Assembly (NCBI RefSeq): GCF_007556775.1
Contig: NZ_CP041742.1
Location: forward strand, 1,240,001 to 1,304,000
Length of the DNA stretch: 64,000 bases
Direction of reading: 5' to 3'
DNA from: Lysobacter lycopersici
Lineage (GTDB): Bacteria; Pseudomonadota; Gammaproteobacteria; Xanthomonadales; Xanthomonadaceae
The notes under the pieces were generated by a model. The model searched no databases. It worked only from the letters and a program-made list of their open reading frames with translations, and was not told where the DNA came from. Below, one piece after another: positions 1-64,000 of the stretch (position 1 is its first letter; each line of letters opens with the position of its first letter). The position numbers and the translations under genes are program-made.

Positions 1-58
1 GGCGCGCCGGCCTAGAATGGCCCCGAACCGCGTGGGGAACACGGTCCGACCATTCGCG

Positions 59-1468
59 ATGAAGGCACGCCTGCAAACCTCGCTCGGCCAGCAACTGGTG
101 CTCACGCCCCAGTTGCGCCAGAGCCTGCACCTGCTGCAGTTGTCGGCGCACGAACTCGAAGCCGAACTGGCCGAAGCGGTGGAATCCAACCCGCTGCTCG
201 ACTGGGCCGAACCCGCGCCGGTGGCGACCGAGGCCGCGCAAGCGGACGACGCCCCGCGCGATGACGCCCGCGACGCCGAGCCTTCCGCCGAATGGGAGCG
301 CAGCGAGGAATGGTCGGCACCCACCATGCGCGGCGGCGACAACGACGCCGACCAGGACGCCGCCGAGCGCGTGGCCGCGAGCGAAACCCTGCACGACTAC
401 CTGCAATGGCAGTTGCAGCTCTCGCAGTTGTCGCCGCGCCAGCTGCGCATCGGCGTCGCGCTGGTCGACGCCATCGACGACGACGGCTACCTGCGTGAAA
501 CGCCCGAAGCGATTTCCGCCGCACTGGCCCCGGACATCATTGCCGGCGGCGACGAAGTACTCGCGGTCCTGCGCCAGTTGCAACGGCTCGATCCGCCCGG
601 CGTGGGCGCGCGCGACCTCGGCGAATGCCTGTCGCTGCAGCTCGACGCCCTGCCCGCTTCGACCCCGGGACGCGAACTCGCGCTGCAGATCGCCGCCAGC
701 GCCATCGAGCGGCTACCCAAGGTCGGCCGCGACGGGCTCGCGCGCGAACTGCAGGTGCCGGCGGAAGACATCGACGAGGCGCTGCACCTGCTGCGTTCGC
801 TCGACCCGCGCCCCGGCGCGCGCCACGGCGACCTCGCCGTGGATACCTACGTCGTCCCCGACTGCATCATCCGCCGCCGCGCCGGCGTGTGGGAAGTCGC
901 GCTCGCCAACCAACCATGGTCCAGGCTCGGCATCCACCAGGGTTACGAACGCATGCTGCAGCATGCCGCTGGCGAAGACGCCAGCTACCTGCGCAGCCGC
1001 CTGCAGGAAGCGCGCTGGCTGCTCAAGAACCTGCAGGCGCGCGGCGACACCCTGCTCAAGGTCGTGCGCTGCGTGGTGCGCCAGCAATCGGGCTTCCTCG
1101 AATTCGGGCCGCAGGCGTTGCGTCCGCTGACCCTGCGCCTGGTCGCCGCGGAGATCGGCGTGCACGAATCCACCGTGTCGCGCGCGATCGCGCGCAAGTA
1201 CGCGCACACCCCGCGCGGCACCGTGCCGCTGCGTGCGTTCTTCGCCTCGGGCGTCGAGGCCGAAGGCGGCGGCGAAGCATCGAGCACCGCGATCCAGGCC
1301 ATGATCCGGCAACTGGTCTCCGCCGAAGATCCGCGCAAGCCGTTGTCCGACGCCCGCCTGGCGGAAATGCTCAAGGCCGGCGGCGTGCCGGTGGCGCGGC
1401 GCACCGTGGCAAAATACCGCGAGGCGCTGCGCATTCCTTCTTCCCACGATCGCGTGCGCCTGGCTTGA
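59..1468 (+). CDS. rpoN: RNA polymerase sigma-54 factor
   Basis: Sigma-54 directs RNA polymerase to -24/-12 promoters and needs AAA+ activators. The N-terminal region I is Gln/Leu-rich (QQLVLTPQLRQSLHLLQLS), followed by an acidic region II around residues 60-110, the core-binding and DNA-binding domains, and the RpoN box near the C-terminus (ARRTVAKYREAL). I chose the ATG at 59 because family members begin directly with this Gln-rich stretch; an in-frame ATG at 17 would add 14 residues that do not look conserved. Length about 469 residues, normal for the family. It heads the hpf-ptsN-hprK-rapZ cluster, the usual proteobacterial neighbourhood. Confidence 0.96.
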   Translation: MKARLQTSLGQQLVLTPQLRQSLHLLQLSAHELEAELAEAVESNPLLDWAEPAPVATEAAQADDAPRDDARDAEPSAEWERSEEWSAPTMRGGDNDADQDAAERVAASETLHDYLQWQLQLSQLSPRQLRIGVALVDAIDDDGYLRETPEAISAALAPDIIAGGDEVLAVLRQLQRLDPPGVGARDLGECLSLQLDALPASTPGRELALQIAASAIERLPKVGRDGLARELQVPAEDIDEALHLLRSLDPRPGARHGDLAVDTYVVPDCIIRRRAGVWEVALANQPWSRLGIHQGYERMLQHAAGEDASYLRSRLQEARWLLKNLQARGDTLLKVVRCVVRQQSGFLEFGPQALRPLTLRLVAAEIGVHESTVSRAIARKYAHTPRGTVPLRAFFASGVEAEGGGEASSTAIQAMIRQLVSAEDPRKPLSDARLAEMLKAGGVPVARRTVAKYREALRIPSSHDRVRLA

Positions 1469-1557
1469 GGCCTGCCCGGACGGCAACGAATTTTTCACCC
1501 ACGGCCGCGGCGCGAAGCGCCATGCTGTGGCCACCGAAAAGCAGCAGGAGGGAATGC

Positions 1558-1878
1558 ATGCGCATCGAAACCCACGGCCAGCAAATCGAAGTGACCCCGG
1601 CCCTGCGCGACTACGTCGAAACCAAGCTCGCGCGCCTTTCCCGCCATTTCGACCAACCGCTCGAAGTCCGCACCCAGCTCAGCCTCGACAAGCCCGACCA
1701 CAAGGCCGAGGCGACGGTGAACGTCTCCGGCCGCACCCTGCACGCCGATGCCAACGCGATCGACATGTACGCCGCCATCGACCGCCTCGCCGACAAGCTC
1801 GACCGCCTGCTGGTCAAGCACAAGGAAAAACTGGTCGACCAGCACCACGGCGCCGGCCAGCGCGGCGACGCCGGCTGA
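1558..1878 (+). CDS. hpf: ribosome hibernation promoting factor (short HPF/YhbH type)
   Basis: Binds the 30S subunit in stationary phase and promotes 100S ribosome dimers. The 106-residue protein shows the RaiA/HPF fold signature: start MRIETHGQQIEVTPALRDYVE, a KLARL helix, and the ADANAIDMYAAIDRLADKLDRLLVK-type C-terminal helix split across residues 65-90. It lacks the C-terminal dimerisation domain of long HPF. A clear Shine-Dalgarno run AGGAGGG lies 5-6 bases before the ATG. It follows rpoN and is 7 bp from ptsN, so all are probably co-transcribed. Confidence 0.95.
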   Translation: MRIETHGQQIEVTPALRDYVETKLARLSRHFDQPLEVRTQLSLDKPDHKAEATVNVSGRTLHADANAIDMYAAIDRLADKLDRLLVKHKEKLVDQHHGAGQRGDAG

Positions 1879-1885
1879 GCAGGGA

Positions 1886-2338
1886 ATGGCACTGGCGTCG
1901 TTGCTCGCCGTCGACCGCATCGCCTGCCTGGACGATGCCGGCGACCGCGACGAAGTCCTCGAAGCCGCCGCGCGCCTGATCGCCGCGGGCACCGATGTCG
2001 ACGGCGTGGCCGCGAGCCTGCGCCAGCGCGAGCGCATGGGCAGCACCGCGATCGGCGACGGCGTCGCCATCCCGCACGGCCGCAGCGCGGCATTCCCGCA
2101 GGCGCGCGCGGCGTTCCTGCGCCTGCGCCCGGCCGTGGCCTTCGGCGCCGCCGACGGCACACCGGTCGACCTGGTGTTCGCGATGGCGGTACCCGAGGGC
2201 ATGCAGCAGGAATACCTGCAATGGCTGTCGGAACTGGCCGAACGCTTCGCCGATCCGGCGTTCCGCGACACCCTGCGCGGCGCGGTCGACGCCCGCGCGC
2301 TGCATGCCGCGTTGCGCGACGCGGGCATGGCCCCGTGA
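1886..2338 (+). CDS. ptsN: nitrogen-regulatory PTS EIIA (EIIA-Ntr)
   Basis: A phosphocarrier of the nitrogen PTS that regulates K+ transport, carbon/nitrogen balance and sensor kinases rather than moving sugar. It is 150 residues long, a single PTS_EIIA type-2 domain. The phosphorylated histidine is His64 in the motif [12 protein letters not shown]. The next gene hprK starts inside its stop codon, giving translational coupling. The phosphate donor would be the HPr/EI encoded about 4 kb downstream. Confidence 0.95.
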
Positions 2339-3291
2339 ACGCACGCATCAGCGCACGCGAACTGTTCGAACAGCTTGGCGAACGCCTGTCGCTGCGCTGG
2401 ATCGCCGGCGAACGCGGCGGCGAACGCGTGCTGGAGGCGGTCGAAACCGTCGCCCGGCGCCCATCGCTGGCCGGCTACCTCAATGCCATCTACCCGAACA
2501 AGGTGCAGATCCTCGGTACCGAGGAACTGGGCTGGATGGACACGCTCGATGCGCGCCAGCGCTGGGACACCATCCACAAGATCGTGCACCAGCGGCCGCT
2601 CGCGCTGGTGGTGAGCAAGGATCAGTCCTGCCCCGAGGACCTGCGCGTCGCCGCCGAGGAAACCGACACGCCGCTGTGGTCCTCGCCGCGCCGCGGGCAC
2701 GAACTGCTCAACCACCTGCAGTACCACCTCGCGCGCAAGCTCGCGCCGCGGGTGACGCTGCACGGCGTGTTCATGGAAATCTATTCGATCGGCGTGCTGA
2801 TCACCGGCGAGTCGGGCTCGGGCAAGAGCGAGCTCGCGCTGGAACTGGTCACGCGCGGGCATCGCCTGGTCGCCGACGACGCGCCCGAATTCACCCAGAT
2901 CGCGCCGGACGTGCTCGACGGCACCTGCCCGGAACTGCTGCAGGACCTGCTGGAACTGCGCGGCCTGGGCGTGCTCAACATCCGCCAGATGTTCGGCGAC
3001 ACCGCGGTGAAGCGGAACAAGTACCTGCGCCTGATCGTGCACCTCACCCGCCCGCACCTGGAACCGCAGCCCGGCGGCGGCGACGGCATGCAGCGCCTCA
3101 CCGGCGACCTCGGCGCGCGCCGCGTGCTCGACCTCGACGTGCCGATGATCACACTGCCGGTGATGCCCGGGCGCAACCTCGCGGTGCTGGCCGAAGCCGC
3201 GACGCGCATGCACCTGCTGCGCGCCAAGGGCGTGGATCCCTCGGCCGCGTTCATGGCGCGGCACAGCCATTTCCTCGAGCGTTCGGAATGA
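2335..3291 (+). CDS. hprK: HPr kinase/phosphorylase
   Basis: Phosphorylates and dephosphorylates HPr on Ser46. About 318 residues: an N-terminal HPrK_N domain and a C-terminal kinase domain with Walker A GESGSGKS at residues 158-165, followed by the family segments around LVADDAPEF and [15 protein letters not shown] used the GTG at 2335 because it overlaps the ptsN stop (GTGA) and the protein then begins [12 protein letters not shown] as in relatives; no better ATG exists. It overlaps rapZ by 4 bp (ATGA). Its target site is present in the HPr encoded at 6379. Confidence 0.95.
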
Positions 3292-4163
3292 ACCACGACG
3301 CCGCGCCGCAAATGGTGATCGTCAGCGGCATGTCCGGCTCGGGCAAGTCGGTGGTGCTCAATACGCTCGAGGACGTCGGCTTCTTCTGCGTCGACAACCT
3401 GCCCGCGGAACTGCTGCCGGATTTCGTGCGCAGCGTGGCCCGCGACGACGGCGCGCCGCGCAAGCTCGCGGTCGGCATCGACGTGCGCAACCGCCACAGC
3501 GACCTCGCCAACATCCCGGAATGGCTGTCGGAAGTCGGCAAGCTCGGCCTCGACCCGAAGCTGGTGTTCCTCGACGCCGGCGACGACGCGTTGCTCAAAC
3601 GCTATGCGGACACGCGGCGCCGGCATCCGCTGAGCCACCACGGCCTGCTGCTCGCCGACGCCATCGCGCTCGAGCGCCAGGTGCTGAAGCCGCTGCGCGC
3701 GCTCGCGGATTCGGTGATCGATACCACTTCGCTCAACGTGCACCAGTTGCGGCGGCAGGTGATCACCGAATTCGGCCTCGCCGACGACGGCTCGCCGTCG
3801 CTGCTGTTCGAATCCTTCGCCTACCGGCGCGGCGTGCCCGCGGACGCGGACTTCGTGTTCGATGCGCGCGTGCTGCCCAACCCGCACTGGAACCCGGAAC
3901 TGCGCCCGCTTTCGGGCCGCGACGCGCCGGTGCGCGAATTCCTCGATGCACAGGAAGACGTGGGTCGCTACGTCGAGCAGGTCTCGGGCTTCCTCGACGC
4001 GTGGCTGCCGCGCCTGCGCACCGACACGCGCAGCTACATCACCATCGCCTTCGGCTGCACCGGGGGCCGCCATCGTTCGGTGTACCTCGCCGAACGCCTG
4101 GCCGCGCATTTCCGCGACGGGGGCTGGGGCGACGTCGCCATCCACCACCGCGAGGTGGATTGA
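3288..4163 (+). CDS. rapZ: RNase adapter RapZ (nucleotide-binding YvcJ/YhbJ family)
   Basis: In enterobacteria RapZ binds the small RNA GlmZ and hands it to RNase E, controlling glucosamine-6-phosphate synthesis. The 291-residue protein has Walker A GMSGSGKS at residues 14-21, the family motif [11 protein letters not shown], and the C-terminal RNA-binding region with [18 protein letters not shown]. The start ATG overlaps the hprK stop. Whether a GlmZ-like sRNA exists in this lineage cannot be told from the window, so the molecular target is an inference. Confidence 0.93.
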
Positions 4164-4348
4164 ACCACGATCCCGGTCGTCGCAACGCCGTCTCGATCGC
4201 ATGCGATGAGCCGCAACTGAACGCGATGCGCTCGAAAACCCCGGCCCCGCGCGCGAATTACGTTTTGTTTCCCTCGTGCTAGCGGACTGTTTCCATGGCG
4301 GCGCTAGGGTCGTTGCGTGCCGACGAGGGCACGCCACGGGAACTCCCG

Positions 4349-4696
4349 ATGAAAACCAACACCAACCTGCTGGCATTGCCGGCCGCGTTCGCGATCGCTG
4401 CGTGCGCAGTCCCGGCCCTGGCGCAGGACGCATCGCCCATGCAACCGCAAACACCGCAACCGACGACATCCACCATGACGCAATCGCAGGCGGGCTTCGC
4501 CCGTCTCGATGCCGACCATGACGCCGCGATCAGCAAATCCGAAGCGGCCGCGGATGCGGGCTTGAACGCCGCGTTCGACGGCATCGACGCGGACGGGAAC
4601 GGCAGCCTCGACCAGGCCGAATACGACAAGTACGCGCAAGCCTCGCAACAGGGAACCAACGACGACGGCAATCCCACGCAGCCGGGCTCGGATTGA
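4349..4696 (+). CDS. exported EF-hand domain protein
   Basis: A 115-residue protein with a clear signal peptide (MKTNTNLLALPAAF... cleavage after ALA before QD) and two EF-hand-like calcium loops, DADHDAAISKSE and DADGNGSLDQAEY. Between signal and EF-hands is a short Pro/Thr/Gln linker. A calcium-binding periplasmic or secreted role is inferred from the loops only. I chose the ATG at 4349, directly before the signal peptide; an upstream in-frame ATG at 4295 would place 18 unrelated residues first. Calmodulin-like exported proteins of this size are common in xanthomonads. Confidence 0.82.
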   Translation: MKTNTNLLALPAAFAIAACAVPALAQDASPMQPQTPQPTTSTMTQSQAGFARLDADHDAAISKSEAAADAGLNAAFDGIDADGNGSLDQAEYDKYAQASQQGTNDDGNPTQPGSD

Positions 4697-4752
4697 TCGA
4701 CCGCGCTTCGTTCCCATCCATTCCAGCATCCGCAACTCCGGAGGTTTCCCCC

Positions 4753-5133
4753 ATGAACGCCTTGCCTGAACGCAACACCCATGCCCCGCGCCTGCTCGCG
4801 TTGGGAATCGCCATCGCGATCGCATCGCTGGCGGGCTGCAACAAGCCCGCGGCCGACAGCAACATGCCGCCGGTCGCCAGCGACGATTCGTCTTCGGTCG
4901 CGCCGGCCGAACAACCGGCGACGCCGACGCCGGCGCCCGAACAAGCGACCGCAGGCGACGCCAGTTCGTCGTCGACCGCCGGCGATGCGGCGGGGATCAG
5001 CAACGAAGCGCCGCCGCCGGACGAAAGTTCGACGGTACCGGAGGACGCGCAGCCGCAGTCCGATCCGCAATCGACGCAGGATGCGAATACGCCGAACCCG
5101 CCGCCCGACGACGGTAACGGCTACGGCGGCTGA
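4753..5133 (+). CDS. small low-complexity lipoprotein
   Basis: A 126-residue predicted lipoprotein: a hydrophobic signal ending in the lipobox SLAGC (Cys about residue 29), then a disordered tail rich in Pro, Ala, Ser, Asp and Glu with no recognisable domain and a Gly/Tyr-ending C-terminus (NGYGG). A good Shine-Dalgarno (GGAGGT) precedes the ATG, and a strong intrinsic terminator follows at 5159-5188. Function unknown; a surface or periplasmic spacer-like lipoprotein is the most that can be said. It follows the EF-hand gene by 56 bp and may share its transcript. Confidence 0.72.
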   Translation: MNALPERNTHAPRLLALGIAIAIASLAGCNKPAADSNMPPVASDDSSSVAPAEQPATPTPAPEQATAGDASSSSTAGDAAGISNEAPPPDESSTVPEDAQPQSDPQSTQDANTPNPPPDDGNGYGG

Positions 5134-5158
5134 GTCGGGGATACGCAAACGTCGCAGG

Positions 5159-5188
5159 GCAACGACCCTTCGGGGTCGTTGCTTTTTT
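5159..5188 (+). terminator. Rho-independent terminator
   Basis: A perfect 10-bp stem GCAACGACCC / GGGTCGTTGC with a TTCG tetraloop, followed by six T. It lies 26 bp after the lipoprotein stop codon and ends that transcript. Confidence 0.93.
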
Positions 5189-5307
5189 CATTGCGGACAT
5201 GGACGGCAGATGCAGCCCGACGCTGGTTCAGCTGCCGACGTCTTACTGCGAACCGGCCGACCGGATCTAGTCCGGACCTTATCCCAAGGAAACTTCGTGC
5301 TCCGCAG

Positions 5308-5868
5308 TCAGAACCCGATATCTTCCTCGGCCCCTAAAGTACCCAGCAATATCGACACGCCGGGCGGAAGTGAACAGGTGACCGAGAAGGCACCGGAAGT
5401 CGGGATGTTGGTTGACCCGCCAAATTCCACGGGAAACCAATCCGTCTCATCATAAGCGGTGATTTCAGGATCGACTGTCACTGTTTTTGTGGCGTAATAC
5501 ATCGGCGCGTACCTGTTACCCGACGGCCAGGAGTTCACGGCGGTGCAGGAAAAACTATGCACCAAGCCATCAATCGAGCCGAAAATCACGCCGTAGTAGG
5601 TCGGATCCCAGGATTGTGCGGATGCCCCAAAAGACGCCTGTCCAGGAGCCGAGTCGAACGAGCAGATCACGAAAGAACTCGTAGTACCTTCGTTGCGAAA
5701 TCCCGTCGACTTCGGCCGGACTTTCGTGTTGTTGGTTGGAATACTCAGGGTGCACAGATTCGCACCTGGATATGTCGGAGAACGATCGAGAGATACCGCC
5801 TGTGTCGGCGGCGGAAGCATCATCGACGCAACCACCGCGAACATTCCCGCAAATCGCATATGGTTCAT
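5308..5868 (-). CDS. secreted four-cysteine family protein, paralogue A
   Basis: A 186-residue exported protein of unknown function; signal peptide MNHMRFAGMFAVVASMML... ending near TQA. It is a distant paralogue of the three tandem genes at 16823-18697: all share C-x-LS-x-P, the block KxTGFRNEGTT followed by FVIC, a CTAVN-like element and a C-terminal FSVTCSLP-like element. Four conserved cysteines suggest two disulfides in a beta-rich periplasmic or secreted domain (inference). A G-run precedes the start, as in paralogues C and D; the second Met (5859) is an alternative start. I do not recognise a named Pfam family. It is transcribed opposite to its neighbours. Confidence 0.75.
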   Translation of the reverse strand: MNHMRFAGMFAVVASMMLPPPTQAVSLDRSPTYPGANLCTLSIPTNNTKVRPKSTGFRNEGTTSSFVICSFDSAPGQASFGASAQSWDPTYYGVIFGSIDGLVHSFSCTAVNSWPSGNRYAPMYYATKTVTVDPEITAYDETDWFPVEFGGSTNIPTSGAFSVTCSLPPGVSILLGTLGAEEDIGF

Positions 5869-5977
5869 TGAAATGCCCCCGGGCTGGCGATCCGATAATC
5901 ATGGCATCGGGGCGGAAATGGCGCCACCGGCGGCTCGTTACTTCCGGCGCGTCATCGGCCTCTGTTAACTTGGCGCC

Positions 5978-6370
5978 ATGGCCGTCGGCATCCTGCTCGT
6001 CACCCATGAAGGCATCGGCAGCGCGATCCTCGCGGTGGCGACGCGGCTGCTGCGCCAGTTGCCGCTGAAGGTCGAGGCGTTCGAACTCGGCTTCGACGCC
6101 GACCCGGACACCGAGCTGCCGCGCGCCAGCGCCGCGCTGCGGCGGGTGGACGGCGGCGATGGCGTGCTGCTGCTCACCGACCTATTCGGCGCCTCGCCCG
6201 GCAACCTCGCGGCGAAGGTCGCGCGGCTGGGCACGCCGGTGCGGCGGGTATCGGGGTTGAACCTGCCGATGCTGCTGCGGGTGATGAATTATTCCGAACT
6301 GCCGCTGGACGAACTGCCCGCGATCGCCGCGGCCGGCGCGCGCAACGGCGTGATCCACGACGACGGCTGA
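5978..6370 (+). CDS. PTS EIIA component, mannose/fructose family (ManX-like)
   Basis: A 130-residue EIIA-Man domain standing alone. The phosphohistidine is His10 in VGILLVTHEGIG, as in E. coli ManX. The motif LLLTDLFGASPGNLA is typical of the fold. No EIIB, EIIC or EIID is encoded nearby, so it probably serves as a regulatory phosphate acceptor with HPr and EI (inference from context). It is 8 bp upstream of ptsH and likely forms one operon with ptsH and ptsI. Confidence 0.92.
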   Translation: MAVGILLVTHEGIGSAILAVATRLLRQLPLKVEAFELGFDADPDTELPRASAALRRVDGGDGVLLLTDLFGASPGNLAAKVARLGTPVRRVSGLNLPMLLRVMNYSELPLDELPAIAAAGARNGVIHDDG

Positions 6371-6378
6371 GGGCCGAG

Positions 6379-6648
6379 ATGATCGAACGCGAACTCCCCG
6401 TCGTGAACCGCCTCGGCCTGCACGCGCGCGCCACCGCCAAGCTCGTGCAACTGCTGTCCGGCTATCGCTGCAACGCGACGCTGTCCGCACGCGGCCGCGA
6501 GGTGAACGCCAAGAGCATCATGGGCGTGATGCTGCTCGCCGCGGGACAGGGTTCGAGCGTGCTGTTGCGCGTGGATGGCGACGACGAAGCCGCGGCCGCG
6601 GACGCGGTCGCCGGGCTGTTCGCGCGCCGTTTCGACGAGGCCGACTGA
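6379..6648 (+). CDS. ptsH: phosphocarrier protein HPr
   Basis: An 89-residue HPr. His15 in NRLGLHARAT receives phosphate from enzyme I, and Ser46 in NAKSIMGVM is the regulatory site for HPr kinase, which is encoded 3 kb upstream. Having both residues means the HprK-HPr switch is intact. The ptsI ATG overlaps the stop codon (TGATG), indicating coupled translation. Confidence 0.97.
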   Translation: MIERELPVVNRLGLHARATAKLVQLLSGYRCNATLSARGREVNAKSIMGVMLLAAGQGSSVLLRVDGDDEAAAADAVAGLFARRFDEAD

Positions 6649-8369
6649 TGCGCAAGGACCTGTCCGCGCACGGGGCCTCGCGCGGTTGCGCGCTGGGCCG
6701 GGCACGGGTCCGGTTGCCGCACGTGCTGGAGGTGCGCGAGGAACGCATCGACGACGTCGACGGCGAGCTCGCAAGGCTGCACGCGGCGATCGACGTGGTG
6801 CGCGAGGAAATGCGGACCCTGCGCGCGCGCCTGCACGGTGCGCTGGCGCACGAGGTCGGCGAATTCCTCGACCTGCATGCGTTGCTGCTCGACGACCCGG
6901 AACTGCTGCAAGGCCTCGATGGCCTGATCCGCAGTGGGCGCTATTCGGCCGACTACGCCCTGCGCCTGCAGCGCGACCGCATCGCCGCGGTATTCGCCGG
7001 CATGGACGACCCCTACCTGCGCAGCCGCGTCGACGACATCGACCAGGTGATCGGCCGCGTGCACGCCGCGCTGCACCGGCGCGAGGCCGAACTGCAGGGC
7101 GTGGCCGGCGAGATCCTCGTCACCGACAACGTCGCCCCGGCCGAACTCGCGCAACTGCAGTCGCGCGGGGTGATGGCGGTGGTGACCAGCGGCGGCAGCG
7201 CGCTGTCGCACAGCGCGATCATGGCGCGCAGCCTGCACCTGCCGCTCGTCGTGGGCGCCGCGGAGGCATTGCAGAACATCAACGACGGCGACGTACTGGT
7301 GGTCGACGGCGGCAGCGGCCTGCTCATCCGCGAACCCGACGCCGCCGACCTGCGCGACCACCGCGCCCGCGTGCGCGAACAGGCGCGCGAGCGCAAGCAG
7401 TTGCATCGCCTGCGGCGCGAACCATCGCGCACCCGCGACGGCGCCGACATCAAGTTGTGGGCGAACGCGGAATCGCTGGAGGACGTGGCCGAGGCGCATG
7501 CGCTGGGCGCGGCCGGCGTCGGCCTGTACCGCACCGAATTCCTGTTCCTGCAGCGCAACGAAGTGCCGGACGAGGAGGAGCAGTTCCGCGCCTACCGCGA
7601 CCTGGTGCTCGGCATGACCGGGCGCACCGTCACCATCCGCACCCTCGACCTCGGCGCGGACAAGGCCGACCGTACCGGGCTGGCCCTGCGCGGCGAGGAG
7701 AACCCCGCGCTCGGCCTGCGCGGCATCCGCCTGTCGCTGGCGCGCGAGGCGCTGTTCGAAACGCAACTGCGTGCCATCGCGCGCGCATCCGGCTACGGCC
7801 CGGTACGCGTGCTGCTGCCGATGATCAGCAGTCGCGAGGAAGTGCTGGCCGTGCGCAAGCTGCTGCTGCGCGTAGCCCGCGACCTGCGCAGCCAGGGCCA
7901 CGAGATCGCCGACGCAATCCCGCTCGGCGCGATGATCGAGGTCCCTGCTGCGGCGATCGCGCTGCCCGGCTTCATCGGCGCGATCGATTTCCTGTCGGTC
8001 GGCACCAACGACCTCGTGCAATACCTGCTCGCCGCGGATCGCAACAACGAGGCGCTCGGCGAGTTGTATTCGCCCCTGCACCCGGCCTTGTTGCGACTGC
8101 TGTACACGGTGATCCGCACCGCGCGCGTGCGCGGCAAGCCCGCCGCGGTCTGCGGCGAGATGGCCGGCGACGCCGCGCTGGCGCCGCTGCTGCTCGCGCT
8201 GGGGCTGGAGGAATTCAGCCTGCATCCGGCGACCCTGCTCGAGGTGCGCCAGGCGATCCGCGACAGCGACCTCGCCCAACTGCGCGCCCGCGCCGCCTCG
8301 CTGTTGCGCGCGCGCGACCGCAAGGGCATCGAGGCCTGGGTTGCGGCGAACGTCGCAGCGAACCCGTAG
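6648..8369 (+). CDS. ptsI: PTS enzyme I (phosphoenolpyruvate-protein phosphotransferase)
   Basis: Transfers phosphate from PEP to HPr. The 573-residue protein has the N-terminal HPr-binding/phosphohistidine domain with active His188 (GGSALSHSAIMAR) and the C-terminal PEP-binding TIM barrel with Cys502 (AVCGEMAGD), both at almost the same numbers as E. coli EI. It has no N-terminal GAF domain, so it is classical PtsI rather than PtsP. The TAG stop codon is formed by the GTAG end of a palindromic repeat (8366-8442). Confidence 0.95.
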   Translation: MRKDLSAHGASRGCALGRARVRLPHVLEVREERIDDVDGELARLHAAIDVVREEMRTLRARLHGALAHEVGEFLDLHALLLDDPELLQGLDGLIRSGRYSADYALRLQRDRIAAVFAGMDDPYLRSRVDDIDQVIGRVHAALHRREAELQGVAGEILVTDNVAPAELAQLQSRGVMAVVTSGGSALSHSAIMARSLHLPLVVGAAEALQNINDGDVLVVDGGSGLLIREPDAADLRDHRARVREQARERKQLHRLRREPSRTRDGADIKLWANAESLEDVAEAHALGAAGVGLYRTEFLFLQRNEVPDEEEQFRAYRDLVLGMTGRTVTIRTLDLGADKADRTGLALRGEENPALGLRGIRLSLAREALFETQLRAIARASGYGPVRVLLPMISSREEVLAVRKLLLRVARDLRSQGHEIADAIPLGAMIEVPAAAIALPGFIGAIDFLSVGTNDLVQYLLAADRNNEALGELYSPLHPALLRLLYTVIRTARVRGKPAAVCGEMAGDAALAPLLLALGLEEFSLHPATLLEVRQAIRDSDLAQLRARAASLLRARDRKGIEAWVAANVAANP

Positions 8370-8442
8370 GAGCGCACCGAGGCCACAGGCCGAGGGGCGC
8401 GACACATACGCGATTGGTCGCGCCCCTGCGGTGCGCTCCTAC
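8366..8442. repeat. GTAG-ended palindromic intergenic repeat (REP-like)
   Basis: Outer inverted arms GTAGGAGCGCACC (8366-8378) and GGTGCGCTCCTAC (8430-8442), with an inner GGGGCGCGAC / GTCGCGCCCC-type stem. The left GTAG supplies the ptsI stop codon TAG. The GTAG termini resemble the SMAG/REP elements described in Stenotrophomonas; assignment to that family is from memory. Confidence 0.8.
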
Positions 8443-8553
8443 AACATGCGGGGTGTCCTTCCCGCGCCCCGCAGGCGATAATGACCGCATGAACGCCTGA
8501 TGCTGTCGCGCCCTCGTGGTGCGGCGACGACCACCGTCCTTCGGAAGCCCGCC

Positions 8554-9915
8554 ATGGCCGAAGCCGTCCGCCACGACAAGACCGCGCGCCAGCTGCGTCT
8601 GCTATCGGACGCGCTCGACAGCGGCCGCCTCGGCCCCGTGCGCCGGCTGGTCAACACGCTGTCGCCGGCCGAGATCGGCAACCTGCTCGAATCGCTGCCG
8701 AAGGCGCAGCGCACCGTGGTCTGGGGCCTGGTCGATCCCGAGGACGACGGCGAGGTGTTGCTGCACGTCGGCGACGAGGTGCGCGAAGGCCTGATCGCGG
8801 ACATGGATCCGGACGAGATCGTCGCCGCGGTCGAGGACCTCGACATCGACGACCTCGCCGACCTGGTCGAGGACCTGCCGGACACGGTGCTCGACGAAGT
8901 CCTGAAGTCGATGGACCGCGACAATCGCGAGCGCCTCGAGCAGGTGCTGTCCTACGACGAGGGCAGCGCCGGCCGCCTGATGAACCCGGACGTGGTGACG
9001 GTACGCACCGACACCACCATCGACGTGGTGCTGCGCTACCTGCGCTTGCGCGGAGAATTGCCCGACCACACCGACCATTTGTACGTGGTCAGCCGCCGCC
9101 ACCAGTACCTCGGTCGCATCGCGTTGCAATCGCTGCTCACCAGCGAACCGAACATGCCGGTGAACCGGCTGATCGACGACGAGCAGCCGGCCATCGACGT
9201 GCACGAATCCGAAGGCGACGTCGCCCGCCAGTTCTCCGACCACGACTGGATTTCCGCGCCGGTGGTGGACGACAACAACATCCTGCTCGGCCGCATCACC
9301 ATCGACGACGTGGTCGACATCATCCGCGAGCAGGCCGAGCACCAGGCCCTGGGCGCGGCCGGCCTCGGCGAGGACGAGGATCTGTTCTCACCGGTGCCGC
9401 GCGCGACCAAGCGCCGCCTGTTGTGGCTGGGCATCAACCTCGGCACCGCGTTCCTTGCGTCGTCGGTAGTGGGCCAGTTCCAGACCACCATCGCGCACAT
9501 CGTCGCGCTCGCGGTATTGATGCCCATCGTCGCGGGCATGGGCGGCAACGCCGGCACGCAGGTGCTCGCGCTCGTCGTGCGCGGTCTCGCGCTGGGGCAA
9601 TTGGGCGCGTCGAACGTGCAGGTGTTGATCTGGAAGGAAGTGCGCGTGGCCGCACTCAATGGCTTGATGCTGGGCCTGGTGCTCGGGCTGATCGTGTGGG
9701 CGTGGTTCGGTGAATGGCCGCTGGCGTTGGTGATCGCGAGTGCGTTGACGATCAATCTGCTGATGGCGGCATTGGCTGGCGTGCTGGTGCCGGTGACGTT
9801 GAAGCGCATGGGCTTCGATCCGGCGCTGGCCGGTGGCGTGATCCTCACCACCGTCACCGACGTGATGGGATTCCTGAGTTTCCTCGGCCTCGCGACGTTG
9901 GTGTTGGTGCGTTGA
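8554..9915 (+). CDS. mgtE: magnesium transporter MgtE
   Basis: Inner-membrane Mg2+ channel gated by cytosolic magnesium. The roughly 453-residue protein has the N-terminal MgtE helical domain (residues 20-130), two CBS domains (about 135-265) and a C-terminal membrane domain of five helices with the signatures PIVAGMGGNAGTQ and TTVTDVMGF. I chose the ATG at 8554, since upstream in-frame residues from 8500 look non-coding. A REP-like repeat separates it from ptsI, so it probably has its own promoter. No Mg2+ riboswitch was seen. Confidence 0.94.
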   Translation: MAEAVRHDKTARQLRLLSDALDSGRLGPVRRLVNTLSPAEIGNLLESLPKAQRTVVWGLVDPEDDGEVLLHVGDEVREGLIADMDPDEIVAAVEDLDIDDLADLVEDLPDTVLDEVLKSMDRDNRERLEQVLSYDEGSAGRLMNPDVVTVRTDTTIDVVLRYLRLRGELPDHTDHLYVVSRRHQYLGRIALQSLLTSEPNMPVNRLIDDEQPAIDVHESEGDVARQFSDHDWISAPVVDDNNILLGRITIDDVVDIIREQAEHQALGAAGLGEDEDLFSPVPRATKRRLLWLGINLGTAFLASSVVGQFQTTIAHIVALAVLMPIVAGMGGNAGTQVLALVVRGLALGQLGASNVQVLIWKEVRVAALNGLMLGLVLGLIVWAWFGEWPLALVIASALTINLLMAALAGVLVPVTLKRMGFDPALAGGVILTTVTDVMGFLSFLGLATLVLVR

Positions 9916-10009
9916 AGGCTTGGATTGACCGCTTAGACCGGTCGACGGAAGATGCGCTCTTGACAATAGGCCCGTGGTTTATCAGGGGCTAATCCTGACG
10001 GGGGAACGT

Positions 10010-10540
10010 ATGACTCTCGCGGTTATTGCTTGGCAGATTTTTATTTTTGTCACTATCGCCATCAGTGGCAGTAAACGCGGATGGGTAACACTCGGATGGG
10101 TGGTTTGGACTCTTTTTCAGGTATACACACTTCCTTTAAGTATTGTCCAATTCTTAACAATTTACCTCGCATATCAAGTATCGAAACCAAAACAAGCGAC
10201 CGCACATCCGGCCACTGGGATGGATCATCTTTCATCGCCAGCTTCGGCCGAAACCCCAAAAACAGCGGCTAACCCTGAACCTCTTTCTACAGGACTTTAC
10301 GACTCCGAAAAAAGTGAATTCAAAGTCGCGAACTGCAAGTTCGTTTATAAATGTAATCGAAGCTGGTCCGAACTAACCCAAATTCCAGGCGCAAATGAAG
10401 TTAGATTCTGCGGAACATGCCGAGAGTCGGTCTATTTCTGTAGTAACGCCGAAGAACTTGTTAGAAACATCAGAGCCAAGAGATGTGTCGCGTTCAAAGA
10501 CGAGAAAGGCGTCGATCTCGTAGGAGATGTGTGTCAGTGA
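10010..10540 (+). CDS. membrane protein with C-terminal cysteine-rich (zinc-ribbon-like) domain
   Basis: A 176-residue protein: two hydrophobic segments (about residues 3-18 and 26-55), a polar linker rich in Pro/Ala/Ser, and a C-terminal domain with paired cysteines, NCKFVYKC, RFCGTCRESVYFC and AKRCVAF, a spacing that suggests metal binding. The start at 10010 follows a strong GGGGGAA Shine-Dalgarno. Base composition is far poorer in GC than the surrounding genes, with many AT-ending codons, indicating recent acquisition. Function unknown. Confidence 0.72.
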   Translation: MTLAVIAWQIFIFVTIAISGSKRGWVTLGWVVWTLFQVYTLPLSIVQFLTIYLAYQVSKPKQATAHPATGMDHLSSPASAETPKTAANPEPLSTGLYDSEKSEFKVANCKFVYKCNRSWSELTQIPGANEVRFCGTCRESVYFCSNAEELVRNIRAKRCVAFKDEKGVDLVGDVCQ

Positions 10541-10564
10541 CATCTAAGAGCCGCTATCGCCCAC

Positions 10565-11014
10565 ATGATTAGCGTTGGTGATGGCGCCGCCATAGATACG
10601 CTCACAGCACACATGTACGCCGCCTTCGACAATCGCGACGGCCGCACTCCCGATCTCGACGGCCTGCGCAAGGTGTTCCTGCCGCAATGCACGATCTGCA
10701 AGGCGATTCCGGGACAGGAACAGGTGCAGTCGCTGGACGAATTCATCGAGCAGCGCATCCCGCTGCTGACCCATGGTCGGTTGGTCGATTTCTCCGAACG
10801 GGAAACCGATTCGCGTACGTGGATCGCCGGCAACATCGCGAGTCGCGAAAGCCTGTACGAGAAATCCGGCGTGCTGGATGGAACGCCATTCCATACGCGC
10901 GGCGCGAAGCAGATGCAGTTCGTGCGGCTCGACGGCCGCTGGTGGATCAGCGCGTTGGCCTGGGACGATGCGCGCGAGGGTTTCGAGCCGCCCGTGTCGC
11001 TCGACGACGCGTGA
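10565..11014 (+). CDS. SnoaL/NTF2-like domain protein of unknown function
   Basis: A 149-residue soluble protein with the pattern of an NTF2-like fold: an N-terminal helix (DTLTAHMYAAFDNRDG), a conserved arginine and a C-terminal beta strand block (MQFVRLDGRWWISALAWDDA). Such proteins may be enzymes or ligand-binding modules; nothing here fixes the substrate. The stop codon overlaps the ATG of the next gene (TGATG), so the two are translated together. The NTF2-like call is tentative. Confidence 0.68.
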   Translation: MISVGDGAAIDTLTAHMYAAFDNRDGRTPDLDGLRKVFLPQCTICKAIPGQEQVQSLDEFIEQRIPLLTHGRLVDFSERETDSRTWIAGNIASRESLYEKSGVLDGTPFHTRGAKQMQFVRLDGRWWISALAWDDAREGFEPPVSLDDA

Positions 11015-11436
11015 TGAACTTCCTGTACGCGCCATCAGAATACCTGCGCCCGTGGAAGCTGTTTTCCCTGGCGGCCGGTGTTTGCCTGCTGATCGCGGGC
11101 TCGATCTACACGCCTGCGCCGGATTGGGACATTCCCATCAGTCTGATCATGGCCGCCTGCACCTACCTCACGGCGCCGTGCAGTCTTCGGGCGGTTCTGG
11201 ATCGAAAATGGCGGCAACTTCCCATGGCCATCTTCGCTACATGGTTCTCCGTGGACGGCTGTTATGCCCTCTACTGGCATTTCAAGGATCCCGTGGCCCT
11301 GGATCTCATGCGCTCCGCGAACGCGCCGGCCTCGCTCTCGCTGTACGTGGTGTGCGGCAGCATCTGGCTGTACCGGGGCACGCTGCGCGAGCTGTTCGGT
11401 TACATCAAATCGCTGCGATTCAGCCGGCGCGCCTGA
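11014..11436 (+). CDS. small inner-membrane protein, four predicted helices
   Basis: A 140-residue hydrophobic protein with about four membrane segments (around residues 16-33, 42-58, 68-88, 105-122) and a basic C-terminus (SLRFSRRA) suggesting a cytoplasmic end. The ATG overlaps the stop of the preceding NTF2-like gene. No family recognised. Confidence 0.68.
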   Translation: MNFLYAPSEYLRPWKLFSLAAGVCLLIAGSIYTPAPDWDIPISLIMAACTYLTAPCSLRAVLDRKWRQLPMAIFATWFSVDGCYALYWHFKDPVALDLMRSANAPASLSLYVVCGSIWLYRGTLRELFGYIKSLRFSRRA

Positions 11437-11496
11437 GCCCATCGACAAACCGGCATGCCGCTCGCGCTACGATGGCCGCTCCCCACGGAGCCCGCC

Positions 11497-12909
11497 ATGC
11501 CTGTCCTGAGCCTTGTCGAAGGGCGACTGCGCCCCCTGTCCCTGCTGATCCCCGCCCTGCTCCTCGGCCTGGCCGCCTGTCAGAAAACCGAACAAGCGAA
11601 TACCGCTACTGCGCCCGCCGCGAAAGCCGCGCCTGTCGCCGCCGCTGCCACGCTGACAGCGGTCGAAAGCTTCGATGAAGGCATGGCGAAGGCCAAGGCC
11701 GAAGGCAAGGCGCTGCTGGTCGACGCTTGGGCGCCGTGGTGCCACACCTGCCTGTCGATGCAGCACTACGTGCTCAACGATCCCGCGCTGGCGCCACTCG
11801 GCGAACGCGTGGTGCTGGTCGAACTCGACACCGACAAGGAAGAGAACGCCGGTTTCCTCGAAAAATATTCGGTCAACGTCTGGCCGACCTTCTTCGTGAT
11901 CGATCCCGCGACCGGCAAGGCCACTGGCCTGTGGCCGGGTTCCGCGTCGGTGGGCGAATTCCGCGGCTTCGTCGAAGACGGGCTGGCCGGCATCGAGGAA
12001 GCGCACAGCACCAACGCCGATCCGCAATCGCCCGCGCGACTGATGGTGTCGGCCAAGGCCGCGCAGGCCTCGGGCGACTACGCCAAGGCCGCCGGCGACT
12101 ACGAAAACGCCGTGGCGAAATCGGATGTCGCATGGCCGCGCCGCAGCGAAGCGCTGATGGGCTGGCTGTTCTCGCTGTCGCAGGCCGGCGACGACGCGGC
12201 CTGCGTCAAGGTCGGTCGCGCGCATCTCGCCGAAGTGCGCGGCGCCGCGGTGCCCGCGGACTATTCCGCGATTCTGCTCGACTGCGCCGGCGATGCGAAG
12301 GAAGGGGACGCAAAACTTGCGCATGCGGAAGCGGTCGCGCGGCTGCGCGACTTCACCGCGAATCCGCCCGCTGATGCCAGCGCCGACGATCGCGCCGACG
12401 CCTGGAACACGCTTTCCTACGCGCTCGCCGACGATGGCGACGAAGCCGGTTCGAAGCACGCGCAGGAACAGCGCCTCGCCATCCTCGAAAAGGCCGCGAC
12501 CGGCATCAAGGATCCGCTGCTGGCGCAGACCTTCGACTACGCGCGTGCGCAGGCCTATGTCGCGCTGGATCGAGGCGACGAAGCAGTGAAGATGCTCGAA
12601 GCACGCGAAAAGGAATTGCCCGATTCCTATGAACCGCCGGCGCGGCTCGCGAGCGCGTTGGCCAAGATGGATCGCCTGCCGCAGGCCCTGACCGCGGTCG
12701 ATCGCGCGATCGCGAAAGCCTACGGCCCACGCAAATTGCTGTACGTGCGGCAGAAGGCCGACATCCAGTCGCGCATGGGCGACCACGCCGGTGAAGTCGC
12801 GACGCTGCAGCAGGAAGTCGCGGGCTACGAAGCGCTGCCGAAGGGACAGGCTCGGCCCGATGCGTTGGCGGACGCGAAGAAGCGCCTCGCTGAAGCGCAG
12901 AAGGGCTGA
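11497..12909 (+). CDS. thioredoxin-fold TPR lipoprotein
   Basis: About 470 residues. The N-terminus is a lipoprotein signal with lipobox LGLAAC, followed by an Ala-rich linker, a thioredoxin-like domain with a WCHTC active site (DAWAPWCHTC) resembling the DsbD gamma domain, and a C-terminal half of helical TPR-like repeats (residues 190-460). A periplasmic thiol-disulfide role is likely. The codons just after the ATG come from a dispersed 24-bp repeat (11500-11523) that now encodes the first residues PVLSLVEG of the signal peptide. An ATG at 11455 is possible but unlikely. Confidence 0.85.
   Translation: MPVLSLVEGRLRPLSLLIPALLLGLAACQKTEQANTATAPAAKAAPVAAAATLTAVESFDEGMAKAKAEGKALLVDAWAPWCHTCLSMQHYVLNDPALAPLGERVVLVELDTDKEENAGFLEKYSVNVWPTFFVIDPATGKATGLWPGSASVGEFRGFVEDGLAGIEEAHSTNADPQSPARLMVSAKAAQASGDYAKAAGDYENAVAKSDVAWPRRSEALMGWLFSLSQAGDDAACVKVGRAHLAEVRGAAVPADYSAILLDCAGDAKEGDAKLAHAEAVARLRDFTANPPADASADDRADAWNTLSYALADDGDEAGSKHAQEQRLAILEKAATGIKDPLLAQTFDYARAQAYVALDRGDEAVKMLEAREKELPDSYEPPARLASALAKMDRLPQALTAVDRAIAKAYGPRKLLYVRQKADIQSRMGDHAGEVATLQQEVAGYEALPKGQARPDALADAKKRLAEAQKG
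11500..11523 (+). repeat. dispersed 24-bp repeat unit inside a signal peptide
   Basis: The sequence from 11500 (CCTGTCCTGAGC, then CTTGTCGAAGGG) matches a short repeat widespread in bacterial and metagenomic sequence, usually intergenic, with TGTCCTGAGC and TTGTCGAAGG halves. Here it is read in frame as PVLSLVEG. Identity to the repeat is from memory. Confidence 0.6.
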
Positions 12910-12910
12910 G

Positions 12911-13873
12911 TCAGCGACTCCACTTCCTGCGGTCGAGCACTTCCTCCAGCACCGCCATCCGCATCGCCACGCCGTTCGCGGCTTGGCGCAGGATCAGCGA
13001 CTGCGGGCCGTCGGCGACGTCGTCGTCGATTTCCACCCCGCGGTTCATCGGCCCCGGATGCAGCACCACCGCATCCGGCGCGGCGCGGCGCAGGCGTTCC
13101 TCGGTCAGCCCGTAATCGCGGTGGTATTCCTCGAGCGAAGGCACCAGGCCTTCCTCCATGCGTTCGCGCTGCAGGCGCAGCATCATCACCGCGTCCACGC
13201 CATCCAGCGCCGAATCGAAATCGTCGGGCACCACGCAATCCGCGAGCGTGGCGTCGTCCGGCAACAGCGCGACCGGGCCGAACACGCGGATTTCGCCGGT
13301 GCCCAGCGTGCGCAACGCGCGCAGGTCGCTGCGCGCGACCCGCGAATGCTTCACGTCGCCGACGATCAGCACCTTCAGCGCCGAGAAATCCGTGCCCTTG
13401 GCCTGGCGCAGCGTGAGCATGTCGAGCAGGCCCTGGGTCGGGTGGTGGCTGCGCCCGTCGCCCGCGTTCACCAGCGCGGTACCCGGCGCCGCGGCCGCGG
13501 CCAGCGCGGCGACCGCGCCGTCTTCCTTGTGGCGCACGACGAAGCCGCGCACGCCCATCGCCTCGAGGTTGCGCAGGGTGTCGAGCGCGGTCTCGCCCTT
13601 GCTTGCGGACGAAGTCGAGGCGTCGAACGCCAGCGTGTCGGCGCCCAGCCGTTGCGCCGCGAGCAGGAAGCTCGAACGCGTGCGCGTGGATGGTTCGAAG
13701 AACAGCGTGCACACCGTGGTTCCGGCGAGCGTGTCGCGCAACGTGGTGCCGCCGAGCGCGGCGTCGCGCAGCGCCTCGGCGCGCAGCAGCAGGCGCTCGA
13801 GCGTGGCGCGCGGCAAGCCTTCGAGGTGCAGCAGGTGGCGCAGGCGTCCGTCGGCGTCGATCTGCTCGGTCAT
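12911..13873 (-). CDS. pyrB: aspartate carbamoyltransferase catalytic subunit
   Basis: Second step of pyrimidine synthesis: carbamoyl phosphate plus aspartate to carbamoyl aspartate. The 320-residue protein has the carbamoyl-phosphate site FEPSTRTRSSF near residues 59-69, the HPTQ motif (SHHPTQGLLD) and HPGPMNRGVE near the C-terminus. The catalytic subunit appears without a pyrI next to it. It is the last gene of the minus-strand yqgE-ruvX-pyrB group, a common gammaproteobacterial order. Confidence 0.96.
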   Translation of the reverse strand: MTEQIDADGRLRHLLHLEGLPRATLERLLLRAEALRDAALGGTTLRDTLAGTTVCTLFFEPSTRTRSSFLLAAQRLGADTLAFDASTSSASKGETALDTLRNLEAMGVRGFVVRHKEDGAVAALAAAAAPGTALVNAGDGRSHHPTQGLLDMLTLRQAKGTDFSALKVLIVGDVKHSRVARSDLRALRTLGTGEIRVFGPVALLPDDATLADCVVPDDFDSALDGVDAVMMLRLQRERMEEGLVPSLEEYHRDYGLTEERLRRAAPDAVVLHPGPMNRGVEIDDDVADGPQSLILRQAANGVAMRMAVLEEVLDRRKWSR

Positions 13874-13908
13874 GTGCGTTTCGCTTATCGAATTCGGTGG
13901 ATGAAAAC

Positions 13909-13936
13909 GTAGGGGCGCGGCATGCCGCGCCCTTAC
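13909..13936. repeat. short GTAG-ended palindrome
   Basis: GTAGGGGCGCGG (13909-13920), a CATG centre, and CCGCGCCCTTAC (13925-13936). Its right end supplies the TAA stop codon of ruvX on the minus strand. It fills the gap between ruvX and pyrB. Confidence 0.7.
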
Positions 13937-14403
13937 ACGGGTTGCGCATCCTGCGGCGCGGCGAGCCAGCGCTCGACGATCACTGCGGCGGCGACGGCAT
14001 CGAGCGCGGCGGCGTCGCGCTTGCGACGTCGGCCTTCGGCGCGATCGGCGGCGAAACGCTGCGCGGCTTCGATCGAGCTGGCGCGTTCGTCCACCATCAC
14101 CACCGGCAATGCATAGCGCGAACGCAGTTCGCCGGCGAAGGCGCGCGCGAACTTGCGGATCGGCTGGTCGCCGCCGTCGAGCGTCATCGGGTCGCCGACG
14201 ACGAAGCCGTCCGGGCGCCATTCGCGGCGCAGGCGGTCGATCTCGTTCCAGTCCGGGCCGTGCGCGTGCACGTCGACCACCGCCAGCGCGCGCGCGCCGT
14301 GGCCGAACGCGCTGCCGACGGCCACGCCGATCCTTCGTGCGCCGACGTCGAAGCCGAGCACGGTGCCGTCGCGGCGGATGTCGCTGGCGTTCGCTTCAGG
14401 CAT
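13933..14403 (-). CDS. ruvX: Holliday junction resolvase-like protein RuvX/YqgF
   Basis: RNase H-fold protein implicated in pre-16S rRNA processing and recombination. The 156-residue protein has the family motif [17 protein letters not shown] at the start, a central [11 protein letters not shown] and the [10 protein letters not shown] segment. The ATG lies inside the end of yqgE (8-bp overlap), so the pair is translationally coupled. Its stop codon lies in the end of a short palindromic repeat. Confidence 0.93.
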
Positions 14404-14965
14404 GGCCGCTGTAATCCGCCATGCGCGCAAGGTCCACGCCGATGCGCCCGGCCGCGGCCTGCCAGCGCGCTTCCAGCGGCAGCGCGAACAGCAGTTCCAT
14501 ATCCGCCGGCACCGTGATCCAGGTGTTTTCGCCAAGTTCGTATTCGAGCTGGCCCGCGCCCCAGCTGGCGCAGCCGAGCGCGACGACCGCGCGCTCCGGG
14601 CCTTCGCCTTTCGTCATCGCCTCGAGCACGTCGCGGGAGGTGGTGATGCGCAGCGAATCGGCAATCGCCAGGCTCGACTCCCAATCGCGTTCGCCATCGT
14701 GCAACACGAAGCCGCGCTCGGGATGCACCGGGCCGCCGCCGAGCACCGGCTGTTCGCGCAGGGATTCGTTCCCGTCCTGCAACCCGACCTGCGACAGCAC
14801 TTCGCCGAGGCGGTATTCGGACGCGCGGTTCACCACGATGCCCATCGCGCCGTCGGCGTCGTGCTGGCACAGCAGCACCACGCTGCGCGCGAAGTTTGGA
14901 TCGTCGAGCGACGGCAGCGCCACCAGCAAGTGGTTGGCGAGGGACGTGGCCGGCATTGCGTTCAT
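14396..14965 (-). CDS. yqgE: YqgE/AlgH family protein (UPF0301)
   Basis: A 189-residue member of UPF0301, with the diagnostic N-terminal block [29 protein letters not shown] and [14 protein letters not shown]. The exact biochemical role is unsettled in the family (AlgH was described as an alginate regulator in Pseudomonas). It is the first gene of the minus-strand operon with ruvX and pyrB. Confidence 0.94.
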
Positions 14966-15055
14966 GCGGGCATTCTAGCGCGGGCCCCGGATCGCCTTTC
15001 CCCGGCGTGAACGGAGCGGCGTAGGATGCGGTTTTCCCCGCACCGGACACTCCAC

Positions 15056-16756
15056 ATGCGCCGCCACCCGCTCCTGCTTGCCTGCCTCGCCACGCTCGCT
15101 CTTGCCGCCTGCCGCAACGACGCGCAGGCACCGGCCGCGACCGATGCCGCCAAACCCGCCGCCACGCCCTCGTATGCCGAACAGCACGCCGGCGATTACG
15201 CCACCGTGCCACTGAAGGCCGATCTGTCCGCGTTCGACGACGAGGGCAAGCGCATGCTCGCGTTGCTGGTGCAGGCCAGCGAAGTCATGGACGACCTGTA
15301 CTGGCAGCAATCGTGGCCGGACAAGGCCGGCCTGCTGGCGAAGGCGCCGGACGCGGCGACGAAGGACCTGCTCGCGATGAATTTCGGGCCATGGGACCGG
15401 TTGAACGAGGACACGCCGATCCTGCCCGGCATCGGCCCGCGTCCGGTCGGCGGCGTGTTCTATCCCGCCGACATGACCAAGGAGGAATTCGAGAACGCCG
15501 ACCTCGCCGACAAGGCCTCGTGGTACACCCTGCTGCGCCGCGACGACGCCGGCAAGCTCGTCACCGTTCCCTACCACCAAGCCTATGCGGCCGACCTCGC
15601 GCGCGCGGCATCGCTGTTGCGCGAAGCGGCGAAGCACAGCGCGGACAAGTCCTTTGCGCACTACCTCGACATCCGCGCCGACGCATTGCTCAGCGACGAC
15701 TTCCGGCCCAGCGACATGGCCTGGATGGACATGAAGTCGAATCCGGTGGACATCGTCGTCGGCCCGATCGAGACCTACGAAGACCAGCTGTTCGGCTACA
15801 AGGCCGCGTACGAGGGCCTCGTGCTCATCAAGGACCAGGCGTGGAGCGCGAAGCTCGCGCGCTTCGCGCAGTTCCTGCCGTCGTTGCAGACCGGCCTGCC
15901 GGTGGATGCGAAATACAAGGCCGAGAAGCCCGGCTCCGCCGCCGACCTCAACGCCTACGCGGCGATTTACTACGGCGGCAACGCCAACGTCGGCGCCAAG
16001 ACCATCGCCATCAACCTGCCGAACGACGAGGAAGTGCAGCTCGCCAAGGGCACGCGCCGCCTGCAATTGGAGAACGTGATCCGCGCCAAGTTCGACGCGA
16101 TCCTGGTGCCGATCGCGAACCAGCTGATCGCGAAGGACCAGCTCGGCAACGTCACCTTCGACGCCTTCTTCGAGGACACCATGTTCCACGAGGTCGCGCA
16201 CGGCCTCGGCATCAAGCACGTGCTCGACAAGGACGGGCATCCCGGCAAGACCACGGTCAGCGACGCGCTGAAGGAGTTCTCCTCCAACTTCGAGGAAGGC
16301 AAGGCCGACGTGCTCGGCCTGTACATGATCGATGCGCTCTCGCAACGCGGCGAACTCGACAAGTCGAAGTTGATGGACAGCTACGTCACCTTCCTCGCCG
16401 GCATGCTGCGCTCGGTGCGCTTCGGCGCCAGCGACGCCCACGGCAAGGCCAACATGATCCGCTTCAATTTCTTCGCCGAGCGCGGCGCCTTCGTGCGCGA
16501 AGCCGACGGCCGCTACCGCGTCGACTTCGACAAGATGCGCGACGCGGTGAACGCACTCAGCGCCAAGCTGCTCACCGTGCAGGGCGACGGCGACTACGCC
16601 GAGGCGAAGCGCATGACCGAGACGCTCGGCGTGGTGAAGCCGCAACTCGCCGCCGACCTCGACCGCCTCGAGGCCGCGCACATCCCTGTCGACGTGCGCT
16701 TCGAACAGGGACTGGGCGTGCTGGGACTGGAACAGTACGCCGCGAAGGCACGGTAA
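15056..16756 (+). CDS. M49-like zinc peptidase lipoprotein (dipeptidyl-peptidase III-like)
   Basis: A 566-residue predicted lipoprotein (lipobox LALAAC) with the organisation of M49 metallopeptidases: a zinc motif HEVAHGLG near residue 380 and, about 45 residues later, EEGKADVLGLY, which would supply the glutamate ligand. M49 normally has HEXXGH; here the first motif is the five-residue HEXXH type. The protein should cleave short peptides in the periplasm or at the outer membrane (inference). The ATG at 15056 is directly before the signal; an in-frame ATG at 15026 is less likely. A strong terminator follows. Confidence 0.82.
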   Translation: MRRHPLLLACLATLALAACRNDAQAPAATDAAKPAATPSYAEQHAGDYATVPLKADLSAFDDEGKRMLALLVQASEVMDDLYWQQSWPDKAGLLAKAPDAATKDLLAMNFGPWDRLNEDTPILPGIGPRPVGGVFYPADMTKEEFENADLADKASWYTLLRRDDAGKLVTVPYHQAYAADLARAASLLREAAKHSADKSFAHYLDIRADALLSDDFRPSDMAWMDMKSNPVDIVVGPIETYEDQLFGYKAAYEGLVLIKDQAWSAKLARFAQFLPSLQTGLPVDAKYKAEKPGSAADLNAYAAIYYGGNANVGAKTIAINLPNDEEVQLAKGTRRLQLENVIRAKFDAILVPIANQLIAKDQLGNVTFDAFFEDTMFHEVAHGLGIKHVLDKDGHPGKTTVSDALKEFSSNFEEGKADVLGLYMIDALSQRGELDKSKLMDSYVTFLAGMLRSVRFGASDAHGKANMIRFNFFAERGAFVREADGRYRVDFDKMRDAVNALSAKLLTVQGDGDYAEAKRMTETLGVVKPQLAADLDRLEAAHIPVDVRFEQGLGVLGLEQYAAKAR

Positions 16757-16770
16757 TCGGCCCCGGCAAA

Positions 16771-16801
16771 CGAAAACCCCGGCGCGAGGCCGGGGTTTTC
16801 G
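16771..16801. terminator. bidirectional intrinsic terminator
   Basis: A 13-bp stem CGAAAACCCCGGC / GCCGGGGTTTTCG around a short GCGAG loop, with A-tract and T-tract flanks built into the stem. It sits between the convergent peptidase gene and paralogue B and can serve both strands. Confidence 0.88.
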
Positions 16802-16822
16802 TCGTGGCGACCGCAAGCGCGG

Positions 16823-17353
16823 TCAGCTGCCGACGTCTTCACTCATGTTGGCAAGCACCAGGTCGAGGCTTACGTTGGGCGGCAGGATGCAGGTGATCGA
16901 GAACGCACCGGTGCCGGGGATGCCGCTACCGTCGCTGACGCCGAAGTCATCCTCGATCCACCAGAACTGGGTGAGGTTGGTGCCGGTGTTCTGGATCTTC
17001 GTCACGTACTGTTGGTCGCCGAGCACGCTGAACGAGTTGACGCCCGTGCACTGCACGTCGTGCCCGGCGCCGTCGAGCGAAAGCGCGGCGAGGCCCGCAT
17101 CGATGAATGGAGCCGAGCCGAAGCTGCCGCCAGGACCGTTGTCGGTATGGATCGTGCAGATCACGAAGACGTTAGTGGTTCCCTCGTTGCGGAAACCGGT
17201 GGCGCGCGGGCGCACCTTGCTATCGGTGGTCGGGACGCTCAGCTTGCAGGTGTCTGCGCCCAGGGCGGCGATCAACCGGTTCTGGGTAACGGCCTGTGCG
17301 GGCTGGCTGATGCCCATCCCCAGGGCAAGAGCGACGGCGGACGTGGCAACCAC
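16823..17353 (-). CDS. secreted four-cysteine family protein, paralogue B (start disturbed)
   Basis: Unknown function; shares with paralogue A the blocks CKLSVP, RATGFRNEGTTNVFVIC, CTGVN and FSITCILPPNVS, and the same C-terminal -EDxG ending. The start is a problem: a perfect Shine-Dalgarno (GGAGGAA, 17374-17380) is followed by an ATG at 17367, but that ATG is out of frame with the signal peptide (YLSVVATSAVALALGMG...). Adding one base would join them. The coordinates given start at an in-frame GTG (17353) with no good ribosome site; an in-frame TTG lies at 17458. A one-base deletion or sequence error is likely, so this may be a new pseudogene. Confidence 0.65.
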   Translation of the reverse strand: MVATSAVALALGMGISQPAQAVTQNRLIAALGADTCKLSVPTTDSKVRPRATGFRNEGTTNVFVICTIHTDNGPGGSFGSAPFIDAGLAALSLDGAGHDVQCTGVNSFSVLGDQQYVTKIQNTGTNLTQFWWIEDDFGVSDGSGIPGTGAFSITCILPPNVSLDLVLANMSEDVGS

Positions 17354-17461
17354 GGATAGGTATGCATTCGAACTTCCTCCCGGATCGGGCCGGAATGGCC
17401 CCCTGCAACGGCCAACGAAAACGCCGGACCCGACCGGCCAGTCATCGCCTCGCCACAAACA

Positions 17462-17487
17462 AAAACCCCGGCGCGAGGCCGGGGTTC
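17462..17487 (-). terminator. intrinsic terminator after paralogue C
   Basis: Read on the minus strand: stem AACCCCGGC / GCCGGGGTT with a CTCGC loop, followed by TTTTG. It lies 20 bp beyond the stop of paralogue C. The stem matches that of the terminator at 16771-16801, suggesting duplication along with the genes. Confidence 0.85.
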
Positions 17488-17506
17488 GAACGAAGCCGGG
17501 ATCCGC

Positions 17507-18040
17507 TCAGGTTGCCGGGACGTTCACGTTGAACTGGGTCACCATGTAGCCGACGCTGGTTTTCGCCGGCAAGTTGCAGGTGATCGACCAATAGTCGTTC
17601 TGCGCGAGCGGATTGCCCGCCGTTCCCCCGAAATCGGAAGCGTCCCAGTTAATGGTCGCTGCCGTGCCGTTCGTGTTCGTCGCCAGCGTCTTGGAGGAAT
17701 AGAGCGGGGTGGAGTTCGCATAACCGTTGACGGCAGTGCAGGTGACCGACGCCGAAACCCCGTTCAGGGAATACAGCCCGATGGTGAGGCCCTTGATCGT
17801 GCCCATGGCCTCCTGGCTGTTCGCGGATTCCATCCCGCAGATGATGAACGCGCTGGTGTCGCCTTCGTTTCGAAGGCCGGTCGCCTTCGCCTTGACCGTG
17901 AGGTTCAGGCTCATGTCGGTGAGCTTGCACACGACGCCGCCCTGCGCGGCCTGTTTGCGGGTTTCGACTGCCGCACCGGCGGGTTGGGCGACGGATGCCA
18001 ACACCATGGCGGCGATGGATACGCCTAGCAAAATACGCAT
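17507..18040 (-). CDS. secreted four-cysteine family protein, paralogue C
   Basis: A 177-residue exported protein, signal MRILLGVSIAAMVLASVAQ ending PAGA. It is closest to paralogue D next door: both begin MR-x-LLGVSIAA, share AQGGVVC, KATG-RNEG-T, ICGMES, VTCTAVNG or VSCTAVNG, DASDFGGTAG and WSITC-LP. Four cysteines are conserved with A and B. A GGGGGAA run 3-4 bases before the ATG serves as the ribosome site. Function unknown; probably periplasmic or secreted, beta-rich, with disulfides (inference). Confidence 0.78.
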   Translation of the reverse strand: MRILLGVSIAAMVLASVAQPAGAAVETRKQAAQGGVVCKLTDMSLNLTVKAKATGLRNEGDTSAFIICGMESANSQEAMGTIKGLTIGLYSLNGVSASVTCTAVNGYANSTPLYSSKTLATNTNGTAATINWDASDFGGTAGNPLAQNDYWSITCNLPAKTSVGYMVTQFNVNVPAT

Positions 18041-18057
18041 TTGTTCCCCCTAATTCC

Positions 18058-18076
18058 GCGGATCCGAGGGATCCGC
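18058..18076. promoter_or_regulatory. palindrome in the 5' leader of paralogue C
   Basis: Perfect 8-bp arms GCGGATCC / GGATCCGC around GAG, about 18-36 bp upstream of the paralogue C start on the minus strand. A similar palindrome precedes paralogue D. It could be an operator, an RNA hairpin in the leader, or an end of paralogue D's transcript. Confidence 0.45.
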
Positions 18077-18166
18077 CTGTAATGGATCGAAGCACTGAAT
18101 GGAGATCCGCCCGCCATGCGCGAACCCGGATCACTACCTGGGTTCATGGCCGGGCCGAGCGACGAT

Positions 18167-18697
18167 TCAGTTGGGAGTGTTCACGGTGAACTTGGTCACC
18201 AGGTTGCCGATGGCCGAATTCCCCGGCAGGGCGCAGGTGATCGACCAGAAGTCGCTTTCCGGCAACGGGTCGCCCGCCGTCCCGCCGAAGTCGGAGGCGT
18301 CGAAGCTCAGGGTCGCCGTGGTGCCGTTCGCGGGCACGCTCGCATTCTTGGTCGAATAGATCGGGGCGCCGTTCGCGAACCCGTTGACGGCGGTGCAACT
18401 CACGGTCTTCGCGGACTGGTTCAACGAGTACAGGCCCATGCTGAGTTGCAGGATCGTACCGACGTCGCTGTGGCTGTTCGAGGATTCCATGCCGCAGATC
18501 GCGTACGCGGTGGTGGTCCCTTCGTTGCGGAAACCGGTTGCCTTCGCCCTGGCCATGGTGTCCGAAGTGGGGATGCTGAGCTGGCATACGACGCCGCCCT
18601 GCGCGTTCTGGAAGCGATTTTCGGTTCCGGCCTTGGCCGGATTGGCGGCGGATGCCAGTACCACGGCGGCAATGGATACGCCAAGCAAAGTACGCAT
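18167..18697 (-). CDS. secreted four-cysteine family protein, paralogue D
   Basis: A 176-residue exported protein, signal MRTLLGVSIAAVVLASAAN ending PAKA. It is the nearest relative of paralogue C (tandem duplication). Family blocks: CQLSIP, RAKATGFRNEGTTTAYAICGMES, CTAVNG, DASDFGGTAGDP, FWSITCALP. I used the ATG at 18697, which follows a GGGGGAA run, exactly as in paralogue C; an in-frame upstream ATG at 18763 has no such site. Function unknown. Confidence 0.78.
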   Translation of the reverse strand: MRTLLGVSIAAVVLASAANPAKAGTENRFQNAQGGVVCQLSIPTSDTMARAKATGFRNEGTTTAYAICGMESSNSHSDVGTILQLSMGLYSLNQSAKTVSCTAVNGFANGAPIYSTKNASVPANGTTATLSFDASDFGGTAGDPLPESDFWSITCALPGNSAIGNLVTKFTVNTPN

Positions 18698-18712
18698 TTT
18701 TTCCCCCTGTTG

Positions 18713-18733
18713 GGCGGATCGGGATGATCCGCC
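18713..18733. promoter_or_regulatory. palindrome in the 5' leader of paralogue D
   Basis: Arms GGCGGATC / GATCCGCC around GGGAT, 16-36 bp upstream of the paralogue D start. Same core GGCGGATC and same distance from the start as the palindrome before paralogue C, so it may be a shared control element. Confidence 0.45.
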
Positions 18734-19016
18734 GGTGATGACTCGATTGAAGGACCGATCCATGGGCCGAACGAGAATGATAACTCCGTCACGGTTTTAG
18801 GCTGAAGCCGCCCGATCTGAGCAAACGCGGAAACCCGACAAACCCGGCCAGCGTTGTGACCGAATGCAAGAAACGGGCCAAGCCGGGCCTTGCGCGCCGG
18901 GCCCGAGCGGATCCGGCGCGAAGCCCGCAACGACCCGAAGCTGCAAGCCATGCGTGCGCGAGAAGGTCGACGCCCCGCGGCAGGGTTTGCCTGCCACGGG
19001 GACCGAACCCCGGGAA
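18734..19016. other. intergenic region between pilU and paralogue D
   Basis: No convincing gene. It should contain the promoter of the minus-strand paralogue D. One imperfect hairpin is visible at about 18972-19000 (CCCCG-GGCAGG / CCTGCC-CGGGG with small mismatches), of unknown role. The rest is GC-rich sequence in which I see nothing definable. Confidence 0.5.
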
Positions 19017-19042
19017 CGAAAAAGCCGGGCATTGCCCGGCTT
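19017..19042 (-). terminator. intrinsic terminator after pilU
   Basis: On the minus strand the stem AAGCCGGGC / GCCCGGCTT with an AAT loop runs into TTTTC. It lies about 22 bp past the pilU stop codon and ends the pilT-pilU transcript. Confidence 0.88.
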
Positions 19043-19063
19043 CCTCGTGCAACGCTGGATGGT

Positions 19064-20194
19064 TCAGCGCAGTTCCGCGACCTCGACCCCGTCCAGGCCT
19101 TGCGCCAGCGTGCGCGCATCGCCGCCTTGCGCGAGCTTGATGCGCAGGCGCACCTCGTTCTGCGAGTCGGCGTAGCGCAGCGCGTCCTCGTAGCTGATCT
19201 CGCCGGCCTGGTAGAGCTCGAACAGGCTCTGGTCGAAGGTCTTCATGCCCAGTTGCACGGATTCCTTCATCACTTCCTTCAGCTTGTGGATCTCGCCGTC
19301 GCGGATGTAGTCCTGCACCAACGGCGTGCCGAGCAGGATTTCCATCGCCACGCGCCGGCCCTTGCCGTCGGGGGTCGGTATCAGCTGCTGCGCGACCACG
19401 CCCTTGAGGTTCAGCGACAGGTCCATCAGCAACTGCCCGCGGCGGTCCTCGGGGAAGAAGTTGATGATGCGGTCCATCGCCTGGTTGGCGTTGTTCGCGT
19501 GCAGGGTGCACAGCACCAGGTGGCCGGTTTCGGCGAAGGCGATGGCGTGGTCCATGCCCTCGCGGGTGCGCACCTCGCCGATCATGATCACGTCCGGCGC
19601 CTGGCGCAGGGTGTTCTTCAGCGCCGCGTCCCAACTGTCGGTGTCGATGCCGACCTCGCGCTGGGTGATGATGCAGCCCTCGTGCTTGTGCACGAACTCG
19701 ATCGGGTCCTCGATGGTGATGATGTGGCCGGTCGAGTTCTGGTTGCGGTAGCCGATCATCGCCGCCAGCGAGGTAGACTTGCCGGTGCCGGTCGCGCCCA
19801 CGAAGATGATGATGCCGCGCTTGGTCATCGCCAGGGTCTTGATGATCGGCGGCAGGTTCAGCTCCTCCACCGTCGGGATCTTGGTCTCGATCCGGCGCAG
19901 GACCATGCCCACCTGGTTGCGCTGGTAGAAGCACGAGACGCGGAAGCGGCCGACGCCGGCCACGCCGATCGCGAAGTTGCACTCGTGGGTCTTCTCGAAT
20001 TCCTCGCGCTGCGGCGGGCTCATCACGTTCAGGACCAGGTCGCGCGACTGTTGCGGCGTGAGCGGGCTCTGGGTGATCGGCGAGATCTTGCCGTGCACCT
20101 TCATCGACGGCGGCATGCCCGCGGTGATGAACAGGTCCGACGCCTTCTGGTGCGCCATCAGCTTGAGGAAGCTGGTGAAATCGATGCTGCTCAT
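19064..20194 (-). CDS. pilU: type IV pilus retraction accessory ATPase PilU
   Basis: Hexameric ATPase that assists PilT in pilus retraction at the inner membrane. The 376-residue protein has Walker A GATGTGKST, the Asp box and Walker B (QAPDVIMIGEVRTREGMDHA) and the His box (TLHANNANQAMDRI). Its C-terminal extension past residue 345 and the start MSSIDFTSFLKLM distinguish PilU from PilT. It lies 24 bp downstream of pilT in the same operon. Confidence 0.95.
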   Translation of the reverse strand: MSSIDFTSFLKLMAHQKASDLFITAGMPPSMKVHGKISPITQSPLTPQQSRDLVLNVMSPPQREEFEKTHECNFAIGVAGVGRFRVSCFYQRNQVGMVLRRIETKIPTVEELNLPPIIKTLAMTKRGIIIFVGATGTGKSTSLAAMIGYRNQNSTGHIITIEDPIEFVHKHEGCIITQREVGIDTDSWDAALKNTLRQAPDVIMIGEVRTREGMDHAIAFAETGHLVLCTLHANNANQAMDRIINFFPEDRRGQLLMDLSLNLKGVVAQQLIPTPDGKGRRVAMEILLGTPLVQDYIRDGEIHKLKEVMKESVQLGMKTFDQSLFELYQAGEISYEDALRYADSQNEVRLRIKLAQGGDARTLAQGLDGVEVAELR

Positions 20195-20218
20195 GTCGTT
20201 CTCCGGCTTCGTCTGGCG

Positions 20219-21256
20219 TCAGTCGAACAGGCGCTTGTCCTTGGCGTATTCGCGGGCGTGCTGCTTGGTCACGACGCCGCGCTTCACCAGGTCCTGGAGG
20301 TGCTGGTCGAGGGTCATCATGCCGGACTGCTGGCCGGTCTGGATCGCCGAGTACATCTGCGCGACCTTGTCCTCGCGGATCAGGTTGCGGATGGCGGGCG
20401 TGCCGACCATGATTTCCCAGGCCGCGGTGCGGCCGCCGCCGATCTTCTTCAGCAGGGCCTGCGAGATCACCGCGCGCAGCGATTCGGACAGCATCGAGCG
20501 CACCATCGGCTTCTCGCCGGCGGGGAACACGTCGATGATGCGGTCGATCGTCTTCGCCGCGCTCGATGTATGCAGGGTGGCGAACACCAGGTGGCCGGTT
20601 TCGGCCGCGGTCAGCGCCAGGCGAATCGTCTCGATGTCGCGCATTTCGCCGACCAGGATGTAGTCCGGATCCTCGCGCAACGCGCTGCGCAGGGCTTCGT
20701 TGAAGCCGTGGGTGTCGCGGTGCACTTCGCGCTGGTTGATCAGGCACTTCTGCGCGGTGTGCACGAACTCGATCGGGTCCTCGATCGAGAGGATGTGCGC
20801 GTATTCGTTCTTGTTGACGTGGTCGAGCATCGCCGCGAGCGTGGTCGACTTGCCCGAACCGGTCGGGCCGGTCACCAGGATCAGGCCCTGCGGCTGGTCG
20901 ATCAGTTCCTTGAAGATGCGCGGGCAACCGAGATCCTCGAGCGTGAGCACTTCGGAGGGAATGGTGCGGAACACCGCGCCGGCGCCGCGGTTCTGGTTGA
21001 AGGCGTTGACGCGGAAGCGCGCCAGGCCGGGGATCTCGAACGAAAAGTCGACTTCGAGGAATTCCTCGTAATCGCGGCGCTGCTTGTCCGACATGATGTC
21101 GTAGACCAGCGCGTGCACCTGCTTGTGGTCCAGCGCCGGGATGTTGATGCGGCGCACGTCGCCATCGACGCGGATCATCGGCGGCAGTCCCGCCGAAAGG
21201 TGGAGGTCGGAAGCCTTGTTCTTGACCGAAAACGCGAGAAGTTCAGCGATATCCAT
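20219..21256 (-). CDS. pilT: type IV pilus retraction ATPase PilT
   Basis: Powers pilus retraction and twitching motility. 345 residues starting MDIAELLAFSVKNKASDLHLSAG (split by the usual N-terminal PAS-like domain), with Walker A GPTGSGKST, Walker B region LVGEMRDIETIRLAL, His box TLHTSSAAKTIDRI, and a C-terminal part with the AIRNLIRE motif required for retraction. The ATG at 21256 is fixed by family alignment. First gene of the pilT-pilU operon; the divergent yggS starts 285 bp away. Confidence 0.96.
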   Translation of the reverse strand: MDIAELLAFSVKNKASDLHLSAGLPPMIRVDGDVRRINIPALDHKQVHALVYDIMSDKQRRDYEEFLEVDFSFEIPGLARFRVNAFNQNRGAGAVFRTIPSEVLTLEDLGCPRIFKELIDQPQGLILVTGPTGSGKSTTLAAMLDHVNKNEYAHILSIEDPIEFVHTAQKCLINQREVHRDTHGFNEALRSALREDPDYILVGEMRDIETIRLALTAAETGHLVFATLHTSSAAKTIDRIIDVFPAGEKPMVRSMLSESLRAVISQALLKKIGGGRTAAWEIMVGTPAIRNLIREDKVAQMYSAIQTGQQSGMMTLDQHLQDLVKRGVVTKQHAREYAKDKRLFD

Positions 21257-21540
21257 GGTGGCACTACTCCCCTTGTGCGCGGCGGTCGTTCCCCCGGTGC
21301 CGCGCGAGTCGTCGTAACCGCATCGGGGCCATCCAGCCCCGCCGCGACGCTTCGAGTCCCGGTTCCGCCGCATGCGGGAATCCCGCACGAAGATCGGTCC
21401 CGTCCTCGCGTGCCGGCACCCCGACGCTTTCGCGGCGAAGCCCGGCGGGCGCAGCTTCCATGCAGCGCCCTTGAACCCGCTGTCGCAAGACAGGGGGCCG
21501 CAGGCAGTATATGCCTCCCGCAAGAGCCGACAATCGATCC

Positions 21541-22236
21541 ATGAACCCGTATCGCCGGGCGTTTGTCGACGTCCTGCACAGTTTGGATAACGCGGCGCGC
21601 GCGGCCGGCCGGCCAGCCGCCGCGCGCCTGCTCGCGGTGTCCAAGACCAGGACCGCTGGCGAGGTCGCGGCCCTGGCCGAACTTGGCCAGAAGGCGTTCG
21701 GGGAAAACTACGTGCAGGAAGCAGCGGGCAAGATCGCCGCGCTCGCCGGACTCGGGTTGGAATGGCACCTGATCGGCCACCTGCAATCGAACAAGGCGAA
21801 CGAGGCGGCACGCTTGTTCGACTGGGTGCAGACGGTGGACCGGCCCAAGCTCGCGACCGCCCTCGCCCGCCATCGCCCGGACGGGTCGCCGCCGCTGAAC
21901 GTGCTGCTGCAGGTGAATATCGACGACGAGGCGAGCAAGCACGGTTGTCGCCCGGACGACATCCAGGCGCTGGCCGAAGCCGTCGCCGCCGAACCGCGCC
22001 TCGTCCTGCGCGGGCTGATGGCGATTCCCGCCCCGCATGCCGATCCGGAACGGCGCCGCCCCGCGTTCGCCCGCATGCGCGGACTGTTCGAACGCCTGCG
22101 CGAATCGCATCCGCAAGCCGACACGTTGTCGATGGGCATGAGCGACGACTTCGCCGTCGCCATCGCCGAAGGTGCGACCATGGTCCGCATCGGCAGCGCC
22201 TTGTTCGGCCCGCGTCCCCCGAAGGAAACCGCATGA
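21541..22236 (+). CDS. yggS: YggS family pyridoxal-phosphate homeostasis protein
   Basis: Alanine-racemase-fold protein that binds PLP and keeps B6 pools and amino acid levels balanced. About 231 residues; the PLP lysine is in LLAVSKTRTAGEV, followed by FGENYVQEA, WHLIGHLQSNK and the C-terminal LSMGMSDDFAVAIAEG. The gene overlaps proC (ATGA), the conserved bacterial pairing, and sits next to pilT as in Pseudomonas. An ATG at 21511 would add 10 residues. Confidence 0.94.
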   Translation: MNPYRRAFVDVLHSLDNAARAAGRPAAARLLAVSKTRTAGEVAALAELGQKAFGENYVQEAAGKIAALAGLGLEWHLIGHLQSNKANEAARLFDWVQTVDRPKLATALARHRPDGSPPLNVLLQVNIDDEASKHGCRPDDIQALAEAVAAEPRLVLRGLMAIPAPHADPERRRPAFARMRGLFERLRESHPQADTLSMGMSDDFAVAIAEGATMVRIGSALFGPRPPKETA

Positions 22237-23057
22237 CGTTCGCAACGACCATCGCCTTCATCGGCGGCGGCAACATGGTGCGCAGCCTGGTCGGTGGCCT
22301 GGTCGCGCAGGGATGCGATCCCGCCACGATCCGCGTCGCCGAACCGATCGATCCGGTGCGCGAGTCGCTGGCCGGGGATTTCGGCATCAAGGCCTACCCG
22401 ACTGCCGCCGAAGCGGTCGAAGGCGCGCATGTGTGGATGTTCGCGGTCAAACCGCAGGTGATGCGCACGGTGTGCGAAACGCTGGCGCCACTGGCGCAGG
22501 CGGAAAAACCGCTGGTCGTGTCCGTCGCCGCCGGCATCTCCGGCGTGCAGATCGAACACTGGCTCGGCGGCGGCCTTGGCGTGGTGCGCGCGATGCCGAA
22601 CACGCCCGCCCTGCTCGGCGCCGGCGCCACGGGCCTCTTTGCGAACGCCAATGTCGACGCAAATGGGCGCGCGGTCGCCGAACAATTGCTCGCCTCGACC
22701 GGTCCGACCACATGGATCGGCGACGAAATGCAGATGGATGCCGTGACCGCGTTGTCCGGCAGCGGCCCGGCCTATGTGTTCCTGCTCGCCGAAGCGATGA
22801 TCGCCGCCGGTGAAGCAGAGGGCCTGCCTCCCGACGCCGCGCGTGCGCTGGCATTGCAGACCGTGCTCGGCGCGGCGCGCATGCTTACCGAATCCGGCGA
22901 AGCGCCCGACGAACTCCGCAAGCGCGTCACTTCGCCGAACGGAACCACGCAGGCGGCGCTGGAAAGCTTCGAACGCGACGGCTTCCGCGCCATCGTCGCG
23001 CGCGCCATCCACGCCGCGCGCGAACGCGGCCGCGAACTGTCCGCGATGAACGACTGA
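22233..23057 (+). CDS. proC: pyrroline-5-carboxylate reductase
   Basis: Last step of proline synthesis, NAD(P)H-dependent. 274 residues with the Rossmann motif IAFIGGGNM near the N-terminus, VKPQVM, RAMPNTPALLGAGATGL and the C-terminal signature ALSGSGPAYVFLLAEAM. The start overlaps the stop of yggS, so the two genes are coupled. Confidence 0.96.
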   Translation: MTFATTIAFIGGGNMVRSLVGGLVAQGCDPATIRVAEPIDPVRESLAGDFGIKAYPTAAEAVEGAHVWMFAVKPQVMRTVCETLAPLAQAEKPLVVSVAAGISGVQIEHWLGGGLGVVRAMPNTPALLGAGATGLFANANVDANGRAVAEQLLASTGPTTWIGDEMQMDAVTALSGSGPAYVFLLAEAMIAAGEAEGLPPDAARALALQTVLGAARMLTESGEAPDELRKRVTSPNGTTQAALESFERDGFRAIVARAIHAARERGRELSAMND

Positions 23058-23068
23058 GGCGAACGAAC

Positions 23069-23548
23069 ATGCACGCATTCCGCATCCCCGCCCTGCTCTG
23101 CCTCGCGCTCGCGGGTTGCGACCGCGGCGACACGCCGTCCCGCGCACCGGTGGCCGCGACCACGCCCGGAGATGCGACGAACGGCGCCACCGCCACCAGC
23201 AACGGCATCACCTTGCGCGCGAACGTGGTCGAAACCGCGGACTTGCAGGAATCGGTCGCGGCCGGCTACGGCATCGCGCGCGAACCGAACCAGGCGCTGC
23301 TGCTGCTCACCGTGCGCGATGCGAACGGCGACAACGCCACGCCGGTGTCGTTGCAGGCCACGGTCTCCGACCTCAAGGGCGGCGAACGCCCGCTGCCTTT
23401 GCGCGAAGTGCGCACCGGCGATTTCGTCGATCGCATCGCACTCGTTCCGATCGCTGCCCCGGACACGCTGACGTTCGACATCCGCGCGCAACTCGCGCCG
23501 GGTTCGACCTCGACTGTGCGCCTCAGCCGGGATTTCTACCCACGTTGA
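23069..23548 (+). CDS. DUF4426-like lipoprotein
   Basis: A 159-residue predicted lipoprotein (lipobox LALAGC), with a linker rich in Ala/Thr and then a beta-sandwich-like domain (NVVETADLQESVAAGYGI, ALLLLTVRD) that looks like DUF4426, a family commonly located directly after yggS-proC in gammaproteobacteria. The family assignment rests on position and pattern. It lies 11 bp after proC, same operon. Confidence 0.75.
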   Translation: MHAFRIPALLCLALAGCDRGDTPSRAPVAATTPGDATNGATATSNGITLRANVVETADLQESVAAGYGIAREPNQALLLLTVRDANGDNATPVSLQATVSDLKGGERPLPLREVRTGDFVDRIALVPIAAPDTLTFDIRAQLAPGSTSTVRLSRDFYPR

Positions 23549-23556
23549 ATCGCCAT

Positions 23557-23579
23557 CGGCGGGCCAAGGCCCGCCCTAC
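23557..23579. repeat. short GTAG-ended palindrome
   Basis: Arms GGCGGGCC (23558-23565) and GGCCCGCC (23568-23575) followed by CTAC, i.e. GTAG on the minus strand. The GTAG end supplies the TAG stop of the minus-strand gene ending at 23576. Confidence 0.65.
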
Positions 23580-24382
23580 GATTGTTTCGTTGCCCAATCC
23601 TGGATGATCCGCGCGATTTCGCGCACGCCATCGGTCAGTGCCGCCGGGCCGGGCTGCAGGATGATCGGCGACTTGATCTCGTGCAGCTCGCCGTCGCGCA
23701 CCGCGGGAATCGCGTTCCAGCCCGGACGCGCCGCGACTTTCTCCGGGCGGAATTTCTTGCCGCACCATGAGCCGAGGATGATGTCCGGCGCGCGGCGGAT
23801 GACTTCATCGCCGTCTTCGAGGATGCGCGCCTTCGCCAGCGGTTCCAGCGCGCGTTCGGGGAACACGTCGTCGCCGCCGGCGATGCGCACGAGTTCGGCG
23901 ACCCAGCGGATGCCGGTGATCGGCGGTTCGTCCCATTCCTCGAAATAAACCTTGGGCCGCCGCGACAGCTTCGCGGATTCGGTTTCGATGGCATCCAGTC
24001 CGCGCTTCAATTCGTCGGCGTAGGCATTCGCCTTGTCGCCAGCGCCGACCAGCGCGCCAAGCCGGCGCACGTAATCGAGGATGCCGTCGACGCTGCGGTG
24101 GTTCGAGATCCATACCTCGATGCCGCGGCGCACGAGCTCCGCGGCGATGTCGGCCTGGATGTCGGAAAAACCGACGACGAAATCCGGTTGCAGTTTCAGG
24201 ATTTCGTCGATCTTGGCGCTGGTGAACGCGCTGACCTTGGGCTTTTCCTTGCGTGCCCGCGGCGGGCGCACGGTGAAGCCGCTGATGCCGACGACGCGGT
24301 CCTGCTCGCCGAGGGCGTACAGGATTTCGGTCGGTTCCTCGGTCAGGCACACAATGCGGCGCGGGCCGCGCGTTGCACTCAC
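23576..24382 (-). CDS. cobalamin/siderophore-binding-like protein (BtuF/FepB fold), no signal peptide
   Basis: About 268 residues of the periplasmic-binding-protein class III fold: [27 protein letters not shown] at the start, [18 protein letters not shown], and the C-terminal helix region. It resembles cobalamin-binding BtuF-like proteins often annotated without known transport partners. No signal peptide or lipobox is visible and no ABC permease or ATPase is near, so cytoplasmic location or a different role is possible. The GTG at 24382 overlaps the pdxH stop (GTGA); another GTG at 24406 would add 8 residues. The TAG stop lies in a palindromic repeat. Confidence 0.78.
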
Positions 24383-24972
24383 GGATACAACATCCGCTTC
24401 GACCACTTCCCCGCACCGTCGCGTTCGTACAGGTGGCGTTCGTGCAGGCGGAACTGCGCGCCGTACCAGAACTCGATGCTGCGCGGCGCGATGCGGAATC
24501 CGCCCCAGCGCGGCGGGCGCGGCACGTCGCGGCCCTCGAACTCGGCCTCGGCCATTTCCAGCCGGCGCTCGAAGGTCTCGCGCGCTTCCAATGTTTCCGA
24601 CTGGCGCGAAGCCCAGGCGCCGATCTGGCTCATGCGCGGGCGTCCGGCGAAATAGGCATCGGCTTCGGCGTCGGCGACGACCGAGGCATCGCCCTCGATC
24701 CGCACCTGCATACCGTGGCGCACGCGCGGCCAGTGGAACATCAGCGCCGCGCGCGGATCGGCCTGCAGTTCGCGGCCCTTGCGCCCGTCGAGGTGGGTGT
24801 AGAACACGAATCCTTCCGGCCCGTGCGTCTTCAGCAGCACAATGCGCGCGGCTGGGCCGTTCGCGCCGATGGTCGCGAGCGTCATCGCGGTGCGGTCGGG
24901 TTCGCGCGCGGCCTCGGCCTCGTCGAACAAGCGGGTGAAGGTGGCCAGGGCTTCGGCGAGCAACGGGTCCAT
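24379..24972 (-). CDS. pdxH: pyridoxamine 5'-phosphate oxidase
   Basis: FMN enzyme that makes pyridoxal 5'-phosphate. 197 residues with [31 protein letters not shown], the C-terminal [11 protein letters not shown] and the terminal RLYP-like ending (here KRMLYP). The start [12 protein letters not shown] was chosen because upstream sequence is the start of a divergent gene. It overlaps the BtuF-like gene by 4 bp. Confidence 0.95.
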
Positions 24973-24989
24973 TGCGCTATTGTCGCGCG

Positions 24990-25817
24990 ATGGCAAGCCG
25001 TACGCATTCTCCCTCGCCCGCCGGCTATTCCGAACCCTTCGTCGCCGCGGTGCTGGACGATGCGCTGGCCCACGATTTGCGCGTTTATGCCATCGCCGGG
25101 CTGCAGGGCAGCGGCAAGTCCACGCTCTCGGCGCAGGTGGCTGCGCTCGCCGCGACACGCGGGTTGCGCGCGGTGGTGCTGTCCATCGACGACTTCTACC
25201 TCGGTCGGCGCGAACGCCTGGCGCTGGGCCGCGAGGTGCATCCGCTGCTGGCCACGCGCGGGGCCCCCGGCAGCCACGACGTGCCGCTCGCCATCGACAC
25301 CATCGATGCACTGCGCGAAGGCCGCGCGGCAAAACTTCCGCGCTTCGACAAGATCGCCGACCGCCGCCTGCCGCCATCGAAATGGCCGACGGCTCGCGAT
25401 ACCGATTTGGTGCTGTTCGAAGGCTGGTTCCAGAAGGTGCCGGCGCAAACCGATGCCGAACTCGTTTCCCCGTTGAATGCGCTGGAACGCGACGAGGATG
25501 CCGACGGCACCTGGCGGCGCTGGTGCAACGCCGTGCTCGGCCGCAATTACCCGCCGCTGTGGGAGCGCATCGACCGCATGCTGTTCCTTGAAGGCCCGGG
25601 CTTCGAAATCGTGCCAGAATGGCGCTGGCAACAGGAAGTGACGCTGCAGAAGGCGAATCCCGATCGCCAGGCGATGACCCATGCGCAAGTGCTGCGCTTC
25701 GTGCAGTTCTTCGAACGCGTCAGCCGGCAGGCGCTGCGCACCTTGCCGGCCATCGCCGACCGCCACGTGCGCCTGGATGCGACGCGGCGGCCATTGGATC
25801 CGCTGCCGCTCAGCTGA
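24990..25817 (+). CDS. P-loop kinase, glycerate-kinase (GLYK)-like
   Basis: A 275-residue P-loop kinase resembling plant/yeast D-glycerate 3-kinase-like proteins and uridine-kinase relatives. Walker [10 protein letters not shown], then [15 protein letters not shown], and the late motif [10 protein letters not shown] plus [17 protein letters not shown]. The substrate is uncertain: D-glycerate is the family precedent, not shown here. It starts only 17 bp from the divergent pdxH start and its 3' end overlaps dodecin by 8 bp on the other strand. Confidence 0.83.
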
Positions 25818-26013
25818 CCACGAAGGTCACGCGCAGGTTGACGCGCCACTCGGCGACATTGCCGCTGTCGTCGGTGACGACCTTGATTTCGTTGACCCAC
25901 GCGCCCTTGATGTTCTTGATGGTTTCCCCGGCTTTCTTCAGGCCGGTCTTCACCGCGTCTTCCATGCTGGTCTTGGACGAGGCGTTGAGTTCGACGATCT
26001 TGGCGACGGACAT
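25810..26013 (-). CDS. dodecin (flavin-binding dodecamer)
   Basis: A 67-residue dodecin: MSVAKIVELNASSKTSMEDAV, then KNIKGAWVNEIKV and the C-terminal strand WRVNLRVTFV. Dodecins form hollow dodecamers that store riboflavin/FMN or CoA. Length and the conserved Trp (GAW) that stacks on the flavin fit. It is convergent with the kinase gene, overlapping by 8 bp. Confidence 0.93.
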   Translation of the reverse strand: MSVAKIVELNASSKTSMEDAVKTGLKKAGETIKNIKGAWVNEIKVVTDDSGNVAEWRVNLRVTFVVS

Positions 26014-26085
26014 GGCGTATCCCTGCTGATGGCGGCGGCTGCCGGGGACGGCCAGACTAGGCGCCGGATTGTTAAGATCGCGCCG

Positions 26086-26628
26086 ATGAATCCCGCCCCC
26101 AACCTCGCGCTGGTCGGACCGATGGGCGCCGGCAAGAGCGCCGTCGGGCGGTTGCTGGCAGAACGCCTCGGCCTGCGTTTCGCCGACCTCGACCACGAGG
26201 TCGAGGACCGCAGCGGCGCGGGCATTGCGACCATCTTCGAATGCGAGGGCGAGGCCGGTTTCCGCGCCCGCGAATCCGCGGCGCTGCAGGCCTTGCTCGC
26301 CGACGACGGACTGGCATTGGCCACCGGCGGCGGCGCAGTGCTGGATGCCGACAACCGCCGGCTGTTGCGCGAACGCTGCTTCGTCGTGCACCTGCACCTC
26401 GACGTGTCCGCGCAACTGCAGCGCCTCGCCCGCGACCGCAGCCGCCCGCTGCTGCAGCGCCCGGATCGCGAACAGGCATTGCAGGAACTCGCTTCGATCC
26501 GTGGCCCGCTGTACGACGAGGTTGCGGATTTGCGCTTCGATACCGGCAACGACAACGCGACGCACGCGGCGATGGCACTGGCCGAATTGCTCGCCGTGAA
26601 GTGGCAACGCGGGAACATCGCCGCATGA
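26086..26628 (+). CDS. aroK: shikimate kinase
   Basis: Phosphorylates shikimate in the aromatic amino acid pathway. 180 residues with Walker [12 protein letters not shown], the substrate-binding [11 protein letters not shown] and the TGGGAVL motif. It overlaps aroB by 4 bp (ATGA), the standard aroKB operon. Confidence 0.96.
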
Positions 26629-27704
26629 TTTCCATCGACGTTGGTGGCGCGAAGCCCTACGCGATCCGCATCGGTGCGGGATTGCTCGGCGATGCGGATG
26701 CCTTGCTCGCGCCGTCGCGCGGACGCCATGCCCTGATCGTGAGCGATGCGAACGTCGCGCCGTTGTATGCACGGCGCGTCGTCGATGCGCTGCGTTCACG
26801 CGATGGACTCGTCGTCGGCGAATGCGTGCTGCCTGCGGGCGAGGAATCCAAGCGCCTGCCGCAGTTCGAACGCGTGCTGCAATCGCTCGCGGACCTCGGC
26901 GCCACCCGCGACGCCTGCGTGTATGCGCTCGGCGGCGGCGTGGTCGGCGACCTGGCCGGCTTCGCTTCCGCGTGCTGGATGCGCGGCATCGATTGCGTGC
27001 AACTACCGACTTCGCTGCTGGCGATGGTCGATTCCTCGGTCGGCGGCAAGACCGGGCTCGACCTCGATGCCGGCAAGAACCTGGTCGGCGCGTTCCATCC
27101 GCCGGTCGCGGTGCTGGCCGACACCGACACGCTGCGCACGCTTCCCGTTCGCGAGCTGCGCGCCGGCCTCGCCGAGGTGGTGAAGTACGGCGCGATCCGC
27201 GACACTGATTTCCTCGATTGGCTCGAACAGAACGTCGACGCTTTGCTCGCCAACGACGGTGACGCATTGGCCGAAGCGATTTCCCGCAGCTGCGCGCACA
27301 AGGCCGCGATCGTCGAACGCGATCCGTTCGAACGCGGCGAGCGCGCGCTGCTGAACTTCGGCCACACCTTCGGCCACGCGATCGAGGCCGAACAGGCCTA
27401 CACCGGGCTCAACCACGGCGAGGTGGTCGCGGTCGGCATGGTGCTCGCGGCGCGGCTCTCGGCCCGGCTCGGCATGGCCGCCGACGCTGATGCGGATCGG
27501 CTGGCGGACTTGCTCGAACGCTTCGGGTTGCCGGTCGCAATCCCGCCCGGACTCGATCCCGAGGCCCTGCTCGCGCGCATGCGCCTGGACAAGAAGGCCA
27601 CCGCGTCCGGCCTGCGTTTCGTGCTCTGGCGCGGGCCGGGGCGCGCGGAAATCGTGGCCGGGGTGGACGAGAACTCGGTGCGCGCCACGCTCGCGTCGGC
27701 GTGA
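26625..27704 (+). CDS. aroB: 3-dehydroquinate synthase
   Basis: Second step of the shikimate pathway, NAD+ and metal-dependent. 359 residues with [38 protein letters not shown] and the metal-ligand region [12 protein letters not shown]. Cotranscribed with aroK. Confidence 0.96.
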
Positions 27705-27708
27705 ACGT

Positions 27709-28488
27709 TCAAGACGATTGATCGTCGCCTTGCGCGGCGTGGTGCCCGAGGCCGAGGCCCATGCCCATGCCGCCGGCACCGGCACCCATCGCGCCGCCCA
27801 TCCCGCCTCCGCCCATTCCCCCGCCACCGCCACCTCCGCCCGCATTCCCGCCATCGCCGCCTTCACCACCGCGCTTGCCGCCACCGGAGGAGGATGTCGT
27901 GCGCAGCGGCCCCTGTTCGGGAATGACCACGCCCGCGGGCACCGGCGCCAGGTCCAGCGCTTCGCGGATGAAACCGCGCAGCGACACCACCAGCGCGGCG
28001 AGCTTGACCGGCCTCCCGGCCACCATCTCGCTCGCGGCTTCGGCTGCCAGGCGCACCTGCTCCGCGGTGCCGAGCAGGATGATGTCGGATAGCGCCGCCT
28101 CGACCGCATCGCGGATGCGGCGCCGGCGTTCGCCGGCCGAATCATCGTCGGCCTGCGTGCGCGACGCCTCGCCCAGCGCGATGCCCGGATCCGCGGCCGC
28201 GGCCGCTTCCACCGATACCGATTCGTCCGCGCGGCGGCGCAGGTCGCGCTTGTGCGCCGGATCGACCGAAAGTTCGCCGGTGAACGAACCGCCCAGGGTC
28301 TTGTAGGCCGCGATCAGCGTGCGCAGGCGCTCGTTGATCTGCCGGTTCTGGGCCTGCTGCCGGCGCTGGATGGTCTGCATGACCAGCAGGCGGATGCCGA
28401 CCGCCACCAGCGACACGACCACCAGCCCGAGCAGCGTGGTGAGCGCGGCATTCCATGAGCTCAGGTCGATGTTGCGCATCGAAGGCAT
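27709..28488 (-). CDS. membrane-anchored protein with Gly-rich tail
   Basis: About 259 residues: one N-terminal membrane helix (about residues 12-35), a long basic coiled/helical region, and a C-terminal tail of almost pure Gly/Met/Ala repeats (GGGGGGMGGGGMGGAMG...) ending in HHAAQGDDQSS. The middle part (RDLRRRADESVSV..., AAEAASEMVAGRPVKLAAL) is rich in charged helices. No family recognised. Start at the ATG 28488, with 28479 as an alternative. It is convergent with aroB, 4 bp away. Confidence 0.68.
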   Translation of the reverse strand: MPSMRNIDLSSWNAALTTLLGLVVVSLVAVGIRLLVMQTIQRRQQAQNRQINERLRTLIAAYKTLGGSFTGELSVDPAHKRDLRRRADESVSVEAAAAADPGIALGEASRTQADDDSAGERRRRIRDAVEAALSDIILLGTAEQVRLAAEAASEMVAGRPVKLAALVVSLRGFIREALDLAPVPAGVVIPEQGPLRTTSSSGGGKRGGEGGDGGNAGGGGGGGGMGGGGMGGAMGAGAGGMGMGLGLGHHAAQGDDQSS

Positions 28489-28555
28489 CCGCCATGGCGA
28501 GGCGGCCAGCATACGGCGTGGGCGCCCGCCGGCGGCGCCCCGCTACAATTCGCGG

Positions 28556-28813
28556 ATGCGCCTGCTGCTGCAACAACGCCCGGACGGCCGCGAATCGCCG
28601 CGCTTCGTCCAGCTGCAACTGGAAGCCGACTTGCTCGGCGGCTGGTCGCTGCTGCGCGAGACCGGGCAGATCGGCGGCCGCAGCACGCTCAAGCGCGAAC
28701 AGTTCCCCGATCAGCAAAGTGCGCTGGTCGCGCTGGAACATGCACGCGATTTGCAATTGCGAAAAGGTTTCCAGTTGATGTTCGCGCAAGGCGCGGATGC
28801 GCCGAAAGGCTAG
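28556..28813 (+). CDS. WGR domain-like small protein
   Basis: An 85-residue protein that is essentially one WGR-type domain: LEADLLGGWSLLRETGQIGGRSTLKREQF, with the Trp-Gly pattern, followed by the helix QSALVALEHARDLQLRKGF. WGR domains occur in PARPs and in bacterial MolR-like proteins and are thought to bind nucleic acids or proteins; the role of the standalone form is unknown. It is divergent from the Gly-rich gene. Confidence 0.8.
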   Translation: MRLLLQQRPDGRESPRFVQLQLEADLLGGWSLLRETGQIGGRSTLKREQFPDQQSALVALEHARDLQLRKGFQLMFAQGADAPKG

Positions 28814-28890
28814 TTCCTGGTTGCTGGTTCCTGGTTGATGGCGAAAAGCCTTCCACCAACAACCAACAACCAACAACCAACAACCAACAA
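28813..28890. repeat. short tandem repeats upstream of hemE
   Basis: Two imperfect copies of GTTCCTGGTTG (28813-28837), then five perfect tandem copies of the heptamer CCAACAA at 28856-28890. The two parts are roughly complementary (GGTTG against CCAAC). Copy number may vary by slippage. It ends 20 bp upstream of the hemE start. Confidence 0.85.
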
Positions 28891-28910
28891 CTTGCACCAC
28901 GGATCCGACG

Positions 28911-29975
28911 TTGACGAATTCCCAGCCCAAAAACGACCGCCTCCTCCGCGCACTGCGCCGCGAACCCGTGGACTGCACGCCGGTGTGGCTGATGCGCCAG
29001 GCCGGGCGCTACCTGCCCGAATACCGCGCCACGCGCGCCAAGGCCGGCAGCTTCCTCGCGATGGCGAAGAACCCCGAACTCGCCTGCGAAGTCACGCTGC
29101 AACCGCTGCGCCGCTTCGACCTCGACGCCGCGATCCTGTTTTCCGACATCCTCACCGTGCCCGACGCGATGGGGCTGGGCCTGTATTTCGTCGAAGGCGA
29201 AGGCCCGAAGTTCGAACGCCCGATCCGCAGCGCCGACGACGTGGCGAAACTCGCCGTTCCGGACATGGATTCGGAATTGCGCTACGTGATGGACGCGGTG
29301 CGCACGATTCGTCGTGAACTGAACGACTCCGTCCCGCTGATCGGTTTTTCCGGCAGCCCGTGGACGCTGGCCTGCTACATGGTCGAAGGCGGCGGCAGCG
29401 ACAACTTCTCCAGGATCAAGGCGATGGCCTTGAACGAGCCGGCATTGCTGCACCGCGTGCTGCAGGTGAACACCGATGCGGTGATCGCTTATCTGTCTGC
29501 ACAGCGCGCGGCCGGCGCGCAGGCGCTGCAGGTATTCGACACCTGGGGTGGCGTGTTGTCGCCGGCGATGTACCGCGAATTCTCCTTGCCCTACCTCGTG
29601 CGCATCGCGCGCGAACTCGATCGCGGCGACACGCCGCTGATCCTGTTCGGCAAGGGAAACGCACCGTACCTGGAAGAGTTGGCGAATAGCAGCGCCGAAG
29701 GCGTAGGCGTGGACTGGACGATTGCCCTGGACGATGCCGCGCGCCGCGTGCAGGGCAAGATCGCGCTGCAGGGCAACCTCGATCCGGCGACGCTGTACGG
29801 CAATCCGGAGGCGATCCGCGCGCAGGCACGGATCGCGCTCGATGCATACCGCGACGGCAACGGCGGTTCGCGCGAGGGCCACGTGTTCAACCTCGGCCAT
29901 GGCCTCTCGCCGGACATGGATCCCGGACACGTCGCCGCGCTGGTGGATGCGGTGCACGAATCCAGCAAGCGCTGA
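28911..29975 (+). CDS. hemE: uroporphyrinogen decarboxylase
   Basis: Converts uroporphyrinogen III to coproporphyrinogen III in heme synthesis. 354 residues with the N-terminal signature [16 protein letters not shown], the aspartate loop [28 protein letters not shown] and the C-terminal [10 protein letters not shown]. The start is a TTG (28911); alignment with the family ([17 protein letters not shown]) supports it and no ATG fits. It sits just after a heptanucleotide repeat tract. Confidence 0.95.
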
Positions 29976-29987
29976 AGGCTCTGCTTT

Positions 29988-30109
29988 TTTCCTCTCCCCT
30001 TGGGGGAGAGGACGCCCCGCAGGGGCAGGAGAGGGGCTTCAGACAACACTCGGATTTCCCCTCTCCCGGCGCTACGCGCCACCCTCTCTCTCAAGGGGAG
30101 AGGGAAATT
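29988..30109. repeat. CT/GA-rich mosaic inverted repeat
   Basis: Outer arms TTTCCTCTCCCCTTG (from 29988) and CAAGGGGAGAGGGAAA (to about 30108) pair with each other. Inside are small palindromes CCTCTCCCCTTGGGGGAGAGG-type (29991-30011), GCCCCGCAGGGGC (about 30014-30026), GAGAGGGG / CCCCTCTC and GGCGCTACGCGCC (30068-30080). It lies between the convergent hemE and sensor kinase genes and may act as a terminator-like structure on both strands. Confidence 0.75.
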
Positions 30110-33100
30110 ATTTCCCGCGCGCTTCCGAAATCGCATCCGCCAGCATCGCACCGGTCACCGGCTTGCGCAGGAATCCGTCGAAGCCGGCCGCGCGCGCCGC
30201 AGGCTCCGCATCGCCGTCGGCGCGCGCGGTCACGGCGATGAGCGGTTTCGCGAAGCCTTGCGCACGCAGTGCGCGCGCCAGTGCGAGGCCGTCGAGCCCC
30301 GGCAGGTCCAGATCCAGCAGGCCGGCATCGAAGTTACCCGATGCGACTTCGGTCAGCGCGGCGAGTCCGTGCAGCGCGTGCACGACTTCATGGCCCTGCG
30401 CGCGCAGCAATCCGACGACGACTTCGGCGACGGTGGGATCGTCCTCGACCAGCAACAACCGCAATGCGCCGGTCCCGGATCGCACATCGCGCGAGGCGCG
30501 CGTCTCCACCGCCTGCGGCGACGATTCGGCATTCGCAATCGGCAGCTCGACGGTGAAGCGCGTGCCCTGCCCCGGCGTGCTGTCGACGGCGATGCGCCCG
30601 CCCATCGCCGCTGCGAGTTCCTGCGAAATCGCGAGCCCGAGCCCGCTGCCGCCGTAACGCGTCGCGGTGCGCGCGCCTTCGGCCTGTTCGAAACGGCGGA
30701 ACAACCGCGCCTTCTGTTCCTCGTTGAGGCCCGGGCCGGTGTCGCGAACTTCGAGCCGGACCCCCTGCGGCGACAACGGCGAAACCGAAAGCGCGACTTC
30801 GCCCTGCTCGGTGAACTTGATCGCGTTGCCGACCAGGTTGAGCAGGATCTGCGAGATGCGGCCGCGGTCGCCGCGCAGGCGACGCGGCGCGGCCGGATCG
30901 ATGTTCGTGGCGAATCGCAATCCGCGCTGCGTGGCGAGCGGCGCCATCAGGCCCGCGACATCGTCGACGAGGCCGCGCAACTCGAAATCCGACGGATCGA
31001 GCTGCAGTTTCCCGGCTTCGATGCGGGCGAGGTCGAGCGCGTCGTTGACCAGTCGCAGCAGGTGTTCGCCGGCGCGGCGGATCGCATCGACATGGCCGCG
31101 TTGCCGATCGTCGAGCGAAGTTCCCTGCAGCAGTTCGCTCATGCCTAGCACGCCGGTCATCGGCGTGCGTACTTCATGCCCGAGCGTGGCGAGGAAACGC
31201 GATTTCGCTTCCGATGCCTGTTCGGCCAGCTCGCGCTTGTGCTCGGCGAGCTGCCACGCGCTGCGGCGCTGCAGACGCCGGCGATAGGCTATCGCGCCCC
31301 ATGCGATGAGCAGGATGCCGAGCAGTACGGAACCGGCGTAGGCCCAGGCGGTTCGCCACCACGGAGGCAGCACGCGGAAACGGATGTGCTGTTCGCGCGC
31401 GGCATTGCCGTTCGCATCCACCGCGCGCATGCGCAGTGTGTAACGCCCCGGCGGCAGGCCGGCGATCACGCGCCCGCCGTCCGCGCCCTGCGCGATCCAG
31501 CCGCGGTCGTAACCGTCGATCCGGCTCCAGTAGCGGTTCGAACTGGGATCGTCGTAGGACAACAGGCGCGCATCGATGCGCATCTCGTGCTCGTCCCAGG
31601 GCAGTTCCGGTTCGCGTCCCTGCGGCAACGGCTGCCAGTCGCCGTTGCGCCGCACCGACACCGAATCCAGGCGCAGGCTCGGCGTCATGCCTGGTACATC
31701 CGCCATCGCCGCATCGACCAGCACGACCGAACCATCCATCGTCGCTGCCGCGAGCAGGCTGCCGCCATCGGCAATCGCGATGCCGCGGTCGATGAACTCC
31801 TCGCTGCTCAATCCGCTCTGCGCGCCGTAATGGCGCAGCGTGCGCTTCACCGGGTCCCAGCAATACAGGCCGCGCGTGGTGCTGATCCACAGGCGGTGGC
31901 GCAGGTCCATGCGCATGCCCGCGGCGCCGACCGCCGGCATGCCCTGCGCCTGGCCGATGCGTTCGACCAGTGTCCATCCGTCGTTCGCACGACGGTAATG
32001 CTCGAGTCCGGCCAACCGCTGCAGCCAGAGCCCGTCGTTGCCGTCGAATGCGAATCCGTACACGCGTTCGCCGGCAAGCGATGGCTCGTCGCGGAAACGA
32101 CGCGCGCGGGGATCGAAGCGGCGCATGCCGCCTGCGTCGGCGACCCACGGCGTTCCATCCGGCGCGAGGTCGAGCTGTTCCGCGTCGACCAGGTCGAGCC
32201 CGCCGGCATCGCCGGCGCGCAGGTCGAGCAGTATCCGGCCCGTTTTCCCGTCGCGTTGCTGCACGCCACCGCTGTTGGCCAGCAGCCACAGGCTGCCGTC
32301 GGGTGCGATGCGCAGGTGTTCGATCGGACCGTCGGGCACCGGGTCCCTCGCGTCGTCCGGCAACCATTCGTCGATGGTGTCGGTGCCGATGCGGACCAGG
32401 CTCTTGCTGGTGCCGGCCCACAGTCGCCCGGCATCGTCCTCGACGATGGAATTGAGCTTCTTGCCGCGCAGGCCATCGTCGATCGCCGCGCCGAGGCGTT
32501 CGATGCGCCCGTCGGGCACGAGGCGTTCGATCACGCCCTCGTAACCGCCGAGCCAGACGCCGCCGCCGCGCGCTGGCGCGACCGCCGGATACACGCTGCC
32601 GTTCAGGCCGCCCGCGCCCTGCGTGTACTGCGCGAGCCGGCGCCAGTCCGAACGCAAATAACCGATGCCCGCGCCGTAGACCGGCACCCACAATGCGCCA
32701 TCGGGCTGGCGCACCAGCGATTCGATCGCATGCGGGATGTCCGGCCCGCCGAGCTTGACCGGTACAGGCACCGCATCGCCCTGTTGCCGCCACAAGCCGC
32801 GCTGGCTGGTGATCCAGTAGCCATCGCCATCTCGCGCGATCGCTTTCATCGCGTTCGGGCGTTCGAACATCGACGACCACGCCGGCTGCGTCCAGCGTCC
32901 GTCGGCGTCGCGCCGCCATACGCCCGCCGACGTCGCCACCCACAGCGCGCCGCCCTCCGGCGTCAGCGTGTACACCATCGGCTGCGATTCCACGCCCGGG
33001 AACGGCACGCTCGACGCATGCCCGCCGACGATGCGGCCGAGGCCGTTGTCGGTCGCGACCCACAGCGTGCCTGCGGCATCGAACGCCAGCGAGAGGATGA

Positions 33101-33620
33101 GATCCGACGGCAGGCCGTCCTTCGCCGTCCAGCGTTCGATGCGCCCGTCCGCCTGCATGCGGTGCACGCCGGCATCGTAGGTGCCGAACCACAGGTCGTC
33201 GCCGCGGCTGGTGATGGCCCAGGTCTCGTCGCTGCCGATTTGCGGGTGGTCGGCCTTGCGGTACAGGTGCAGGTCGCGGTTCGGCGCATCCAGCATGCCG
33301 ATGCCGCCCCCCTCGATCGCGAACCACACGCGATCGCGGGCATCCACGTGCAAGGCCTGGATGTTGTTGCCCGGCAATCCGCGCGGGTCGTCCGGGTCGT
33401 AGCGCCAGATGCGCATGCCGATGCCGTCGAAGCGGGCGAGGCCGTCGGCGGTGGCGATCCACAGGTAGCCCTCGTGGTCCAGCGCCAGCGCCTTGTTGTC
33501 GCTGGCCGGCAGCCCCTGGGCGCTGCCGACGATGCGGAAACGCGGGATTTCCGGCACGGCCGCCCACGCCGAACCCGCGGCCAGGCATCCCGCCAGCAAC
33601 CAGCATGCGATCCGGCGCAT
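30108..33620 (-). CDS. hybrid sensor histidine kinase with two-component propeller domain
   Basis: A 1170-residue membrane sensor. Order: signal peptide (1-21, ending SAWA), periplasmic beta-propeller repeats of the Reg_prop type (for example GYLWIATADGLARFD, LWVATDNGLGRI) to about residue 640, a Y_Y_Y domain (residues about 690-755), one membrane helix (about 760-782), HisKA with phospho-His815 (LGHEVRTPMTG), HATPase (N box LLNLVGNAIKF, G box DTGPGLN) and a C-terminal receiver with Asp1103 (DLDLPGLDG). It lacks the AraC-type DNA-binding domain of Bacteroidetes HTCS proteins, so it needs a partner regulator. Ligand unknown. Confidence 0.93.
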   Translation of the reverse strand: MRRIACWLLAGCLAAGSAWAAVPEIPRFRIVGSAQGLPASDNKALALDHEGYLWIATADGLARFDGIGMRIWRYDPDDPRGLPGNNIQALHVDARDRVWFAIEGGGIGMLDAPNRDLHLYRKADHPQIGSDETWAITSRGDDLWFGTYDAGVHRMQADGRIERWTAKDGLPSDLILSLAFDAAGTLWVATDNGLGRIVGGHASSVPFPGVESQPMVYTLTPEGGALWVATSAGVWRRDADGRWTQPAWSSMFERPNAMKAIARDGDGYWITSQRGLWRQQGDAVPVPVKLGGPDIPHAIESLVRQPDGALWVPVYGAGIGYLRSDWRRLAQYTQGAGGLNGSVYPAVAPARGGGVWLGGYEGVIERLVPDGRIERLGAAIDDGLRGKKLNSIVEDDAGRLWAGTSKSLVRIGTDTIDEWLPDDARDPVPDGPIEHLRIAPDGSLWLLANSGGVQQRDGKTGRILLDLRAGDAGGLDLVDAEQLDLAPDGTPWVADAGGMRRFDPRARRFRDEPSLAGERVYGFAFDGNDGLWLQRLAGLEHYRRANDGWTLVERIGQAQGMPAVGAAGMRMDLRHRLWISTTRGLYCWDPVKRTLRHYGAQSGLSSEEFIDRGIAIADGGSLLAAATMDGSVVLVDAAMADVPGMTPSLRLDSVSVRRNGDWQPLPQGREPELPWDEHEMRIDARLLSYDDPSSNRYWSRIDGYDRGWIAQGADGGRVIAGLPPGRYTLRMRAVDANGNAAREQHIRFRVLPPWWRTAWAYAGSVLLGILLIAWGAIAYRRRLQRRSAWQLAEHKRELAEQASEAKSRFLATLGHEVRTPMTGVLGMSELLQGTSLDDRQRGHVDAIRRAGEHLLRLVNDALDLARIEAGKLQLDPSDFELRGLVDDVAGLMAPLATQRGLRFATNIDPAAPRRLRGDRGRISQILLNLVGNAIKFTEQGEVALSVSPLSPQGVRLEVRDTGPGLNEEQKARLFRRFEQAEGARTATRYGGSGLGLAISQELAAAMGGRIAVDSTPGQGTRFTVELPIANAESSPQAVETRASRDVRSGTGALRLLLVEDDPTVAEVVVGLLRAQGHEVVHALHGLAALTEVASGNFDAGLLDLDLPGLDGLALARALRAQGFAKPLIAVTARADGDAEPAARAAGFDGFLRKPVTGAMLADAISEARGK

Positions 33621-33735
33621 GGTTCCCCCGAAGCACTCCCCGGCTGCATCCTCGCAACGTCGCGTTCCAGCCGCAACATCCGGCGTTCATCGCGTCTGTG
33701 CCTAGAATCCGCACCGACCCGCCGCGAGATCCGCC

Positions 33736-34398
33736 ATGCCCCGGCCGTACCGACTCGCCTTCGCCCTGCTCGCGTTCGCGCTACCGTTGGCCGCGACGGC
33801 CGAAACCGCGCATTACGAACTCGATCCGGTGCATACCCGCGTGCTGTTTGCAGTCAGCCATGCCGGCTTCTCGCAGGCGATGGGCACGGTGTCGGGCAGC
33901 CATGGCGAACTGTGGTTCGACCCGGACGACTGGAGCAGCGCGAAGCTCACGGTCGAAGTGCCGCTGGACCGGCTCGACATGGGCGATGCGAAGTGGACCC
34001 GGGCCGTGCAGGCGACGAACCTTCTGGACACCGCGAAACATCCGGTCGCGCGCTTCCTCTCAACACGGATCGAGCCGGTCGACGCGACGCATGCGCGCGT
34101 CTGCGGCGACATGGAAATCCGCGGCGTCGCGCACGACGCTTGCCTCGATGTCGCGTTCAACCAGTTGAAACGGCATCCCATGCCGCCGTTCCGCCGAACC
34201 GCGGGTTTTTCCGCGACCGCGACGCTGAAGCGCAGCGATTTCGGCATCGATGCGTGGAAATCGGTGATCGGCGACGAGGTGCAACTGCGCATCGAGGCCG
34301 AAGCCCTGCGCGCGGGCGCCGGCAACGACGATTCCGGTTCCGACAAGACCGATTCACCATCCACCACCAATGACACGACGCCGGAAACGCATCCATGA
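33736..34398 (+). CDS. YceI family periplasmic protein (first copy)
   Basis: A 220-residue exported lipocalin-like protein of the YceI family, which binds polyisoprenoids such as ubiquinone. Signal peptide ends near ATA; the mature part has ETAHYELDPVHTRVLFAVSHAGFS, TNLLDTAKHPVARF and the RSDFGIDAWKSVIGDEV block. It carries an extra acidic, Thr/Ser-rich C-terminal tail. The stop overlaps the start of the cytochrome b561 gene. Confidence 0.9.
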   Translation: MPRPYRLAFALLAFALPLAATAETAHYELDPVHTRVLFAVSHAGFSQAMGTVSGSHGELWFDPDDWSSAKLTVEVPLDRLDMGDAKWTRAVQATNLLDTAKHPVARFLSTRIEPVDATHARVCGDMEIRGVAHDACLDVAFNQLKRHPMPPFRRTAGFSATATLKRSDFGIDAWKSVIGDEVQLRIEAEALRAGAGNDDSGSDKTDSPSTTNDTTPETHP

Positions 34399-34979
34399 GC
34401 CTGAAGAATCCGAACGAACGCTGGGGCGCGGTGAGCCAGTCCTTCCATTGGCTGATCGTGCTGCTGCTGCTCGCGCAGGGAACCGTCGGCCTGCTGATGG
34501 GCGACATGGCGCGCGGCCCGGACAAGATCGCCGTGTTCGCCTTCCACAAGTCGGTCGGCATCACCATCCTCGCGCTGGCCCTCGCGCGCCTGCTGTGGCG
34601 CCTGTACGCCGGTCGCCCCGCGCCGGTGCCAGGCACGCCGACATGGCAGGAACGCGCGGCTTCGGCGATGCACGTCGCGCTGTACCTGCTGCTGTTCGCG
34701 GTACCGATCAGCGGCTGGGTGATGAACTCCGCCGCGGGCTTCCCGCTGCAATGGTTCGGGCTGTTCAACCTGCCGTCCATCGCCGCGCACGACCACGACC
34801 TGCACGAGTTCACCGAGGATCTGCACGAATGGCTGTTCTGGGCGCTGGTCGCGCTGGCGGCCGCGCATGCCGCGGCGGCGATCTACCACCACCTGTTCCA
34901 GCGCGACGCCACTTTGGCGCGCATGCTGCCGCGCGGCTGGTTGCGCACCCCCACGCAGGAGAACCACGATGTCGCCTAA
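34395..34979 (+). CDS. cytochrome b561 family protein
   Basis: A 194-residue diheme cytochrome b of the inner membrane that may oxidise ubiquinol. Four membrane helices and heme-ligand histidines: SFHWLIVLLL, FHKSVGITIL, HVALYLLLFAVPISGWVMNS and EWLFWALVALAAAHAAAA. It overlaps the upstream yceI by 4 bp and the downstream yceI by 11 bp. In E. coli yceJ-yceI have the same arrangement, so joint work on quinone chemistry is likely. Confidence 0.93.
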   Translation: MSLKNPNERWGAVSQSFHWLIVLLLLAQGTVGLLMGDMARGPDKIAVFAFHKSVGITILALALARLLWRLYAGRPAPVPGTPTWQERAASAMHVALYLLLFAVPISGWVMNSAAGFPLQWFGLFNLPSIAAHDHDLHEFTEDLHEWLFWALVALAAAHAAAAIYHHLFQRDATLARMLPRGWLRTPTQENHDVA

Positions 34980-35532
34980 ATCCCTTTTGCTTCCGTTGCT
35001 GTTGTTCGCGGCGCCGGCGTTCGCCGCCGCGGCTTTTGCCAAGGATTACGTGCAGGCGCCGGGCTCGGCGCTGACCTTCGCCGGCAAATACCAGGGCGAG
35101 GTGTTCACCGGCAGGTTCCCGGGATTCAGCACGAAGCTGTCGTTCGATCCGGCGCAGTTGGCGAACGCGAAACTCGACGTGACCATCCCGCTCGCGACCG
35201 CGACTACCGGCAACGACGACTACGACGGCGAACTGCGCGGCGACGACTTCTTCGCCAGCGCGAAATTCGCCCAGGCGCACTACACCGCGACGAAATTCCG
35301 CGCGCTCGGCGGCAATCGCTACGCCGCCGACGGCACGCTGTCGCTGCGCGGCGTGGACAAGCCGGTGACGCTGGAATTCACCTGGACGCCGGGCGCGAAG
35401 CCGGTGCTCGCCGGCAAGGCCACGGTGTCGCGGCTGGCCTTCGGCGTCGGCGGCGGCGACTGGGCCGATACCGGCCTGATCCCGGACGCGATCGCGGTGG
35501 CGACGAAGGTGGTGTTCACGCCTATTCCGTAG
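34969..35532 (+). CDS. YceI family periplasmic protein (second copy)
   Basis: A 187-residue YceI protein with signal peptide (MSPKSLLLPLLLFAAPAFA...), VQAPGSALTFAGKYQGEVFTG, DDFFASAKFAQAHY and LTFGVGGGDWADTG-like end (here LAFGVGGGDWADTGLIPD). A Shine-Dalgarno CAGGAG precedes the ATG. It is distinct in sequence from the first copy. The stop codon TAG lies in the GTAG end of the repeat at 35529-35595. Confidence 0.93.
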   Translation: MSPKSLLLPLLLFAAPAFAAAAFAKDYVQAPGSALTFAGKYQGEVFTGRFPGFSTKLSFDPAQLANAKLDVTIPLATATTGNDDYDGELRGDDFFASAKFAQAHYTATKFRALGGNRYAADGTLSLRGVDKPVTLEFTWTPGAKPVLAGKATVSRLAFGVGGGDWADTGLIPDAIAVATKVVFTPIP

Positions 35533-35595
35533 GAGCGCCCATTTGGGCGCGACGGGATTTGCGCAGAAATGTCGCGCCCAAATGGGCGCTCCTAC
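35529..35595. repeat. GTAG-ended palindromic repeat with stop codons at both ends
   Basis: Nearly perfect inverted repeat: GTAGGAGCGCCCATTTGGGC at the left and GCCCAAATGGGCGCTCCTAC at the right (ends 35529 and 35595), loop GACGGGATTTGCGCAGAAATG. The left GTAG supplies the TAG of the plus-strand yceI; the right end, read on the minus strand, supplies the TAG of the glutaredoxin gene. Confidence 0.9.
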
Positions 35596-35819
35596 GGGCC
35601 GAGGAATCGCTCCAGCTTCGCCACGTCGAACGGCCACTCCAGCTCGACGCCGCGATCCTCGTCGCGCAGCACCGGCACGCGGATGCCGTAGCGTTGCTCC
35701 AGCGCCTCGTCGCCGTCGACGAACACGCTCTCGAATTCCGGCGCCCGGACCTCGGCCAGCAGCCCCAGCGCGAGGTCGCAGAGGTGGCAGTCGTCGCGCT
35801 GGTACAGGGTCAGTCGCAT
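35592..35819 (-). CDS. glutaredoxin family protein
   Basis: A 75-residue thioredoxin-fold protein with the redox motif CHLC near the N-terminus (LYQRDDCHLCDLA) and the cis-Pro segment IRVPVL. This is the DUF836/glutaredoxin-2-like class common in xanthomonads. The stop codon TAG overlaps the end of the adjacent palindromic repeat. It is divergent from sdaA, 17 bp apart. Confidence 0.9.
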   Translation of the reverse strand: MRLTLYQRDDCHLCDLALGLLAEVRAPEFESVFVDGDEALEQRYGIRVPVLRDEDRGVELEWPFDVAKLERFLGP

Positions 35820-35836
35820 CGGCCTAGAATACCGGC

Positions 35837-37219
35837 ATGGCCGTCAGCACTTTCGATTTGTACAAGATCGGCATCGGGCCGAGTTCCTCGCACACGGTCG
35901 GGCCGATGCGTGCCGCCGCGCGTTTCGTCGAGAAGTGGCTGGTCGAGTCCGGACGCCTCGACGACGTCGCGCGCATCCGCGCCGAGGTGTTCGGTTCGCT
36001 GGCGCTGACCGGCCGCGGCCACGGTACCGACAAGGCGGTGCTGATGGGCCTCGAGGGCCACTGGCCGAACCTGATCGACCCGGACGTGATTCCCGCCGCG
36101 CTCGAACGCATCCGTTCGACGAAGCAACTGCGCCTGCACGGCCAGCGCGAGATCGCCTTCGACGAAAAGACCGACCTGGTGATGAACAAGCGGCAGAAGC
36201 TGCCGTTCCACACCAATGGCATGCGCTTCGCTGCGTTCGATGCGGAAGGCGGCGAAATCGCCTCGCGCGACTACTACTCGGTCGGCGGCGGTTTCGTCGT
36301 CAACCAGGACGAGGCCGCGGAAGACCGCATCGTCGCCGACACGACGGAGCTGGCGTTCCCGTTCCACACCGGCGCCGAACTGCTCGCGCAAAGCGAACGC
36401 AGTGGCTTGCCGATCGCGCGACTGATGTTCGAAAACGAGAAAGCCTGGCGCAGCGAAGGCGAGATCGTGTCCGGCCTGCGCGAACTCTGGCGCGCGATGC
36501 AGGACTGCGTCGCCCGCGGCATCCGCGAAACCGGCACCCTGCCCGGCGGCCTGCACGTCGCCCGACGCGCGCCGGCGCTGTTCGCGGAATTGTCGTCGCG
36601 ACCCGAAGCCGCGATGCGCGATCCGCTGACCGTGCTCGACTGGGTGAATCTGTACGCGCTGGCGGTGAACGAGGAAAACGCCGCCGGCGGGCGCGTCGTC
36701 ACCGCACCGACCAACGGCGCGGCCGGGATCATCCCCGCGGTGCTGCACTACTACGACCGCTTCTGCCCCGGCGCATCGGAACAGGGCGTGTTCGATTTCC
36801 TGCTCACCGCGTCCGCGGTCGGCATCCTGTACAAGGAAAACGCTTCGATCAGCGGCGCCGAAGTCGGCTGCCAGGGCGAAGTCGGGGTGGCCTGCTCCAT
36901 GGCCGCCGCCGGTCTCACCGCCGCGCTCGGCGGAACGCCGGGGCAGATCGAGAACGCCGCCGAGATCGGCATGGAACACAACCTCGGCCTGACCTGCGAT
37001 CCCATCGGCGGGCTGGTGCAGATTCCCTGCATCGAACGCAACGCGATGGGTTCGGTCAAGGCGATCAACGCCTCGCGCATGGCGCTGCGCGGCGACGGCA
37101 AGCACAAGGTCAGCCTGGACAAGGTGATCAAGACCATGCGCGACACCGGCCGCGACATGCAGGACAAGTACAAGGAAACCAGCCGCGGCGGACTCGCGGT
37201 GAACGTGATCGAGTGTTGA
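35837..37219 (+). CDS. sdaA: L-serine ammonia-lyase (iron-sulfur type)
   Basis: Deaminates L-serine to pyruvate with a 4Fe-4S cluster. Single-chain form of 460 residues: beta domain start [22 protein letters not shown] and alpha domain with cluster cysteines in [36 protein letters not shown]. The C-terminal residue is a Cys (NVIEC), the tail known in Legionella serine dehydratase to enter the active site and cap the cluster. The first cassette cluster begins about 90 bp after its stop. Confidence 0.96.
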
Positions 37220-37331
37220 CGCAGGAACCGGGATTGTCCGACTCCTTCCTTGCTGCGTTTAGCCCGCAATATCCGATATCACGGTGAGCTCGTCGTATAA
37301 ACCATAGTTAGGCAACACAAGGGAGTGAATC

Positions 37332-37826
37332 GTGACTTTGCCAAAAAACAAGCAAATCATTGGGTTCATTGCCTGGCTCGCGGTCAGCTTCATTGCCGCC
37401 GCAATTGGCAGCGCCGCGTCCATACAGGCTGGCCCGTTCTATACGCAGCTCATACGCCCGGAGTGGGCGCCGCCGCCCAACTTGTTCGGTCCGGTTTGGA
37501 CAATTCTTTATGCGCTCATGGGCATTTCGGCATGGCTGGTCTGGCGTGCCGGAGGGTTTCGCGCTTCACGTACAGCCCTCACTTTGTTTCTGGTGCAACT
37601 GGCAGTCAACGCGCTCTGGAGCTGGCTGTTCTTCGGATGGCATTTGGGCGGCTTGGCTTTCGCAGACATCGTTCTGCTTTGGGTGCTCATCATTGCAACG
37701 CTAATTGCATTCTGGCGTGTCAGGCCGTTGGCGGGCACGCTGCTAATTCCGTACCTGCTTTGGGTCAGCTTCGCCTCCGCACTCAACTTTTCAGTCTGGC
37801 AACTCAATCCGCAGATTCTAGGGTAG
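37332..37826 (+). CDS. tspO: TspO/MBR family tryptophan-rich sensory protein (cassette gene)
   Basis: A 164-residue inner-membrane protein of five helices with the TspO signature RPEWAPPPNLFGPVWTILYALMG, and later VQLAVNALWSWLFFGWH and PYLLWVSFASALNFSVW. TspO proteins bind porphyrins and cholesterol-like ligands and affect tetrapyrrole and stress responses. GTG start with an AAGGGA ribosome site. It is the first cassette of cluster 1, between the core site at 37307 and the attC at 37838. Confidence 0.93.
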   Translation: MTLPKNKQIIGFIAWLAVSFIAAAIGSAASIQAGPFYTQLIRPEWAPPPNLFGPVWTILYALMGISAWLVWRAGGFRASRTALTLFLVQLAVNALWSWLFFGWHLGGLAFADIVLLWVLIIATLIAFWRVRPLAGTLLIPYLLWVSFASALNFSVWQLNPQILG

Positions 37827-37837
37827 CGGGGCGTGTT

Positions 37838-37949
37838 GCCTAACAATGCGTTCAAGCCGAAATTGCATCGCTACGCCGTCAACATGGCAGAAAGAGCTTG
37901 CCATGTTGCCAGCTACGCGCTGCAATTCGGCTTAACTTGAGCGTTAGGT
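37838..37949 (+). other. attC site 1 (112 bp)
   Basis: R'' box GCCTAAC (37838-37844) and R' box GTTAGGT (37943-37949), both matching the consensus. Between them the arms TTCAAGCCGAAATTGCA and TGCAATTCGGCTTAACTTGA pair with the usual extrahelical bases, and a second inner hairpin (CAACATGGCA / TGCCATGTTG) makes the site long. Confidence 0.9.
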
Positions 37950-37952
37950 GCC

Positions 37953-38276
37953 ATGAAGCACATGGAAATCGCCAAAGTCGAGTTGCTGAGCAACGGCCAG
38001 GTTGCCGTCTCTCCGACTGTTGCTGATGGCCTGTACCAATACATCTATCGTGCGGCAGCAGGGGTAGAGTGGGTCGCCGAAGAGGGGCGGTTCTTGTCTC
38101 CCAGCCGCTACATGGCCGGAGCACCCTTCCCGCTTACAGCAGAGCAGCGCTTCCACAACTTGGCTAGCGCCGCCAGCTCAGAGCTCGGCATCCGCCCCAA
38201 AGTCTCGGCGAGCACGGCTTGGGTCGGGGTCCCTACTGATGTGCGCCGGAGCATCGAAGCGGCCTATAGTTCCTAA
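37953..38276 (+). CDS. cassette-encoded protein of unknown function
   Basis: A 107-residue protein starting 3 bp after the attC R' box, as cassette genes often do. Soluble, no signal or membrane helix; includes VADGLYQYIYRAAAGVEWVAEEGRFLSPS and VGVPTDVRRSIEAAY. I do not recognise a family. Its codon use is less GC-rich than that of native genes. Confidence 0.72.
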   Translation: MKHMEIAKVELLSNGQVAVSPTVADGLYQYIYRAAAGVEWVAEEGRFLSPSRYMAGAPFPLTAEQRFHNLASAASSELGIRPKVSASTAWVGVPTDVRRSIEAAYSS

Positions 38277-38291
38277 CCACCGGGGCTAGTC

Positions 38292-38351
38292 GCTCAACAA
38301 ATCATTCAAGCGGACGCGCATACCTCACGCCGCTTAACTCCAGCGTTAGGC
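38292..38351 (+). other. attC site 2 (60 bp)
   Basis: R'' box GCTCAAC (38292-38298) and R' box GTTAGGC (38345-38351), both matching consensus, 60 bp apart. Arms ATTCAAGCGG and CCGCTTAACT pair with the typical unpaired bases. This is a textbook 59-base element. Confidence 0.93.
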
Positions 38352-38359
38352 GCTTATCA

Positions 38360-38743
38360 ATGAGGCATGTCGCAGCGACATTTCACGAGTCGATCTTGCG
38401 CCGAGGCAAGTCACTGGAACAGTTCCTTGGCAGCGGCAACTCCAAGCCAGCGCCAACGATCAGGTGGATCGAGCTACGGCCTTCTACACAAGGCGTTGAG
38501 GTCTGGACCTTTGAGGTCCCAGATCTTGGTGGGCCAGACTCAACAGACGTCTATGAGTTCGGGGCTGACGACATTGATCAACCCGCCGCGTGTCTTGGCT
38601 CCCCTGGCGAGGCGCTCGCATTTGCGCATGAACAACTTGGGGCATCACCAGAACTGTGGGTCAACGCTGAAGTCATAGGTGACGAGTACTTAGACTACGT
38701 TGCTGCTGGGCGCCCCATTAACTGGCGTGCCAGACGCGCCTAA
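38360..38743 (+). CDS. cassette-encoded protein of unknown function
   Basis: A 127-residue soluble protein whose ATG lies 8 bp after the attC 2 core site. Contains WIELRPSTQGVEVWTFEVPDL, DVYEFGADDIDQ, and SPGEALAFAHEQLGASPELWVN. The acidic beta-rich pattern is not one I can name. It ends inside the next attC (stop overlaps the R'' box), the normal cassette layout. Confidence 0.72.
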   Translation: MRHVAATFHESILRRGKSLEQFLGSGNSKPAPTIRWIELRPSTQGVEVWTFEVPDLGGPDSTDVYEFGADDIDQPAACLGSPGEALAFAHEQLGASPELWVNAEVIGDEYLDYVAAGRPINWRARRA

Positions 38744-38783
38744 CAATTCGTTCAAGCCGAGCCGGAGCTTCCTTCGGTTAGGT
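38738..38783 (+). other. attC site 3, right half lost
   Basis: The R'' box GCCTAAC (38738-38744) and left arm AATTCGTTCAAGCCGA are present, but the complementary right arm is missing. The sequence changes within about 30 bp to the end of an IS3-type element (TGGACACC from 38783). A GTTAGGT string at 38777-38783 is either a remnant core site or chance. Confidence 0.65.
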
Positions 38784-39019
38784 GGACACCCTGAACAAAC
38801 TTCAGGAGTGTCCCAATGCCAAAGCCAGGACCAAGAACCACCTACCGCTACAGCCCCGATTTCAAGGCCACCGCCGTCCGCCTGAGCCAGCTGCCGGGCG
38901 TCTCGGTCAGCGACGTTGCCCGATCGCTTTACATCCACCCTTTCATGTTGTCTCGTTGGCGCAGGCTGGCGCGCGAGGGGCTGATCGTGACGAAGGGTGT
39001 CGACGTGGATCCGGCGTCG
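38783..39019 (+). mobile_element. IS3-family remnant (left end plus start of orfA)
   Basis: Begins TGGACACCCTGAAC, a typical IS3-type end, and carries the ribosome site and first roughly 67 codons of an orfA transposase (TTYRYSPDFKATAVRLS..., HPFMLSRWRR, GVDVDP). There is no remaining orfA C-terminus, orfB or right end, so most of the element was deleted. Confidence 0.75.
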
Positions 39020-39301
39020 AAATTGTTCCGCCTGACTCAGCTAATACTGCTGCTTGCCGCGTTCCTTTCTGGCGCAGCAACGATTTTCCTTGGATTCTTC
39101 TATTTCTTGCTGTACTGCCGTTATCGCGATTTGTTCAACGAGGAAGGCCGCTACTTCGACCAGCAAAACGTGGTCGTGTACCACGAGCAAAACGGCCTTC
39201 TCATTGTTCCGACACTGGCCTTCTTGCTTCTTTCCCTACTGTTTTGCATTGCGTTTCTGGTTCGCCGTCGCGCAGCATCTGGCGCGGCAAGCGGCCCCTG
39301 A
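38816..39301 (+). CDS. chimeric ORF: IS3 orfA N-terminus fused to a cassette membrane protein
   Basis: 161 codons. Residues 1-67 are the helix-turn-helix part of an IS3-family orfA transposase. From about residue 68 the sequence becomes a two-helix membrane protein (helices about 72-101 and 127-149, with a polar loop GRYFDQQNVVVYHEQNG) that has no transposase similarity, and the ORF ends at an attC-like site. The simplest reading is a deletion that joined an IS inserted in attC 3 to the next cassette gene, removing its original start. Whether the fusion is translated is unknown; the IS ribosome site is intact (CAGGAG). Confidence 0.7.
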   Translation: MPKPGPRTTYRYSPDFKATAVRLSQLPGVSVSDVARSLYIHPFMLSRWRRLAREGLIVTKGVDVDPASKLFRLTQLILLLAAFLSGAATIFLGFFYFLLYCRYRDLFNEEGRYFDQQNVVVYHEQNGLLIVPTLAFLLLSLLFCIAFLVRRRAASGAASGP

Positions 39302-39355
39302 GCATTCATTCAAGCAGACGCCGCTTCGCGGTTCGACTTGGCTCGGGCGTTAGCT
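39297..39355 (+). other. attC-like site 4, degenerate
   Basis: The left part reads CCTGAGCATTCATTCAAGC where CCTAACAATTCATTCAAGC is expected, so the R'' box is damaged. The arms ACGCCGCTTCGCGG and the right end GGGCGTTAGCT (R' GTTAGCT, one mismatch) are in place, total about 59 bp. Confidence 0.7.
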
Positions 39356-39357
39356 TC

Positions 39358-39440
39358 GTAGGATGGGTTGAGCCGAAGGCGATACCCATCACCCTCATGA
39401 ACCGACAATGATGGGTATTGCTGCGCTCCACCCATCCTAC
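39358..39440. repeat. GTAG-ended palindromic repeat
   Basis: GTAGGATGGGT (39358-39368) and ACCCATCCTAC (39430-39440) are perfect inverted ends, with inner arms GATACCCATC / GATGGGTAT. It abuts the last attC-like site of cluster 1. Confidence 0.85.
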
Positions 39441-39587
39441 TGAGTTCCCTGCATCGGCAGCGAACACGCTGGTGCGAAACATCCTCGCCGACCTTGCTTC
39501 GCGCCTCGCCCCAAACGTGACCGAGTGCCGATTCGGCAAAGCCACGCGCCCGTCGCCGGATGGCGCCGTCCGTCCGGACAGGTGCGC

Positions 39588-41852
39588 ATGGCCATAGCTT
39601 CGGCCTATAGTCCGGACATGCGCGCCGGGGGGGCTAGCATCATCCGCTGGGGACTGCTGACCGGGCTGTACTTCGCCGGCACGGTCGTCGCCAGCCTGTA
39701 CCTGCGCACCCCGCAGGACATCACCCTGTTCTGGCCCTGCGCCGGCATCGGCTACGCCCTCGTGCTGCGCTACGGCACGCGCGCCGCCGCGGTCATCCCC
39801 GTCGGCATCCTGCTCATGCACTTGCTGCTGGTGCCGGTGCCGCCGCTGTTCCTGCCGTTCTCGGTCGGTAGCAACCTCTTCGGCGCGCTCGCCGCCGGCG
39901 CCTACGTCAGGCGGCGCCACCCGCAACCGCTGCGCCTCGTCTCCGCCGACGGATTGCTGCTGCTGCGCGGCGGACTGCTGCTCGCCATCGTCAGCACCAC
40001 CATCGGCAGCGCTGGCCTGGTCGTCGCCGGCATCGTTCCGTTCCACGAAATCGGCGATGCGGTTCCGTTGTGGTTCCTCGGCGACCTGCTCGGCGTGACC
40101 TCGACCACGCCCGGCCTGATGCTGCTGTTCGCGCAATACGACGGCGAAAGCGCACCCGCGCGTCCGCGTGCGGGATACAGCCGTGCCGAACACGCCGCAT
40201 GGGTGCTCGCGCTGGGCATCAGCCTCAGCCTGCTGTTCCTCACCGGCCGCGCGGGCAGCCCGTACGCGCTCGGCCTGGTCAGCCTGCCGCTGGCGGCGCT
40301 GATGTGGTCGGCGGTGCGCTTCAGTCCCTTGTGGACCACCATCGCCACCTTCGCCACGGTGGTGTTCCTCAGCCTGACCACCGGCCTCGGGCTCGGCAGC
40401 TTCATCCGCCCGCCTTCGGCGACGGATGCGTCGCTGCTGATGCTGCTGCTGTGCGTGATCTCGGTGCTGCCGCTGCTGCTGTCGGCCTCCGACCACGAGA
40501 AACGCCTCGCCAGTGCGGCGTTGTACCGACGTGCGACGCGCGACCCGGTCACCGGATTGCTGAATCGCACGGCCTTCGCCGAACGCGCGCGCCAGCGCCT
40601 CGCCGCGTCCGACGGGCCGCTCGCCCTGCTCCACCTCGACCTCGACCAGTTCAAGCTGGTGAATACCTCGGGCGGGCACGCCGCCGGCGACGAGTTGTTG
40701 CGCAACATCGCCGGGCTGGTGCAGGCCGAAGCCGGCGCGAATGCGCTGGTCGCGCGCGTCGGCGGCGACGAATTCGCGCTGCTGGCCGATGCCGGACAGG
40801 ACGCGGCGACGGAATCGGCGCGCAGGTTGATCTCCGGCATCGAGGCGCTGCGCCCGGCCTGGAACGGCAACATGCTGGCGATCACCACCAGCATCGGCAT
40901 CGTGCCCAGCCGCCCGCCGCACGACGACCTCGACACCCTGCTTTCGCTGGCCGCCGCCGCCTGCGCCGCGGCCAAGGAACACGGCGGCGGGAGATTCCGC
41001 ATCGCCTTGCCGGACAGCGACGAAACCCGCCTGCGCACCGCGGGCATGCGTTCGGCGATGCGCGTGCGCGCGGCGATCGAGGAACGCCGCTTCGTGCCGT
41101 ATTGCCAGTCGATCGTGCCGCTGCACGCCAGGCACGACCACGGCCGCCATTTCGAAGTGCTGCTGCGCATGGTGGAAGCCGACGGCAGCCTGCTGCCGCC
41201 GGCCGAGTTCATCGCAGCCGCCGAACGCTACCAGCTCGGCCCGCGCCTGGACCGGCACGTGGTCGACCTGGTGCTGGACTGGATGGAACAGCACCCGGAA
41301 GCGACCGACGGCATCGGCATGTGCTGCATCAACCTCGGCGGCGGCACCCTGGTCGACGACGAATTCCGCGATGCCCTGCATGCGCGCCTGCATCGTGGAT
41401 ATTTCCCGCCCAATCGCCTGTGTTTCGAAATCACCGAAACCAGCGTCGCCCGCGACCGCGCGCGCGCCCAGCGCTTCATCGGCCGCATGCGCGAGCTCGG
41501 TTGCCGCTTCGCGCTCGACGACTTCGGCACCGGCTTCTGTTCCTTCAGCTACCTGCGCGACCTCGACGTGGATTTCCTCAAGATCGACGGCAGCTTCGTG
41601 CGCGACATGGACGCCTCGCCGCTGGCCGGCGCGGTGGTGCGCTCGATCACCGACATCGCCCACGTGCTGGACAAGCGCGCCATCGCCGAGCACGTCGAGG
41701 ACATGCGCCAGCACGAGGCGCTGGCGAGGATCGGCGTGGATTACGTGCAGGGCTACGCGATCGACCGGCCGGTGCCGATCGACGATTACTTCGCGCCCGT
41801 CGGCCCGCGTTCGACCGCGTCCGTCGCCGCGGCCTCGCTGTCGCGGCCCTAG
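39588..41852 (+). CDS. MASE1-GGDEF-EAL cyclic-di-GMP protein
   Basis: About 754 residues. The N-terminal 300 residues are a MASE1-like membrane sensor with about eight helices (TPQDITLFWPCAGIGYALVLRYG). Next is a GGDEF domain with an intact active site (VGGDEFALL) but no RxxD inhibitory site just upstream, then an EAL domain in which the metal and catalytic residues are kept: EVLLRM, INLGGG, FEITET, DDFGTG, LKIDGSF, AEHVED. It may therefore both make and break down c-di-GMP. Start is uncertain; ATG 39588 has an AGGT site, ATG 39618 is an alternative. Confidence 0.93.
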   Translation: MAIASAYSPDMRAGGASIIRWGLLTGLYFAGTVVASLYLRTPQDITLFWPCAGIGYALVLRYGTRAAAVIPVGILLMHLLLVPVPPLFLPFSVGSNLFGALAAGAYVRRRHPQPLRLVSADGLLLLRGGLLLAIVSTTIGSAGLVVAGIVPFHEIGDAVPLWFLGDLLGVTSTTPGLMLLFAQYDGESAPARPRAGYSRAEHAAWVLALGISLSLLFLTGRAGSPYALGLVSLPLAALMWSAVRFSPLWTTIATFATVVFLSLTTGLGLGSFIRPPSATDASLLMLLLCVISVLPLLLSASDHEKRLASAALYRRATRDPVTGLLNRTAFAERARQRLAASDGPLALLHLDLDQFKLVNTSGGHAAGDELLRNIAGLVQAEAGANALVARVGGDEFALLADAGQDAATESARRLISGIEALRPAWNGNMLAITTSIGIVPSRPPHDDLDTLLSLAAAACAAAKEHGGGRFRIALPDSDETRLRTAGMRSAMRVRAAIEERRFVPYCQSIVPLHARHDHGRHFEVLLRMVEADGSLLPPAEFIAAAERYQLGPRLDRHVVDLVLDWMEQHPEATDGIGMCCINLGGGTLVDDEFRDALHARLHRGYFPPNRLCFEITETSVARDRARAQRFIGRMRELGCRFALDDFGTGFCSFSYLRDLDVDFLKIDGSFVRDMDASPLAGAVVRSITDIAHVLDKRAIAEHVEDMRQHEALARIGVDYVQGYAIDRPVPIDDYFAPVGPRSTASVAAASLSRP

Positions 41853-41876
41853 CCGTCGCCGTCGTCGGCAAGCGCG

Positions 41877-41965
41877 CAGGGCGCAACAAGCGCAGCGCAT
41901 TGCGCCGCATGCATCCCGGACTTCACCGATTTCGGCGCAATACGCCTTCGGCTATTGCGCCCTAC
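41877..41965. repeat. GTAG-ended repeat of the GGGCGCAAT type
   Basis: Right arm GGCGCAATACGCC...GGCTATTGCGCCCTAC (ends 41965) and a diverged left arm CAGGGCGCAAC...GCATTGCGCC (from 41877). Same family as 54198-54286. Confidence 0.75.
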
Positions 41966-41972
41966 CGACTGA

Positions 41973-43061
41973 TCACACCGTCCCCCCGATCCGCAGCACG
42001 TCGTCGAGCAGCGCGGCGGCGGTGACCGCCGCGCCCGCGCCCGGACCCTGGATCAGCAGCGGCTGGCGGCGATAGCGGTCCGACCAGATCGCGACGCGGT
42101 TGTCGCTGCCGCTGCCGCCGAGCAGCACGTCGCCGGCGGCCAGCGCTTCCAGCCCGACGCGCGCACGGCCGCTTTCGTCGAGCCGCGCAACGTAGCGCAG
42201 CTTCTTTCCGTCCCTGTAGGCGGCGGCGAAGCGTTCGCGCAGCGGCACGTCGAGCGATTCGAGCGCCGCATCGACACACTCGCGCGGCAACGCGGCGAGC
42301 TTGGGCGCTACCAGCGATTCGACTTCGACCGCCGTCGATTCGAGTTCCACGCCCGCGCTGCGCGCGAGGATCAGCAATTTGCGCCGCACGTCCTCGCCGG
42401 ACAGGTCCTCGCGTGGATCCGGTTCGGTGTAGCCGGCATCGCGCGCCTCGCGCACGAAACCCGAGAACGGACGCATGCCGTCGTAGCGGTCGCACAGCCA
42501 CGCCAGCGAACCCGAGAGCACGCCGGCGATGGCGTGGATGCGGTCGCCGCCGGCCTGCAGTTCGCGCAGTGTGCGCAGCAATGGCAGGCCCGCGCCGACG
42601 GTCGCGGAATCGCCGTAACGCGCATCGCCGCGCGCGCAGGCGTTGCGGATGTCGTGCCAGCGGGCGAGTTCGGTGCCCTGCCCGAGCTTGCACGCGGTGA
42701 CGACGTGGATGCCCAGCGCCAGCCATTGCGCATGCCGATCCGCAACCGCATCACTGGCGGTCGCATCGATGACGATGCGCGCGCCGCGCGAACGGAACGC
42801 ATTCGCCACCTGGTCCAGCGAGGCGGCGATGCCGATGTCCGGTGCGGGCGCACGCAATGCGACGCCACGCTTGTCGCCCACCGCGCGCCGGCTGTTGGCG
42901 ACATGCACCAATTGCAGGCGACGGCCGAACGCGGTGCCCTGCCAGCGTTGCAACCGCGCCAGCACCGCGCTGCCGACGGTACCGGTGCCGAGCAACGCGA
43001 TCTGCGCCGGGCGTTCGACCTGCACCGTGTCGATTGCGGCCGAGGCCAGCGCGACGCTCAT
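41973..43061 (-). CDS. homoserine dehydrogenase (stand-alone)
   Basis: Reduces aspartate semialdehyde to homoserine. 362 residues, with the Rossmann motif IALLGTGTVGSAVLARL, VTACKLG and the substrate region GGDRIHAIAGVLSGSLAWL, DPREDLSG-EDVRRKLLILAR. It corresponds to the C-terminal enzyme of ThrA/MetL without the aspartokinase half and without an ACT domain. The ATG overlaps the metB stop, and the operon is preceded by a SAM riboswitch, so it probably supplies homoserine for methionine. Confidence 0.93.
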   Translation of the reverse strand: MSVALASAAIDTVQVERPAQIALLGTGTVGSAVLARLQRWQGTAFGRRLQLVHVANSRRAVGDKRGVALRAPAPDIGIAASLDQVANAFRSRGARIVIDATASDAVADRHAQWLALGIHVVTACKLGQGTELARWHDIRNACARGDARYGDSATVGAGLPLLRTLRELQAGGDRIHAIAGVLSGSLAWLCDRYDGMRPFSGFVREARDAGYTEPDPREDLSGEDVRRKLLILARSAGVELESTAVEVESLVAPKLAALPRECVDAALESLDVPLRERFAAAYRDGKKLRYVARLDESGRARVGLEALAAGDVLLGGSGSDNRVAIWSDRYRRQPLLIQGPGAGAAVTAAALLDDVLRIGGTV

Positions 43062-44263
43062 GTCGCCACCTTCGCGACCGCATCGCCGGCGCGCGCCGCG
43101 CGTTCGAGCCCCGCGAGCAGGTCGGCGCGCAGGTCGTCGATGTGTTCGATGCCCACCGACAGGCGCAACAGCCCGTCGCCGATGCCGGCGGCAGCGCGCA
43201 CGTCGGGCGCCATCGCCGCATGCGTCATCGTCGCCGGATGCGCGACCAGGCTTTCGACGCCACCCAGTGATTCGGCCAGGGTGAAACATTCCAACCCGTC
43301 GGCGAACGCGCGCACTTCGGCTTCATTCGCGAGTTCGAACGACAGCATCGCGCCGAAGCCGCGCTGCTGGCGCGCGGCGAGCGCATGGCCGGGATGCGAT
43401 TCGAGCCCGGGGAAATGCACCTTCGCCACCGCCGGGTGTTCGTCGAGCAGTTGCGCGAGCGCGGCGGCGTTCTCCTGGTGCACGCGCAAGCGCGCATCCA
43501 GCGTGCGCAGGCCGCGCAGCGCGAGGTAGCTGTCGAACGGCGCGCCGGTCAGCCCGAGCGCGTTCGCCCACCATGCGAGGGATTCGTGCAACGCGGCGTC
43601 GCGTGCGACCACCGCACCACCGACCACGTCGCTGTGGCCGTTGATGTACTTGGTGGTCGAATGCACGACCACGTCCGCGCCGAACGCGATCGGCGTTTGC
43701 AACGCGGGCGAGAGGAAAGTGTTGTCGACCACCGCCAGCGCACCGGCCTTGTGCGCGGCCTCGACGACGAAGCGCAGGTCGGTGATGCGCAGCAGCGGGT
43801 TGGATGGCGTTTCTATCCACACCAGCGCCGGCTTTCGTGCCAGCGCCGCGGCCAGCGCACGCGGATCGGTGAGGTCCACGAGTTGCAGGTCGAAGCCGCC
43901 CTTGCGCGCGAGCGCGTCGAACAGGCGCCAGCTGCCGCCATAGCCGTCGTGCGCGGCGAGCAGCGTGTCGCCCGGCTGCAGCAACGCGTGCAGCACCAGC
44001 GCGACCGCGGCCATGCCGGTCGCGGTGACGACGCCACCGGCGCCGCCCTCGAGTTCGGCCAGCGCTTCGGCGAGCAGGTCGCGGGTGGGATTGCCGCTGC
44101 GGGTGTAGTCGTAGCGGCGCTTTTCGCCGAAGCCGGCGAAGCTGAAGTTCGACGACAGCACCAGCGGCGGCACCACCGCGCCGAAGGCGGGATCGCGGTC
44201 GATGCCGGCGCGCACGGCGCGGGTGGCGGGACGCAGGCAGGAGGCGGGCGGATCGAGGGACAT
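43058..44263 (-). CDS. metB: cystathionine gamma-synthase / Cys-Met metabolism PLP enzyme
   Basis: A 401-residue PLP enzyme of the trans-sulfuration family; joins cysteine to an activated homoserine or does a related reaction. Motifs: NFSFAGFGEKRRYDYTRSGNPT, ATGMAAVALVLHALLQPGD, WIETPSNPLLRITD and the PLP lysine in HSTTKYINGHSDVVGG. The start at 44263 lies after a SAM riboswitch; longer versions in this frame read through riboswitch sequence and are not real. Gamma-synthase is favoured over gamma-lyase by the context but not proven. Confidence 0.93.
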   Translation of the reverse strand: MSLDPPASCLRPATRAVRAGIDRDPAFGAVVPPLVLSSNFSFAGFGEKRRYDYTRSGNPTRDLLAEALAELEGGAGGVVTATGMAAVALVLHALLQPGDTLLAAHDGYGGSWRLFDALARKGGFDLQLVDLTDPRALAAALARKPALVWIETPSNPLLRITDLRFVVEAAHKAGALAVVDNTFLSPALQTPIAFGADVVVHSTTKYINGHSDVVGGAVVARDAALHESLAWWANALGLTGAPFDSYLALRGLRTLDARLRVHQENAAALAQLLDEHPAVAKVHFPGLESHPGHALAARQQRGFGAMLSFELANEAEVRAFADGLECFTLAESLGGVESLVAHPATMTHAAMAPDVRAAAGIGDGLLRLSVGIEHIDDLRADLLAGLERAARAGDAVAKVAT

Positions 44264-44346
44264 GGCGGGCTCCGGGCGTGGGCAAGGGCCATCCAGCTCC
44301 CACGGAGCGCAGCCGACGTGTTCGCTGCGCAACAGCGCGAACACGA

Positions 44347-44461
44347 CCATCTGCCGGGGGCGCAGGCCTCCGCAGGAGTTGGCACCTTTCGCCGGCTTCC
44401 CCTAGGTCGGGAAGTCGTCGTGGTTGCCCCGGCGTCTTAGGGCCTGTCCCTCAGCCGGTCT
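44347..44461 (-). promoter_or_regulatory. SAM-I (S-box) riboswitch
   Basis: Read on the minus strand, the conserved S-box blocks appear in order: CCGGCTGAGGGACAGGCCCT (P1/P2 with kink-turn), GACGCCGGGGCAACC, AAAGGTGCCAACTCCTGC (core between P3 and P4) and the closing CCGGCAGATGG. P1 pairs CCGG ends. It ends 83 nt before the metB start and should shut metB-hom down when S-adenosylmethionine is plentiful. Confidence 0.93.
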
Positions 44462-44574
44462 GGATGGATGGATCCAGCTTCGCAGCGGTTCCCGGACTTG
44501 TCAATCCCTTCATCCGCATGAAGCGATGGAATTTCCCCTTCCCGCGCGGCGGGCCCATTCCGCATACTTCGCGG

Positions 44575-45687
44575 ATGCGAATTTCCCCCGTCCCCGCCAC
44601 CCTGATGGCGCTGCTGCTGGCCGCCTGCGCCAGCCAACCCGCGGCCTCCGCCGTTCCCCCCAGCCCCGACTCCACCCCGGCCGCCACCGCACCGAAGGTG
44701 CTGCTGGTGCCCGAAAGCTTCGTGTCCGCGGAAACGCCGGCCGAGGAACTCGATTCGGTGGCGACCTGGACCGCGCCCGACGGCCACACCCTCGCCATCG
44801 TCACCGGCAAGTCCACGCATCGCCTCGACGTCTACGACGGCGACAGCGGCCAGCGCCTGCGCGAAGTCGGCAGCGAAGGCAGCGCGCCCGGCCAGTTCTT
44901 CCGCCCGAACGGGATCGCGATCGCCGACGACAAACTGTTCGTGGTCGAACGCGACAACCACCGCGTGCAGGTGCTGTCCCTGCCCGGTTTCGAGCCGGTC
45001 GGCTCCTTCGGCGAAGGCGAATTGCGCAGCCCCTACGGCCTGTGGATCAACCAGACCGAGCCGGGCGAACTCGAGGTCTACGTCACCGACAGCTTCATGT
45101 ACGGCAAGCACTACGACGTGGTGCCGCCGTATTCCGAACTCGACCAGCGCGTGCGCCGCTACCGCGTGCAGTTCGACCAGGACGGCAAGCTGATGGCGAA
45201 CTACGGCGGCGCGTTCGGCGATACCAGCAAGGAATACGGGCTGCGCATGGTCGAATCCATCGCCGGCGACGCGCGCAACGACCGCATGCTGATCGCCGAC
45301 GAGGACACCCGCCACCTCTCGACGCTGCGCGAATACGGCTTCAGCGGGAAATTCACCGGCCGCAGCCTGCCGCAGGACAGTTTCGGCGCGCAGGCCGAGG
45401 GCGTGGCGCTGTGGACCTGCCCCGACGGCAGCGGCTACTGGATCGCGGTCGACCAGCTCGCGCCGCTCACGATCTTCCACCTGTTCGACCGCAAGACGCT
45501 GGCGCCGGTCGGCAGCTTCACCGGCAAGGTGACCTCGCACACCGACGGCGTCGCGCTGCACGGGCCGACCAAGCGTTTCCCCGGCGGCGTGCTCTACGCG
45601 GTGCACGACGACAAGGCGCTGGCCGCGTTCGACCTGCGCGAAGTCGCGCGCACGCTGCGCATCGCGCCGACCTGCCTGCAGCAATGA
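44575..45687 (+). CDS. NHL/phytase-like beta-propeller lipoprotein
   Basis: A 370-residue predicted lipoprotein (lipobox LLLAAC after a short signal) with NHL-like propeller repeats: HRLDVYDGDSGQRLREVG, GQFFRPNGIAIADDKLFVVERDNHRVQVL, LRSPYGLWIN and a later AEGVALWTCPDGSGYWIAVDQ. It resembles proteins annotated as phytase-like or NHL-containing; enzymatic activity is not established. The ATG at 44575 is immediately before the signal. Its stop overlaps the next gene's start (ATGA). Confidence 0.82.
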   Translation: MRISPVPATLMALLLAACASQPAASAVPPSPDSTPAATAPKVLLVPESFVSAETPAEELDSVATWTAPDGHTLAIVTGKSTHRLDVYDGDSGQRLREVGSEGSAPGQFFRPNGIAIADDKLFVVERDNHRVQVLSLPGFEPVGSFGEGELRSPYGLWINQTEPGELEVYVTDSFMYGKHYDVVPPYSELDQRVRRYRVQFDQDGKLMANYGGAFGDTSKEYGLRMVESIAGDARNDRMLIADEDTRHLSTLREYGFSGKFTGRSLPQDSFGAQAEGVALWTCPDGSGYWIAVDQLAPLTIFHLFDRKTLAPVGSFTGKVTSHTDGVALHGPTKRFPGGVLYAVHDDKALAAFDLREVARTLRIAPTCLQQ

Positions 45688-46625
45688 CCTGCGCAGGCCG
45701 CGCCTGGCTGCTGCTCGCGGCGCTCGCCGTCGCCGCGCTGCCGGTGGCGCGCGCGGCCAAGGTCTATCGCTGGGTGGATCGCCAGGGCGTGGTGCATTAC
45801 GGCGACAGCGCGCCCGCTGCGAACGCGGTCGTCGGCGGCAGCTCGCGGGTGAAGGTCATCCCCGTTCAAGCCGAGCCTGGTGCGATGGTCGCGCTGCGGC
45901 TCGAACACGACGGCGATGACTACCTCGCCTACGCCGACAACCGCCTCGCCGGCCCGGTGCAGGTGCGGTTGTCGTTCACCCGCAGCCGCAACGTGGTCGG
46001 CGATCCGCTGCTGCCCGCGCGCGCGACGGTCGATCCGCGCGGCAGCACGCTGGTGGCGCGCATCGGTTCGGCCGATCCGGCGAACGGCGGCGATTTCGAA
46101 TTGCGCCTGGATGCCGTTCCCGGCGATCCGAGCGCGCGCCCGCGGGATTTCGAATACGCCTACCCGCTGCAGGGCGGCGACGTGCAGGTGGCGCAGGGCT
46201 TCGGCGGCGGCTGGAGCCACCAGGACGAACAGAACCATTACGCGGTCGATTTCGCCGCGCCGATCGGCACGCCGGTGTTCGCCGCGCGCGACGGCACGGT
46301 GATGCAGGTCGAAAGCGACTTCGACAAGGCCGGGCTCAACCTTGAGAAGTACGGCGGCCGCGCCAACTACGTGCGCATCGTCCACGACGACGGCACGATG
46401 GCGCTGTACGCGCACTTGCGCGAGGGCGGCGTGCTGGTGCGCGTGGGCCAGCGCGTGGAAAAGGGCCAGCAGATCGGCCTGTCCGGCAACACCGGCTTCA
46501 CCAGCGGGCCGCACCTGCACTTCGCGGTGCAGGTCAACCGCGACATGCGCCTGGTCTCGATCCCGTTCCGGATGTTCGGGCCGCGGGGCATCCTGCGCTT
46601 CACCGACGTGTCCGCCGGGCACTGA
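45684..46625 (+). CDS. M23 family metallopeptidase with N-terminal DUF4124
   Basis: A 313-residue exported cell-wall hydrolase or its regulator. Signal peptide, then DUF4124 (AKVYRWVDRQGVVHYGDSAP), a linker/beta domain, and an M23 LytM domain at about residues 170-300 with zinc ligands HYAVDF (H-x3-D) and HLHF. All three ligands are present, so it can be active. Translationally coupled to the propeller lipoprotein. Confidence 0.92.
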   Translation: MTCAGRAWLLLAALAVAALPVARAAKVYRWVDRQGVVHYGDSAPAANAVVGGSSRVKVIPVQAEPGAMVALRLEHDGDDYLAYADNRLAGPVQVRLSFTRSRNVVGDPLLPARATVDPRGSTLVARIGSADPANGGDFELRLDAVPGDPSARPRDFEYAYPLQGGDVQVAQGFGGGWSHQDEQNHYAVDFAAPIGTPVFAARDGTVMQVESDFDKAGLNLEKYGGRANYVRIVHDDGTMALYAHLREGGVLVRVGQRVEKGQQIGLSGNTGFTSGPHLHFAVQVNRDMRLVSIPFRMFGPRGILRFTDVSAGH

Positions 46626-46687
46626 ACGCGCGGGTATAATTTCCGGATCCCATTCGACCCGATTCCGCGCGCGTGCGCGGCGCCGCC

Positions 46688-48289
<1,602 letters not shown>

Positions 48290-48295
48290 GAACCG

Positions 48296-48350
48296 GTTAT
48301 CACCGCGGATTCGCGGTGATAACGCATATCGCCCCGGATTCGCCGATATG
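48296..48350. other. two adjacent hairpins after prfC
   Basis: GTTATCACCGCG / CGCGGTGATAAC (48296-48323) and GCATATCG / CGATATGC (48324-48350). There is no T-run, so these are not classical terminators, but the position suggests a transcript-end or a repeat remnant. The rest of the gap up to 48486 shows nothing definable. Confidence 0.6.
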
Positions 48351-48496
48351 CACGGCGCCTGCCTGCCGTTTACGCGGGCCAGAAGGTCGAGGAATGCACC
48401 GATCCTCGTGGGAATATCCCGCTTGACGACGCCTTGAGCGAAGCTGAATATCCTGCGCATATCGCCCGATTTGGGCACTACATGTAGTTAGGGCTC

Positions 48497-48898
48497 ATGA
48501 GCACGGCAACGCAACGCTTGGCGCTAATCACATTAATTGGCTCGATTGCGTTGCCCGCCTCGGCTTCGGATGCTATCCGCATTGACGTTCACGACCTTGC
48601 CAGAGACAAAACAGCCTTACTCGGCAAGCACGTCACAGCCCACGGCTGTCTTGTGATCAACATCCACGGGGAGTTCATTGAGCCTTGTGGCAGCAGCAAC
48701 TCGCGGGAAATCACGCTAGTCGAGATTCGTGACTACAAGCTCATTCAAAAAGCTCTTGGCCGCCTGGACCTTGATTCCGATCTTGAGGGCGATTTCTCTG
48801 GCGTAATTGTGGAAGAGTCTATCGACTGGCCGGAGCCGGGCAAGGCAATATTCTTGAGGCTTGAATCCATTAACGGAATCACCTTGAATGAGCCCTAA
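48497..48898 (+). CDS. exported cassette protein of unknown function
   Basis: A 133-residue protein with a signal peptide (MSTATQRLALITLIGSIALP ending ASA) and a small mature domain containing one Cys pair (HGCLVIN...EPCGSSNS). Codon use and GC are clearly lower than native genes. The ATG is 3 bp past the left core-like site, and the stop overlaps the following attC. No family recognised. Confidence 0.7.
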   Translation: MSTATQRLALITLIGSIALPASASDAIRIDVHDLARDKTALLGKHVTAHGCLVINIHGEFIEPCGSSNSREITLVEIRDYKLIQKALGRLDLDSDLEGDFSGVIVEESIDWPEPGKAIFLRLESINGITLNEP

Positions 48899-48952
48899 CA
48901 ATTCGTTCAAGCCGAAGCCGCTTCGCGGGTCGGATTAATTCAGGCATTAGCA
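48893..48952 (+). other. attC-like site 5 (60 bp)
   Basis: R''-like CCCTAAC (48893-48899) and R'-like ATTAGCA (48946-48952) 60 bp apart. Left arm TTCAAGCCGAAGCCGC and right arm GGATTAATTCAGG keep the layout, but both cores deviate from consensus. Confidence 0.68.
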
Positions 48953-48969
48953 CTCACCCGGGAGTTCTT

Positions 48970-49254
48970 GTGGCGATTGACGTTAGAACCCGTGACTCGA
49001 AGATTTGGACTGTCATGGGCATTTTGTTCGGCGCGCTTCGATTCATAGACTTCTTTTTCTACGGAAGGCATCTTTATGACCTGATTGCCGGCTCCGGATT
49101 CCTCATAGTCGCAATTGGCGCCTATCTAAACGGCTTTCAAACTCTTGAGGCTCTCTCAACCTCGGGAAAGAAATCGTCCATCAATGGCTACGCATTCGCA
49201 CTTATTGGTTTTGTGCTTGTTGTTGTTTCCATGATCATTAAATACTCGCAGTGA
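48970..49254 (+). CDS. cassette-encoded small membrane protein
   Basis: A 94-residue protein with about three membrane helices (residues 13-31, 36-53, 70-90) and little else. GTG start with a GGGAG ribosome site. Low GC for this genome. It ends 1 bp before the next attC-like site. Function unknown. Confidence 0.7.
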   Translation: MAIDVRTRDSKIWTVMGILFGALRFIDFFFYGRHLYDLIAGSGFLIVAIGAYLNGFQTLEALSTSGKKSSINGYAFALIGFVLVVVSMIIKYSQ

Positions 49255-49255
49255 G

Positions 49256-49315
49256 TGCTAACAAATCATTCAAGCCGAAGCTGCTTCGTGGCGCGGCTTG
49301 ATCCGGGCATCAGGC
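49256..49315 (+). other. attC-like site 6 (60 bp)
   Basis: TGCTAAC (49256-49262) and ATCAGGC (49309-49315) occupy the R'' and R' positions, 60 bp apart. Arms TCATTCAAGCCGAAGC and GCGGCTTGATCCGGGC pair as in other sites. Core boxes are degenerate, so it is probably no longer recombined. Confidence 0.68.
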
Positions 49316-49363
49316 ACCACGCATTCCCACCGCTCGTCCACGACGCTTGAGAGGTGACAACCG

Positions 49364-49552
49364 ATGAGCTCCCGCCGCGAATCCTTTCGAGTCGCCTTCG
49401 TTCTCGCCGCCTTTGGCCTCCTGAGCCTGCTCAGCATGCTCGCCCGCCCGAGCCTCGCCACCGTTCGCGCGGTGGATATCGTGCACCTCATCGGCACGGG
49501 CATGTGTCTTGGCGGCGCCATCGTGGCGTTTGCCTGGGCACGTTCGAAGTAG
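49364..49552 (+). CDS. small two-helix membrane protein
   Basis: 62 residues: a basic start (MSSRRESFR), a helix at about 9-26, a short loop and a second helix at about 40-58, ending ARSK. GAGGTG ribosome site 7 bp before the ATG. It follows the last attC-like site and may be a terminal cassette whose own attC has been lost, or a resident gene. Confidence 0.6.
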   Translation: MSSRRESFRVAFVLAAFGLLSLLSMLARPSLATVRAVDIVHLIGTGMCLGGAIVAFAWARSK

Positions 49553-49595
49553 TCGCAAGCGCGGCTGTGTCAGGCGTCAGGCGCCGACATGCGCA

Positions 49596-50192
49596 TCAAC
49601 CCACCCAATCGGGATCGGGTTGGTCCGCGTCGTAATACTCGAAGATCAGGTGGATGCGGTCGCTGTCGCCGTCGTTGTTCACCGCATGGATCCCGAGGTT
49701 GTTGACTTCCACCGCCTCGCCTTCCGGGAAATGGTGCACGCTGCCGCCGGACAGGAACGACACCTTCGGATTGGTCAGGATCGGTACGTGGATCTTGTGC
49801 GGCCATTGCGCCGCCGCGTTCGAATCGACGTGCGGATGGATGATGCCGCCCGGCGCCATGCGCGCGAACATTACCCGCGGATACACGCCGCGCGCGTATC
49901 CGTACGGTCGTGTCGCCAGTTCCATGATCGGGAGCAGGCGCTCGCGCCATTCCGCCCACGCCGGCCGGTCGTGCGATTGCCGCCAATCCTTCGGGCTGTC
50001 GATGAAGCGGAACACGATGTGCCGCGTGCGGTCGAGCGCCTCGAACTTGTTCGGCTTGGCCGCGTTCTCCGCATCCCACACCGATTCAGGGATCGCGAGC
50101 ACGGCGTCGCGGATCGACGAAATATCGACCTTGCCGAGGTGGCGCACGGTCGTGGTCTTGCGTGGATTGGCGTGCATGGTCGGAACGTGCAT
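49596..50192 (-). CDS. aspartyl/asparaginyl beta-hydroxylase-like protein
   Basis: A 198-residue member of the double-stranded beta-helix (cupin) hydroxylase class. Fe(II)-binding motif likely HPHVDSN (HxD; GGIIHPHVDSNAAAQW) with the distal His in AVNNDGDSDRIHLIFEYY, plus VPILTNPKVSFLSGG. 2-Oxoglutarate-dependent hydroxylation of a protein or small molecule is expected, target unknown. It starts 2 bp after the stop of the sulfotransferase gene. A second ATG at 50177 is a possible start. Confidence 0.82.
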   Translation of the reverse strand: MHVPTMHANPRKTTTVRHLGKVDISSIRDAVLAIPESVWDAENAAKPNKFEALDRTRHIVFRFIDSPKDWRQSHDRPAWAEWRERLLPIMELATRPYGYARGVYPRVMFARMAPGGIIHPHVDSNAAAQWPHKIHVPILTNPKVSFLSGGSVHHFPEGEAVEVNNLGIHAVNNDGDSDRIHLIFEYYDADQPDPDWVG

Positions 50193-50194
50193 GG

Positions 50195-50818
50195 TCAGAA
50201 CCGGTAGCCGAACAGTTGCAGGTCGCGCGCGTACAGCTGCGCCACGCCATCGACCAGGTCGCGATCGTAATACTGGCGGTAGTCGCCGCGGCGCGAGCCG
50301 TTGACCTTGTCCAGGGCTCGGCCGGGGATGCCGATCCTCGCGCACAGCGCGTCGTAGGATTCCTGCATGGTCTCGACCCGACCGATGAAATCGGTCGCCA
50401 GGGCGCCCCGTTCGTCCACGAGCAGCGTGTATTGCGGCTGGAAATGCACGTGGTTCAGTGGGCGCAGTTCGAACAGGATGCGGTGCATGGTGGCGCGCGG
50501 ATCGCGGTCGAAATCGCCGGCCTGCCGGGTCATGAACGAGCAATACGACACGAAGCGGTCGAACGGATTGCGCACGAACGCGAACTTCAGGTAATCGCGC
50601 ATCACGTCCGGGCCGAGGAACGGCGCGACCTGGCGCAGGCTGAAATGCCCGTGCCCGAGCGACGCGAGTTCCGGCCACGGGAATTTCTTCTGCTCGAACA
50701 GGCCGACCTGCTCGATGTCGTCCGGGCCCAGGTGCTCGCGCAGGGCCTGGCGCACGGCATGCGTCCCGGTCTTGGGGATCGGCACGAAAACATAGCGATG
50801 CGCGTGGGAAACGATCAT
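50195..50818 (-). CDS. sulfotransferase family protein
   Basis: A 207-residue cytosolic sulfotransferase-fold protein. The 5'-phosphosulfate-binding motif is VPIPKTGTHAVRQAL near residues 12-26 and the 3'-phosphate motif is FAFVRNPFDRFVSYCSFM. It would transfer sulfate from PAPS to a carbohydrate or other acceptor; the acceptor is not deducible. Start MIVSHAHRYVFVP. First gene of a two-gene operon with the hydroxylase-like gene. Confidence 0.86.
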   Translation of the reverse strand: MIVSHAHRYVFVPIPKTGTHAVRQALREHLGPDDIEQVGLFEQKKFPWPELASLGHGHFSLRQVAPFLGPDVMRDYLKFAFVRNPFDRFVSYCSFMTRQAGDFDRDPRATMHRILFELRPLNHVHFQPQYTLLVDERGALATDFIGRVETMQESYDALCARIGIPGRALDKVNGSRRGDYRQYYDRDLVDGVAQLYARDLQLFGYRF

Positions 50819-50906
50819 GGGCGACGAAACCGGTTTCGCCCATGATAAGGCAGGCGATTCCGCGCATGGAGCAATTGCTCGGCGCCGGGCGCGCATGGTG
50901 GGCGGC

Positions 50907-51551
50907 ATGCACGCGACCCTTGCATTCGACCGCGGCGAACGCGCCAACGCCCTCACCGCATGGCTCGGGCTGGCGTTGGCACTGGCCGGCGCATGCTGGA
51001 TGCTGCCGCTGGCGATCCTGCGCGGCAATGCTTGGCAGTGGGCATCGGCGCTGGCGTTCTCGTTCGCGCTGGTGCTGATGCACCTCGCCTCCAGCCTGTA
51101 CCACAGCGCCAGCGTTCCCGCGCGCAAGGCGCGGCTGAAGGTGCTCGACCACTGTGCGATCTACCTGCTGATCGCGGGAACCTACACGCCGTTCACGCTG
51201 GTCGCGTTGCGCGGCGAGCCGGGCTGGATCCTGTTCGCGGCGGTGTGGACGCTGGCCGCCGTCGGCGTGGTGTTCAAATTGTTCAGCACCGGTCGGTTCC
51301 GGTTGTTCTCCACGCTGGTCTATGTCGCGATGGGCTGGCTGGTGCTGTTCGCGATCAAGCCGGTCTGGGCCGCGCTCGATGCATGGACGCTCGGCTGGCT
51401 GTTCGCGGGCGGCGTGGCGTACACGCTCGGGACACTGTTCTATCTCCGTCGCTCATGGCCGCATTCGCACGCGGTGTGGCACCTGTTCGTGATCGCCGGC
51501 GGCGCCTGCCATTTCATCGCGATCGCGGCGCAAGTGCTGCCGCGCGCATGA
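50907..51551 (+). CDS. TrhA/hemolysin III family membrane protein
   Basis: About 214 residues, seven membrane helices of the PAQR/HlyIII family. Signature residues: RGERANALTAWLG, LASSLYHSASVPARKARLKVLDHCAIYLLIAGTYTPF, and C-terminal HAVWHLFVIAGGACHFIAI, which contain the conserved His/Asp metal-site residues. Related E. coli TrhA controls membrane energetics; hemolytic activity should not be assumed. ATGs at 50907 and 50895 are both possible starts. Confidence 0.93.
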   Translation: MHATLAFDRGERANALTAWLGLALALAGACWMLPLAILRGNAWQWASALAFSFALVLMHLASSLYHSASVPARKARLKVLDHCAIYLLIAGTYTPFTLVALRGEPGWILFAAVWTLAAVGVVFKLFSTGRFRLFSTLVYVAMGWLVLFAIKPVWAALDAWTLGWLFAGGVAYTLGTLFYLRRSWPHSHAVWHLFVIAGGACHFIAIAAQVLPRA

Positions 51552-51590
51552 CGCGCTAGAGTGCGGCAACGTCCATCCGCACTCCACGCC

Positions 51591-52046
51591 ATGCGCCGAC
51601 ATGCCGCACTGATCGTTTCCGCCTTCGTGCTCGCCGCCTGCAACCGCGCACCGGCCCCGGCCCCGGCCGACGCATTGCCGGAGACCGCATCGACGACGGA
51701 GCCGCGAGCGCCGGCAACGGCTTCCGTCGCCGCTCCGGCGACATCGCCGGAACCCGCGGCATCCGCACCGCCGCAACAACCCGCACCGATGCCGGAAGGC
51801 AGTTTCGCGTCCTACCAGTGCGACGACGGCGCGCAGGTCGAGGTGCATTTCAACGGCATGGCCGCGGGCGTGTCCTGGCCCGACGGCCGCAGCGTGCAGT
51901 TGTCGCAGCCGAAGTCCGCGGCCGCAGGCGAACCGCAGGTGTATTCGAATCGCAAGGTGCGGATCGAACGCGCGGCGGATGGCCTGCACCTGCGCGACGG
52001 CGACAAGGCGGAAACGCTGTGCACGGAGACCGAAGCCAGCGCGTGA
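51591..52046 (+). CDS. lipoprotein with C-terminal MliC-like (lysozyme-inhibitor) domain
   Basis: A 151-residue predicted lipoprotein (lipobox VLAAC), with a Pro/Ala linker of about 50 residues and a C-terminal domain SFASYQCDDGAQVEVHF, WPDGRSVQLSQ, NRKVRIERAADGLHLRDGDKAETLC that fits the MliC/PliC fold with its Cys pair. MliC proteins inhibit host C-type lysozyme; activity is inferred. Confidence 0.76.
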   Translation: MRRHAALIVSAFVLAACNRAPAPAPADALPETASTTEPRAPATASVAAPATSPEPAASAPPQQPAPMPEGSFASYQCDDGAQVEVHFNGMAAGVSWPDGRSVQLSQPKSAAAGEPQVYSNRKVRIERAADGLHLRDGDKAETLCTETEASA

Positions 52047-52214
52047 GTGGTTGCGATCCACCCGAACAGACGCCACCCCGCGGTTGTACCGACGGCGAAC
52101 GATATCAGCGCATGATTGCGCGCTGAACCGTTTTCCGGACACTTCACCCGCGCTTGACCCTTGTGCAGGAAAGGTGACGGCAATCGCCTCCGGAAACCTG
52201 CTCGCGCAAGGCGC

Positions 52215-54188
52215 ATGAAAGAAGAAGACGACCGCAAAGCCGTTCCCGCATTCGCCACCCTGCGGCGCCATCCCTGGATGAGCGCGACCGGCGTGGTCGC
52301 CGTTGCGATCGCGCTGCTGATCCTGTTCTGGGACTGGAACTGGTTTCGCAAACCGCTCTGCGGTTATGTGCAGGCCAAGACCGGACGCGCCTGCGAAATC
52401 GCCGGCGATTTCGACGTCGATCCCGGGCGCGTGACGCGCGTGACCGCGAACGCGGTGCGCTTCGGCAACGCGTCGTGGTCGAAGCGGGGCGACATGGCGC
52501 GCGCGGATCGGGTCGCGGTCGATTTCGAACTCTGGCCGGCGCTGTTCCACCGCGAATTCCGCATCCGCGAATTGCGGCTGGTGCAACCCGACGCGGTGCT
52601 CGAAACCGGGCCGGAGGGCAAGGGCAACTGGGTGTTCGGCGAAGGAAACGCCAATGCGAAGGCGCAGTTCCGCAGCCTGTGGATCGACGGCGGGCGGCTG
52701 CGCTTCTTCGATCCGCCGAACAAGACCGACATCGACATCGAAGTCGCCAGCGAGGCCGCGAGGAAACCCGGCGAAGGCGCGCCCATCCTCGCCAAAGGCA
52801 GCGGGCGCTGGCGGGGCAGCGCGTTCACGCTGCAGGGCCGCGGCGAATCGCCGCTGCAGCTGCGCGACAGCGAACGGCCGTACCGCATCGACGTGACTGC
52901 GAGCGCGGGAAACACGCATGCGCACGCCGTCGGCACCCTGCTCGACCCGCTGCGATTCCGCGATTTCGACATGGAGCTCGCGCTGCGCGGGCGGAACCTG
53001 GAAGACCTGTATCCGTTGCTCGGCATCGCCACGCCGCCGACGCCGCCGTACCGGCTCGACGGACGCCTCACGCGCACGATCGAAAGCCCGGCCGGCAGCA
53101 CCTGGAAATACGACGGATTCACCGGCGTGGTCGGCGACAGCGACCTCGCCGGCTACGCGCACGTCACCACCGGCGGCAAGCGCCCCTACCTGCGCGCCGA
53201 CCTGCGTTCGAAGCGGCTGGATTTCGACGATCTCGCCGGTTTCGTGGGTGCCGCGCCGAAAACGGGCGGCGGCGAATCGAGCAACCCCGAACTCGCGGCG
53301 CAGGCCGCGAAACAGGCCGCGAGCCCGCGGCTGTTGCCGGCCACGCCATACCGGCTCGACAAGCTGCGCGCGATGGACGCAGACATTCGCCTGCGCGCGG
53401 GCCGGATCGACACGCAGAAGCTCCCGATCGACGACATGGACGCGCACCTGCGGCTCGAGAACGGCCTGTTGCGCCTGGACCCGCTGGATTTCGGCGTCGC
53501 AGACGGCGACATCCGCTCGACCATCCGCATGGATGCGCGCGAAAGCGCGATCCGCACCCGTGCCGACATCACTGCGCGCGGCCTGGACCTGGCCAAGCTG
53601 CTGCCCGAGGTGCCATTGGGCAAGACCGCGATCGGCAAGGTCGGTGGCGACATCGCGATCGCGGGTACCGGCAATTCCATCGCCGCCATCCTCGGCAGCG
53701 CCAACGGCGACGCGCGCATGGACATGGGCGAAGGCCGCATCAGCAAACTGCTGATGGAGTACGCGGGGCTCGACCTCGCTGGCGTGCTGCGCATCAAGCT
53801 CACCCACGACAGGCAGATTCCGATCCGCTGCATGGCCGCCGATTTCGCAGTGAAGGACGGCGTGATGGACGCGCGCAACTTCGTGTTCGATTCGGCCGAA
53901 ACGCGGCTGGAAGGCAGCGGCAGCATCAATCTTCGCGATGAAACGCTCGACCTGACCGTGCGACCGCGCACCAAGGGCTTCAGCCCGCTGTCGTTGCGTT
54001 CGCCGCTGTACGTGCGCGGCAGTTTCAAGCAGCCGCAGTTCACGCCCGACTATGCGCGCATGGGCCTGCGCGCTGGCGCGGCGGTGGCATTGGGAACGGT
54101 CGCGGCGCCGGCGGCGGCGCTGCTCGCGACCAGCGACCTCGGACAGGGCAAGAATGCGCCGTGCGCGGCCACGCCGGCGAAAAAGTGA
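52215..54188 (+). CDS. AsmA family envelope protein
   Basis: A 657-residue inner-membrane-anchored protein with one helix at about residues 24-44 (MSATGVVAVAIALLILFWDWN) and a long periplasmic AsmA domain (FRKPLCGYVQAKTGRACEIAGDFDVDPG, RIRELRLVQPDAVLE, and a C-terminal SGSINLRDETLDLTVRPRTKG). AsmA-like proteins act in phospholipid/outer-membrane homeostasis. Start MKEEDDRK was chosen as the only ATG near the conserved part. A REP-like repeat follows at 54198. Confidence 0.9.
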   Translation: MKEEDDRKAVPAFATLRRHPWMSATGVVAVAIALLILFWDWNWFRKPLCGYVQAKTGRACEIAGDFDVDPGRVTRVTANAVRFGNASWSKRGDMARADRVAVDFELWPALFHREFRIRELRLVQPDAVLETGPEGKGNWVFGEGNANAKAQFRSLWIDGGRLRFFDPPNKTDIDIEVASEAARKPGEGAPILAKGSGRWRGSAFTLQGRGESPLQLRDSERPYRIDVTASAGNTHAHAVGTLLDPLRFRDFDMELALRGRNLEDLYPLLGIATPPTPPYRLDGRLTRTIESPAGSTWKYDGFTGVVGDSDLAGYAHVTTGGKRPYLRADLRSKRLDFDDLAGFVGAAPKTGGGESSNPELAAQAAKQAASPRLLPATPYRLDKLRAMDADIRLRAGRIDTQKLPIDDMDAHLRLENGLLRLDPLDFGVADGDIRSTIRMDARESAIRTRADITARGLDLAKLLPEVPLGKTAIGKVGGDIAIAGTGNSIAAILGSANGDARMDMGEGRISKLLMEYAGLDLAGVLRIKLTHDRQIPIRCMAADFAVKDGVMDARNFVFDSAETRLEGSGSINLRDETLDLTVRPRTKGFSPLSLRSPLYVRGSFKQPQFTPDYARMGLRAGAAVALGTVAAPAAALLATSDLGQGKNAPCAATPAKK

Positions 54189-54197
54189 AACTCAATC

Positions 54198-54286
54198 GTA
54201 GGGCGCATTAGCCGAAGGCGTAATGCGCCTGATGTCACGCGCCGGAAATCCATGCGGCGCAATGCGCTTCGCTTATTGCGCCCTAC
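54198..54286. repeat. GTAG-ended repeat of the GGGCGCAAT type
   Basis: GTAGGGCGCATTAGCCGAAG at 54198-54217 and a right arm GCGCAATGCGC...TTATTGCGCCCTAC ending at 54286. It matches the copy at 41877-41965. Confidence 0.8.
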
Positions 54287-54373
54287 GTTCCTTGCAATTC
54301 GTAGCGAACGACGATGTTCGGCCGGCAACGGTTTAGCCGAATGGAGGGCCAGGCTTGAATGAATTGCCGGGCG

Positions 54374-54952
54374 TCATTTCCTGTCAAATTCCCATTCATG
54401 CACCAGCCGGCCTTGCTCTTCACTGAGCAACATCCAGTCGGGTGCAGGAAACTCCCCGCCATCGTTCGCCTCTACGTGCCAGGACCGTTCAAGCAGCACC
54501 CTGAAGCCTTGCCCATGCCGCAGCAATCTGACGTCCTGCCAAATTGCACCTAGCGTGCCGCCGTTTTGCACGAAAGCCCCAGTCTTCGCATCGATGACTA
54601 CCGCAATGAGCTGATCACTTGAGGGGCGGCCATTGCGGGGGATGAGCAGCAGCAACCTTCCGTGGGACCATTCGAACGCACCGATGTCTCGACAGTAGTT
54701 CTTGGCGTCGGATACGAAGCGGGCTGGTTCAAACAAAGCCGGTCCAACGGGCAAGGGGGCGGGTTTGGCTTTCCCCCAAACAAGCGTGACGACCTGATCG
54801 TCTTGATAGGCGTCGCCGCTCCTGGATTCGAAACGGAGGGAGAAATCCGTGCTGCCGAACTTGCACGTTGCCGTCCATTGCGGACGGAATGCGGGCTCTC
54901 CAGCCAGCGCTGGAAACGCGGCTAGCAGCAATAACAATGGAAACCATCGCAT
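54374..54952 (-). CDS. exported protein of unknown function
   Basis: A 192-residue protein: signal peptide MRWFPLLLLLAAFPALA, then a mature part with the motifs RPQWTATCKFGSTDFSLRFE, DAKNYCRDIGAFEW and GRLLLLIPRNGRPSS. Two cysteines could form a disulfide. No family recognised. Codon use is slightly less GC-rich than the neighbours. The ATG at 54952 is preceded by a TTG that reads in frame but is not needed. Confidence 0.7.
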   Translation of the reverse strand: MRWFPLLLLLAAFPALAGEPAFRPQWTATCKFGSTDFSLRFESRSGDAYQDDQVVTLVWGKAKPAPLPVGPALFEPARFVSDAKNYCRDIGAFEWSHGRLLLLIPRNGRPSSDQLIAVVIDAKTGAFVQNGGTLGAIWQDVRLLRHGQGFRVLLERSWHVEANDGGEFPAPDWMLLSEEQGRLVHEWEFDRK

Positions 54953-54965
54953 CAATTTAGGGCCC

Positions 54966-55394
54966 CTAACTCGCGATATACCGCTGCAAATGATCGAGCT
55001 GGATCTGCTGTTCCTCGATCATCGCCTTGACCAGGTCGCCGATCGACACGAGGCCGACCAGCTCGCCGCGTTCCAGCACCGGCAGGTGGCGGATGCGGCC
55101 GTCGGTGACGACCTGCATGCAATGCTCGACGCTGTCGTCGGGCGCGACGGTGTGCAGTTCCGCGGTCATGATGTCGCGCACCGGCGTGTCGGCGGAACTG
55201 CGCCCGAGCAGCGCGATCTTGCGCGCGTAATCGCGTTCGGAAAATATCCCGGCGAGCTTGCCGCCTTCCAGCACCAGCACCGCGCCGATGCCCTTGTCGG
55301 CCATCAGCCGCAGCGCCTCGATCACCGGCGCACCGGGCGCGATGGAATGGATTTCAGCCGGTTTCGACTCGAGCAACTGGCGGACGTTGCGCAT
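54966..55394 (-). CDS. CBS domain-containing protein
   Basis: A 142-residue protein made of two CBS motifs (VIEALRLMADKGIGAVLVLEG and DSVEHCMQVVTDGRIRHLPVLE) plus ARKIALLGRSSADTPVRDIMT between them, ending in a helix EEQQIQLDHLQRYIAS. Such proteins bind adenosyl ligands and regulate a partner. Its start lies 41 bp inside the end of the glycosyltransferase gene, so the two are coupled. Confidence 0.9.
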   Translation of the reverse strand: MRNVRQLLESKPAEIHSIAPGAPVIEALRLMADKGIGAVLVLEGGKLAGIFSERDYARKIALLGRSSADTPVRDIMTAELHTVAPDDSVEHCMQVVTDGRIRHLPVLERGELVGLVSIGDLVKAMIEEQQIQLDHLQRYIAS

Positions 55395-56394
55395 GCTGGC
55401 CTCCCGCGGCGGTCGACGTCGCCGAGGATACTCCCGTCGCCGGCATCCAGGCATCGACGAGGTACAGCGGGCGCTGCTTGGCCTCCTCGTACAGGCGGCC
55501 GAGGTATTCGCCGATCAGGCCGAGCGCGACCAGTTGCACGCCACCGAGGAACAGGATCACCGACATCATCGTGGGCCAGCCCGCGACCGGATCGCCCCAC
55601 AACAGCGCCTTGGCGATGATCCACGCGCCATACACGAAGGCGACGAAGGCGGTGGCGATGCCGAGGTAGGTGGCGACGCGCAGCGGCGCGGTGCTGAAAC
55701 TGGTGATGCCTTCCAGCGCGAAATTCCACAGCTTCCAGAAACCGAACTTGCTCGAGCCCGCCAGCCGCGGCGCGCGCACGTAGGGAATCGCCGCCTGGCG
55801 GAACCCGACCCAGCCGAACAGGCCTTTCATGAAGCGATGGCGTTCGCGCAATTCGCGCAACGCGGCCAATGCGCGCGGCGAAAGCAGGCGGAAATCGCCG
55901 GTATCGGCCGGCACCGGGGTCTTCGACAGGCGTCCCATCACCCGATAGAACGCGTGCGCGGTGGCGCGCTTCAACCAGCCTTCGCCCGCGCGGGCGCTGC
56001 GGGTGCCATGCACGTCGTCGAAGCCTTCCTGCCACTTGGCGACGAATTGCGGGATCAGTTCCGGCGGATCCTGGCCGTCGGCATCGAGGATGAGTGCCGC
56101 GCCTTCGGTGACGCGATCGAGTCCGGCCGTCAGCGCCAGTTCCTTGCCGAAATTGCGCGACAGCCGCAGCAGCGAGACGCGCGCATCGTTCGCCGCGATC
56201 GCCTGCATCGCGTCCCAGGTGCCGTCGCGGCTGCCGTCGTCGACGTACAGCACGCCGCCTTCGACGCCTTGCTCGCGCCGCAATGCGTCCAGCGTCGCGG
56301 CGATGCGCGGCTGCAGCAGCGGCAGCGCCGACTCCTCGTTGAAGGCGGCGACGACCACGGTCAGGGTCGGCATGTGGCGGGGCTCGTCCTGCAT
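55354..56394 (-). CDS. family 2 glycosyltransferase, dolichol-phosphate-mannose-synthase/ArnC-like
   Basis: A 346-residue membrane glycosyltransferase: GT2 domain (TVVVAAFNEESALPLLQPRI, VDDGSRDGTWDAM, ILDADGQDPPELI) and two or three C-terminal helices (YLGIATAFVAFVYGAWIIAKALL, MMSVILFLGGVQLVALGLIGEYLGRLYEE). It would transfer a sugar to a polyprenyl phosphate. Start MQDEPRHM at 56394; MPTLTVVV at 56373 is an alternative. It is followed by a CBS protein. Confidence 0.9.
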   Translation of the reverse strand: MQDEPRHMPTLTVVVAAFNEESALPLLQPRIAATLDALRREQGVEGGVLYVDDGSRDGTWDAMQAIAANDARVSLLRLSRNFGKELALTAGLDRVTEGAALILDADGQDPPELIPQFVAKWQEGFDDVHGTRSARAGEGWLKRATAHAFYRVMGRLSKTPVPADTGDFRLLSPRALAALRELRERHRFMKGLFGWVGFRQAAIPYVRAPRLAGSSKFGFWKLWNFALEGITSFSTAPLRVATYLGIATAFVAFVYGAWIIAKALLWGDPVAGWPTMMSVILFLGGVQLVALGLIGEYLGRLYEEAKQRPLYLVDAWMPATGVSSATSTAAGGQHAQRPPVARVETG

Positions 56395-56416
56395 GCGGCG
56401 ATGGTAGCGCGCCGCT

Positions 56417-57202
56417 TCATTCCAGCGCGCCCAGCGACGCGGTTCCGCCCATGGCACGCATCTGCCGCTGGATCGCGTTCGCGCGGCGCTGCACATACGG
56501 CCCCGGCCGGGCCACGCTGTAACGCCGCGGATTCGGCAACACCGCCGCCATGCGCGCGGCTTCGGCCGACGACAACCGCGATGCATCCTCGCCCCAGAAA
56601 CTGCGGGCCGCCGCCTGCGCGCCGTAGATGCCGTCGCCGAATTCGGCGAAGTTCGCGTACATCTCGAGGATGCGCGATTTCGGCCACAGGGCTTCCATCA
56701 GCACCGTGTACCAGGCCTCCAGGCCCTTGCGCAGCCAGCGCGTGGGGCCGTTGCCCGCCCACAGGAACAGGTTCTTCGCGGTCTGCTGGCTGATGGTGCT
56801 GGCCCCGCGCAGCCGTCGCACCGGCGTGCCGCGTTTCTCGGCGCGCTCGACCATGCGCGCGTTGTGTGCGCGGGCTTTATCGATGGCGGAGAAGTCGAAA
56901 CCGTGGTGGCGCGCGAAGTTCTGGTCCTCGGCCGCGACCAGCGCCAGCGGCAGGTTCGGCGAGATCCTGGAAAGATCGCGCCAGTCGTGGGCGATGCGGA
57001 ACGACCAGTCGGCATGCGCGAGCGCCTGCATCTGCCGGATCGCCATGAAGCTGGAGAACGGCGGATCGATGACGCGCAGCACCAGCACCTGCGAAAAGCT
57101 GACCAGCAGGAACAGCAGCGGCAGTTTCCACAACCAATGCAGCCAGCGCCGGCGTTTGCGCGCCACGGCCCCGGCCTTCGTCACGTTCGCTTGCGCATCC
57201 AC
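56417..57202 (-). CDS. mtgA: monofunctional biosynthetic peptidoglycan transglycosylase
   Basis: Polymerises lipid II at the inner membrane. About 261 residues: one membrane helix ([20 protein letters not shown]), then a GT51 domain with the catalytic Glu in [17 protein letters not shown] and the [16 protein letters not shown] motif, [17 protein letters not shown] near the end. No ATG is available upstream of the helix; the GTG at 57202 (or 57184) is the likely start. It sits between a glycosyltransferase and hslO. Confidence 0.93.
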
Positions 57203-57250
57203 GTCGCCGGCCCCATTTCGTCGACTCCCATCGCAACGCGCATTATCCCG

Positions 57251-58201
57251 ATGCCGAGCACCGACACGAACCCCGCCATGTCCGAGAAGACCATGCATGC
57301 CGCCCCCGACCAGCTCGGCCGCTTCCTCCTGCCCGATGCCGGCGTACGCGGCGTGCACGTGCGGCTGGACGAAGCTTGGCGCGAAATCCGCGGGCGTGCC
57401 GAATATCCGCCGGCGGCGGCCGAACTGCTCGGCGAAGCCGCGGCCGCGGCCGCCCTGTTCACCGGCCACGCCAAGGTCGACGGGCGCCTGTCGGTGCAAC
57501 TGCGGGGCGATGGCGCCTTGCGCACCCTGTTCGCCGAATGCACCGCCGCGGGCACCTTGCGCGGCATCGTCCAGCTCGGCGAAGGAGCGGTTTCGCGCGA
57601 CCTGGGCGAGGCCGTCCCGGGCGGCGTGCTGGCGATCACCATCGAAAACCCGGGCAAGGGCGGGCGCGAACCGATCCGCTACCAGGGCCTGGTGGCGCTG
57701 TCCGCGGATACGCTCGCCGGTGCGTTCGAAGGCTATTTCCGCCAGTCCGAACAGCTGCCGACCCGATTGCTGCTCGCCGCCGACGAACACCGGGCGGCCG
57801 GGCTGATGCTGCAGAAGCTGCCTTTCGACGGCGGGCCTGGCGACGGCGGCGACGCGGACGGCTGGAACCGGGCTTCATTGCTGTTCGACACACTCGGTCC
57901 CGCCGAGCTGCTGGCGCAACCGGCCGATGTGCTGGTCCATCGCCTGTTCCACCAGGACGCGCCGCAATGGCTGGACCGTCGTTCGCTGCGCTTCGGCTGC
58001 TCCTGCTCGCGCGAACGCGTGGCCGCGATGCTGGTTTCGCTCGGCCGCGAAGAGGTCGATGCCGCGGTCGAAGCCGGTGGCGGAACTGCCGGGATCCGCT
58101 GCGAGTTCTGCGGCCAGGCCTACAACTTCGGGGCAGCCGAGGCTGCAGCCCTGTTCTCGGCGCCGCAGGCGACGAACGGGGCCCCGGCGACCTTGCAGTG
58201 A
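57251..58201 (+). CDS. hslO: Hsp33 family redox-regulated chaperone
   Basis: Activated by oxidation and unfolding to hold proteins. About 316 residues; the C-terminal zinc/redox motif is [10 protein letters not shown] (CxC) and CEFC (CxxC), both present. N-terminal fold [20 protein letters not shown] and GRLSVQLR-type strands. ATG at 57251 or 57278. It is divergent from mtgA, 48 bp apart. Confidence 0.95.
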
Positions 58202-58308
58202 CGCGATCCGAGCGTGCCGTGCCAGTTGTTAAGGAAACATAAATCGGCTAAGCTCGAGGCGCCTGAATCCGAGGAACTTGCCGGCTTCCGCCGAGTCTCA
58301 TCCACGCC

Positions 58309-59169
58309 ATGTCCCGTCGCCTGTCCCTGTCGCTCGCCCTGCTCCTCGCCTTCGGCGTGGCCAGCGGCGCGCGCGCGCAATCCGCGCCGGTCGCGGACAC
58401 GGCGGTGTTGCCGGTCTGGAACAACGCCAGCGGCAAGGTCGAGGCCGTGCTCGTGCTCGAACCCACGACGGCTGCCGAGGCCGGCGGGCGTTTCCGTTTC
58501 GGCAACAGTTCGCTCGATGCCACCTTCGGCCTCGACGCCGGCGATTCGCTCGCACTGCTCTGCGACCGCAAGAGCGGCATCGCAAGCGCGATCGGCAACC
58601 TTGCCAACAACTGCCTGCTCGCGTCTCTGGATACGGACGGCAGTTCGCGACGGAATGCCGCAACCGCTGCGTTTTCCCGCGGCGGCGCGCGTTTCGGCGT
58701 CGGTGTCGGCGATGGCCGCGACACCCTGCCCGCATGGCTGACACCCGGCTCGGGTTCCACCAAGGTCGATATCAATGACCTGACCGTCTTCGCGCGCAAA
58801 TCACTGCCGCGCGAAGGCTACGTTTCCATTGCCGGCACCGTGGCCAAGGCGCGGCTCGTGCCCTATCTCGATGCCCAGGCCAGCGGCCTGCTGCCGGACC
58901 GGTTCACCACCCGGTCCATGACCTTGGCCGGCGGTATCGGCGCCTTCAGCGCCAATATCGTCGGTCATGTCACCGATACCCCCGGACAGTCCAAGTGGGA
59001 AGGGCTCGGTATCGGCCTCACCTGGCGCACTCCCTGGAGCGGCCAGCTTTCGGTGGGTGCGGACAATGTCATCACCCGGGGCAAGAACCCCTTCTCGCTG
59101 GGCACCGACGGCGATGGGCAGGCAGACGATGGTGCCGTGCCCTATATCCGCTACGAGCAGGATCTGTGA
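58309..59169 (+). CDS. exported protein of unknown function, beta-rich
   Basis: A 286-residue protein with a signal peptide (MSRRLSLSLALLLAFGVASG... ending ARA) and a mature domain of alternating short strands: AVLPVWNNASGKVEAVLVLEP, RFGNSSLDATFGLDAGDSLALLCDRKSG, GLGIGLTWRTPWSGQLSVGADNVIT. The strand pattern and amphipathic segments suggest a small outer-membrane or periplasmic protein. Located upstream of the TonB-dependent receptor and in the same direction. Family not recognised. Confidence 0.75.
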   Translation: MSRRLSLSLALLLAFGVASGARAQSAPVADTAVLPVWNNASGKVEAVLVLEPTTAAEAGGRFRFGNSSLDATFGLDAGDSLALLCDRKSGIASAIGNLANNCLLASLDTDGSSRRNAATAAFSRGGARFGVGVGDGRDTLPAWLTPGSGSTKVDINDLTVFARKSLPREGYVSIAGTVAKARLVPYLDAQASGLLPDRFTTRSMTLAGGIGAFSANIVGHVTDTPGQSKWEGLGIGLTWRTPWSGQLSVGADNVITRGKNPFSLGTDGDGQADDGAVPYIRYEQDL

Positions 59170-59345
59170 CCTGAGTCGCACGGGCAAGTGCTTGTCCTGA
59201 AAGGGTTTCCTGCGCCGTTTAACGGCACTTTAATTTCTCTCCGAAGCCGGCTACTATCGGCCTTGGCCTGACCGCATTTGGCGTCTTTCTTGACCCTGTC
59301 GGTGAGGTTCCCATGGGAAACACCAAGACTCACCTGGAGAGAGAG

Positions 59346-62237
59346 ATGACCCTGAAGACCACCAAGCTCCGCGATGCGATTTCCCTCGCACTCGCCGTGG
59401 GCGTTACCACCCTCGCGGGTACCGGTGTTGCATTCGCGCAGGACGCGACCACGCCGGCCCCGGCCACGGATGCCGACCAGGCCAAGACCCTGGATCGCAT
59501 CGAAGTCACTGGTTCGCGCATCCGCCGCGTCGATGCGGAGAACGCCAGCCCGGTCGTGACCATCGACCGCCAGGCGATCGAGAAGACCGGCAAGCTGACC
59601 ATCGGCGATCTGGTGCAGGAACTGCCCAACATCGCCGGCGCGGCGACCAACCCGACCGTCAACAACGGCGGCGGCACCGGCGCCTCGACCGTGGAACTGC
59701 GCGGCCTCGGCTCGCAGCGCACCCTGGTCCTGATCAACGGCCGTCGCATGCTGCACATCGGCGGCACGGACGGCGGCGCGGACGTCAACTCGATCCCGGC
59801 CTCGGCGGTGGAACGCATCGAAGTGCTGACCGTGGGCGCCTCGTCGGTGTACGGCTCGGACGCGGTCGCGGGCGTGGTGAACTTCATCATGCGCAAGGAC
59901 TTCGACGGCATGCAGGCCTCGGTCGACTACGGCATTTCCAGCCGCAGCGACGGCCAGCGCACGGGCGGTTCGTTCACCTTCGGCCAGACCGGCGAGAAGG
60001 GCAACGTCATCGCCGGCGTGAACTACAACCAGTTCGACGGCATCTCCTCCGCCGATCGCGACTACTCCAAGAATGCGGTGTACCTGTACGGCGGCAGCAT
60101 CGTCGGCCTCAATGGCTCGATCGGCTCCGGCCGCAACCCGCGCGGCCGCATCTACCTGCCCGAAGGCAATTCGTTTGGTTGCGGCTCGGTCACGCTCATC
60201 CCCGGGGCCACGGGTTCCTCGACCGCCGACTACCGCTGCTATGCGGCGAGCGCCGACTCCTACAACTACCAGCGTGCGAACCTGATCCAGACCCCGCAGG
60301 AGCGCACCAACGCGTTCTTCCTGGGCAACTACCAGCTGACCGACGACGTCAGCGCGTTCATCGAGTACTACCACAACAAGACCTCCGCGAACTTCGGCAT
60401 CGCCGCGCTTCCGTTCGACGCCGACAGCGATGGCGTGGTCATCTCGAAGGACAACTACTACAACCCGTTCGGCGTCAACTTCGGTCCCGTCAGCGACACC
60501 GACGACAACGAGTTCCTGACCCGCTTCACCTCGCTGGGCCAGCGCGCGGCGTTCTTCAACACCGTCACCGACCAGTTCGTGACCGGCCTGGAAGGCTTCC
60601 TCGGCGACACCTGGAAGTGGGACGTGGCGCTGAACTACGGCCACCAGAACCAGTCCTCGCTGACCAGGGGCTATGTCTATTACGAAGGCCTGCGCGATGC
60701 GCTCGGCGCCTCGTTCATGGACACCGACGGCGTCGTGAAGTGCGGCACCGCCGGCAACGTGATCGAAGGTTGCACGCCGCTCAACATCTTCAACATCAAT
60801 GATCCGCAGACCATCGCGACGCTGGGCCAGTACACGGCCAACCCGCTCAGCAGCCAGCTCTACATCATGAAGAGCATCGAGGCGAATGCCTCAGGCGAGC
60901 TGTTCGACATGCCGGCCGGCGCCGCGCAGCTGGCGTTCGGTGCCCAGTGGCGCAAGGAATACCTGCGCAGCGATGTCGACTTCATCACGATCGCCGATTC
61001 CAGCGGCCAGTGCTTCATCGCCCAGGAAGCCTGCGGCTCGCCGGTGAGCGGTTCCTATACTTCCAATGAACTGTACGGCGAGTTGTTCCTGCCGCTGCTC
61101 AAGGACGTGCCGTTCGCCAAGTCCCTGAACGTCACCCTCGGCACGCGTTACTCGGACTTCGACCTGTTCGGCAACAACACCAGCTCGAAGCTGCAGGTGG
61201 AATGGCGCCCGCTCGACGAGTTGTTGCTGCGCGGCACGGTCGCGGAAGTGTTCCGCGCACCGGCCATCGCCGACGTGTTCGCAGGCCCGGCCGGCAATGC
61301 ACCGCAGTTCGTCGATCCCTGCGTCGGATACGGCGCGACCGGCTCGCCGCTCAACCACGAGAATGCTTGCGGCGCTCCGACCGGCGCAACCGCTATTCCG
61401 GCCGGTGGCACCCAGTCCACTGGCCTGAGCCAGTCCACGGGCGTGGTGTCCGGTTCGGCGTACGCCGGCTACCAGCTGAAGCCGGAACAGGGCAAGTCGT
61501 TCGACTGGGGCGTGGTGTACGACCCGAACTGGCTGCCCGGCTTCTCGGTCAGCGTCGACTACTGGCGCATCTACCTGAACGACCTGATCACCACGATCGG
61601 CGCGCAGACGGCAGTCGATGCCTGCTACGCCGACGAGTCCAGTCCGTTCTGCGGCTTCATCCACCGCAAGGGCAACGGCCAGGTCCAATACGTCAGCCAA
61701 CCAACCGTCAATCTCGGTCGTCTCGATACGAAGGGCTGGGACCTGGCGCTGCGCTACAAGCTCCCCGACACCTCGTGGGGCAGCTGGAGCTTCGGCTTCG
61801 ACGGCACCTACATCGCCCAGTACGACGTCGACGTCGGAGGCGGCACGGTGCCCCTGGCTGGCATCTTCAACAAGGACTTCGGTAATTACTCGCGCGTGCG
61901 CGGCCGCCTGTTCGCCAACTGGAACAAGGGTGACTGGTCTGCCTCCTACCGCTTGCGTTACGTCGGGGGATTCACAATCGCCAGTGCTGACGGTGGTTGC
62001 CAAAACGATCCGGTCTTCTGCTATTCGAAGGACTATGGTTCGTACATCACGCACGGCGTCTCGGCCAGCTACGCCCTGCCCAAGATCAATTCGACGATCG
62101 AGCTGGGCGTGGACAACCTGACCGACAAGCAGCCGCCGATGATGTTCCAGAACAACGTGCTGAACGCCAACACCGACGTGAGCACCTTCGACACGATCGG
62201 CCGTTACTTCTTCGGCCGTTACACGGTCAAGTTCTGA
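59346..62237 (+). CDS. TonB-dependent receptor
   Basis: A 963-residue outer-membrane receptor. Signal peptide MTLKTTKLRDAISLALAV... ending AFAQ, then the plug (LDRIEVTGSRIRR, VELRGLGSQRTLVLINGRRM, VYGSDAVAGVVNFIMRKDF) and a 22-strand barrel ending FGRYTVKF with the terminal Phe. It belongs to the large-insert, carbohydrate/peptide-type receptors common in xanthomonads; the substrate is not known. I chose the ATG at 59346 with a GGAGAGA site; an ATG at 59313 is in frame with its own site. Followed by a strong terminator. Confidence 0.94.
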   Translation: MTLKTTKLRDAISLALAVGVTTLAGTGVAFAQDATTPAPATDADQAKTLDRIEVTGSRIRRVDAENASPVVTIDRQAIEKTGKLTIGDLVQELPNIAGAATNPTVNNGGGTGASTVELRGLGSQRTLVLINGRRMLHIGGTDGGADVNSIPASAVERIEVLTVGASSVYGSDAVAGVVNFIMRKDFDGMQASVDYGISSRSDGQRTGGSFTFGQTGEKGNVIAGVNYNQFDGISSADRDYSKNAVYLYGGSIVGLNGSIGSGRNPRGRIYLPEGNSFGCGSVTLIPGATGSSTADYRCYAASADSYNYQRANLIQTPQERTNAFFLGNYQLTDDVSAFIEYYHNKTSANFGIAALPFDADSDGVVISKDNYYNPFGVNFGPVSDTDDNEFLTRFTSLGQRAAFFNTVTDQFVTGLEGFLGDTWKWDVALNYGHQNQSSLTRGYVYYEGLRDALGASFMDTDGVVKCGTAGNVIEGCTPLNIFNINDPQTIATLGQYTANPLSSQLYIMKSIEANASGELFDMPAGAAQLAFGAQWRKEYLRSDVDFITIADSSGQCFIAQEACGSPVSGSYTSNELYGELFLPLLKDVPFAKSLNVTLGTRYSDFDLFGNNTSSKLQVEWRPLDELLLRGTVAEVFRAPAIADVFAGPAGNAPQFVDPCVGYGATGSPLNHENACGAPTGATAIPAGGTQSTGLSQSTGVVSGSAYAGYQLKPEQGKSFDWGVVYDPNWLPGFSVSVDYWRIYLNDLITTIGAQTAVDACYADESSPFCGFIHRKGNGQVQYVSQPTVNLGRLDTKGWDLALRYKLPDTSWGSWSFGFDGTYIAQYDVDVGGGTVPLAGIFNKDFGNYSRVRGRLFANWNKGDWSASYRLRYVGGFTIASADGGCQNDPVFCYSKDYGSYITHGVSASYALPKINSTIELGVDNLTDKQPPMMFQNNVLNANTDVSTFDTIGRYFFGRYTVKF

Positions 62238-62262
62238 TCCAACGTCCTACTGCTAGACTTCG

Positions 62263-62297
62263 GGGCCGCATGGGAAACCATGCGGCCCTTTTCTTTT
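62263..62297 (+). terminator. intrinsic terminator after the TonB receptor
   Basis: An 11-bp stem GGGCCGCATGG / CCATGCGGCCC with a GAAA tetraloop, followed by TTTTCTTTT. It lies 25 bp past the receptor stop and just before the sulfotransferase gene. Confidence 0.95.
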
Positions 62298-62304
62298 GGC
62301 GCGC

Positions 62305-64000
62305 ATGATGGACGACACTCCGCTGGCCGCGGCGCATGCCGCCTACCAAGCAGGCGATTTCGACGGCGCGTCGTCCCATGCGCGGGCATTCCTGCAATCG
62401 ACGCCTGCCCACGAGGCTGCGCTGACCTTGCTCGCGCTGAGCGAGCACGCGGCCGGCCGATACGTTTCCGCCGCGGACGCCTTTCGCCAACTCACAGCCA
62501 TCCGACCGCAAGTCCCGGACTATTGGTCCAACCTCGGCTACATGCTCAGGCTCACCGGCCGGCAACAGGAAGCCGAGGCAGCTTTCCTCGAGGCGCTCCG
62601 GATCGCGCCACGCGCCTATGGCGCGTTGTTGAACTACGGCCTGCTGCTGATGGACATGAGTCGTTTCGGCGCGGCGCGGCATCGCTTCCTGGATGCCGTG
62701 GAAGCCGATCCTTCCCAAGCGGAGGCCCGGATATACGCTGCATCCGCCTGCTTCGAATGCGGAGACATCGTGCGTGCGGAACGGCTGCTTCCGCCCCCCG
62801 GCGAATGGCATGCATTGGATGCGGAGGCGAGGCACGACCTCGGCATGGCCTTGATGCGGGTCGGGCGCACCACCGAAGCCGAGCGCCTGCTGGAATCCGG
62901 CCAAGGTGATTCCGACGATCCGGACGTGCTCGCCAAGCTTGCATTGCTCTACGAACGCACGAACCGCCTCGGCCTGGCGCAGGCGTTGTTCGACCGCCTG
63001 CATGCACGCCTGGATGGCATCGGACTCGAATCGCAGGCCGATGCCCTTACCGTCGGCTCGATCCTGGCGATGCGCCGCAAGGATTACGACGAGGCACGGA
63101 CGTTGACCGAACAACTGCTGTCGCTCGATCCGGCGCCGACCGCGCGGGCGAATGCGCTCTATACCCTTGCAGCGATCGCGGACAAGCAATCCCGTCCGGA
63201 CGAAACGATGCGCCTGCTCGCGGAAGCCCATGCCATCCACATGGCCCTGGCGCGCGAAATGATGCCCGAGATCTCGCAGCCGGGTTGGCAACCCCTTCCC
63301 GTCGTGAAGGAAAGGATGACCCCGGGCCAGGCGCTCTTCGTGGACAGGCCCCATCCAGCCGGCATCGCCACGCCGGTGTTCATCGTCGGCTTCCCGCGTT
63401 CGGGCACGACCATGCTCGAAAACATGCTCGATGCGCATCCTGGATTCGTGTCGATGGACGAGCAGCCATTCCTCGATCGTTGCGTCGAACTGGTGAAGCG
63501 CGCGGGATTCAACTATCCGCACCAGATCGGCGAACCGTCGGATCGCGACATGGAAGCACTGCGCGCGGATTACTGGCAATCGGTCTCGCGCGTGGCCAAG
63601 GTCGGCCCGGGCCAGACGCTGGTGGACAAGAATCCGCTGAACATCCTGCGCCTGCCGTTGATCCGGCGCATGTTCCCGGATGCGCGCATCATCCTGGCGC
63701 TGCGCCACCCGTGTGACGTCATCCTCAGCTGCTACATGCAGGATTTCCGCTCGCCCATGTTCCGGGTGCTGTGCTCGAACCTCGAGACCCTCGCCCAAGG
63801 CTACGTCGACATGATGCGATTCTGGATCGACCACCAGGCACTGTTGCAGGCGGAGGTCCTCGACCTGCGCTATGAGGAAACGGTGGGCGACTTCGATCGC
63901 CAGGTCGGCCGCATCGCCGAATTCCTCGGCATCGCGGATCGGCACCACCTGGCCGAATTCTCCGAAGCGGCCCGGCGCAAGGGCTACATCGGTACGCCCA
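62305..64000 (+). CDS. TPR domain sulfotransferase, partial at the window end
   Basis: 565 codons are in the window with no stop. The N-terminal half is TPR repeats (AYQAGDFDGASSHARAFL, YWSNLGYMLRLTGRQQEAEAAFLEALRIAP, ...). The C-terminal part is a sulfotransferase: PAPS motif FIVGFPRSGTTMLENML, the 3'-phosphate motif LRHPCDVILSCYMQ, and LDLRYEETVGDF. Such tetratricopeptide sulfotransferases often sit next to a TonB-dependent receptor, as here. ATG at 62305 or 62308; both just after the terminator. Confidence 0.93.
   Translation, partial: MMDDTPLAAAHAAYQAGDFDGASSHARAFLQSTPAHEAALTLLALSEHAAGRYVSAADAFRQLTAIRPQVPDYWSNLGYMLRLTGRQQEAEAAFLEALRIAPRAYGALLNYGLLLMDMSRFGAARHRFLDAVEADPSQAEARIYAASACFECGDIVRAERLLPPPGEWHALDAEARHDLGMALMRVGRTTEAERLLESGQGDSDDPDVLAKLALLYERTNRLGLAQALFDRLHARLDGIGLESQADALTVGSILAMRRKDYDEARTLTEQLLSLDPAPTARANALYTLAAIADKQSRPDETMRLLAEAHAIHMALAREMMPEISQPGWQPLPVVKERMTPGQALFVDRPHPAGIATPVFIVGFPRSGTTMLENMLDAHPGFVSMDEQPFLDRCVELVKRAGFNYPHQIGEPSDRDMEALRADYWQSVSRVAKVGPGQTLVDKNPLNILRLPLIRRMFPDARIILALRHPCDVILSCYMQDFRSPMFRVLCSNLETLAQGYVDMMRFWIDHQALLQAEVLDLRYEETVGDFDRQVGRIAEFLGIADRHHLAEFSEAARRKGYIGTP

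What the first reader, a model, noticed from the sequence alone, without database searches (positions are those of the whole stretch)
16823..18697. Tandem family of small secreted four-cysteine proteins
Three adjacent paralogues (B, C, D), plus a fourth at 5308-5868 (A), share signal peptides, four cysteines, a KATGFRNEGTT-like core, a CTAVN-like block and a terminal FSITC-LP motif. I do not recognise a described family. Repeated duplication with strong divergence, and duplicated terminators, suggests selection for variety, for example effectors, surface proteins or inhibitors.
Basis: partly seen in the sequence, partly recalled or inferred. Interest (0 to 1): 0.66.

Follow-up and report, generated by a model that had tools for sequence, protein, structure and literature searches.

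The report
Amplified secreted four-cysteine jelly-roll family
A bacterium with a compact 2.6-Mb genome carries about 39 divergent copies of an uncatalogued small exported protein predicted to fold like a sugar-binding domain, many of them behind one shared upstream signal found almost nowhere else in its DNA, so it looks like a dedicated set of outside-the-cell proteins whose job is still unknown.

Summary
The four window genes (A-D) belong to a family of 39 in this 2.6-Mb genome (37 by single-sequence search, 2 more by a wider profile), mostly in tandem arrays of 2-7 between unrelated genes. All are uninterrupted, carry export signals, are acidic and keep four cysteines and one Asn; median identity is 35%. 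No Pfam, NCBIfam, PHROG or PDB-sequence family matches. Distant relatives are sparse and low-copy (at most 7 seen) in Luteimonas and other Gammaproteobacteria. AlphaFold models of D (pLDDT 81) and B (85.5) agree on a beta jelly roll whose best structural neighbours are carbohydrate-binding modules (Z 9-10). Unexpectedly, 17 members elsewhere in the genome (not the window's four) lie behind a fixed-spacing element, TGTCCGnTT-N14-CGCATA: all 14 exact copies in the genome and 3 of 4 one-mismatch copies precede family genes, suggesting a dedicated promoter. dN/dS of the closest pairs is 0.3-0.7, so 'selection for variety' is not shown. Best guess: secreted single-domain binders, perhaps of glycans, forming a recognition repertoire. 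Function is inferred, not shown.

The parts
5308..5868 (-). Gene A, family member, 186 aa precursor
16823..17353 (-). Gene B, family member (GTG start; N-terminus uncertain); jelly roll predicted, pLDDT 85.5
17507..18040 (-). Gene C, family member, 177 aa precursor, 59% identical to D
18167..18697 (-). Gene D, family member, 176 aa precursor; mature domain predicted as jelly roll, pLDDT 81
16775..16797 (-). Terminator-like hairpin after B, exact copy of the one after C
17464..17486 (-). Terminator-like hairpin after C, exact copy of the one after B
18058..18076 (-). Hairpin in the 5' leader of C, just before the ribosome-binding site
18713..18733 (-). Hairpin in the 5' leader of D, just before the ribosome-binding site

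Best explanation
A lineage-amplified family of small, acidic, exported single-domain proteins. Shown by computation: export signal, four invariant cysteines, 39 uninterrupted and diverged copies made largely by tandem duplication. Predicted: a beta jelly-roll fold. Inferred: the protein leaves through Sec, the cysteines form two disulfides in the periplasm, and the folded domain acts at the cell surface or in the medium; the conserved core holds the sandwich while the variable loops bind different external ligands, most likely sugars of other organisms or of the bacterium's own matrix, giving a repertoire of binders. Nearly half of the copies (not those in the window) appear to be started from a dedicated promoter of alternative-sigma type, so that this part of the family would be switched on together.
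For: 39 members in one genome, all with signal peptide and four Cys, acidic. Two models of different members agree on a jelly roll. Best structural neighbours are carbohydrate-binding modules of several families, Z up to 10.2 for D and 9.5 for B, also at the top of the Foldseek lists. Conserved core, variable stretches 69-92 and 105-151. No conserved partner gene, so each works alone. Fixed-spacing element: 14 of 14 exact and 3 of 4 one-mismatch copies in the genome precede family genes.
Against: A shared jelly roll shows no function; Z 9-10 is only a little above what unrelated models reach, and receptor, toxin and phage domains score nearly as well. No CBM family matches by sequence. No strong enrichment of aromatics in the variable loops apart from a conserved Trp at 132. 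No expression, location or binding data. The window's own four genes lack the element.
Confidence: 0.4

Rival explanations
1. Surface or matrix structural proteins: the copies assemble into or decorate an extracellular layer, and their number and divergence reflect dosage and tiling rather than choice of ligand.
For: Small, exported, acidic, Thr/Ser/Gly-rich beta proteins with stabilising cysteines; many copies; purifying selection.
Against: Median identity of 35% and very different loops are more than a dosage gene needs. No anchor, repeat or sorting motif was seen in the alignment.
Confidence: 0.22
2. Secreted agents against rivals, prey or hosts: antagonistic effectors or inhibitors (for example of hydrolases), diversified by their targets.
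For: Small, secreted, cysteine-stabilised, amplified and diverged, as in known effector families; jelly-roll domains also occur in toxins. One pair of arrays flanks two secreted M4 metallopeptidases.
Against: No immunity or partner gene beside any of the loci looked at; dN/dS below 1; the M4 neighbourhood occurs at one site only.
Confidence: 0.22
3. Near-neutral amplification: tandem duplication and conversion multiply the genes with little benefit.
For: Tandem arrays; one pair has a 60-nt core stretch identical in all 60 positions against 71% elsewhere, which looks like gene conversion; lower GC3 than neighbours, 0.79 against 0.88.
Against: No broken copy among 37-39 despite large synonymous divergence; dN/dS below 1; the two boxes of the upstream element are almost invariant while the spacer between them varies.
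Confidence: 0.1

Closest known systems
Jelly-roll carbohydrate-binding modules (CBM4, 6, 11, 16, 22, 35, 36, 61)
   Same: Predicted fold, domain size, secreted, variable loops on a beta sandwich
   Different: No sequence match to any CBM family; not attached to an enzyme; four invariant cysteines; binding not shown
Amplified small secreted cysteine-containing effector families (for example of fungi and plant pathogens)
   Same: Many diverged, short, exported, cysteine-stabilised paralogues in one genome
   Different: Bacterial; conserved mature core and freely varying signal peptide; dN/dS of paralogues below 1; no target known. Comparison from general knowledge, not tested
Unnamed low-copy relatives in Luteimonas and other Gammaproteobacteria
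   Same: Same length, signal peptide, four Cys and Asn at the same places
   Different: About 20-25% identity to D, 1-7 copies instead of 39, no upstream element
ECF-type promoters such as ECF41 (TGTCACA-n16-CGTC; PMC3426412)
   Same: Bipartite, fixed spacing, TGTC-like first box and CG-containing second box
   Different: Here TGTCCGnTT and CGCATA, 17 nt between TGTCCG and CGCATA; the sigma factor is not identified and transcription is not shown

Membership tests
Carbohydrate-binding modules (jelly-roll type) | Beta-sandwich jelly-roll fold | tested here: met
   Two AlphaFold models, pLDDT 81 and 85.5; CBMs lead the structural neighbours, Z 9-10. Prediction, not a solved structure
Carbohydrate-binding modules (jelly-roll type) | Sequence membership in a CBM family | tested here: not met
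   No Pfam CBM match for any of 49 members
Carbohydrate-binding modules (jelly-roll type) | Binds carbohydrate | not testable with these tools
   Needs binding assays
Carbohydrate-binding modules (jelly-roll type) | Part of a carbohydrate-active enzyme | tested here: not met
   All members are single-domain, 139-194 aa mature
Antagonistic secreted effectors with immunity partners | Adjacent immunity or partner gene | tested here: not met
   Neighbours are unrelated, different at each locus
ECF sigma-dependent promoter | Conserved bipartite boxes at fixed spacing upstream of the regulated genes | tested here: met
   TGTCCGnTT-N14-CGCATA, 29 nt, 69-75 nt before the ATG in 17 members
ECF sigma-dependent promoter | Match to a published ECF group consensus and a cognate sigma factor | tested here: inconclusive
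   Layout resembles ECF41 but the boxes differ; compared with one published group only; no sigma gene was tied to it and no expression data exist

The most novel reading that the evidence does not exclude
A bacterium keeps a large, dedicated repertoire (about 39) of single-domain secreted jelly-roll binders, part of it run as one regulon from its own promoter type, comparable in logic to the lectin or effector repertoires of eukaryotes but built from a family that no database searched here describes.
Probability: 0.28. Interest if true: 0.75.

Novelty: new variant of a known kind. Interest (0 to 1): 0.55.

Why it matters
One family takes about 20 kb (0.8%) of a compact 2.6-Mb genome, with no broken copy, and no library searched names it. 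If it is a binding repertoire it would show how a bacterium diversifies outward-facing recognition by plain gene duplication. The near-exclusive upstream element offers a handle: finding the factor that reads it would say when, and so perhaps why, the family is made.

Tried and rejected
Plasmid or phage origin: no tblastn match in either collection and none in viral contigs. Known family by sequence: weak hits (SLT_3, Pyocin_S and the like, E above 0.01) were judged chance because no family matched more than one member in the Pfam and NCBIfam scans, or more than two in PHROGs. The PDB sequence hit to a uridylyl transferase (E 0.006) covers mainly the signal-peptide and N-terminal part and was rejected. 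Conserved partner gene: none around the loci looked at. The terminator as a common genome-wide element: rejected, only two sites. Positive selection among paralogues: not seen. Comparing 80-nt upstream identity with coding identity was uninformative, because free gaps inflate it. The element in relatives: absent. Weak match 1896933-1897070 (E 0.5) not counted. VIA-align compares only the chains that Foldseek ranks highest, so a fold not listed is not excluded. Literature searches found no description of the family.

Full report
CHECK. The four proteins are present at the stated coordinates on the minus strand and align over their whole length with 32 invariant columns. A single-sequence search of the window's own genome (2,596,073 bases, one contig; the window is 1,240,001-1,304,000) with D finds 37 matches, the weakest at E 5e-11. 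The profile of the four window proteins finds the same 37. A wider profile adds two, at 605,421 and 2,301,387, giving 39. Arrays: six at 1.000-1.004 Mb, three in the window, three at 1.546 Mb, four at 1.762 Mb, seven at 1.844-1.848 Mb, four at 2.467 Mb, pairs at 2.541 and 2.549 Mb, and singles elsewhere. Gaps inside arrays are mostly 82-156 nt.

ANATOMY. Members carry a signal peptide (by inspection of the alignment) and exactly four cysteines in the mature part; one member has six, because of a C-terminal extension. Mature pI is 4.1-6.4 and the median mature length 153. The block from Cys38 to Cys68, consensus CQLSIPTTDTKVRPKATGFRNEGTT..FVIC, is the most conserved long block (mean entropy 1.05 bits); the Cys101 and Cys155 blocks follow the same rule, and the stretches 69-92 and 105-151 vary at about 2.5-2.9 bits. 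Over 49 sequences including distant relatives only C38, N58, C68, C101 and C155 stay invariant.

RELATIVES. D alone finds nothing in 59 other genomes. With the 37-member profile, 17 of 395 same-family genomes match (own one included), from 12 genera, with at most 7 copies in a genome when all candidates are scored. In the class 11 of 369, in the order 12 of 299 and in the phylum 2 of 398 genomes match. The weakest of these are at chance level, and the large searches scored only 8-11 candidates per genome, so counts there are rough. Named relatives are Luteimonas arsenica, L. colneyensis, L. padinae and Luteimonas MAGs (NCBI family Lysobacteraceae). The close form of the family was not found in 84,980 species genomes, where records near the window's own genome may be left out. 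No other genome of the genus is held.

FOLD. Mature D, predicted from the four window sequences, has pLDDT 81 and pTM 0.77. Mature B, predicted with nine Luteimonas-type rows added, has pLDDT 85.5 and pTM 0.81. The two agree in the order and nearly the position of their strands: a beta sandwich of about ten strands. Both lead to jelly-roll carbohydrate-binding modules among solved structures, with Z of 9-10 for the best. That is somewhat above the 7-8 that models without clear relatives typically reach, so the fold class is well supported but a specific kinship is not. Toxin, receptor and phage domains of the same fold class follow closely.

UPSTREAM ELEMENT. Lining up the 5' flanks showed TGTCCG[C/G]TT-N14-CGCATA with a constant total length of 29 nt, starting 69-75 nt before the start codon, in 17 members (allowing one mismatch) of arrays at 1.00, 1.55, 1.76, 1.85, 2.47 and 2.55 Mb; an eighteenth (2.091 Mb) has a more relaxed form. 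In the whole genome there are 14 exact copies of the pattern, all before family genes, and four with one mismatch, three of them before family genes. The reversed control pattern gives five matches at up to two mismatches. The boxes are nearly invariant (positions 1-6 and 25-26 identical in all 18) while the spacer varies. The fourth one-mismatch site and two two-mismatch sites precede other exported or lipoprotein-like genes without any Pfam domain. Descent with the duplicated genes explains part of this, but coding sequences from different arrays are only about 50% identical, so the boxes look constrained. The layout resembles ECF promoters such as ECF41, TGTCACA-n16-CGTC (PMC3426412). That is a resemblance, not a test. 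The window's four genes lack it; C and D instead share a hairpin just before the ribosome-binding site.

EVOLUTION. In a tree of 37, members of an array cluster (15 label changes against 26.8 in shuffles), which fits tandem duplication plus some spread between sites. The closest pairs have dN/dS of about 0.3-0.7 (C against D 0.67). One pair at 1.845 Mb has 60 of 60 identical nucleotides inside the core against 71% outside, and core dS 0.05 against about 0.6, which looks like a local conversion tract. GC3 is 0.79 against 0.88 for 20 neighbouring genes. The members are uninterrupted.

READING. Shown by computation: four-cysteine exported-type proteins, amplification, uninterrupted copies, near-exclusive upstream element. 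Predicted: the jelly roll. Inferred: two disulfides, location outside the cell, ligand binding by loops, dedicated promoter. I put a binding repertoire (perhaps for glycans) at 0.4, structural surface protein at 0.22, antagonistic or inhibitory agent at 0.22 and near-neutral amplification at 0.1.

Noticed in passing
L030 8862-13292 (genome 2,543,861-2,548,291): Two tandem secreted M4 (thermolysin-type) metallopeptidases, one with a PPC and one with a PKD domain, lie between two family pairs.
   Followed up: partly
L027 8918-9574 (genome 1,846,917-1,847,573): One family member has a C-terminal extension CGDGLDDDNDGLSDYPADPEC, an acidic, calcium-motif-like stretch with two extra cysteines.
   Followed up: no
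L144, L145, L137 (genome 1,510,876; 1,946,548; 591,709): Three non-family exported or lipoprotein-like genes without Pfam domain lie behind near-copies of the upstream element and may share its control.
   Followed up: partly
window 17353-17367: Gene B: the ATG with a good ribosome-binding site (17367) is out of frame with the signal peptide; only a GTG (17353) is in frame, so the start may be decaying or differently used.
   Followed up: partly
window 18058-18076 and 18713-18733: C and D each have an 8-bp hairpin directly before the ribosome-binding site, similar in sequence; role unknown.
   Followed up: partly
L027 7072-8136 (genome 1,845,071-1,846,135): Two neighbouring members share a core stretch identical in 60 of 60 nucleotides while the rest is 71% identical, which suggests recent gene conversion.
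   Followed up: partly
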